A stretch of 35,057 nucleotides of DNA, taken from the IMG/VR virus record IMGVR_UViG_3300042982_000006, positions 1-35,057 of that record. One strand, 5' to 3'. Positions within the stretch are counted from its first letter, which is position 1. Each line of letters begins with the position of its first letter. Made by a program: the position numbers and the translations under genes. The notes under the pieces are model-generated. The model searched no databases and had not been told where the DNA came from. It worked only from the letters and a program-made list of their open reading frames with translations. This DNA comes from a virus. Of the stretch, positions 1-35,057 are shown one piece after another.

Positions 1-28
1 CTCCTACAATCTCAATAGCTGCTTTCAT
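1..28 (-). CDS. Start of a truncated downstream gene
   Basis: Only the first nine codons (MKAAIEIVG) lie in the window; the gene continues beyond the left edge. Its ATG overlaps the TAA of the GGQ protein as TAATG, the same coupling used throughout this operon. No function can be assigned. Confidence 0.4.
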
Positions 29-519
29 TAGCAGTATCCTCCACAACCACAGTGCGTAGGGTGTCCTTGAGGCATCGCACACTCAAGGACAGGCCGATAG
101 TTCTCTTGGCTCAGGATGAGCAGGGTAGCTTTCAGGATCACATCATCGAAGTTTACACTGTAGCCAATCACCTCGTCAACAGCATTCTTACACTCCCTCA
201 AACCAGATCCAGTCTTCTCACGCACTTCCTTGATCATAGCTACTTTGTTAGCCATAGTGCGTTGCACTGGAGGCTGTGGGATGTAGCAATCCGTTTCCAT
301 ATAGGCGGATTGATGTGTCCCTACAAGGCCGTACAGGACATTAATAGCCCTTTCCTTGTTGGCGTATTGGCTACGCTCAGAGTCACAGGACACACCAAGG
401 CCAGAGGCTATGTGGTGCACAATGACACCAGAAGTTGTCAGTCCTACATGCTGGCCTCCAGCCCCATGACCAGTTTGTGGGAGGTAGGTGGTGATTCGTA
501 GTTCATGTGGCTCAAACAT
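28..519 (-). CDS. Short GGQ release-factor-like protein with a ribosome-stalk/EF-Ts-like C-terminal motif
   Basis: A 163-residue protein. Residues 7-66 match the catalytic domain of class I release factors and ArfB-type rescue factors, with GAGGQHV at 19-25 (GGQ 21-23) and the following CDSERSQYANKERAI stretch. That domain hydrolyses peptidyl-tRNA on the ribosome. The stop-codon-reading domains of RF1/RF2 are absent. Residues 92-117 (KVAMIKEVREKTGSGLRECK...) resemble the C-terminal domain of ribosomal protein L7/L12, or the UBA-like N-terminus of EF-Ts. The C-terminus ends HCGCGGYC. The start at 519 is chosen because GGAGA lies 6-7 bases upstream; a GTG start at 588 lacks such a site. Release-factor kinship is clear; the second module and the biological role (rescue, recycling or interference with host translation) are inference. 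Confidence 0.75.
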   Translation of the reverse strand: MFEPHELRITTYLPQTGHGAGGQHVGLTTSGVIVHHIASGLGVSCDSERSQYANKERAINVLYGLVGTHQSAYMETDCYIPQPPVQRTMANKVAMIKEVREKTGSGLRECKNAVDEVIGYSVNFDDVILKATLLILSQENYRPVLECAMPQGHPTHCGCGGYC

Positions 520-646
520 TGAAAGTCTCCTTGCATCGAGTGCATTGTATAAGGATGTACTTCTGTACTGTGAAGCCTTTACGATCACCGTTGGTTATCA
601 GCTTCGTCTTCAGATCGTGTAGACCAAAGAGACATTTCCAGTTCAT
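512..646 (-). CDS. 44-residue zinc-ribbon-like phage protein
   Basis: This gene is short and easily missed. It starts in an ATGA overlap with the upstream gene and its stop overlaps the start of the GGQ gene. The protein begins MNWKCLFG and has CTRCKETF near its end. One cysteine early and a CxxC late is the layout of small single-zinc-knuckle proteins common in large phages. Function unknown. Tight coupling on both sides supports it being translated. Confidence 0.6.
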   Translation of the reverse strand: MNWKCLFGLHDLKTKLITNGDRKGFTVQKYILIQCTRCKETFNV

Positions 647-1080
647 TCCTCTTCTCCGTAGTAAAGGATATCTTCAAAAGTGTGTTCGAAGTTTTCAAGA
701 ACAGCCTCATTAAACCAGCGGCTTGCTCCGTTAGGGCAGAGTTTACCCACATAAGTAAGGGCAGTCAAGAACTTTTCGTAGTCTGCTCGCTCTCTCAGGT
801 CGTTGTCGTGCTGAGTGAAGAAACGGCTCCAGCCGTAGCCAGCCGTTTCAATCTGTAGGCCATCAGACACACGTTGCAGCACCATTACATTGATGTTCTC
901 CCACCTGCCCTTGAAACTGTAGGTGTCTACCAACACCCAAAGTTCTCGCCCAGCACCAGAGGCGATCTGGTCAAAGAGTACACGCCCCACTTGGTTACTG
1001 CCCTCACGGTTCTTGTAGAAGTCGAAGTCACTGAAGCAGTAGTGTTGCTCCATCGTGTAATGCTTACGCTTGTCTATCAT
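643..1080 (-). CDS. Hypothetical protein
   Basis: A 145-residue soluble, acidic protein that I do not recognise. Start at 1080 is chosen because AAGGAGAGG precedes it; a longer frame to 1176 would run into the HNH gene. It is rich in aromatic residues and ends in EDILYYGEEE. No signal peptide or membrane helix. It sits between the HNH gene and the small zinc protein, overlapping the latter by four bases. Confidence 0.65.
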   Translation of the reverse strand: MIDKRKHYTMEQHYCFSDFDFYKNREGSNQVGRVLFDQIASGAGRELWVLVDTYSFKGRWENINVMVLQRVSDGLQIETAGYGWSRFFTQHDNDLRERADYEKFLTALTYVGKLCPNGASRWFNEAVLENFEHTFEDILYYGEEE

Positions 1081-1090
1081 TGTCCTCTCC

Positions 1091-1618
1091 TTACATATGC
1101 TTCTTGATCCAAGCGTTGAAAGCAACGGGCGAGATACCAAACTTGCTGTAGACAGCACGCTTGCTCTTACGGCCACGATTCACCTCACGCACGTAGAACT
1201 GTACCACTTCTTTCTGGAACTCTTCATCGTAACGTGGAGAAGGGATGCCCTTCATGTCCTTACGAGAGTGGATAGAGTGCAGAACGTTGTGTTGACGGGT
1301 GCACCATTCCAGATTGCCTACAGCACAGTTCATCTTGTCTTCATCTTTGTGGTTGATCATTGGCAGGTTGTCCGGGTTAGGGATGTAAGCCTTTGCAACC
1401 AAGATGTGTACACGACGAATCTGCCAGCCTTTAGCGTTGTTTGCTGGGAGAGATACGTAACGGTACTCAGGAACACCAGACAGGTATTGTGGACGTTCTT
1501 CACCAGCAGCGTTGAACACACGGCCAGTTGGGGTAACGAAGTAGCCCGGATAGTCTTCCAGTTCACGACGTTCTTCTTGGAAACCGGTCTTCAGTGCTTT
1601 GATATTCAAGTTGGTCAT
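1091..1618 (-). CDS. HNH homing endonuclease with NUMOD4-like N-terminus
   Basis: A 175-residue protein. Residues 21-34 (RELEDYPGYFVTPT) fit the NUMOD4 DNA-binding motif, and INHKDEDKMNCAVGNLEWC is the HNH core of free-standing phage homing endonucleases. The C-terminus (RAVYSKFGISPVAFNAWI) looks like a helix-turn-helix used for target recognition. Such enzymes cut a specific site in a related phage and spread their own gene by repair. Start at 1618 has AAGGAGAA upstream. It is not inside an intron and interrupts no obvious gene, so it is probably an intergenic free-standing insertion. Confidence 0.85.
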   Translation of the reverse strand: MTNLNIKALKTGFQEERRELEDYPGYFVTPTGRVFNAAGEERPQYLSGVPEYRYVSLPANNAKGWQIRRVHILVAKAYIPNPDNLPMINHKDEDKMNCAVGNLEWCTRQHNVLHSIHSRKDMKGIPSPRYDEEFQKEVVQFYVREVNRGRKSKRAVYSKFGISPVAFNAWIKKHM

Positions 1619-1637
1619 TCGTATTCTCCTTTGTAGA

Positions 1638-1964
1638 TTAGTATAGTTCGCCAGTTGTTGCACTCATCGAGAAGCACCATGCTTCAGGAGAGTCATCGAT
1701 CATAATGTCAATGTCGATCCCCTTAGAAGACATGTAGTGTCTCTTGTTTAGGCGACCAGTGTAGAAGATTTTGTATCCTTTGTCTACTAGAAATTGCAAA
1801 TCTTCTGGATATTCGTGTGCATGACGCCATGTGACAACATATACATTGAAGCCGTGTTGCTCCATGATGTACATGATTTTAAGCCACATGACAGGATCTA
1901 GACTGATGGTTTCATCAAAATCGATCCCTATGTTGTATTGTTTATCCATCATCATTCCGTACAT
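1638..1964 (-). CDS. HAD-superfamily phosphatase-like protein
   Basis: A 108-residue protein with the HAD signature DFDETIS (D15, D17), a motif II-type threonine in VVTWR (T45), basic motif III region LNKRHY and acidic motif IV IDDSPE (D90, D91). Small single-domain HAD proteins like this are usually nucleotidases or polynucleotide phosphatases; the substrate is unknown here. Start at 1964 uses GGAGG seven bases upstream; other in-frame ATGs lie at 1988 and just downstream. It overlaps the end of the preceding gene. Confidence 0.75.
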   Translation of the reverse strand: MYGMMMDKQYNIGIDFDETISLDPVMWLKIMYIMEQHGFNVYVVTWRHAHEYPEDLQFLVDKGYKIFYTGRLNKRHYMSSKGIDIDIMIDDSPEAWCFSMSATTGELY

Positions 1965-2179
1965 TCCAATCCCTCCATTAAATCCCATTCCTCTAACTCA
2001 GCACGCAAGGACGTGTTGAACGTCTTCACAGGAGAGATATAGGATCGTGCGTATGCACGGATAGTTTCATTCATTGGAGCTTCAAACCACGGCATGGGTT
2101 CTTCCATGCCGCAGATATTACACACTGCTCCTTTCCAATCACCAATAGGAGCGTGACTCTCCAGCTTTACAGTATCCAT
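1952..2179 (-). CDS. Small hypothetical protein with one CxxC
   Basis: A 75-residue protein beginning MDTVKLESHAPIGDW and containing VCNICGMEEPMPWF. It starts after CGGAGGG, within the 3' end of the DUF7448-like gene in another frame (about 40 base overlap), and its end overlaps the HAD gene. A single CxxC followed by histidine-poor sequence makes zinc binding possible but not assured. Function unknown. Confidence 0.55.
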   Translation of the reverse strand: MDTVKLESHAPIGDWKGAVCNICGMEEPMPWFEAPMNETIRAYARSYISPVKTFNTSLRAELEEWDLMEGLECTE

Positions 2180-2513
2180 GAGACACACCCTCCGAGTAGT
2201 AGCCGTTGGACTCACCCAGCCAGCGAAGCCAAGTGTAGCCACGGTTCGTGTATAGTGTGTAGAAAGTCCATGTAGAGCTTCCATAGTCGTTCTCATTACC
2301 GGACTCAGAACGTTCGTCGTAGCCTTGCCAGATTGCACCAACTAGATCGGTATCACCCTCAATGTCGTTGATGCTGACAGATTCGCAACAATCCTGATAG
2401 TGGTGCATCCAGAAGGACGAGCCATCCGCGAAGGTGATTGTCACTGTATCGCTACCTGTCTCAAGGCCCGATACGTCAGTGATGATCTTACCATAGTTTT
2501 CGTCTTCGTACAT
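2139..2513 (-). CDS. DUF7448-like phage protein
   Basis: A 124-residue protein with HHYQDCCESVSINDIEGD at residues 37-54. This pattern, as I recall it, marks the widespread phage family DUF7448, whose function is unknown. The cysteine pair and histidines may bind metal. It begins after AAGGAGAA and has its own sigma70-like promoter at 2544-2572. Glycine, serine and aromatic residues dominate the C-terminal half. Confidence 0.7.
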   Translation of the reverse strand: MYEDENYGKIITDVSGLETGSDTVTITFADGSSFWMHHYQDCCESVSINDIEGDTDLVGAIWQGYDERSESGNENDYGSSTWTFYTLYTNRGYTWLRWLGESNGYYSEGVSHGYCKAGESRSYW

Positions 2514-2543
2514 TGTATTCTCCTTTTAAATATGAAGGCGTAG

Positions 2544-2572
2544 AGACTACGCCAAATTTTCTACGCGGTCAA
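2544..2572 (-). promoter_or_regulatory. sigma70-like promoter with inverted repeat over the -10
   Basis: On the minus strand: -35 TTGACC, 17-base spacer, -10 TAGTCT. A perfect inverted repeat GGCGTAG-TCT-CTACGCC (2537-2553) covers the -10 and start region and could be an operator or a hairpin at the RNA 5' end. It drives the DUF7448-like gene. Confidence 0.55.
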
Positions 2573-2895
2573 GCGATAATTTCATCCCAAGGCACCAGTG
2601 CCATGTTGAAACTATCGTATCGGAACATCTGTTCTACTACCTGCCCAAGCTCGTTGTAGACGTAGTAGCTCACCATTTCGCCAAGGAACTCAACGTCAGG
2701 GTAGAAGTCACTCCACTTACGGGTGCGTACACCGTAAGGAACGCCTACAGGCAGTGCAAGGATCAACTGTCCCTGCTTAGAAGCCTCAGACGACAGCAGA
2801 GGAACGTCTTGCACGTAGAAGTTGATGCTCTTTGCCTTAATCACGCTATCCAAGTTGTAATCTAGTGGACTACCACCATCGTAACCATAATACAT
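2569..2895 (-). CDS. Hypothetical protein
   Basis: A 108-residue soluble protein that I do not recognise. It starts MYYGYDGGSPLDY after TAGGAGAG and ends FNMALVPWDEIIA. No membrane helix, signal peptide or known motif. It is served by its own promoter at 2941-2969, and a hairpin lies in its 5' leader. Confidence 0.65.
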   Translation of the reverse strand: MYYGYDGGSPLDYNLDSVIKAKSINFYVQDVPLLSSEASKQGQLILALPVGVPYGVRTRKWSDFYPDVEFLGEMVSYYVYNELGQVVEQMFRYDSFNMALVPWDEIIA

Positions 2896-2904
2896 GTGTC
2901 TCTC

Positions 2905-2931
2905 CTATAAGAAAGCCCACTGAGCGTGGGC
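2905..2931 (-). terminator. Hairpin plus U-tract in a 5' leader (terminator or attenuator)
   Basis: Minus-strand RNA GCCCAC-GCTCA-GTGGGC followed by TTTCTTAT. It lies just after the transcription start predicted from the promoter at 2941-2969, so it may terminate the terD transcript or attenuate the downstream gene. AGCCCACT (2914-2921) can pair instead with AGTGGGCT (2933-2940), giving a mutually exclusive fold. Confidence 0.5.
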
Positions 2932-2940
2932 TAGTGGGCT

Positions 2941-2969
2941 ATTATAACACGTTAAGCGAAGGCGCTCAA
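2941..2969 (-). promoter_or_regulatory. sigma70 promoter
   Basis: Minus strand: -35 TTGAGC, 17-base spacer, -10 TATAAT (perfect). The promoter overlaps the last codons and stop of terD and points at the 108-residue gene. Confidence 0.65.
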
Positions 2970-3530
2970 CACTTGGTTTGGATCAGCTACAGCACTCTCA
3001 CCTACTGGTTGGAAGCCCCAGCCACCGGAAGCCTGACGTTGCAGAGTACCAATGTGCAGTGCAGTACCACCAACGAAGGTAGCCAGCTTGTAATCCTGAA
3101 TCAGATTACCGTCTTGATCGAACAGCTTGAAGCTACCGTTCTTGATCATGCTGAAGTCTTGCTGGCGTTTCTCAGCTTCGTGCAAGAAGACGAAGTGTTC
3201 AACCTTGTGGATGTGTGCTGGAATCTTGGTGATATCAGTGATCAGTTCCTCATCGTCATCACCTTCGCCAGTACGGTTGTCACGTGGGTAAACAACAGCA
3301 CCGTTGTAAGCTGACATGTTGTTGAAGAACACAACGTTTGCTACGTCACCGTTGATGCTGCCCTTAGCGTCGGTCAAGAAGGCAAAGACGTCGAGGTCAA
3401 AGCCAAAGTCTTTCGAAGCTCCGTGTACTGGGTGGCAGTCCCAGTTCAGCACGCCACGCAGGCGGGTCAGGGAAGGTGCGGCTTTCGACAGGTCCAACAT
3501 CATAGTAGTTTTGCTCAAGTTAAGCTCCAT
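2952..3530 (-). CDS. TerD-family tellurium-resistance-type protein
   Basis: A 192-residue protein of normal TerD length. N-terminal MELNLSK then LSKAAPSL and LNWDCHP, the central DFDLDVFAFL, VVFFNNMSAYNGAVVYPRDNRTGEGD and the acidic DDDEEL stretch are TerD-family hallmarks; in that family these acidic residues bind calcium. Ter proteins are linked to tellurite resistance, colicin and phage exclusion and membrane-linked stress responses; the phage role is unknown. It forms a cluster with TerC, a vWA protein and TelA. Start at 3530 has AGAGGA upstream; a dedicated promoter lies at 3565-3593. Confidence 0.9.
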   Translation of the reverse strand: MELNLSKTTMMLDLSKAAPSLTRLRGVLNWDCHPVHGASKDFGFDLDVFAFLTDAKGSINGDVANVVFFNNMSAYNGAVVYPRDNRTGEGDDDEELITDITKIPAHIHKVEHFVFLHEAEKRQQDFSMIKNGSFKLFDQDGNLIQDYKLATFVGGTALHIGTLQRQASGGWGFQPVGESAVADPNQVLSAFA

Positions 3531-3564
3531 TATCAAATCCTCTTTAGTAGTTTGGTGTGGGGCC

Positions 3565-3593
3565 ATTTTGGCCCCTTTTCAAGTGAGTGTTAA
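3565..3593 (-). promoter_or_regulatory. Promoter of terD with GGCC inverted repeat
   Basis: Minus strand: -35 TTAACA (overlapping the TerC stop), 17-base spacer, -10 CAAAAT. GGGGCCA-AAA-TGGCCCC spans the -10, and the transcript should begin near GGCCCCACACC, a start shared with two other promoters. Confidence 0.5.
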
Positions 3594-4270
3594 GCAGTAG
3601 TTGGCATGTTGATGCGTTTGTTGATGAAGGCAGCAGCTACTACAATCAGACCACCAACAACCTTAGCCAGCAAGTGGTTCACTTCACCGACGTGTTGTAC
3701 GAAGAATGGATCAGAGATCAACATTTCCGCACCAACCACGCCCAGCATTGCAGCACCGATCCAGATGATGATCTTGTACTTGTCCATCAGACCGCTCAGG
3801 TATTTAGCACCGTATACGATAACTGGGATACTCAGAGCGATACCAGCGATTGCGTAGATTGTCGAGTGTTCAGTACCAGAAGCAGCACCAGCTACAGCCA
3901 TTACGTTGTCCAGCGAGAGCATGAAGTCAGCTACGATGATGGTCCATACAGCGCCCCAAATCGTGTCTTTCTGTGCAACTTCATGCGGCTCATCGTGTCC
4001 AGTCAGAAGCGAGTAGCCAATCCAGACGAGGTACAGACCAGCTACCAGCTTGAGGAACGGCACACCCAGCAAGAAGGTTGCGAAGACTAGCAGAACAGCT
4101 CGGAGAGCTACAGCGCCAGCAGTACCAAGCAGGATCGCCTTACCTCGTACACTTACAGCCAGTGTGGCACATGCCAGAGCAATCACGATTGCGTTGTCCA
4201 GACCCAAGAGCAGGTCAATCATAACAATCTTGAAGATTGCTGCGAAGTCAAGCGAAGCTAGAAATTCCAT
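3590..4270 (-). CDS. TerC-family integral membrane protein
   Basis: A 226-residue polytopic membrane protein, normal length for the short YjbE/TerC group. Two conserved acidic intramembrane motifs are present: LLLGLDNAIVIALA near residues 20-33 and ADFMLSLDNVMAVAGAA near 114-130. Seven or so hydrophobic segments are visible. TerC proteins act in the inner membrane, probably in metal (manganese/calcium) transport or handling, and pair with TerD. It follows its own strong promoter at 4303-4331 and precedes terD. Confidence 0.9.
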   Translation of the reverse strand: MEFLASLDFAAIFKIVMIDLLLGLDNAIVIALACATLAVSVRGKAILLGTAGAVALRAVLLVFATFLLGVPFLKLVAGLYLVWIGYSLLTGHDEPHEVAQKDTIWGAVWTIIVADFMLSLDNVMAVAGAASGTEHSTIYAIAGIALSIPVIVYGAKYLSGLMDKYKIIIWIGAAMLGVVGAEMLISDPFFVQHVGEVNHLLAKVVGGLIVVAAAFINKRINMPTTA

Positions 4271-4302
4271 TGTGTTCCCCTTTGTTTGTTTGGTGTGGGG
4301 CC

Positions 4303-4331
4303 ATTCTATAGTGAGTGGCCCGCAGTGTCAA
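4303..4331 (-). promoter_or_regulatory. Strong sigma70 promoter of terC
   Basis: Minus strand: perfect -35 TTGACA, 17-base spacer, -10 TAGAAT. GGGCCA and TGGCCC flank a 12-base centre that includes the -10. The initial transcript GGCCCCACACCAAAC matches the terD leader. Confidence 0.75.
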
Positions 4332-4973
4332 TCATTTAGTTGCGAAAGCTTTGAACTCTTCGTTCAGCAGCAGTTCATAAAACTTGTTCTGGTCTACAAC
4401 CTTCGGATTCGGGATGTACAACACTTCAACAGTGTCATACTTCGCAGCGATGGCATCCAGATAACGTTTGTCACAACCGTTGCCGATAGCGACGATCTGT
4501 ACGAAGGTGTTCTCCAACGAGTCCAGTTGTTTCTCAAACTCAGGCTTGTCGTTGTTCTCACCATCGGTGATCAGTGCCAGATAGGTCGGAGTAGCTTTCT
4601 TGCCGAAGCTGAAGAAGCCGCTCTTGTTACTACCCTTCAGACCTTTGATAGCGTCAGCGAACGAAGTACCACCACCGGCACGAATGCCGTGTTTGTTGAT
4701 GTAGCGACCATGATCGTCAACGGTAGCATCAGGAGTGCGTTCAAACTTCGTGTTGAAGAAGCCCATTTCCATCTTGCCATCATCGTCAAACTTCATGGCA
4801 GCAGCCAAGAACAGATCGATAGTGTCTTGTACCCAACCGCAGCGGAACTCATCGTCCATACTGCCAGATTTGTCTACGGCGATCTTAACAGCCATAGTGA
4901 TTGGTGTGAAAATCTGAGCCTTAGCCAGATTGAGTTCCAGCGATTTAGTCAGATCCAACATTGCCATACCCAT
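4332..4973 (-). CDS. von Willebrand factor A domain protein of the Ter cluster (TerF/TerY-like)
   Basis: A 213-residue single vWA domain. A complete MIDAS metal site is visible: DKSGS (D34, S36, S38), T103 in GGGTSF and D137 in ITDGEN. vWA domains of ter operons are thought to assemble metal-dependent complexes with TerC and TerD. The N-terminus MLDLTKSLELNL echoes the start of TerD. Start at 4973 follows AAGGAGG; an ATG four codons later is also possible. The stop lies beside the terC promoter, so terC can be expressed separately. Confidence 0.85.
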   Translation of the reverse strand: MGMAMLDLTKSLELNLAKAQIFTPITMAVKIAVDKSGSMDDEFRCGWVQDTIDLFLAAAMKFDDDGKMEMGFFNTKFERTPDATVDDHGRYINKHGIRAGGGTSFADAIKGLKGSNKSGFFSFGKKATPTYLALITDGENNDKPEFEKQLDSLENTFVQIVAIGNGCDKRYLDAIAAKYDTVEVLYIPNPKVVDQNKFYELLLNEEFKAFATK

Positions 4974-4988
4974 AAATCCTCCTTTGGA

Positions 4989-5243
4989 TTAAATTTTGTT
5001 AGCCCAGTCTTTGTAGACTGCAAGCCGTGTGTTGAAGTCGTAAGGCTGACTCTTGTAGTCGAGATAGCCACCGAGCGAACCAAACCCTTTCAGGTAGGCG
5101 ACAATCTCGCCTTTCGCCTCGACAAACTCTTCCGCAGTGATCAGGCCAGCCCGAGCAGCGGCCTTGAGAGAATGGCACATCAGGCCATCCTTCTCATTGT
5201 ACAGCCCAGCTTCGATTACCTTGTTGAATGTCTCTTGAACCAT
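4989..5243 (-). CDS. Small hypothetical protein of the Ter cluster
   Basis: An 84-residue, mainly helical, soluble protein starting MVQETFNKVIEAGLYNEKD after AAGGAGG. I recognise no family. It sits between TelA and the vWA gene and is transcribed with the latter from the promoter at 5272-5300, which suggests an accessory role in the same complex. Confidence 0.65.
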   Translation of the reverse strand: MVQETFNKVIEAGLYNEKDGLMCHSLKAAARAGLITAEEFVEAKGEIVAYLKGFGSLGGYLDYKSQPYDFNTRLAVYKDWANKI

Positions 5244-5267
5244 TGTAGCCTCCTTTGTTTCGATGAG

Positions 5268-6410
5268 TTAGATTCTACCGGATTGCTTTAGGGCTGTCAA
5301 CAGTGTTTTCTGGCCTTCTACAATCTGAATAGCTTCTTGCTCACGTTTAGTTTGTGCATCAGTTTCAATGCGCTTCACTTCTACAACAGTCTCGTAAACA
5401 CGCGACCGCAGGGTTTGCAGCGTCTCACTTGTGATCACCGGAGTGTTCAAAGCTTTAGCGCTTTCAATGGCAGCCATCTTAGCACTGTCACCACCTTTGA
5501 TCAAGGTCTTTGTTGCCAAATCTCGCACATCGCCTGTCAGCTTCACACTCTTCTGAGTGTCCAGAGTCTGGATGAACAGTGCAAACTCCATCTTCACGAT
5601 AGGAATAGTCTGACTGATGATATCCTTCAACGTGCTGATAGTCACGCGAGACGTATCCTGTTGCTGACGAATCTTGGGACTGTTCAGTTCAGTCATAGCT
5701 TTCAGACGCAGGAGGTTGTCCAGCTTCAGTCGGAGACGGTTCAACTTTGTCTCAGCGTCCCTTACCTGCTGTACTTGCATGGCAGCCAGAGGACTATTAA
5801 GGTCAATCTCAGGCCAGCTTTTAATCTGATCATCCACGTAGGCGATCAGACGCTCAACGTCAGTCATTTCAGCAACGATCTTCTGGTAATGGTTGAAGTT
5901 TTCGTTGTACAAAGCTTCCAAGTCTTTCACCCACTCTTGTTGTACAGTGATGTGCGAAGAGATTTTACCCTCAAGGCCATCGAATACATCTTGTGCAGAT
6001 CGCAGGCGAAGAGTCAGGGTTGCCTTCACGTCAGTGAATTTGTTTTGCAACCAACCAACAACACCGCCCTTCTGCATCTGAGCAGGGTCGAGCTTGTCAA
6101 TTTCGTTGGTGATACCAGTGAGGATAACACCAAGGTCATCAAACTTACCAACCACCATCTTATCGATGATCTTCTGAGTAGTGAAACCAATTTCTCGGGA
6201 CACAGACTCACCGATCTTGTCAATGTCAGCATCAGACACAACCAGCGAAGGCATAGCCACGCCAGATGGTTTCTGCATTACGATTGGGCTGTCTACTTGT
6301 ACAGGGATCACCTGACGTTGTACTGGGGCAGGTGCTGTCGCCACTGGGGTCGGGTCTTCCCGATAGCCAACTGGTGCGGACGAAATACCTGCTTTACCGA
6401 ATACGCTCAT
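5268..6410 (-). CDS. TelA/KlaA-like toxic-anion resistance protein
   Basis: A 380-residue protein matching the TelA family in length and pattern. A proline-rich N-terminus (residues 15-55) is followed by a long helical coiled-coil body containing LTGITNEIDKLDP, GWLQNKF and a conserved LQTLRSRVYETVVEV-type tail. TelA proteins accompany tellurite-resistance genes and colicin/phage-inhibition loci; the mechanism is unknown. Start at 6410 has ACGGAGAG upstream and lies 17 bases inside the upstream gene; an ATG at 6440 has no such site. It heads the TelA-x-vWA-TerC-TerD group. Confidence 0.88.
   Translation of the reverse strand: MSVFGKAGISSAPVGYREDPTPVATAPAPVQRQVIPVQVDSPIVMQKPSGVAMPSLVVSDADIDKIGESVSREIGFTTQKIIDKMVVGKFDDLGVILTGITNEIDKLDPAQMQKGGVVGWLQNKFTDVKATLTLRLRSAQDVFDGLEGKISSHITVQQEWVKDLEALYNENFNHYQKIVAEMTDVERLIAYVDDQIKSWPEIDLNSPLAAMQVQQVRDAETKLNRLRLKLDNLLRLKAMTELNSPKIRQQQDTSRVTISTLKDIISQTIPIVKMEFALFIQTLDTQKSVKLTGDVRDLATKTLIKGGDSAKMAAIESAKALNTPVITSETLQTLRSRVYETVVEVKRIETDAQTKREQEAIQIVEGQKTLLTALKQSGRI
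5272..5300 (-). promoter_or_regulatory. Strong sigma70 promoter inside the telA 3' end
   Basis: Minus strand: perfect -35 TTGACA, 17-base spacer, -10 TAGAAT. It lies over the last codons of telA and drives the 84-residue gene and the vWA gene. Confidence 0.72.
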
Positions 6411-6606
6411 TCTCTTCTCTCCGTTTGATTGCACGTTCAAGTGCTGATGTGAGTAATTCTACGCTTCTTGGCCATGTGCCGTCAAGCACTGCTTGGTTAT
6501 ATTCTGCATCAAGACCTTCATTGAGATAGCGATCCAAGAATTCCTCTGACACACCACAAGCTTCAAGGTGGCGTAGGTCTTTGCAGAATTGGCATTCACA
6601 CGCCAT
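6394..6606 (-). CDS. Small hypothetical protein with N-terminal Cys pair
   Basis: A 70-residue protein beginning MACECQFCKDLRHLE. It starts inside the 3' end of the upstream gene (11-base overlap, weak GGGAAG site), and its end overlaps telA by 17 bases. CECQFC could bind zinc. The rest is charged and helical. Unknown family. Confidence 0.6.
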   Translation of the reverse strand: MACECQFCKDLRHLEACGVSEEFLDRYLNEGLDAEYNQAVLDGTWPRSVELLTSALERAIKRREENERIR

Positions 6607-6982
6607 CGCTCAACTTCCCAATTTCTACAGGGTTCGAATCCACTTGGCCGTTCCACTTCAGAGTGCGACCATTCAATCCGTGGAACAGCATGTAGCCGTC
6701 TTTGGAGAATAAGTCAACACCCTCTGTTACTGGACGATCATAGCGAGTTGGTACTTCGTAGCCTTCAACATTCCAGAAGCTCCAGCGTTCGCCACAGCAA
6801 TCACAGTAGTTCCAAGCATCAGCTTTGTCAACCATCTCATTCATGATGTCTTTTGCTTGGTCAGAATCCATCGCTTGGACGAACACTACGTCAGAAACGA
6901 AGTCGTCACGTTCGAAGTAGCCACCAGAGTTGTTCTGGTCAAATTCATACCACAGTGCACCTTCAATTTTCACAGGTTGCAT
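6596..6982 (-). CDS. Phage protein of the C-x2-CCG-x-RW type (DUF7296-like)
   Basis: A 128-residue protein. The N-terminus WYEFDQNNSGGYF and the central cluster NYCDCCGERWSF match, from memory, a phage family of unknown function (DUF7296). The cysteines (CDCCG) are probably a metal site. Start follows AAGGAGGA. No membrane helix. Confidence 0.7.
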   Translation of the reverse strand: MQPVKIEGALWYEFDQNNSGGYFERDDFVSDVVFVQAMDSDQAKDIMNEMVDKADAWNYCDCCGERWSFWNVEGYEVPTRYDRPVTEGVDLFSKDGYMLFHGLNGRTLKWNGQVDSNPVEIGKLSDGV

Positions 6983-6983
6983 A

Positions 6984-7487
6984 TCAATCCTCCTTTAAAT
7001 CTGTTTGAGGCACGTTCTCTTTAGGGTAGATGAACACTGCCGGATACCGCATTGATCTTACATCGTCATCACAGTAGCTGTCAATCAATCTTTCGTGTGT
7101 CAATTCACAAGCTTTCATGTATCTTAGTGCGTGACGTTTTCCTATGTTAAGCAGATGAGAGATTGTACTTCCGTTTATCTCTTCAAGGCAAGCAAAACAT
7201 TGCATAATATTCTTGGTGCTGAGTGGTCTTTGACCATCCCTGTTACCATCCCAATCTAATCTTGACACACCAGTTACAAGGTCGTCAACCCACAAAGGCC
7301 AACTTTCTTCATCGATGTACCTCACTTCTTGGATCTCTGGCCGAATTGCGTTCACAAAAGAGGCGGGCTTGCGGCCCGCCTTAATTGGAGTGAAATTGTA
7401 GAGGGATTTCTCCCTCTTCGCAATCAACTTGTCAGCATTGGCAGAGATACGAGCATTCATCTGCTCGATTTCCACTTGTGTCATCAT
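6984..7487 (-). CDS. Hypothetical protein with possible helix-turn-helix
   Basis: A 167-residue protein that I do not recognise. The C-terminal region ISHLLNIGKRHALRYMKAC has the spacing of a helix-turn-helix (turn around NIGK, recognition helix RHALRYMKA), so it may bind DNA. The ATG at 7487 overlaps the upstream stop and lacks a strong ribosome site, implying coupled translation. A perfect GC-rich hairpin followed by TCTTTTG lies inside the reading frame at 7362-7380. Confidence 0.6.
   Translation of the reverse strand: MMTQVEIEQMNARISANADKLIAKREKSLYNFTPIKAGRKPASFVNAIRPEIQEVRYIDEESWPLWVDDLVTGVSRLDWDGNRDGQRPLSTKNIMQCFACLEEINGSTISHLLNIGKRHALRYMKACELTHERLIDSYCDDDVRSMRYPAVFIYPKENVPQTDLKED
7356..7380 (-). 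terminator. Intragenic terminator-like hairpin
   Basis: Minus-strand RNA GGCGGGC-CGCAA-GCCCGCC then TCTTTTG: a 7-bp GC stem, 5-base loop and U-rich tail in the sense direction, inside the 167-residue reading frame (encoding about AGRKPA). It closely resembles the real terminator at 16974-17001. Confidence 0.5.
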
Positions 7488-7807
7488 GCAGGTAGGAGTT
7501 CTGGCGTAGGAACCAGAGGATCAACCCTCAGAGAAGGATCACGTGCAGTCGATGCTTCCTCAAGCAGATAGGCACGCTCTTTGTATCGAACGTGACCACC
7601 ATCAGCATAGTAGACGTGGTATTGAGATACCGAAGTTTTGGTGTTATTACCAGCACTGTCATGTGCAACCTTGATAGCTGCAATGTCAGAAGATCCATTG
7701 ACTGTGCAGTCAACCCACCAGTCAGCAACGATACTTCCGAAGCCAGCGTTATCAATCTCAACTAGACGACAGATAACGTACACCATAATTCTTGGACTTG
7801 CAATCAT
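7484..7807 (-). CDS. Hypothetical protein
   Basis: A 107-residue protein starting MIASPRIMVYVICRLVE after AAGGAA. The first 60 residues look like a compact beta-rich domain (VADWWVDCTVN, YHVYYADGGHVRYKERAYLLEEA); the tail is proline-rich. It overlaps its neighbours at both ends by ATGA. Unknown function. Confidence 0.6.
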   Translation of the reverse strand: MIASPRIMVYVICRLVEIDNAGFGSIVADWWVDCTVNGSSDIAAIKVAHDSAGNNTKTSVSQYHVYYADGGHVRYKERAYLLEEASTARDPSLRVDPLVPTPELLPA

Positions 7808-8010
7808 TTTATATTCCTTATGTTAGGCGAGACATAACTTGCCTCGACTACATATTGTACCACGTCCATCAGGATATGTACACCCCGATTGTAGGTTGGG
7901 CCTGTCTTCCAACGAGCTTCCTCAATCTGGTCAAGCAGGTAGGCTTTGTCGGCATCGTCAAGAAGGCGATAGCCAATCATAAACTTACAGAACACGTCAT
8001 GCTCAGTCAT
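7804..8010 (-). CDS. Small hypothetical protein
   Basis: A 68-residue, largely helical protein starting MTEHDVFCKFMIGYRLLDD after TAGGAGGT. Its stop overlaps the next start. Nothing recognisable. Confidence 0.6.
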   Translation of the reverse strand: MTEHDVFCKFMIGYRLLDDADKAYLLDQIEEARWKTGPTYNRGVHILMDVVQYVVEASYVSPNIRNIK

Positions 8011-8018
8011 GCTACCTC

Positions 8019-8234
8019 CTAAAACGATGGGTTCAGCCTTACGATCCGCACATTCTCTTCAACAATCTCGATGCTGGAGAGAACCCAGCCCATCACCGAC
8101 ACACCTTCGAACTCAGTGTGAATATCATAGCGATCAACGTCGTCAGCAACAACGATGCTGCTTGAGGTGGTCATAGGGCGACCTTGACGGTCTTTGTTGA
8201 ACAGATGAGTAAACCCAACTAACACAGTTTTCAT
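8019..8234 (-). CDS. Small hypothetical protein
   Basis: A 71-residue beta-rich protein starting MKTVLVGFTHLFN. The start at 8234 (GGAGG seven bases upstream) overlaps the SLOG stop as ATGA; an ATG at 8252 would lie deep in the SLOG gene. Its content (YDIHTEFEGVSVMGWVLSS) does not match a family known to me. Confidence 0.6.
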   Translation of the reverse strand: MKTVLVGFTHLFNKDRQGRPMTTSSSIVVADDVDRYDIHTEFEGVSVMGWVLSSIEIVEENVRIVRLNPSF

Positions 8235-8806
8235 TTCATTCCTCCAATCCACTTGTTGATACGTTCAAAATCCTCTGGCTTGTTGAGATTGAATGTTTCC
8301 ACTCCGTTCTCCTTAGCCAGATTGATTGCAGTAGCTGTTCCACCCTTCGGATTCCCAGCCTTGTCTAACTTCGTCCATGCTATCAACATTTTGGATGGTG
8401 TGTCAAGGGTTTTCCCTAGCACTTGGAAGACGTTACGTGTGTGCATCTTCTTGGCACCCTGCTTGCATGCTTCCCATGCAGGGTGGACAGCCATCGCCAT
8501 GCCTTCTGCAATAGCCTCAGTTTCAAAGTGGATATCACTTGGAAGGATGTTCAAGCCTCCGTGTGTATACCTGTAATGATCTTCATAGCCACTCCAAGGA
8601 AGGTATATCTCCGCAGGTGTCCAGCCGTAAGGGCCATCCAATCCTACAACTGAAAACATACCTTCCTCGAAAGCTTTATCAGCGCCAGCAGCACCTCCAG
8701 ACCTCAGTGTCCAGCCTTGGGTTGCCAAGGCCGCACCGATACGTTGCATCATCACTAGGATATCACTGGGAGTCTCACGCGAGCCTACACCAGTGTACCA
8801 CTTCAT
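8231..8806 (-). CDS. SLOG-superfamily (DprA/YspA-like) nucleotide-binding protein
   Basis: A 191-residue Rossmann-like protein. YTGVGSRETP at 4-13 and LRSGGAAGADKAFEEG at 34-49 are the first-strand loop and glycine-rich phosphate-binding loop of the SLOG fold shared by DprA, LOG and YpsA/YspA proteins. ITW-like residues and TPSKMLIAWT complete the core. SLOG domains bind or process nucleotides; in the defence protein ThsA one senses a cyclic ADP-ribose signal. The ligand here is unknown. It lies in the operon with the macrodomain gene, so an ADP-ribose-related ligand is an attractive inference only. Confidence 0.75.
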   Translation of the reverse strand: MKWYTGVGSRETPSDILVMMQRIGAALATQGWTLRSGGAAGADKAFEEGMFSVVGLDGPYGWTPAEIYLPWSGYEDHYRYTHGGLNILPSDIHFETEAIAEGMAMAVHPAWEACKQGAKKMHTRNVFQVLGKTLDTPSKMLIAWTKLDKAGNPKGGTATAINLAKENGVETFNLNKPEDFERINKWIGGMK

Positions 8807-9084
8807 TTGCGTTCATCTTCCTTCGGCAGACCAACGTTCACCATTGCCAGAATGCTCACCTTGACGGTGGACAGTGCATCACCGATCATACGGCATGGCA
8901 GGATGAATGGGCCGTACACAGCTTCACCACAAGCCTCGGAGAAGTCATGTGCAGTTACACGACGCACTTCCTTGAAACGAATACCGTACAGGTAGTAGAA
9001 CACGTAGGTGATATACACGATACCGTAGGCGATTGCGATTACCAGCCAGTTTGTGTACAGAAAATCCAGTGCAGAGTCAATCAT
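8803..9084 (-). CDS. Single-pass membrane protein
   Basis: A 93-residue protein with one or two closely spaced hydrophobic segments (residues 12-33, NWLVIAIAYGIVYITYVFYY) and a basic cytoplasmic segment after it (IRFKEVRR). The C-terminal half is soluble. ATGA overlaps at both ends. Function unknown; it probably sits in the inner membrane. Confidence 0.6.
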   Translation of the reverse strand: MIDSALDFLYTNWLVIAIAYGIVYITYVFYYLYGIRFKEVRRVTAHDFSEACGEAVYGPFILPCRMIGDALSTVKVSILAMVNVGLPKEDERK

Positions 9085-9236
9085 TCAGTTCTCCCTTCTA
9101 GTTTAAGCCATGCGGCGTGAGTTTGTTTGAGTAGAGCTTCAAGCTCTTTCCATTTCTTTGCTTTGTAAAGCTCTAAGGCTTCACTGCCCGGAGCAAGCCA
9201 ATGCCCCGGTTTGTATTCCACTGCATCGCGGTACAT
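9081..9236 (-). CDS. 51-residue hypothetical protein
   Basis: Starts MYRDAVEYKPGHWLAPGSEA; ATG overlaps the previous stop as TAATG and its TGA overlaps the next ATG. The C-terminal half is an amphipathic lysine/leucine-rich helix. The unbroken chain of overlaps in this stretch argues that it is translated. Confidence 0.55.
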   Translation of the reverse strand: MYRDAVEYKPGHWLAPGSEALELYKAKKWKELEALLKQTHAAWLKLEGRTE

Positions 9237-9307
9237 TAGCCTGCCACCAGTTTACGGAACTGATAACCAGCGAACATCGCCAGCAATACGATCAGAAGAG
9301 TTGTCAT
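9236..9307 (-). CDS. 23-residue membrane micro-protein
   Basis: MTTLLIVLLAMFAGYQFRKL... : one transmembrane helix and a basic tail. A strong AGGAGGTAAGGT site precedes the ATG, which overlaps the upstream stop (ATGA). Very small but well framed. Confidence 0.5.
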   Translation of the reverse strand: MTTLLIVLLAMFAGYQFRKLVAG

Positions 9308-9405
9308 ACCTTACCTCCTGTGATTGATTTATACAGCCAGTATGTCAAGATGTATGGCATCACTGTAACAATTACAACAACACCCACTGCTTGATCCATA
9401 TCCAT
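9304..9405 (-). CDS. 33-residue membrane micro-protein
   Basis: Starts MDMDQAVGVVVIVTVMPY, one transmembrane helix, tail YKSITGGKV. A GGAGTAAGTC site precedes it; an internal ATG two codons later is possible. It lies directly after the macrodomain gene. Confidence 0.5.
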   Translation of the reverse strand: MDMDQAVGVVVIVTVMPYILTYWLYKSITGGKV

Positions 9406-9408
9406 GAC

Positions 9409-9888
9409 TTACTCCAGTGTGTAAATGGTGACGTTGAAACGATCATCGAATACATCGTTGATGATTTCAGCAATTGTATCCCAATCACCCCCACCAAGTC
9501 CAGCACCAATTTTAGGGAATCCAACATTCCACAAATCTTTGCCAGTCAGCAGGTCGTCACGCATCAGGATCAGAGCCTCTTCCAGCTTGGCGTAGCTTGT
9601 GAAGTTGCTGCCGTCATAGCCGTAGTTGTACTGGCCGTAAAGGTTGTAGACGACGCCTGTAGGCTGCCCAGCTTCATCACGCAACTGACCTACAGAGATA
9701 GTGCCATGCTTGGCTCGGTCGCCCTTCACAGTGAGTTGGTCAGCTTCCCATGCACAAGGCAGGCGAAGACGAATCTCCTTAGCGACACCAGAGTTCATAG
9801 TGCAGAAGCAGTTGGCTTGGTGGCCGATTGCTGCCACTTCTCCATCCAGAATTGCGTCAACAACGTTACCAACTTTGTACTTAATCAT
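9409..9888 (-). CDS. Macrodomain protein (ADP-ribose-binding, Poa1p/TARG1-like)
   Basis: A 159-residue single macrodomain. GHQANCFCTMNSGVAKEIR (22-40) is the adenine/ribose-binding loop and NVGFPKIGAGLGGGDWDTI (121-139) the phosphate loop. Relatives remove phosphate from ADP-ribose-1''-phosphate, which arises from tRNA splicing or ligation, or hydrolyse ADP-ribosyl groups from proteins. Either role fits a phage with RNA repair and NAD-salvage genes. Start at 9888 has GGGAGACAAT upstream and overlaps the lipoprotein-like gene by eight bases. Confidence 0.87.
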   Translation of the reverse strand: MIKYKVGNVVDAILDGEVAAIGHQANCFCTMNSGVAKEIRLRLPCAWEADQLTVKGDRAKHGTISVGQLRDEAGQPTGVVYNLYGQYNYGYDGSNFTSYAKLEEALILMRDDLLTGKDLWNVGFPKIGAGLGGGDWDTIAEIINDVFDDRFNVTIYTLE

Positions 9889-10003
9889 AGATTGTCTCCC
9901 GATAGTGTTTAGCTTTTACCATCTGACGTTCATGATACTTGTCGTATACATCAGAGCAAGCAGCAATCATAACCAGTACGACAATGAATATTAGAAATTC
10001 CAT
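9881..10003 (-). CDS. Putative 40-residue lipoprotein
   Basis: A short hydrophobic N-terminus (MEFLIFIVVLVMIAACSDV) ends in a lipobox-like IAAC (C16), followed by a charged 24-residue tail. The second of two adjacent ATGs is chosen because AGGAGG is four bases upstream. Tiny phage lipoproteins can block superinfection at the receptor (T5 Llp type), but there is no sequence match to support that, and the n-region lacks a positive charge. Confidence 0.45.
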   Translation of the reverse strand: MEFLIFIVVLVMIAACSDVYDKYHERQMVKAKHYRETIYD

Positions 10004-10012
10004 CATTCCTCC

Positions 10013-10041
10013 TTCGAAAAGAAGCCCCTCCGAAGAGGGGC
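10013..10041 (-). terminator. Rho-independent terminator after the NAMPT gene
   Basis: Minus strand GCCCCTC-TTCG-GAGGGGC then TTCTTTTCG: a 7-bp GC stem with a stable TTCG loop and U-rich tail. Downstream genes to the left have no obvious promoter, so read-through is likely. Confidence 0.8.
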
Positions 10042-10047
10042 AAATTG

Positions 10048-11817
10048 TTACACCGAACGTGCTCGGATTTCATCAAGTGTTACACGCTTCAGGAACTTGC
10101 CATCACGGTAGATCACTTGCAGCAGGTTGTCCTCCCGAGCTTCAAACTCAGCAGAGCATCCGTCCATCAGGAACAGAGTGTTGTCACCTTCTACAGAGCT
10201 TTTCAGAACGTGCAGTCGGCCTTTGGCACTCTTCTTCTTGCTGTCAGTCTTCGGGTCTTTGAAGATTGCCACTTCTTCACCGTTGATCACGGAGTTGGTA
10301 GCCTTCACAGCAAAGCCGAATGTATCACGTGTGTTGCACTGGTAGGTGAAACTACCCACGCCAAACACTACGTTTGCAGCAGCGTAACCTTGCTCAGCCA
10401 AACGACGCAGGATTTCTTCTGCACGCTTGGTGGTAATGCTGTCACCATAAATCAAACCGATGTGCGAGTCAAGCAGTTTGTGACCTGTTTCAGTGATGGT
10501 GCCACCGAAGGTTTTGTACAGAGTGCGGATTGCACCGGCAACAACTTCGTATGGAATCTCTTCGGTGCCGAGGTCGATTACATCGCCCTGAACAGAGAAG
10601 GAGTAGAACTTCCCACCGATCTTAACGCAGTCGTATTCTTCGAACTCGGACACAATCTTCATGTCCATGAAGTCGTAGAAGTGACGCTTGCTTTCAAACT
10701 CAAACGCTTTATTGCTTCCCCATACAACAGGCTTCATGCCGCAGATCACAGTGACAGGATCACCGGAGTCTGGACGTACAACCACTTTACCCGGTTGTGG
10801 CCCCAAGCCTTCACGACGCATGATAACGTCTTTCAGGTAAGGATAACCACGGCTCAGCATACCCCAAAAGTCGTAAGTGTCGCTGACGTTCGACACAATG
10901 CCGTTAGGCACAATGCGAGTGATCAGGTCATACACGAACATGACTTCTGCTACCAGACGCAAGTCTTCACCAGCATCCATCATCTTGGCACAGATTACGC
11001 CTTGCTCAGCACTCAGGAACTCGTACTTACCAGCCAGCAACTCAGCTTCGATACTGATGATGTTGTTCGATGTTACGGCGTGCTCTGTGGCAGGAACCGA
11101 TATACCAATCAAACCAGTTGCATCGTAGTAGCGTTTAGCATGACGGATCGCAGGCAGAGTGTCAGTGCCAACGAACTGAGTCAAGTGACCTACACCGCTG
11201 CGAGCAGCGTCTTCGATACCCGACATACCACGCATCGAGAAGTCGTGGCACATAACCGATACAGTGAAAGCATCGTAGCAGCCAGTCAGCTTCAGGTAGT
11301 GCTCGCAAATCTTGCGATATTCACGTGCAATTGTTGCGTTGGTTGCAGTCTTCCAAGTTGTAGTAGACAGCGGAGTTTCGTGGTAGTTCACCAGCCAGAA
11401 GAAGTCGTCCAGCGTGTTGGTGATGGTCAGGACAGGAATACCCATCGGAACCAGCGAGCCTTCAGGCAAGGAGCGGAACTCCAGTGGCAGGTAGCCCAGC
11501 TTGTGCAGTGCAGACATTTGTGCAGAAGTCGGCAGGTCACGACCGAGGTAGCCCAGCAGGAACTCTTCGTATTCACCAATCACGTCGTCGTGATTTTGGT
11601 TGAAGAAGCTCACTTGCCATGCTTCGGTCAACTCTTGAATAGCAGCTTGACCACCAACCCAAACCAGTTTGCCATCATAGAACATAGTGCAACCACGACG
11701 GTGAATCTTGTCAGTACGCGGGGTCAGGTTGCTACCCACTTTGGTAGTGCCGCGACGGTACATTGGGCCGTGACCGAGTTTGTAGCCATCAGTTGCAAAC
11801 ATCATTTCAAAAAACAT
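10048..11817 (-). CDS. nadV: NAMPT-family phosphoribosyl(or ADP-ribosyl)transferase of NAD synthesis
   Basis: A 589-residue protein of the nicotinamide phosphoribosyltransferase family. Visible motifs are ATDGYKLGH near the N-terminus, CHDFSMRGMSG, VPATEHAV, RPDSGDP, YGDSITTKR and NVVFGVGSF, covering the nicotinamide and phosphoribosyl pockets. Classical NAMPT joins nicotinamide to PRPP giving NMN. In the phage NARP1 pathway a family member (Namat) instead joins nicotinamide to ADP-ribose pyrophosphate, making NAD+ in one step. The PRPP-synthetase-like gene nearby fits either route. The protein is about 100 residues longer than typical NAMPT. Start at 11817 follows AAGGAGAG; its own promoter is at 11846-11874. 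Confidence 0.92.
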   Translation of the reverse strand: MFFEMMFATDGYKLGHGPMYRRGTTKVGSNLTPRTDKIHRRGCTMFYDGKLVWVGGQAAIQELTEAWQVSFFNQNHDDVIGEYEEFLLGYLGRDLPTSAQMSALHKLGYLPLEFRSLPEGSLVPMGIPVLTITNTLDDFFWLVNYHETPLSTTTWKTATNATIAREYRKICEHYLKLTGCYDAFTVSVMCHDFSMRGMSGIEDAARSGVGHLTQFVGTDTLPAIRHAKRYYDATGLIGISVPATEHAVTSNNIISIEAELLAGKYEFLSAEQGVICAKMMDAGEDLRLVAEVMFVYDLITRIVPNGIVSNVSDTYDFWGMLSRGYPYLKDVIMRREGLGPQPGKVVVRPDSGDPVTVICGMKPVVWGSNKAFEFESKRHFYDFMDMKIVSEFEEYDCVKIGGKFYSFSVQGDVIDLGTEEIPYEVVAGAIRTLYKTFGGTITETGHKLLDSHIGLIYGDSITTKRAEEILRRLAEQGYAAANVVFGVGSFTYQCNTRDTFGFAVKATNSVINGEEVAIFKDPKTDSKKKSAKGRLHVLKSSVEGDNTLFLMDGCSAEFEAREDNLLQVIYRDGKFLKRVTLDEIRARSV

Positions 11818-11845
11818 TATGTCTCTCCTTTGTTTGTGTGGGGCC

Positions 11846-11874
11846 ATCTTACCGACGTTTTGAGTGTACGTCAA
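11846..11874 (-). promoter_or_regulatory. sigma70 promoter of the NAMPT gene
   Basis: Minus strand: -35 TTGACG, 17-base spacer, -10 TAAGAT, leader GGCCCCACACAAAC. It overlaps the last codons of the upstream 60-residue gene. The leader matches those of terC and terD. Confidence 0.7.
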
Positions 11875-12031
11875 GTAGAGCTTCAACAATTTTTGGGATA
11901 AGTCCTACATCAAATTCCACAATATCCCCATCTTGCCAAATTTCTACCCATCTATGCTCTGGACTGTGATGCAGAATCTCCACATCGTAGTCATCCCCAC
12001 ATTCAATTATGTGTATGTTTTCGTAACTCAT
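11849..12031 (-). CDS. Small acidic hypothetical protein
   Basis: A 60-residue protein starting MSYENIHIIECGDDYDVE. The ATG at 12031 overlaps the upstream stop as ATGA and follows GAGGGT. Acidic, soluble, no motif. Its 3' end carries the NAMPT promoter. Confidence 0.55.
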   Translation of the reverse strand: MSYENIHIIECGDDYDVEILHHSPEHRWVEIWQDGDIVEFDVGLIPKIVEALLDVHSKRR

Positions 12032-12846
12032 TTCATACCCTCGCAGTAAAAACTTGGACTCATCATCAGAGGTGCGTCCTCCGGCAAGAAGCACTGAGGC
12101 TGTGCCGTCACTACAGGAGCCTGAGCTACAGGCATTACACCTGTGGTCTGTGGCTGATCCAGCAGTCGATCCAGCTTGTCTTCGATACGTTGATCAGTCT
12201 TCGCCTGTTCAATTTGAGCCGCAGTTGCACCACTTGCAACGGTATGCGAACTGTGGTTGTTGAACAGAGCGTTGTACACCATCATTCCGCCAAGTGTCCC
12301 AGCGAACGAAGACCCAAACCCGCTTCCATAAGAGTTATAGCCATAGCCATTCCCATAGTAGCCACCACCATAACCTCGATTATATCCATACGATCCTCCA
12401 TAATAGTTGCGTTGAACCACCACAACATTGCGAGGCTTCGACTTGTAGGCCGTTGGACTCACAACTTTGCGTTGTGGAGCTTTGTAAGCTGGAGCGCTGC
12501 TAACATTAGTAGTCTTCTTGGAGAACCAGCCACTAGAAGTGGTGGTAGTCTTCGGAGTGATGTTAGGATTCGCCTTAGACGAAGCGCTCACACTTGGCCT
12601 GCTTACCGTCAGGGCGGTGGCAGGTTTTCCAAAACCCAGCGACTTCAAACCCGAGTTGCTGCTGGATGCTTGCTGCTTTGGGGCAGTATATGTGCTCTTA
12701 GCTGGTGCAGACGCCTTTGGGGCAGAGTAGCTGCTACGTGCAGAGCTAAACGAACTGGAACGAGTACCCGAGCTATAACTACGGGCTTCCGCAGCAATAC
12801 TTACAGCCATCAGCACAGCCATAACACCAGATAAGAACTTTTTCAT
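12028..12846 (-). CDS. Exported Ser/Ala/Gly/Tyr-rich low-complexity protein
   Basis: A 272-residue protein with a classical signal peptide (MKKFLSGVMAVLMAVSIAAEA, cleavage after AEA). The mature part is Ser/Thr/Ala/Pro-rich to about residue 130, then Gly/Tyr-rich (GGYYGNGYGYNSYGSGFGSS), then a short hydrophobic stretch (GTLGGMMVYNALF) and a helical tail with RIEDKLDRLLDQP. It is probably periplasmic or surface-associated. It resembles bacterial low-complexity envelope proteins rather than a known phage family; its presence between PRPP-synthetase and NAMPT genes is unexplained. Confidence 0.7.
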   Translation of the reverse strand: MKKFLSGVMAVLMAVSIAAEARSYSSGTRSSSFSSARSSYSAPKASAPAKSTYTAPKQQASSSNSGLKSLGFGKPATALTVSRPSVSASSKANPNITPKTTTTSSGWFSKKTTNVSSAPAYKAPQRKVVSPTAYKSKPRNVVVVQRNYYGGSYGYNRGYGGGYYGNGYGYNSYGSGFGSSFAGTLGGMMVYNALFNNHSSHTVASGATAAQIEQAKTDQRIEDKLDRLLDQPQTTGVMPVAQAPVVTAQPQCFLPEDAPLMMSPSFYCEGMK

Positions 12847-12859
12847 TTGTATCTCCTAA

Positions 12860-13267
12860 TTAATCACAAGATGATGAAGAGCTTGAGGACGAACCGCTAT
12901 CACAAGATGAACTGGAAGAGCTTGAGCTATCACCACCCCAACTGGAGTAACTAGAGCTATTGTAGCTGGTCCAACTATCATCGCTGTCACGTCGGCTTGA
13001 GCTTGAAGAGCCGCTGCTTCGACTGGAGCTAGTTTGAGGCTTTGGCGCTGGCTTGTCAACAGGTTTTTGCGTTACTGGGTAAGCCCGAGGGATGCCAGCA
13101 TTAGCACGTACTTTCTGTGCAACCTCAAAGATTTCCTCTTTGGTTGGCACTGCTTTAGGTAGTGGCATTTCGTAGTGACGAACTTTTTCAGGTTCGGCTT
13201 CACGCACGATCAACCAAATCAGAGTCAGGGTTGCAGCAGCAATGGCAATCATTACCAAAAGTTCCAT
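12860..13267 (-). CDS. Membrane-anchored protein with poly-serine/cysteine tail
   Basis: A 135-residue protein. One N-terminal transmembrane helix (residues 3-21) is followed by a charged linker and a tail of serine runs punctuated by aromatic residues, ending in two copies of an S(8)CD unit (SSSSSSSSCD). The underlying DNA is a run of agct-type repeats. The tail is presumably exported or cytoplasmic and disordered. It is coupled with the exported Gly/Tyr-rich protein, suggesting a joint envelope function. No family recognised. Confidence 0.65.
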   Translation of the reverse strand: MELLVMIAIAAATLTLIWLIVREAEPEKVRHYEMPLPKAVPTKEEIFEVAQKVRANAGIPRAYPVTQKPVDKPAPKPQTSSSRSSGSSSSSRRDSDDSWTSYNSSSYSSWGGDSSSSSSSSCDSGSSSSSSSSCD

Positions 13268-13276
13268 AAAACCTCC

Positions 13277-14164
13277 TTACAGTTTAGTGACAATGAGCTT
13301 AGCGCTCGGTTTCTGTGGCAGTGTGTCGGTAGTGTAGACAGTATCGTACACCTTTGTCAACACCTCAACACCTTTCGAGAAGATACCGTGTGTGACGGCC
13401 AACTCAATAGTGTAGTCCAAGTGTTGTTTGTCATCTGTTGGCGATGCCCGTTCGATAGCATCAGCCACCTCAACGAAGGTACGACCACCATCACAGATAT
13501 CATCCAACACCAGCAGTTGGCATCCAAGGTGCAATACTTCAGGGTTGAGAATACTCATACCCAAAATCTTGCCATCAGCCAGATTGCGTTTCTTGTTGCA
13601 TTGCAAGACAGCCTTGGCACCGACCAGTTTGGCAAACTCTTCAGTCTTCTTCGAAGCACCCATATCAGGAGCTACGATAATCCAGTTAGACCAGTCCTGT
13701 TTGATGCGACGGAATGCGTGATGTTGCTCAATGACGAAGCAGTTGTCCAGAGCCGCTACGAGAACGGGGCTGTGAGGGTCTACAACGGTCACAGAGGCGT
13801 ACTTCATCGCATTGATGAGCGTAGCCATTACCTTCACGCTTAAAGCCTCTCCAGCGTTGCATACGCGGTCTTGGCGTGCATACGGAAAGTATGGAATGGT
13901 CAGGTCGATCTTGGCATACGGATAGACACGACGGAGTGCGTCAGTAGCCATGAACATTGCCATCAGTTGGTCACTGTTCTGAATCTTAGCGTACAGGTCG
14001 ATGGTTTTTACACGGCCTGTTTGTGGCGACCAAGCATCAAGGCTACCAGAATTGATGTTAACACCAACCTCACCACCCGGAAAGGTGAACATACTGATCG
14101 AGGTGCGAGTGTGTCCGTAGACACCATCAGCAGTGTAGTACAGGTTTTCATTGAAGTCGGTCAT
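13277..14164 (-). CDS. PRPP-synthetase-like enzyme (Prs or ADP-ribose pyrophosphate synthetase Adps)
   Basis: A 295-residue protein of the ribose-phosphate pyrophosphokinase family, slightly shorter than the usual 310-320. Motifs: YFPYARQDR (catalytic/ATP region), VDPHSP, and the PRPP-binding loop DDICDGGRTF. The N-terminal 30 residues are diverged. Prs makes PRPP from ribose-5-phosphate and ATP. In the phage NARP1 pathway the related Adps pyrophosphorylates ADP-ribose. Presence with a NAMPT-family gene supports an NAD-restoring pair. Its start overlaps the upstream gene by 17 bases; transcription is probably from the promoter at 14402-14430. Confidence 0.9.
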   Translation of the reverse strand: MTDFNENLYYTADGVYGHTRTSISMFTFPGGEVGVNINSGSLDAWSPQTGRVKTIDLYAKIQNSDQLMAMFMATDALRRVYPYAKIDLTIPYFPYARQDRVCNAGEALSVKVMATLINAMKYASVTVVDPHSPVLVAALDNCFVIEQHHAFRRIKQDWSNWIIVAPDMGASKKTEEFAKLVGAKAVLQCNKKRNLADGKILGMSILNPEVLHLGCQLLVLDDICDGGRTFVEVADAIERASPTDDKQHLDYTIELAVTHGIFSKGVEVLTKVYDTVYTTDTLPQKPSAKLIVTKL

Positions 14165-14375
14165 TTAGTTTCTCCGCTTGTCTATTGAAGTATCGTCGTA
14201 CTGCGTATCCTCTGGTGATGCTCCAGACTGTACATGCGATTGTCGCTACAGCGGAGATTACCACAGGGTTTGTAAAGAGCTTCAGTGTAACCATTGTGAT
14301 GAAAAAGCTACCAATCGTTCCGATGAACGTATTAGATAGAGTCTCCTTCAGTGATTGTTTCTTCGATTGTGACAT
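14148..14375 (-). CDS. DUF7220-like small membrane protein
   Basis: A 75-residue protein: QSKKQSLKETLSNTFIG, a hydrophobic centre, then WSITRGYAVRRYFNR. This pattern (Gln-Ser start, N-x-x-IG, SI-x-R-x-YA-x-RR-FN end) matches what I recall of DUF7220, a common phage and prophage inner-membrane family of unknown function. Two membrane helices are likely. First gene after the promoter at 14402-14430. Confidence 0.75.
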   Translation of the reverse strand: MSQSKKQSLKETLSNTFIGTIGSFFITMVTLKLFTNPVVISAVATIACTVWSITRGYAVRRYFNRQAEKLNDRLQ

Positions 14376-14401
14376 TTCTCCCCCTTCGTGTTTGTAGGCC
14401 C

Positions 14402-14430
14402 ATCCTACCGAAGAATGGGCCTAGCGTCAA
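14402..14430 (-). promoter_or_regulatory. sigma70 promoter with 8-bp inverted repeat across the -10
   Basis: Minus strand: -35 TTGACG, 17-base spacer, -10 TAGGAT. AGGCCCAT and ATGGGCCT flank 11 bases that include the left part of the -10. Directs the DUF7220-like and PRPP-synthetase-like genes. Confidence 0.72.
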
Positions 14431-14433
14431 CAT

Positions 14434-14826
14434 CTAAATTTGTACTTGGAACGCTTTTCTCATATCAGCAAGAGCTTCCTCTGGAACATTGTGGATGTTC
14501 ACTCCACCGCGACGATTCTCGACAACAATGTAGGTGATGCGATACCCATACTTCTCCGCAAGCTTCCTGTAGTTCTTCATTGCCCTTCCTGTTGGGAAGA
14601 CATTGGATACCACAACCGGCTCACCTTCAATCATGGTTGCTTCGGTGTCCCGTAGACATTGGCGAAAAGCATAAGCCATTCGTTTCTCAGTCCACAGGTA
14701 TTCACCTTCCTCAGTAAACAGATACTGATCGTGCTCATAGTGATTGCAATCAAGTGAGTCTGCCAACGTTGCAGCGAACGTGGACTTGCCAGAACCGGGC
14801 AAGCCACGAATCAGATATAAATTCAC
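14434..14826 (-). CDS. P-loop kinase, polynucleotide-kinase-like (AAA_33)
   Basis: A 130-residue protein with Walker A GLPGSGKST (8-16), an acidic YEHDQYLF after strand 2 and VVVSNVFPTG after strand 3. This is the fold of small T4 Pnkp-type 5'-kinases and related AAA_33 proteins that phosphorylate RNA or nucleotides. Its ATG overlaps the RNA ligase stop, so the two are co-translated; a 5'-OH kinase preceding ligation is the expected partner of an Rnl1-type ligase. It lacks the Pnkp phosphatase domain. Confidence 0.78.
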   Translation of the reverse strand: MNLYLIRGLPGSGKSTFAATLADSLDCNHYEHDQYLFTEEGEYLWTEKRMAYAFRQCLRDTEATMIEGEPVVVSNVFPTGRAMKNYRKLAEKYGYRITYIVVENRRGGVNIHNVPEEALADMRKAFQVQI

Positions 14827-15725
14827 TGTGCCTCCTTCTCAAAGTATTTCTCAATGACAGCCCTACGGTCTGCCTCAGTTGTTGCCTTCCATTTATCTTT
14901 GTCCCACCAGCGAGTGACGTAATGCACAACAGCATAGAACTCTTCGTCAAGGGTTTTGATGAACTCTTCTTTGTTGTCGAACATCTGGTCAATCTTCTTG
15001 TCGCCCATACGCATGATGAATTTCTTCGACAGGTAGTGTGGCGACTTGATCTTGCACACAGTTTCCCGAGTAGCAGCGTCAATGATCATCCAGCCTTCAT
15101 GCTTGCACTCCCTTACCATTTCCCAAAGCTCACCGAAGGTGCCACGGAACACTTCAGGACGCTTGGCACCTAGAAGTTCAGCATAGCTATCCAGTTGAGC
15201 CTCGTTCAGCATTTCGTTCTCGTAAGAACAGTTCTGCATAAGACGTGCACCAATCAGGTACGCCCCGGCCTCTTCTTCAACGATGTGTGGATCAGACGGA
15301 TCACAGATTTCAAAGATCAGGGTAAGATTCGATGCAGCAATCTCAATACCCGGCAGCTTCTCAATGTAGGTGCGAGCTAACACAGCGAAGTCCGAGTCAA
15401 GGGAGCCAGTCGTGGAGACGATCAGTTCACCTTTCCAATAGCGGCAAGCCGCCATGAATCCATTGACCTTACGTGGTGCAACGATTGGAGTGTGAGTCTT
15501 CAGGTCAAGACCTGCGAAGTTCTCACCATAGTTAAACACCTTAGTGAAAGGCCAAATCACTTTGTTGCCTTCATCGTCCAACACCATCCCGCGAGCCTCT
15601 AGCAGCAGAGGATCAGTGTTCCAGAGCGCATCATAGAACACCTTACGTGCGTACTTGAAGACCGAAAGGCCGTTGTCGTAACGCTTCTGCTTTACCAGCC
15701 CAGCCTTAATCAGTTCTTCAAACAT
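14823..15725 (-). CDS. T4 Rnl1-like RNA ligase
   Basis: A 300-residue ATP-dependent RNA ligase. Motif I KVNG (nucleophile about K86), the following VSTTGSLDSD segment as in T4 Rnl1, motif III region TLIFEICDPSD, motif IV HEGWMI and motif V CKIKS are visible. It seals 3'-OH/5'-phosphate RNA ends, typically repairing tRNAs cut by host anticodon nucleases. Start at 15725 follows GGAGC eight bases upstream; a longer frame to 15833 lies within the preceding gene. Coupled to the kinase gene and part of a phage with a full tRNA set. Confidence 0.85.
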   Translation of the reverse strand: MFEELIKAGLVKQKRYDNGLSVFKYARKVFYDALWNTDPLLLEARGMVLDDEGNKVIWPFTKVFNYGENFAGLDLKTHTPIVAPRKVNGFMAACRYWKGELIVSTTGSLDSDFAVLARTYIEKLPGIEIAASNLTLIFEICDPSDPHIVEEEAGAYLIGARLMQNCSYENEMLNEAQLDSYAELLGAKRPEVFRGTFGELWEMVRECKHEGWMIIDAATRETVCKIKSPHYLSKKFIMRMGDKKIDQMFDNKEEFIKTLDEEFYAVVHYVTRWWDKDKWKATTEADRRAVIEKYFEKEAQ

Positions 15726-15726
15726 A

Positions 15727-15948
15727 TCATTGCTCCAATTTGATTGTGCCTTGGAAGACACTATATTCATCGATAACCCACTGCTCACCGTAATTACCAT
15801 CTGGAATGGAGACGCCTGCAAACTCGTCTCCAACTACGATACTGGTTGCCATCACGATGAATGGTGGTTGATCCTTGTGGATCATCAGAGTGCCCGGAAT
15901 AACGTCAGGCAGTTCTTTATCATCCCGCTCAATAACCATTCTTGTCAT
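15727..15948 (-). CDS. Small hypothetical protein
   Basis: A 73-residue protein starting MTRMVIERDDKELPDVI; its ATG overlaps the metallophosphoesterase stop as TAATG and its stop adjoins the RNA ligase start. Beta-rich, soluble, unknown. Confidence 0.6.
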   Translation of the reverse strand: MTRMVIERDDKELPDVIPGTLMIHKDQPPFIVMATSIVVGDEFAGVSIPDGNYGEQWVIDEYSVFQGTIKLEQ

Positions 15949-16517
15949 TAGTCACGCTCTCCTGTGTGGTGGTCGTTAGCAACAAACTCTTGCTTCGCCA
16001 TGTGGATCTTGATTTCAGCCACAGAGAATACCTGATGGTCAGGGTGGTTGTCAATACCAACGTCCAGACGTTTCCCACGTGGCTTCATAGAGCCGTGAGA
16101 GTGACCATGCAGATGCCATGCACCGTGATGAGCCTTGTTCCAAGTTTCCAGAGGGAAGTGGAACAGACAAACCTTGTTACGGTCGATGGTGATTTCCTTG
16201 TAGTGGCAAATCTCTTTTACGTGAGCCAGATTAGCTTGTTCGATTTTATCCCACAGACCATCTTGGCAGTGGTTGCCCTTGATGAATGTAATAACACCGT
16301 TCAGTTCTTTGATCAGTTCGATCACCTTTGGAGCGCCCTTAGAGCCAGTGAACACGAAGTCGCCCAAGTGATACACTTCATCCATCAGACCTACACGGCT
16401 ATTCCACCGCTTGATGATTTCCTCTCGTTGTTGCTCAAACGTCCAAGGACGGTTGCAGTATTCCACAATATTCTTGTGGTCAACGTGCAGGTCACTTGTA
16501 AACCAAATCTCACTCAT
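15948..16517 (-). CDS. Calcineurin-like metallophosphoesterase
   Basis: A 189-residue enzyme with all metal-binding blocks: SDLHVDH (D9, H11), HLGDFV, KGNHC, LFHFPLE and HLHGHSHG. Members of this phage-common group cleave phosphodiesters or phosphomonoesters of nucleotides or RNA (for example 2',3'-cyclic phosphate). It lies immediately upstream of the RNA ligase/kinase pair, so an end-healing role in RNA repair is plausible but unproven. Overlaps the HD gene by eight bases. Confidence 0.87.
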   Translation of the reverse strand: MSEIWFTSDLHVDHKNIVEYCNRPWTFEQQREEIIKRWNSRVGLMDEVYHLGDFVFTGSKGAPKVIELIKELNGVITFIKGNHCQDGLWDKIEQANLAHVKEICHYKEITIDRNKVCLFHFPLETWNKAHHGAWHLHGHSHGSMKPRGKRLDVGIDNHPDHQVFSVAEIKIHMAKQEFVANDHHTGERD

Positions 16518-16953
16518 AATAAACTCCTGTTACCAAAATTGTCAGTTGTCGTGGATACTTCTTCAAGCCTTTTTCATTCTGGCTCTTGATGCTCTCCACC
16601 ATATTGGCCATAGTATCGCAGATTTTCACTTCACGTGCAAGAGCAGTGGCGACGATAAGTTCCATGTACTCTTGGTAGATGAGGTCTGGATGTTTGCTCA
16701 GGCGAGCTACACAGAATGCAACAGCCGTACCAAACTCACGCTCAAGTTCCCGATACTCAGTATCTGTGTCTTCTAAAACATCATGCAACCATGCGATTGC
16801 GATCAGAGTGGAGAGTAGTGGATGACCTTGATTACGTTTGATCACATTCTCTACAACTTGTCGAAGGTGATAAATATAGTCTTTGTCGCCATACTTCTGA
16901 CCTTTGTGTCGTTCAGTGGCGAATGCTTCAGCACGTTTTTCAAGATCAAGCAT
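16510..16953 (-). CDS. RSH-type HD hydrolase (SpoT/MESH1-like)
   Basis: A 147-residue single HD domain. YIYHLRQVV supplies H29, WLHDVLEDT supplies the HD pair (H57, D58) and the catalytic ED (E61, D62), and KICDTMANM replaces the family's KLADRxxN (D113). This layout is that of the (p)ppGpp hydrolase domain of Spo/Rel and MESH1. It could degrade alarmones, or another nucleotide signal, during infection. No synthetase or TGS/ACT domains are present. Start follows TAGGAGAA. Confidence 0.75.
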   Translation of the reverse strand: MLDLEKRAEAFATERHKGQKYGDKDYIYHLRQVVENVIKRNQGHPLLSTLIAIAWLHDVLEDTDTEYRELEREFGTAVAFCVARLSKHPDLIYQEYMELIVATALAREVKICDTMANMVESIKSQNEKGLKKYPRQLTILVTGVYYE

Positions 16954-16973
16954 AACGTTCTCCTAAATTTTGG

Positions 16974-17001
16974 GACAAGAAAGCCCGCCTTGTGGGCGGG
17001 C
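16974..17001 (-). terminator. Rho-independent terminator
   Basis: Minus strand GCCCGCC-CACAA-GGCGGGC followed by TTTCTTG, directly after the 140-residue gene. Strong GC stem with U-rich tail. Confidence 0.8.
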
Positions 17002-17008
17002 AGACAAA

Positions 17009-17431
17009 TTAAGCTTCTGGCTCAATCAGCTTCAGTACAGCCAAGTTCAGAGGCTTCACCATCACATCTTGAGTGACGACACCGCCTTTGCGGTTAACAG
17101 AGAACTTAACCTTTTCAACCAGCTTGGTTGCAATCGCCAGACTCACACCAATAGGAGTGAAGCCAGTTTGCAGTTTGATGCCTTGTGGGAAAGCCGCTGC
17201 GATGGTGCCTTCAGCATTCTGGTACACATCCCACTCAGATTGATGCAGGTTGTGTAGACGAACGGCAGTAGCCATGCTCAGGTAACGGTTGCCTTGGTAG
17301 CCTTTCTGCTCGGTGAAGAATCGGCCAGTTTTGCTGTCAGCATCCAGAGCGTAGCCGAGGGTGTACATGAAGTTCAGTACAGAGCGAACTTGAACTACGG
17401 TGGTATCTACTTTGTTGAATTCTTGTGTCAT
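17009..17431 (-). CDS. Hypothetical protein
   Basis: A 140-residue soluble protein starting MTQEFNKVDTTVVQVRSVL after AAGGAGAA (an ATG six codons earlier lacks a site). Mixed alpha/beta, no motif recognised. It directly follows the DNA ligase gene and is closed by a terminator, as an abundantly made last gene of an operon would be. Confidence 0.65.
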   Translation of the reverse strand: MTQEFNKVDTTVVQVRSVLNFMYTLGYALDADSKTGRFFTEQKGYQGNRYLSMATAVRLHNLHQSEWDVYQNAEGTIAAAFPQGIKLQTGFTPIGVSLAIATKLVEKVKFSVNRKGGVVTQDVMVKPLNLAVLKLIEPEA

Positions 17432-17441
17432 TTGGTTCTCC

Positions 17442-18626
17442 TTATTCATAATCGCGGATTGCTACACCAGTGGGGAATTGTGGTAACAATGTCCCTTTGT
17501 AGCGTGTTTGGTATTGTACCGTAATATTCTTGCCAATGTAAAGCTCTTTGTTGGCTAGGTACTCGGCTCGTTGAGCCATTGAACCCAATGTAACACAGAA
17601 CTCCAACTCGTTCAAGTCGTTTCTCACAGCAAAGACAGAGCCATCATCTTTGGCAGCAAGCACATCAAGAATCAAGAACTCGCTGTCAAGGAATTCTTTA
17701 TACTTCTGAAGGTCGGCAGAGCGCTTACCGCTCTCATACATACCCTTGAAGTTACGCAGCATGATACCTTCATAGCCAAGACCCACAGCAACTTTGTGCT
17801 TGACCTTCATGTCCGCTTCATCAGCGATGTAGAAGTATTCAGTGATCTGGATATGTGGTGATACTACAGGGATTCCACACAAGTTGTCAAGGTCTTTCAC
17901 ACGTTCTGAGAACGGTTTGTCCGTCACAACATCGAAGATGTGGAACTGGAGCTTTGGGCGCAGTTCGTGGATCAGGTAAGCTTCCTCAAGGGCGTCAGAC
18001 GCTTCCTTGTGCTTGGCCGCATCATACGGTGTAGCATAGCGAGCCTTCTCAGCCTTCTTGATTGCCTTGTCAACTTCCTTCTGAGTATCGGTACGCTTTA
18101 CAGCGGACACAATATCCTGAAGCTCTTGCCCATGCACGTAGATTTCACCATCCCAAATATCACCCTCTTCCATATGGATTGTCAGGGCAGCGGTCAGGTG
18201 AGGAACATCCCATAGTTGCGATGTGCGAGACTCAATGGTAACGACACCATTACGCTTCTTGGCAAGGGCGCGAACACCGTCATACTTGACGGAGCCGTAG
18301 CACGGATATTCCATCCGATGGCCTTGCTTACGGAAGTCAGCAGCCAGCATAGCAAGAATGTCGAGTGTGCCAAGATCACTCTTGTTCTCACGATAGTTCT
18401 TGTCTTCTTGCTTCTTGATGCGCGCTAAAGCTTCAAGCTCAGCTTGCTCATAGGCATTTCGACCTTGCTTACCTTCAGTGATAACTTCATCCTTACGAGT
18501 CATCTTACCACCAAGCTTGCCGTGGTTGATGGTAATTGCGGCATTACCGTCGATAGTATTCCAGACAGAGATTGTCCACACCTTCATTTCGCCTTTCTTG
18601 TCAAGGCCATAGAGAGTCTTGATCAT
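17442..18626 (-). CDS. ATP-dependent DNA ligase with WGR-like N-terminal domain
   Basis: A 394-residue ligase. Residues 1-80 (TLYGLDKKGEMKVWTISVW, HGKLGGK, a QAELEA helix) have the layout of a WGR-type nucleic-acid-binding domain. The adenylyltransferase core follows: motif I SVKYDGVRA (nucleophile K114), the ESR of motif Ia, FHIFDVV (III), GYEGIMLRN (IV), LQKYKEF (V), then an OB fold ending LPQFPTG. It seals nicks in replicating phage DNA. Start has AGGAGGA upstream and overlaps the preceding stop. Confidence 0.88.
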   Translation of the reverse strand: MIKTLYGLDKKGEMKVWTISVWNTIDGNAAITINHGKLGGKMTRKDEVITEGKQGRNAYEQAELEALARIKKQEDKNYRENKSDLGTLDILAMLAADFRKQGHRMEYPCYGSVKYDGVRALAKKRNGVVTIESRTSQLWDVPHLTAALTIHMEEGDIWDGEIYVHGQELQDIVSAVKRTDTQKEVDKAIKKAEKARYATPYDAAKHKEASDALEEAYLIHELRPKLQFHIFDVVTDKPFSERVKDLDNLCGIPVVSPHIQITEYFYIADEADMKVKHKVAVGLGYEGIMLRNFKGMYESGKRSADLQKYKEFLDSEFLILDVLAAKDDGSVFAVRNDLNELEFCVTLGSMAQRAEYLANKELYIGKNITVQYQTRYKGTLLPQFPTGVAIRDYE

Positions 18627-18850
18627 GGGTAGTCCTCCTGAAGCTGTTCGATTCGCTCTTGTAGAGTGTGCTTGTAAATGTTCATCTCTCCATCGTCAGA
18701 CACGATTTGCGTGTAGTAGACGTAGGCAAGTTCTTCGCCCATTTCACCTTCTACACGTGCTACGAAGTCTATTGGATTCAGCACACCAGTGAACATCGAC
18801 AGATAGTCGTCACCAGATTCAGTTCTCATTGCGATAGCAATAGTTGTCAT
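18623..18850 (-). CDS. Small hypothetical protein
   Basis: A 75-residue acidic protein starting MTTIAIAMRTESGDDYLS. The start at 18850 follows GGAGGGG and overlaps the upstream stop (ATGA); its stop overlaps the ligase ATG. Unknown family. Confidence 0.6.
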   Translation of the reverse strand: MTTIAIAMRTESGDDYLSMFTGVLNPIDFVARVEGEMGEELAYVYYTQIVSDDGEMNIYKHTLQERIEQLQEDYP

Positions 18851-19080
18851 ATCCCCTCCATATTCACTTTGAAGTATTCGTTTTTCATCCAAGCCTTGGT
18901 GTACAACTGATAACCCATATTCCGAGCAATCTCGATAATCAGGTTAGCTTGCTTACGACGTTCGCTTGGATTGGCACAGTTACTGCAAGACTCACGCATT
19001 GTGCAGAGACAGTAACCACCTTGAGTGGACTCCCAAATCTTCTGCATAGCGTTGTCTGGTTCGTATTCATTCTGAAACAT
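18847..19080 (-). CDS. Small cysteine-rich hypothetical protein
   Basis: A 77-residue protein with YCLCTMRESCSNC in its first half, a plausible zinc or Fe-S site, and a helical second half. It starts inside the end of the dCMP deaminase gene after GTGGAG. Unknown function. Confidence 0.58.
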   Translation of the reverse strand: MFQNEYEPDNAMQKIWESTQGGYCLCTMRESCSNCANPSERRKQANLIIEIARNMGYQLYTKAWMKNEYFKVNMEGI

Positions 19081-19471
19081 ACTTCTCCACCTCCACGTTG
19101 TACTTTCTCAGGTAATCAAGACCTTCGGTCTTTCGGTATTCGTCACGATACACAACACGCTTCACTCCGGCACGTACCAAGAGTTTCGAGCATTCAAGGC
19201 ACGGACTGAGAGTGACATACATTGTAGCACCTTTTGTGGAGAGTCCCTGCTCCAAGCATTTCCCCAAACTATTAAGTTCGGCGTGTACAACCTCGGGATT
19301 CCCGTCAGGTGAGAATTCCCATTGATTAGGTCCACCACTTGCCATCCCGTTGAGGCCGGGAGATACGATACCCGATGCCAGTACGAGAGCACATCCAACC
19401 TGAGTACGTGGGCACTGACTTTTCTTAGCGAAAGATTCTGCGGTTTCCATATACGATTGGTCATAGTTCAT
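19067..19471 (-). CDS. dCMP/cytidine-type deaminase
   Basis: A 134-residue zinc deaminase. HAE (63-65) and PCLEC (90-94) form the zinc site; CPRTQVGCALV is the N-terminal substrate loop. Phage homologues convert dCMP to dUMP for thymidylate synthesis. Its length fits a short dCMP deaminase. It lies among small genes between the protease and the DNA ligase. Start follows AGGAGACGAA. Confidence 0.85.
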   Translation of the reverse strand: MNYDQSYMETAESFAKKSQCPRTQVGCALVLASGIVSPGLNGMASGGPNQWEFSPDGNPEVVHAELNSLGKCLEQGLSTKGATMYVTLSPCLECSKLLVRAGVKRVVYRDEYRKTEGLDYLRKYNVEVEKYVSE

Positions 19472-19479
19472 TTCGTCTC

Positions 19480-19674
19480 CTACTCTTCAACCATGAAGAG
19501 TTGGACACCAGAGTCAACAGGTTCCATACAATATTCACCCAAGTCCTCTACATGACCAACACCAGCCCAACCGGCTTTTGTGAAGCCATTGCAATCTCCG
19601 TAGGCGACTAAAAGTTCCCCATCGCCAGCTTCAACACGCTTGTCTACGATTGCTTTCAGTTCATAAAGGTTCAT
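19480..19674 (-). CDS. Small hypothetical protein
   Basis: A 64-residue acidic protein beginning MNLYELKAIVDKRVEAGDGE and ending GVQLFMVEE. The pattern (VDKRVEAGDGELLVAYGDCNG) resembles small phage proteins that have no known function. Overlaps the upstream gene by four bases. Confidence 0.58.
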   Translation of the reverse strand: MNLYELKAIVDKRVEAGDGELLVAYGDCNGFTKAGWAGVGHVEDLGEYCMEPVDSGVQLFMVEE

Positions 19675-20015
19675 CGTTTCTGTCCTCTGCGAGTTGCTGT
19701 TCCGAAGGCAGGCTTGCTGTCTTCTCCTAGTGGTTTGCCCTTCTGCAAGCGGCTTGTATTCACCGTATAATGACCTTTCCCGTATTCGTTGTCAATCCAT
19801 TCTTGAGCCGTTGCCCGACTGGCCGTATGCACGAAGACATAATCACCCATAGCGTCTTTGACAAAGAATGTCGCTGGAGGGATGAACTCCCATTTGGCAA
19901 ATTCCTCATACGATACCAGTGTCACCTTCTGCTTGTCAACGATGTACGCAGTGTAGATATTCTCCTTGGCCTGCATCTTGGCAAGCACTTGTTCCATCAG
20001 GCAAATCTTACTCAT
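19671..20015 (-). CDS. Hypothetical protein
   Basis: A 114-residue protein starting MSKICLMEQVLAKMQAKEN; the start at 20015 overlaps the end of the 52-residue gene upstream. A central beta-rich domain (YTAYIVDKQKVTLVSYEEF) is followed by a basic, disordered C-terminus (ATRRGQKR). Unknown. Confidence 0.58.
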   Translation of the reverse strand: MSKICLMEQVLAKMQAKENIYTAYIVDKQKVTLVSYEEFAKWEFIPPATFFVKDAMGDYVFVHTASRATAQEWIDNEYGKGHYTVNTSRLQKGKPLGEDSKPAFGTATRRGQKR

Positions 20016-20166
20016 CAGCTTTCTTCCCCAAAGCAGCACCAACAATGTACTTGACAAGTTTGAGCTTGTCCTCGGGGCGCGGCACGTGTCCAGCTTTAAG
20101 GATCGTGTTGATGGTTTGGATGGCAATCTCGTTGATCTGAATTTGTAACTGCTCTGCTTCGCTCAT
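20008..20166 (-). CDS. 52-residue helical hypothetical protein
   Basis: Starts MSEAEQLQIQINEIAIQTIN after TGGAGGTATT and ends GAALGKKADE. Almost wholly helical with heptad-like leucine/isoleucine spacing, so it may dimerise. Its stop overlaps the next start by eight bases. Confidence 0.58.
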   Translation of the reverse strand: MSEAEQLQIQINEIAIQTINTILKAGHVPRPEDKLKLVKYIVGAALGKKADE

Positions 20167-20185
20167 AATACCTCCAAACAATAGA

Positions 20186-20222
20186 CATAAAAATGGCCAG
20201 CTACCGGGTTAGGGTGACTGGC
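20186..20222 (-). terminator. Rho-independent terminator after clpP-like gene
   Basis: Minus strand GCCAGTCACC / GGTAGCTGGC, a 10-bp stem with one mismatch and a 7-base loop, followed by CATTTTTATG. Confidence 0.75.
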
Positions 20223-20236
20223 TCATGGGGTGAATC

Positions 20237-20851
20237 TTACTGGTCAAACGGGTCTGTGTCAACCACTTCTTCGGCTTCTTCACCTTCAGCAGCGTAAGCC
20301 TCACGGAGAGCTTCACGATACTGAGAGAAGGCGATCAGGCGCTGAGCCAGTTCTTCACCTTCGAAGTAGACCTCACGTCCGTCGATCACACGCTCAATCT
20401 CTTGCTCCGTCAGGAAGCCAGTGTACGTCAGACGCACGAAACGTTGGATCATTTTGTCGTGGTGGTCAACGCAACTCTTTACGTGGGGAGCCATACCGTA
20501 TGTCCCGTAAGACCCTGTGTGGATCATAAAGGACGACATGTCATCAATCTCCCACTCTTCACAGGCTAGCGCGATGGCTGTTCCTGCGGAGGCACAGGTT
20601 GGACCAATGTATGCGACTGTGTGTGCAGCAGTGCGAGCAATAGCACGGCAGAGCATGTGAGCCGTATCAACGGAGCCGCCCGGTGTAACAATGTCAATGT
20701 GAATAACATCACGTTCTCCTGCTCCTGCAAACAACTGGAACTCGTCTTCGAAGTCATCAACTTCAGTAATAGGACGGGCCAGTCTCAGATGGTAATCATT
20801 CACAACACGAGAGTTCATCATGATGCGGTTGGGTTTGTTGTCTTCATTCAT
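20237..20851 (-). CDS. ClpP-like serine protease
   Basis: A 204-residue ClpP-superfamily protein. VTPGGSVDTA forms the oxyanion loop, S88 in CASAGTAIAL is the nucleophile and H111 in FMIHTGSYGTYG the catalytic histidine. It is truncated at the N-terminus relative to bacterial ClpP and has an acidic C-terminal tail (EGEEAEEVVDTDPFDQ). Phage ClpP-like proteins may process virion proteins or modulate host Clp proteolysis. It is in an early operon with PhoH rather than in the head block, favouring a host-directed role. ATGA overlap with phoH. Confidence 0.82.
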   Translation of the reverse strand: MNEDNKPNRIMMNSRVVNDYHLRLARPITEVDDFEDEFQLFAGAGERDVIHIDIVTPGGSVDTAHMLCRAIARTAAHTVAYIGPTCASAGTAIALACEEWEIDDMSSFMIHTGSYGTYGMAPHVKSCVDHHDKMIQRFVRLTYTGFLTEQEIERVIDGREVYFEGEELAQRLIAFSQYREALREAYAAEGEEAEEVVDTDPFDQ

Positions 20852-21609
20852 TGTACACCCTCCTTATGAAGTGCGATGATCCATTGCTTACAAGCATCGG
20901 AACGTTCGATATCGTTTACGTGGTTGAAGTCTACGAACCCACATTGCAGGTTGGAATACTTCTCAGTCATTTGTGTTAGGAACTTCAAACCACTACGGTC
21001 TTTCAGTTCGGATTGTCCAACGTCACCACTGATCACCATCTTGCAACCCTTACCTTGACGGGTGACAATCTTGACAGCTTCATCAATTGTGATGTCTTCG
21101 CCTTCGTCAACAATGAAGAAGCAATTCTCAGCACTGAATCCCTTAACTACTTCAAGAGGGACATACTGAATGTTGCCGTTCTCAATTGCTGTTTCAAGTC
21201 CACCAGCAGTCAGACGATCACGAAGGATGTTGATAACTGGCATCAGCCACATTTCCATCTTCTCGATTGCACTACCCTTGAACATACCCAGCGATTTGCT
21301 GTTAGATACGTTAGGACGCACGAACACAATCTTATCAATCTCGCCTCTTAGGTAGGCATCACATGCCATGACGGTTGGGATATAGGTTTTAGATGTTCCT
21401 GCGAAGCCTGTGGCGATGGTGAGCGGGTTTTCATTGATAGACTGGATGTACGCACGTTGCTTCTCGTTGCGTGGCACAAGCGGCTTTGTGTTGGCTTGGT
21501 GGCGACCTTCTTCTCTGGCCTCTACAAACTTAGGCTTCACTTCACGCCCACGTTCTTCCTTCTCTTCCCAACGTTTCCCGATAACTTTTGCTTGGTTTCT
21601 CTTAGCCAT
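20848..21609 (-). CDS. phoH: PhoH-family ATPase
   Basis: A 253-residue protein with the PhoH core: Walker A GFAGTSKT (68-75; note S in place of the usual G before K), KIVFVRPNVSNSKSLG, FIVDEGEDIT (Walker B) and MVISGDVGQSELKDRSGL. The basic N-terminal 45 residues are extra. PhoH proteins are ATPases/helicase-like and are common in large phages; their role in infection is unsettled. Start follows TGGAGGTGC. Confidence 0.9.
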   Translation of the reverse strand: MAKRNQAKVIGKRWEEKEERGREVKPKFVEAREEGRHQANTKPLVPRNEKQRAYIQSINENPLTIATGFAGTSKTYIPTVMACDAYLRGEIDKIVFVRPNVSNSKSLGMFKGSAIEKMEMWLMPVINILRDRLTAGGLETAIENGNIQYVPLEVVKGFSAENCFFIVDEGEDITIDEAVKIVTRQGKGCKMVISGDVGQSELKDRSGLKFLTQMTEKYSNLQCGFVDFNHVNDIERSDACKQWIIALHKEGVQ

Positions 21610-21616
21610 TATGCAC

Positions 21617-21642
21617 CTCCATGAAAACGGGGCCGAAGCCCC
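21617..21642 (-). terminator. Rho-independent terminator
   Basis: Minus strand GGGGC-TTCG-GCCCC then GTTTTCATGG, between the 130-residue gene and phoH. The phoH ribosome site lies immediately after, so some read-through must feed phoH. Confidence 0.72.
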
Positions 21643-21647
21643 AACAA

Positions 21648-22040
21648 TTAGGAAGCGAGGTCAGCAGCCAGTGCGTCCTCTACTTCTTTGCCGAACGACT
21701 CATCAGTTGGGATGAGCTTTGTCAGGATATCAATCAACTGATCATTCACTACATCATTCACTTGCTGAGAGGCCACGATCACATCTTGGAACTCATCGCT
21801 CTTCATGATCTTGTCAACACGCTTGATAGCGTTGAAGTCAACACGTTGTAGGAAGGCTTGACCAACGAGTTCTGTAAACTCTGTCAGTTCTTGCATATCG
21901 ATTAGTTTCTTGGCAAGTTCAGGCGTGAATTCAAATCCTTGTGCATGCAGGATTGGGAACAGTGCGTTCCCTACAGAGTTCTTTGCAAACTCAGTGAAGA
22001 ATTCTCGTTGTGCTTTTGTTAGGCGCTTTACTTCTGTCAT
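21648..22040 (-). CDS. Hypothetical protein
   Basis: A 130-residue, all-helical acidic protein starting MTEVKRLTKAQREFFTEFAK. No membrane segment or motif. Starts as TAATG overlap after GGAGGAC; it is the second gene behind the strong early promoter at 22490-22518 and closes with a terminator, so it is probably abundant early. Confidence 0.65.
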   Translation of the reverse strand: MTEVKRLTKAQREFFTEFAKNSVGNALFPILHAQGFEFTPELAKKLIDMQELTEFTELVGQAFLQRVDFNAIKRVDKIMKSDEFQDVIVASQQVNDVVNDQLIDILTKLIPTDESFGKEVEDALAADLAS

Positions 22041-27308: not shown

Positions 27309-27383
27309 TCCTTCTTGCCTGAGCGGCTAGGGTGCTGATTGCAAACCAGTAACAGATCGGTTCAACTCCGATAGAAGGCTCCA
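27309..27383 (+). tRNA. tRNA-Cys (GCA)
   Basis: Acceptor TCCTTCT/AGAAGGC (first pair open), loop TTGCAAA, T-loop TTCAACT, U73, CCA encoded. Confidence 0.92.
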
Positions 27384-27387
27384 ATAT

Positions 27388-27464
27388 GCGTGTGTCGTAT
27401 AGTCAGGTTATTACCTCCGGCTTCCACCCGGATGACTAGGGTTCGAATCCCTACACCCGCACCA
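27388..27464 (+). tRNA. tRNA-Gly (TCC)
   Basis: Acceptor GCGTGTG/CACCCGC with one mismatch, loop CTTCCAC, T-loop TTCGAAT, CCA encoded. Confidence 0.93.
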
Positions 27465-27493
27465 AATAAAGTTCGGGGTCTTTATAAAACCCT

Positions 27494-27523
27494 AAGTGGC
27501 TGGGCACTTGTCAACCCTCCAGC
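27494..27523 (+). ncRNA. H-type pseudoknot upstream of tRNA-Phe
   Basis: AAGTG (27494)/CACTT (27505) with loop GCTGGG pairing to CCAGC (27519) across loop GTCAACCCT. It ends seven bases before the tRNA. Loop 1 is very short, so one closing pair may open. Confidence 0.4.
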
Positions 27524-27530
27524 TTAATTC

Positions 27531-27606
27531 GCATTCTAAGCTAACTAGGTAGAAGCGGTGGCCTGAAAAGTCACAGGATGTGGATCGTTACCACAAGAAT
27601 GCACCA
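27531..27606 (+). tRNA. tRNA-Phe (GAA)
   Basis: Acceptor GCATTCT/AGAATGC, loop CTGAAAA, CCA encoded. T-arm TGTGG-ATCGTTA-CCACA with swapped 54/58 bases. Confidence 0.93.
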
Positions 27607-27612
27607 AACAAT

Positions 27613-27690
27613 GAGTCCGAGTAGTATATTTGGTAATACGCCTTCGCCCAATGAAGGAGAACAGGGTTCGATTCCCCCTTTGGCTCACCT
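27613..27690 (+). tRNA. Degenerate or atypical last tRNA
   Basis: Acceptor GAGTCCG/TTGGCTC (one mismatch) followed by A-CCT instead of CCA. Arm CCTTC-GCCCAAT-GAAGG has C33 and would give CCA (Trp). The T-loop TTCGATT is normal but its stem is only three pairs. Probably a pseudo-tRNA, or part of the folded 3' end of the array. Confidence 0.5.
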
Positions 27691-27753
27691 AACACAGACG
27701 ACTTACCCACTCGGACATTGCTACGTGCAATCAACGTAAGTCTGTCTTGTCTT

Positions 27754-27782
27754 GAAAAACCCTCTTCGTGAGGGTTTTCTTG
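27754..27782 (+). terminator. Terminator of the tRNA array
   Basis: AAAACCCTC-TTCGT-GAGGGTTTT followed by CTTGTT: strong rho-independent terminator, possibly bidirectional. Confidence 0.85.
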
Positions 27783-27809
27783 TTCCCCCAATTCTATAAA
27801 GGAACTCCC

Positions 27810-29087
27810 ATGAACCTAACACCAAATGATATGCTAAAAGCTCTAGCCTCTGTTGGGCTAGAGGGTATTATCTCTTCTGGACTTGTCTCTAGTGCTGGAG
27901 TTAAACCTCTACGACGTAACATCGCTATCTACGGTGACAGTCGTACAGCAAACTGTTCTAGTGGCACTCTTCCAAACAAGATCACAGAAAACTATGGCTA
28001 TGCCTCTTGGCTTGGTCAATACTCTGGTGGTCGCATCTTCTTTGAACCAGCGTTCAACTTTGGAGTCGGTGGTGACACAACAGCACAATGGGCTGCACGT
28101 GTTGCAACAGTAGCTGCCTCCGCTGCTGATGTTGTTGTTTGCCTAATCTCTACTAATGATCGTACAGCAGACTTTACTCTAGCACAGACTCAACAAAACA
28201 TTGAGGGTGTTGTTATGAAGTTGAAGCAGGCTGGTAAGATTGTCGTATTCGTTAACGAGACTCCACGTGGCGGTGCAAACGCTCTAACAGCCCCAAGGCA
28301 AGCCGTTCATGAACAAGTGCGTGCATGGATCAACAGCTACCTTCCAAAGCTCGGTGTGCGTGTTGTGGACGTTTGGGACAAGCTGACTGATACCGCCGCT
28401 GTTACAGTGGATGGTCTTCACTTCAACCCAGTTGGTGCTCGCATCGTTGGTGAAGCTCTCGCCAAAGAGATTCAAGACCTATTCAACTCCCCAGTGCCCC
28501 TGCCACGCGCTACAAGCGCTTATGACTCTGCCACCAACCCGTTTGGTCAGCTTAACACGAACGCGCTCCTGACAGGCACCACAGGGACCAAGGCAGGCTC
28601 TGCCAACACAACTGGTGACATTGCCACTGGTTACAACGTAGCTGGAAGCTCTTGGACTGGTATGAGTGTTGTGGCTTCCAAAGAAGCTGCTGAAGTAGGT
28701 GAAGCACAAGTGTTCAAGTTTAGCGGTACACCAACAACATCTGGCGCACTGTACACATTTGAACAAGTGATCAACCTTGCTAATGCAAAGCTCGCTGCAA
28801 ACATTAAAGCTGTTGCTGACATTGAATTTGAAATGACTGGATGCCTCGGTGTTAGTCTTGATTTCCGATTCCTTGACTCTGGCACTTTCAACTCTAAGTG
28901 CTGTGACCGCTACCAAGATGGATTCCCAATGTCTCCAATCAAAGTGGATGGTGTTCAAGAAACTCCAAGTACAACAATCACAGGAACATGCACAGAAGTT
29001 AAAATCCGTGTTGCCGTCTATGGCAGCCAAAACGTTCCAATGAGTGGAACGGTGAAGATTAAACAACTCGCAGCGATTGCTGCTTAA
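27810..29087 (+). CDS. SGNH/GDSL esterase, probable virion-associated (tail or surface) enzyme
   Basis: A 425-residue two-part protein. Residues 36-235 are an SGNH hydrolase: YGDSRTAN (Ser44), FGVGGDT (Gly block), ISTND (Asn block) and DGLHFNPVGARI (catalytic Asp and His). Residues 240-425 are beta-rich with VVASKEAAEVGEAQVFKF and ECTGCLG-like loops, as in carbohydrate-binding modules. Such proteins deacetylate surface polysaccharides. No signal peptide. It lies just before virion proteins; the start at 27810 follows AAGGAACTCCC; a longer frame runs into the terminator. Confidence 0.8.
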   Translation: MNLTPNDMLKALASVGLEGIISSGLVSSAGVKPLRRNIAIYGDSRTANCSSGTLPNKITENYGYASWLGQYSGGRIFFEPAFNFGVGGDTTAQWAARVATVAASAADVVVCLISTNDRTADFTLAQTQQNIEGVVMKLKQAGKIVVFVNETPRGGANALTAPRQAVHEQVRAWINSYLPKLGVRVVDVWDKLTDTAAVTVDGLHFNPVGARIVGEALAKEIQDLFNSPVPLPRATSAYDSATNPFGQLNTNALLTGTTGTKAGSANTTGDIATGYNVAGSSWTGMSVVASKEAAEVGEAQVFKFSGTPTTSGALYTFEQVINLANAKLAANIKAVADIEFEMTGCLGVSLDFRFLDSGTFNSKCCDRYQDGFPMSPIKVDGVQETPSTTITGTCTEVKIRVAVYGSQNVPMSGTVKIKQLAAIAA

Positions 29088-29102
29088 CAAAGGAAGTTTA
29101 GT

Positions 29103-29921
29103 ATGATCCTAAATCTAGCAACATCTAATATCTATTATGATGTTCACTTGGCTACAGGATTCGCAGCGGGTCAGTCCGTTGTTATTCACAATGAAACAGC
29201 ATCCCATCTATATGTAACCATTGCCGCAACGGCCCCCACAACTGACACAGGGTCTGTGATTGTTGGTAGTGGTGAGACATATGTCTTCTCTCCTAAAACA
29301 TCTAAGCTATGGGTCAGAGGCTCTACAGGGCCGATCCATTTTGAAACTCTCCTTGACAGCCGTTCAAGCTTGTTTGAAAGGGTTGACCTTTCTCCAGACT
29401 TGTACACATCTGATAGAGAAGGTTTCCGCAGACTCAGAGTTGATACTGGACAGACAGGATTCTTTGAAGGTCGCGAGTTCAGAACATTCTATGAACTTAG
29501 CATCCCAACATCAGCATCCATCTACATCCGATTCACCTCTCCAATCGACTTTATCATCTTTGAGCAGAGCTTGACTCTAGATGCTGGAGCTATCAGGTTT
29601 ACTGCACTCACTGGTGCAACTCCGGGAGGGACATACTCTACCGCGCTACCAGTGGTTGGTAAAAACCGAATGGTGTCTCGTAAGTCTCCATACTACGCAC
29701 CACAATGTACTGTCGCTACTGGCGGTACTGCAACTGGCGGTACTGTAGTTGAACTGTTCCGTGTAGTGGCTGCAAACGCAACTGCACAACAACAAACAGT
29801 CCTTGGTGGGGCATCCACAGAACGTGGACTCCCAGCCGGGACATACTACCTGAAACTAGAAAACATTGGCAATAGTGCCGCAACCGGCGTGTACACCCTA
29901 ATTTGGGAAGAGCGCCCTTGA
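29103..29921 (+). CDS. Putative virion structural protein
   Basis: A 272-residue beta-rich protein without membrane segments or signal peptide. RRLRVDTGQTGFFEGREF and the following FYELSIPTSASIYIRF resemble a structural protein type often found near phage tail or head-decoration genes. The C-terminal domain has CTVATGGTATGG and GTYYLKLENIGNSAATGVY, typical of exposed beta sandwiches. Fifteen bases after the SGNH gene with AAAGGAAG. Confidence 0.6.
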   Translation: MILNLATSNIYYDVHLATGFAAGQSVVIHNETASHLYVTIAATAPTTDTGSVIVGSGETYVFSPKTSKLWVRGSTGPIHFETLLDSRSSLFERVDLSPDLYTSDREGFRRLRVDTGQTGFFEGREFRTFYELSIPTSASIYIRFTSPIDFIIFEQSLTLDAGAIRFTALTGATPGGTYSTALPVVGKNRMVSRKSPYYAPQCTVATGGTATGGTVVELFRVVAANATAQQQTVLGGASTERGLPAGTYYLKLENIGNSAATGVYTLIWEERP

Positions 29922-29939
29922 TATAGAAGGAAATCAAAA

Positions 29940-30158
29940 ATGGCTACAACACGTGAACAACTAATCAAAGCTGTGTCTGCCCTTGGCTTCTACGAATCTG
30001 TAGTGCTGGGATACTTCGACAGTGTAGCTGCTAAATCGCAGATTGCTGCTCTGACTACAATCACAACCGCTGATGCGACAGACCCTGCAACAACACAGGC
30101 TCTGGTGAATATCAACAAAGCAAAAATTAATGCCATCATTGCCGCACTAAAGGCTTGA
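29940..30158 (+). CDS. Small hypothetical, possibly virion protein
   Basis: A 72-residue Ala/Thr-rich helical protein starting MATTREQLIKAVSALGFYES, following GAAGGAAATCAAAA. Last gene before the promoter/terminator pair upstream of TerL. Unknown family. Confidence 0.6.
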   Translation: MATTREQLIKAVSALGFYESVVLGYFDSVAAKSQIAALTTITTADATDPATTQALVNINKAKINAIIAALKA

Positions 30159-30189
30159 CATTTAATTTGAAATATTATACGCTGAGGGG

Positions 30190-30217
30190 TTGACAACTGA
30201 CGATTCCGATGTACAAT
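30190..30217 (+). promoter_or_regulatory. sigma70 promoter upstream of terL
   Basis: -35 TTGACA, 16-base spacer, -10 TACAAT. A terminator lies only about 30 bases after the predicted start. Confidence 0.7.
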
Positions 30218-30252
30218 AATATACATAGAGAGCAATTCTTTATAACAACTCA

Positions 30253-30280
30253 GGGATGACCCTTCGGGGTCGCCCTTTTA
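30253..30280 (+). terminator. Rho-independent terminator / attenuator before terL
   Basis: GGG-A-TGACCC-TTCG-GGGTCG-CCC then TTTTAATT: about nine pairs, one bulge, TTCG loop. Either ends the upstream operon or attenuates the terL promoter. Confidence 0.82.
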
Positions 30281-30302
30281 ATTCCTAAAATGAGGACAGG
30301 CA

Positions 30303-31772
30303 ATGGCTGACGATATGGTCTTTGACTTGGACCCTAACGTTATCGGGCCAAAGTCTAAAAAGCAATATGACTTCATGCATAGCGAAGCTGACATTACCGT
30401 ATTCGGTGGAGCGGCTGGAGCAGGCAAAAGTTACTTAGGAGTTATGGACTTCCTTAAACACGTCCAATATCCAAAATTCCGTGGTTGTATGGTGAGACGT
30501 ACAACTCCACAACTTAAAGGTCCGGGTGGACTCCAAGAGAAAGCTGAAGAACTTTTTAAGTTGATTGACCCCAAGGTAAGATGGCGTGACAAAGAACACC
30601 ACTTCGCCTTCTCTAACGGAGCTAAAATTTACCTCCGTCACTTCGAAAACCCAAAAGACACTGAGAACTTCCAAGGTTGGGAAGTAAACCATTTCCTTGT
30701 TGACGAAGGTCAGCAGTTTGAAGAAATGATGGTTGAATACCTCACCTCTCGTATGCGTAACCCGAAGTGTCCAGAAGTTAAACCACACATGAAAATCACC
30801 TGTAACCCTGACTATGGATCGTTCCTACGTCATTGGTTGGAATGGTGGCTTGATCCTGAAACAGGAATTCCTATCCCTGAGCGTGATGGCGTTATGCGCT
30901 ACTTCCTCAAGTTGGATGGTAAGATGATGTGGGGTGATACTAAAGAAGAGTTGATTGAGAAGTATGGTAAGCCGCATCTACCTATGGATCATGAAGATCA
31001 GAAGAAACCAATCAGTTTCAAATTCATTGCAGCTAACGTTTACGACAACCCAGTATTGTGTAAAGCACAACCAGAATATGTTGGTTGGCTAGAAGGTTTG
31101 GGACGTGTTGAGAAAGAACGTCTGCTATATGGAAGCTGGCTGGCACGTGCTGAAGGCACAGGCTACTTCAAATCCCAATGGTGCAACATGGTAACTCAAC
31201 GCGATATCAAATCTATTAAGAGAGTGAGAGCGTGGGATATCAGTGGTACTGTAGAATCTGAAACCAATCGTAACCCTGACTGGACTGCTGGTGTACTCAT
31301 GAGCAGAAACAAGATGGGCATCTTTACAGTTGAAGATGTTGTTCGTGATCGCCGTCGTCATGGTGGTGTATTCGAATTGATTCTGGAAACTGCAAGACAC
31401 GATGGTGACGATGTTCAAATTATCATCCCTTGCGACCCCGGTGCTGCCGGTAAAGCTTATGCTGCCCAACTCATTCGTGACTTGGCGGATCATGGTTTCT
31501 ACGCAAGAATGAAACAAACAAACAAATCCAAGGTCACTCGATTCGCTCCCTTCGCTGCAACATGTGAAGCTGGTAGTGTAGAGATTGTGGAAGCTGACTG
31601 GACTAAAGACTATCTAATGGAACTTGAACGTTTCGATGGTAGTAAGAATATTAAAGATGACCAAGTGGACGCCACGTCCGATGCATTCCATGCATTGTCT
31701 TCTGAACAATATCTTCCAGACTTCAGTGTCCCAGTAATGACTCAGGCAAACCCATTTGCATTTTATAGATAA
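30303..31772 (+). CDS. terL: Terminase large subunit
   Basis: A 489-residue packaging motor. ATPase domain: Walker A GGAAGAGKS (35-43) and Walker B FLVDEGQQF. Nuclease domain: first acidic motif RAWDISGT, middle DPGAAGKA region, and terminal KDDQVDATSDAFHAL. It pumps DNA into proheads and cuts concatemers at the portal vertex. Start follows GAGGACAGGCA. The putative small subunit is far upstream, before the tRNA array. Confidence 0.95.
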   Translation: MADDMVFDLDPNVIGPKSKKQYDFMHSEADITVFGGAAGAGKSYLGVMDFLKHVQYPKFRGCMVRRTTPQLKGPGGLQEKAEELFKLIDPKVRWRDKEHHFAFSNGAKIYLRHFENPKDTENFQGWEVNHFLVDEGQQFEEMMVEYLTSRMRNPKCPEVKPHMKITCNPDYGSFLRHWLEWWLDPETGIPIPERDGVMRYFLKLDGKMMWGDTKEELIEKYGKPHLPMDHEDQKKPISFKFIAANVYDNPVLCKAQPEYVGWLEGLGRVEKERLLYGSWLARAEGTGYFKSQWCNMVTQRDIKSIKRVRAWDISGTVESETNRNPDWTAGVLMSRNKMGIFTVEDVVRDRRRHGGVFELILETARHDGDDVQIIIPCDPGAAGKAYAAQLIRDLADHGFYARMKQTNKSKVTRFAPFAATCEAGSVEIVEADWTKDYLMELERFDGSKNIKDDQVDATSDAFHALSSEQYLPDFSVPVMTQANPFAFYR

Positions 31773-31780
31773 GGATGAAC

Positions 31781-33247
31781 ATGGCTAAGAGAAAAGTTCA
31801 GAAAGTTGCTGCTCCAATGCCACGTCTTCGTCTTGGAGAAATGGGGTCTGTTGGACTAAGACAACACAGCGGTAGCATCGTTGAAGAGAATAGACCAGAA
31901 CTGAGGTTCCCTCAAGCTTGTCGTACATTCCGCACAATGGCCCAAGACGCCACAATCAAGGCTGCCATCTCTCTTGTTGAGATGATGATTAGTCGTGTTG
32001 AGTGGACAGTTGATTTGGGCGTAGAACCTGATGCTGCAATGAAAGCCAGAGGCAAATTTCTAGAAGAAGTTATGCACGATATGGAACACAGCTTTGAAGA
32101 CTTCATTCGTGAAGTGACAAGCATGTATACATATGGCTTCTGCGTTAACGAGAAAGTGTATCGTCGTCGTACCTATGAAGCAGGCTCTTCTTACAATGAC
32201 AACAAGATTGGCATTAAGAAGCTCCCTGTTCGCTCACAGGACACGATCTCTCGTTGGGTGTTCAGTGATGACGGGCGTGACCTGATCGGGCTGGAACAGA
32301 ACCTAGCGGGCGTACAAGGCGGTGATCGTTATGCGAACATTGTGTCTTTGTCTTCTGACGGTATTATTCAAATCCCTCGCAAGAAATTCATGCTGTTCCG
32401 TGTGGACGCTAAACGTGACAACCCTGAAGGCAACAGCCCTCTACGTGGTTGCTACAACGCTTGGCTCTTCCGTAGACAGATTGAAGAACAGGAAGCTATC
32501 GGTGTCACACGTGACATGAACGGTATGCCAACTCTGTATCTTCCACCACGCTATATGAGCGAAGACGCATCTGAAAGTGAGAAGGCAATCTTCGAATACT
32601 ACAAGAACGTTATTCGTAACATTCAAATGAACGAACAGTCTGGTTTGATTTTGCCACAAGCATTCGATCCAGAAAGCCGTCAACCTCTCTTCAAGTTCGA
32701 ACTGACTTCTACCCAAGGTGGAAAGATGTACGACACAGACGTAATCATCAAACGTTGGGACAACAAAATCCTAATGGTGTTGTTTGCGGATATGTTGAAG
32801 ATGGGTCAAGACCAAGTTGGTTCTTACTCGCTAGCTGGTGCAAAGACAAACATTATGGCGATGGCTATTGAAGCCCGTCTGAAAGAGATTCAAGATACGC
32901 TCAACAATGATCTGGTCCCACAACTGTTCGCACTCAATGGAGAAATCCTGACGAACAAAGAACTACCTAAGTTCTGCTACGGTGATCTGGATGAAGTTGA
33001 CTTGGACGAATTCTCTAAAGCTATTCAACGTATGGGTAGTGTTGGTGCTCTTGAACTTGATCGTGATATGGCGAACAAGATTCGTGAATCCATTAAAGTC
33101 GTACCTAAAGGTGTCGATGAACCAGTGGATAAAGAAGAGATTATGGGTGGTGATAGTCAGGCTGGAAACGGTATGGCGGCTGGCGGCGGTAACGGTGCTA
33201 GTGGTAAGCCATCTTCTAGAGACAACGCTGCTGCCAATAACGCATAG
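31781..33247 (+). CDS. Portal protein (Mu gp29/DUF935-like)
   Basis: A 488-residue protein directly after TerL. RKKFMLFRVDAKRDNPEGNS, SPLRGCYNAWLFRRQ and MPTLYLPPRYM fit phage portal proteins, as do the long internal helix (ARLKEIQDTLNNDLVPQL) and a Gly/Asn-rich C-terminus. It forms the dodecameric ring for packaging and tail attachment. Start at 31781 follows AAGGATGAAC; an ATG two codons upstream is too near the ribosome site. Confidence 0.9.
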   Translation: MAKRKVQKVAAPMPRLRLGEMGSVGLRQHSGSIVEENRPELRFPQACRTFRTMAQDATIKAAISLVEMMISRVEWTVDLGVEPDAAMKARGKFLEEVMHDMEHSFEDFIREVTSMYTYGFCVNEKVYRRRTYEAGSSYNDNKIGIKKLPVRSQDTISRWVFSDDGRDLIGLEQNLAGVQGGDRYANIVSLSSDGIIQIPRKKFMLFRVDAKRDNPEGNSPLRGCYNAWLFRRQIEEQEAIGVTRDMNGMPTLYLPPRYMSEDASESEKAIFEYYKNVIRNIQMNEQSGLILPQAFDPESRQPLFKFELTSTQGGKMYDTDVIIKRWDNKILMVLFADMLKMGQDQVGSYSLAGAKTNIMAMAIEARLKEIQDTLNNDLVPQLFALNGEILTNKELPKFCYGDLDEVDLDEFSKAIQRMGSVGALELDRDMANKIRESIKVVPKGVDEPVDKEEIMGGDSQAGNGMAAGGGNGASGKPSSRDNAAANNA

Positions 33248-33255
33248 GAGACTAC

Positions 33256-33708
33256 ATGAAATTCGTAGATGCACTTGCAGAACTAATTGAAAAACACTTC
33301 GGAGGCTCTAAAGAAGAGCTTCCAGAAGTTGAAATCACAAAGGCTCTTGATGATGAACAACGCATGGCTTTGTTTGTTGTCCTAGAACCTGATGTTGTTG
33401 ACTTGCATGGCGATACCTACTCTGCTGAAGAAGTTGAGAAGGCATGCCACAGCTTTAACAAGCACTGTCAAACAGCAAACCTTTTTCACCGTGTAACAAC
33501 TAAGGACGCTGACATTGTTCAGTCGTACATCACACTAGCTCCAATTACTCTTGAGGGTGGTCGTACCATCCAGAAAGGTACATGGCTGCAATGGTGGCAC
33601 TTCCCTGAAGACAACGCTAACGCTGAGTTGATGTGGAAGGGTGTTAAGTCTGGTGAAATCAATGGCGTCAGCATTGGCGCTATGGCTCACGTAGAGGAAC
33701 TACAATGA
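33256..33708 (+). CDS. XkdF-like prohead maturation protease
   Basis: A 150-residue protein. VLEPDVVDLHGDTYSAEEVEKACHSF and, after a linker, KGTWLQWWHFPE, ELMWKGVKSGEINGVSIGAMA follow the pattern of the XkdF putative serine protease family. It should cleave scaffold and capsid in the prohead. Its stop overlaps the next start (ATGA), linking protease and scaffold as in many phages. Confidence 0.85.
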   Translation: MKFVDALAELIEKHFGGSKEELPEVEITKALDDEQRMALFVVLEPDVVDLHGDTYSAEEVEKACHSFNKHCQTANLFHRVTTKDADIVQSYITLAPITLEGGRTIQKGTWLQWWHFPEDNANAELMWKGVKSGEINGVSIGAMAHVEELQ

Positions 33709-34355
33709 CAACAGAAGCGAAACGTCGCCTAACTGATATCAGTTTTGAACACGAAGGCGCACACGTTGCCCTTGTTAGCATCCATCAAGGTGGACCTGCC
33801 AATGGTGTTACAACACTGATTACCAAGGCAACTAATAACATTGATCCTGAAGAAGTGGCTAAAGCTTTGGAAGGTTCTGAATCCAATCTCGAAATTAATA
33901 TGGAGTCCACTGTGGATACTATCGAAAAGTCTGTACACGAAGTCCTACTTGCTAAAGCAGTAGAAGATGCCGTAAAACTGGAAAAGGCCGCAGGCGATGC
34001 TGCTGTTTCCGAACTACAAAAAGCTCTGCTGGCTCAAGAAGAAGTGCTGAAAGCTGTTCAAGCTGAAGTTGCTGTATTCAAAGAAGCCGCTGAAGTTGCT
34101 AAAGTTGAAGCCCGTAAGTCTGCCCTAGTTGCTGCTAAAGTTCCTGCTGATAAAGTGGAAGCTACTCTGAAGTCTCTAGTTGCTCTTGACGACGAAGCCT
34201 TCGCTGCAACTGTTGAAACGATGAAGTCTCTGGCTTCTGCTGTTGATGCTTCTGATCTGATGCAAGAGTCCGGTGTTCAAGGACAAGGTGCAGAGTCTCA
34301 AGAAGAAGTTGACCGTACCACTGCAATCCTTAAAGCCCGTTACGGCGTTAAATAA
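33705..34355 (+). CDS. Scaffolding protein, with protease C-terminal-like head
   Basis: A 216-residue protein. The first 40 residues (EAKRRLTDISFEHEGAHVALVSIHQGGPANG) look like the C-terminal strand region of an XkdF-type protease; residues 75-190 are a long Ala/Glu/Lys coiled coil typical of scaffolds, and the end is Arg/Tyr/Gly (ILKARYGVK). The ATGA overlap suggests that protease and scaffold may once have been, or may partly be, one polypeptide. Confidence 0.8.
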   Translation: MTTEAKRRLTDISFEHEGAHVALVSIHQGGPANGVTTLITKATNNIDPEEVAKALEGSESNLEINMESTVDTIEKSVHEVLLAKAVEDAVKLEKAAGDAAVSELQKALLAQEEVLKAVQAEVAVFKEAAEVAKVEARKSALVAAKVPADKVEATLKSLVALDDEAFAATVETMKSLASAVDASDLMQESGVQGQGAESQEEVDRTTAILKARYGVK

Positions 34356-34380
34356 TTTACACTCATAGGAGATACACATA

Positions 34381-34758
34381 ATGGCACAATACGCTGCTGA
34401 TGTACAACGTCTTAGCAACTGGCTGGTATACGAAGAAGAAGCTGGTTCTGGCGTAACACGTGAAGTTATCCTGAAGTCTGCAACCAACGCTACAATCACA
34501 GGGTCTGTCCTTGACAGCACTGGACAACTAGTAGTTGCTGCAACTCTGGCTGACGCCACATACATTCTTATTGACGACCTGACTCGTCCGTCTGCTGCTG
34601 AATACAAAAACGTATTGGTGTTGGCACGTGGTCATGCGAAAGTTGGTAAGTCTAAACTGATCTTTGGTGCTGACGTTACTACTGACAACCAACGTAAAAC
34701 AGCTACTGACAAACTGGCTCTGAAGAATATCTTCGCAGTCGATCAGATTACTTACTAA
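34381..34758 (+). CDS. Head decoration protein (lambda D-like)
   Basis: A 125-residue beta-rich protein between scaffold and capsid genes. EEEAGSGVTREVILKSA, ATYILIDDL and KNVLVLARGHAKVGKSKL fit the head-decoration family that stabilises capsids. RBS AGGAGATACAC. Confidence 0.75.
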   Translation: MAQYAADVQRLSNWLVYEEEAGSGVTREVILKSATNATITGSVLDSTGQLVVAATLADATYILIDDLTRPSAAEYKNVLVLARGHAKVGKSKLIFGADVTTDNQRKTATDKLALKNIFAVDQITY

Positions 34759-34779
34759 TCCAACACATAGGAGACTCAA

Positions 34780-35057
34780 ATGTCTACAGTACAACTTGCT
34801 AAGCAGGCCACTCGTAGCTTCGGCAACAACAACTACGAATACACCGACCTGTCTGCTCCGCTGCTGATCGTTCCTAACGATTGGTTCCTCGGAGAACAAC
34901 TGGGCATCTTCACAAAAGATAGCACAAACCAAGAAACAATCACAGTTGAAGAAATCAAAACTGGTTACGGTTCGATTCGTGATCTACACCGTGGTGCGCG
35001 TCACACCGTTGTAATCGATCCCACTCGCGAAATGCACGCCTTCTCCCTCCCACACTC
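34780..35057 (+). CDS. Major capsid protein, 5' part
   Basis: The first 92 residues of a gene cut by the window edge. LSAPLLIVPNDWFLGEQLGIF, TVEEI, GYGSIRDLHRGARHTVVID and REMHAFSLPH match the N-terminus of the phage capsid-E family. RBS TAGGAGACTCAA. Position right after decoration protein supports this. Confidence 0.85.
   Translation, partial: MSTVQLAKQATRSFGNNNYEYTDLSAPLLIVPNDWFLGEQLGIFTKDSTNQETITVEEIKTGYGSIRDLHRGARHTVVIDPTREMHAFSLPH

What the first reader, a model, noticed from the sequence alone, without database searches (positions are those of the whole stretch)
28..519. GGQ release-factor domain joined to an L7/L12- or EF-Ts-like motif
A 163-residue protein has an intact GGQ hydrolase domain without stop-codon reading domains, and a C-terminal segment resembling the factor-recruiting part of the ribosome stalk or EF-Ts. 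It could rescue stalled ribosomes, recycle them after tRNA attack, or hijack host translation.
Basis: partly seen in the sequence, partly recalled or inferred. Interest (0 to 1): 0.78.

Follow-up and report, generated by a model that had tools for sequence, protein, structure and literature searches.

The report
Phage release-factor/ribosome-stalk-mimic fusion protein
A Pseudomonas phage makes a small protein that joins a translation-release-factor domain to the part of the ribosome stalk that grips translation factors; nearly all its relatives have lost the catalytic glutamine, so it is probably a phage tool for steering the host's ribosomes rather than a true release factor.

Summary
The window is a 35-kb fragment of an Otagovirus-like Pseudomonas phage. 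The 163-aa protein has an RF-1 (GGQ) domain (residues 3-69, E 4e-14), no stop-codon-reading domain, and residues 89-116 match the L7/L12 C-terminal domain (E 5e-6). Only the factor-binding α-α hairpin of L7/L12 is present. AlphaFold makes residues 92-140 a confident three-helix bundle, more like the EF-Ts N-domain/UBA fold than L12's βααβαβ. The fusion is conserved in 23 further distinct otagovirus sequences and was found nowhere else I searched; records call it "peptide chain release factor 1" or "hypothetical". Key new fact: in all 23 the catalytic Gln is Met (GGM; Ep020 SGM). The window alone has GGQH, although its closest relatives have GGM or no GGQ domain. One 98-kb otagovirus contig keeps the hairpin and Cys-rich tail but has no RF-1 domain. 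Related short RF-1 proteins of Vibrio phages also lack an intact GGQ. Peptidyl-tRNA hydrolysis is therefore unlikely to be the family's shared job. I favour a ribosome/GTPase-binding translation modulator; the window copy may have kept or regained hydrolysis. New variant of a known kind; function inferred, not shown.

The parts
28..519 (-). 163-aa RF-1-domain/L12-hairpin fusion protein (stop codon 28-30)
   Evidence: homologues; PHROG family 35727 E 3.7e-44
313..513 (-). RF-1 (GGQ) domain, residues 3-69
   Evidence: Pfam PF00472 E 4e-14; 5.1e-16; RF1 structures E 3.4e-17 with the family profile
451..459 (-). GGQ tripeptide (residues 21-23; GGA GGC CAG); GGM or SGM in all otagovirus relatives
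256..312 (-). variable linker, residues 70-88
   Evidence: pN/pS about 0.64 for residues 67-88, against 0.31 in the RF-1 domain
172..255 (-). L7/L12 C-terminal-domain-like helical hairpin, residues 89-116
   Evidence: Pfam PF00542 27.1 bits; bL12 in PDB E 1.4e-9 with the family profile
100..150 (-). third helix (residues 124-140) completing a UBA/EF-Ts-N-like three-helix bundle
   Evidence: AlphaFold2, pLDDT about 90 for residues 91-130 and 79 for 131-140; VIA-align matches to EF-Ts N-domains, Z 4.5-5.8
31..93 (-). Cys/His-rich tail, residues 143-163 (4 Cys, 2 His, no Lys/Arg); a different Cys-rich tail (CVCGGDLPAIREGC) in many relatives
527..532 (-). Shine-Dalgarno-like AAGGAG, 7 nt before the start codon
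   Evidence: read from sequence
512..646 (-). upstream 44-aa ORF overlapping the start of the fusion gene by 8 nt (likely translational coupling); no Pfam match

Best explanation
An otagovirus protein that acts on the host translation machinery. Shown by sequence: an RF-1-type domain joined through a variable linker to a copy of the factor-binding helical hairpin of bL12, completed by a third (predicted) helix into an EF-Ts-N/UBA-like bundle. Inferred: the RF-1 domain docks at the A site/peptidyl-transferase centre of the 50S subunit, and the hairpin holds a host translational GTPase (EF-Tu, EF-G, IF2 or RF3, the known partners of this L12 surface). It would thus steer ribosomes or factors towards phage needs, for example by occupying or clearing idle or stalled ribosomes early in infection. 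In most members it probably does not work as a hydrolase, because the catalytic Gln is Met. The window's copy, with GGQH, may in addition be able to cut peptidyl-tRNA.
For: Both domains are found over curated cut-offs and in all 14 relatives scanned. Residues matching the L12 factor-binding surface (K92, V93, I96, K97, R100, G104, G106, L107, K/R108, E109, K111) are invariant or nearly so across 23 relatives. The RF-1 domain is under purifying selection in GGM members (mean pN 0.20, pS 0.64) and keeps SERSQ.ANK, so it is functional without Gln. Exactly one L12-like hairpin was found in each otagovirus record searched, and a 98-kb contig without any RF-1 domain still keeps it. In phiPsa315 the gene lies about 2.5 kb from a genome end with direct terminal repeats, among small overlapping ORFs. 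The window also carries 23 tRNA genes, which fits a phage that manages translation. Phage bL12 domains inserted in other proteins are known (PMC6375957).
Against: No experiment and no complex model. The RF-1 part of the AlphaFold model is low-confidence. Binding of a GTPase rests on resemblance to L12/EF-Ts only. The protein is acidic (pI 6.2), unusual for a stand-alone ribosome binder, and in ArfB the GGQ domain alone does not bind ribosomes (PMC3950681).
Confidence: 0.45

Rival explanations
1. A codon-independent peptidyl-tRNA hydrolase that rescues stalled ribosomes. The window's GGQH is the ancestral, active state (or a regained one), and the hairpin replaces the ArfB tail as the ribosome or factor anchor.
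For: Intact GGQH in the window; Boevelstad, a more distant phage relative, also has GGQ. In RFs the Gln side chain has a packing/water-coordinating role whereas the two glycines are indispensable (PMC5799190), so even GGM need not be fully inactive.
Against: Met at the catalytic position in 23 of 23 distinct relatives, and Ep020 has also lost the first Gly. The window's nearest relatives by the Ter-gene tree have GGM (Pyxpy02) or no GGQ domain (G005). The GGQ-following Asn of RFs is Gly, and the window has lost the Pro of HIP[ST]G that all 23 relatives keep. No basic tail.
Confidence: 0.2
2. A decoy: the hairpin mimics the ribosome stalk (or EF-Ts) and ties up EF-Tu or EF-G away from host ribosomes, while the RF-1 domain is only a scaffold. 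Effect: host translation shut-off.
For: The hairpin is the part retained when the RF-1 domain is absent (G005). L12-like hairpins sit in unrelated phage proteins (L026-L028; PMC6375957).
Against: The RF-1 domain is the slowest-evolving part, which does not fit a passive scaffold.
Confidence: 0.2
3. A general RNA- or tRNA-binding use of the RF-1 fold off the ribosome (for instance binding tRNA CCA ends or protecting phage tRNAs), with the hairpin recruiting EF-Tu to tRNA.
For: The catalytic motif is dispensable and the window carries 23 tRNA genes.
Against: No direct support. Vibrio phages carry similar Q-less RF-1 domains without the hairpin.
Confidence: 0.08

Closest known systems
PHROG 35727 (otagovirus family, unknown function; GenBank 'peptide chain release factor 1')
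   Same: Same protein family and same two-part architecture
   Different: Relatives have GGM or SGM; the window has GGQH, and its tail differs from the common CVCGGD type
ArfB/YaeJ and ICT1 (codon-independent GGQ rescue factors)
   Same: Single RF-1 domain without codon-reading domains
   Different: No basic mRNA-channel tail; L12/EF-Ts-like bundle instead; catalytic Gln lost in the relatives
Phage-encoded bL12 domains (Mizuno et al. 2019, PMC6375957)
   Same: L12 factor-binding motif embedded in a larger phage protein, present in some relatives and absent in others
   Different: The partner is a release-factor domain; only the helical hairpin is kept
EF-Ts N-terminal (UBA-like) domain
   Same: Predicted three-helix bundle; 23-32% identity over 44-53 residues
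   Different: No EF-Ts core; by sequence profile the hairpin is closer to L12
Q-less release-factor paralogues (Dom34/Pelota, MRPS35, most baeRF-1; PMC6514570)
   Same: Release-factor fold kept while the catalytic Gln is lost; Dom34 works with a translational GTPase (recalled)
   Different: Dom34 and baeRF-1 belong to the unrelated aeRF-1 fold; MRPS35 is flanked by other helical domains, with no L12-like hairpin reported

Membership tests
Class-I release factor RF1/RF2 | RF-1 (GGQ) domain | tested here: met
   PF00472 53 bits, cut-off 35
Class-I release factor RF1/RF2 | Full-length protein with stop-codon recognition domain | tested here: not met
   163 aa; TIGR00019 prfA 49.9 bits against cut-off 423, matching only profile positions 220-278 of 361
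ArfB/YaeJ rescue factor | GGQ tripeptide | tested here: met
   Present in the window; GGM or SGM in the 23 relatives
ArfB/YaeJ rescue factor | Basic C-terminal tail for the mRNA channel (required for ribosome binding, PMC3950681) | tested here: not met
   Net charge -2 after residue 66; no Lys/Arg in residues 143-163; net charge 0 to -3 in all relatives
PrfH (RF-H) | Equivalog score TIGR03072 | tested here: not met
   44.1 bits against cut-off 166.65
PrfH (RF-H) | Partner RtcB ligase gene next to it | not tested
   No RtcB search was made; the window ends 27 bases beyond the gene
Ribosomal protein bL12 | Factor-binding alpha-alpha hairpin of the C-terminal domain | tested here: met
   PF00542 27.1 bits, cut-off 25.9; PDB bL12 E 1.4e-9
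Ribosomal protein bL12 | Complete C-terminal domain (beta-alpha-alpha-beta-alpha-beta) and N-terminal uL10-binding domain | tested here: not met
   Only profile positions 9-36 of 67 match; TIGR00855 22.4 bits against 84.4; the model shows no strands around the hairpin
Elongation factor Ts | N-terminal UBA-like three-helix domain | tested here: inconclusive
   Three confident helices; VIA-align Z 4.5-5.8 to EF-Ts N-domains, tied with RuvA and other UBA folds; EF-Ts_N in 2 of 15 sequences, best E 4.3e-5
Elongation factor Ts | Core and dimerisation domains | tested here: not met
   TIGR00116 16.4 bits against 104, only positions 2-30 of 293
PHROG 35727 | Profile match over RF-1 domain and hairpin | tested here: met
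   E 3.7e-44, positions 1-121 of 162; 14 of 14 members scanned

The most novel reading that the evidence does not exclude
A phage-made, single-chain counterpart of Dom34-Hbs1: a release-factor fold without hydrolytic activity (GGM) that sits in the A site of idle or stalled ribosomes and, through a built-in copy of the stalk/EF-Ts hairpin, recruits a host translational GTPase to clear or re-start them without releasing the peptide.
Probability: 0.1. Interest if true: 0.85.

Novelty: new variant of a known kind. Interest (0 to 1): 0.52.

Why it matters
These genes are annotated as 'peptide chain release factor 1' in phages proposed for biocontrol of Pseudomonas syringae, yet they have no stop-codon-reading domain and nearly all have lost the catalytic Gln. 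A release-factor fold that stays under purifying selection without its catalytic residue, joined to the ribosome's own factor-recruiting hairpin, points to a way for phages to control ribosomes. The rare GGQ copy in this window gives a natural pair (GGQ against GGM) with which to ask whether hydrolysis is part of the job.

Tried and rejected
(1) Plus-strand reading of 28-519: no such gene; the protein is on the minus strand. (2) Contaminating bacterial RF: rejected for this family because the hairpin fusion and synteny with Ter genes recur in many phage genomes. Some other hits in the phage collection (Y1, Listeria, Salmonella and Acinetobacter records) look like ordinary full-length bacterial RF genes and were left out. 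(3) Complete bL12 domain: not supported. (5) Known defence protein: no PADLOC match. (6) First viral-contig scan with the window protein alone found nothing; the family profile found 9 loci. (7) Foldseek with the whole model gave no match at E <= 0.001; the RF-1 half of the model is low-confidence. (8) Trees of the 66-residue RF-1 domain are unstable, so whether GGQ in the window is ancestral, regained or recombined in is not settled. The tree of four Ter-cassette proteins places the window with Pyxpy02 (GGM) and G005 (no RF-1 domain), support 0.999. The ter genes may have their own recombination history.

Full report
WHAT IS THERE. The window is a 35,057-base virus record whose first 25 kb align over more than half their length, at about 78% identity, to Otagovirus phages of Pseudomonas. 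The gene of the finding lies on the minus strand, 519 to 28: ATG start, AAGGAG 7 nt upstream, an 8-nt overlap with a preceding 44-aa ORF, and 163 codons.

DOMAINS. Pfam finds RF-1 over residues 3-69 (E 4e-14) and the L7/L12 C-terminal domain over residues 89-116 (E 5.2e-6, just over its cut-off). All 14 sequences scanned carry both. A profile of the C-terminal parts of 15 sequences finds bL12 chains in the PDB at E 1.4e-9 and EF-Ts only at 0.26, so by sequence the hairpin is L12-like. The match stops after the two helices (positions 9-36 of 67). AlphaFold2 on a six-sequence alignment gives three helices, 92-103, 107-118 and 124-140 (pLDDT about 90 for residues 91-130, 79 for 131-140), with no strands around them. 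The second look against the PDB places these residues on UBA-type bundles: RuvA domain III (Z 6.0), EF-Ts N-domains of several species (Z 4.5-5.8, 23-32% identity over 44-53 residues) and other UBA domains. These Z values are tied and modest, so only a UBA/EF-Ts-N-like arrangement can be claimed. That EF-Ts and L12 share this motif for contact with EF-Tu is known to me from the literature (recalled, not checked here). The RF-1 half of the model is of low confidence and adds nothing to the Pfam evidence.

THE CATALYTIC RESIDUE. I extracted the gene from 23 further distinct otagovirus sequences (annotated phage records and IMG/VR contigs) and from phage Boevelstad. All 23 have Met where release factors have Gln: GGMTV, GGMSV or GGMQV, and SGMSV in Ep020. 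At near-saturated synonymous sites (mean pS 0.64) the domain is conserved (pN 0.20), and Met is invariant. GGM therefore looks like a selected state, not decay. The window has CAG CAT (Gln-His) where most relatives have ATG ACN, a difference of four bases in six, so it is unlikely to be a read error. Boevelstad, with a bare 75-aa RF-1 domain and no hairpin, has GGQQ. In a tree of four Ter-cassette proteins the window groups with Pyxpy02 (GGM) and contig G005 (no RF-1 domain) with support 0.999. Parsimony then favours a regained or recombined GGQ in the window over an ancestral one, but trees of the short domain itself are too unstable to decide. The window also lost the proline of the HIP[ST]G turn that all 23 relatives keep.

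WIDER FAMILY. In Vibrio phages, 82-136-aa proteins over the Pfam RF-1 cut-off or just under it have LG[QNG]W in place of GGQ, and a 349-kb Vibrio phage has SCGMQ. According to PMC5799190, changes of either glycine abolish release, while the Gln side chain packs and coordinates water. Loss of an intact GGQ is therefore common among short phage RF-1 proteins. Known Q-less release-factor relatives (Dom34, MRPS35, most baeRF-1) are regarded as non-hydrolytic (PMC6514570). I cannot exclude residual activity of GGM.

THE HAIRPIN. Each of the 14 otagovirus records searched holds exactly one L12-like hairpin. G005 (98,292 bases) keeps hairpin and Cys tail behind an unrelated N-terminus and has no RF-1 match anywhere. 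Three other phage contigs carry the hairpin in unrelated proteins. Mizuno et al. (PMC6375957) had already reported bL12 domains variably placed in phage proteins and lost in relatives. So the hairpin behaves as a module. PHROGs already holds the family (35727, unknown function), and databases name it 'peptide chain release factor 1' or hypothetical. I found no paper describing the fusion or the Gln-to-Met change (open-access library only).

MECHANISM. Shown: two conserved modules, loss of the catalytic Gln in the relatives, purifying selection, no codon-reading domain, and no ArfB-type basic tail (required in ArfB, PMC3950681). Inferred: the RF-1 fold meets the 50S A site; the hairpin binds a translational GTPase; together they steer or clear ribosomes for the phage. 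The gene's place about 2.5 kb from a terminal repeat end among small overlapping ORFs in phiPsa315 suggests, but does not show, early expression. The 23 tRNA genes of the window fit a phage that invests in translation. Hydrolytic rescue (0.2) and a stalk-mimicking decoy (0.2) remain live rivals.

VERDICT. Observation confirmed (minus strand). Interpretation partly supported. New variant of a known kind; of moderate interest because the release-factor label is probably wrong for the family and the GGQ/GGM contrast is directly testable.

Noticed in passing
23621-27689 (+): Array of 23 tRNA genes covering nearly all amino acids, two of them tRNA-Trp(cca).
   Followed up: no
2952-6440 (-): Tellurium-resistance-like cassette (TerD-, TerC-, vWA- and TelA-like ORFs), syntenic with named genes in otagoviruses.
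   Followed up: partly
L024:4710-5252 (G005): Otagovirus contig in which the L12-like hairpin and CVCGGD tail stand behind an unrelated N-terminus and no RF-1 domain is found in the 98-kb record.
   Followed up: partly
L042, L043, L044, L073, L074, L076: Short RF-1-domain proteins of Vibrio phages with LG[QNG]W instead of GGQ, annotated as release factor or as 'double-stranded RNA-binding domain protein'.
   Followed up: partly
L075:523-1107: A 349-kb Vibrio phage protein with a C-terminal RF-1 domain whose motif reads CGM: Met at the catalytic position in a second phage group.
   Followed up: no
31-93 (-): Cys/His-rich tail (CAMPQGHPTHCGCGGYC); relatives carry this or another Cys-rich tail, or none. 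Possible metal site, modular exchange.
   Followed up: no
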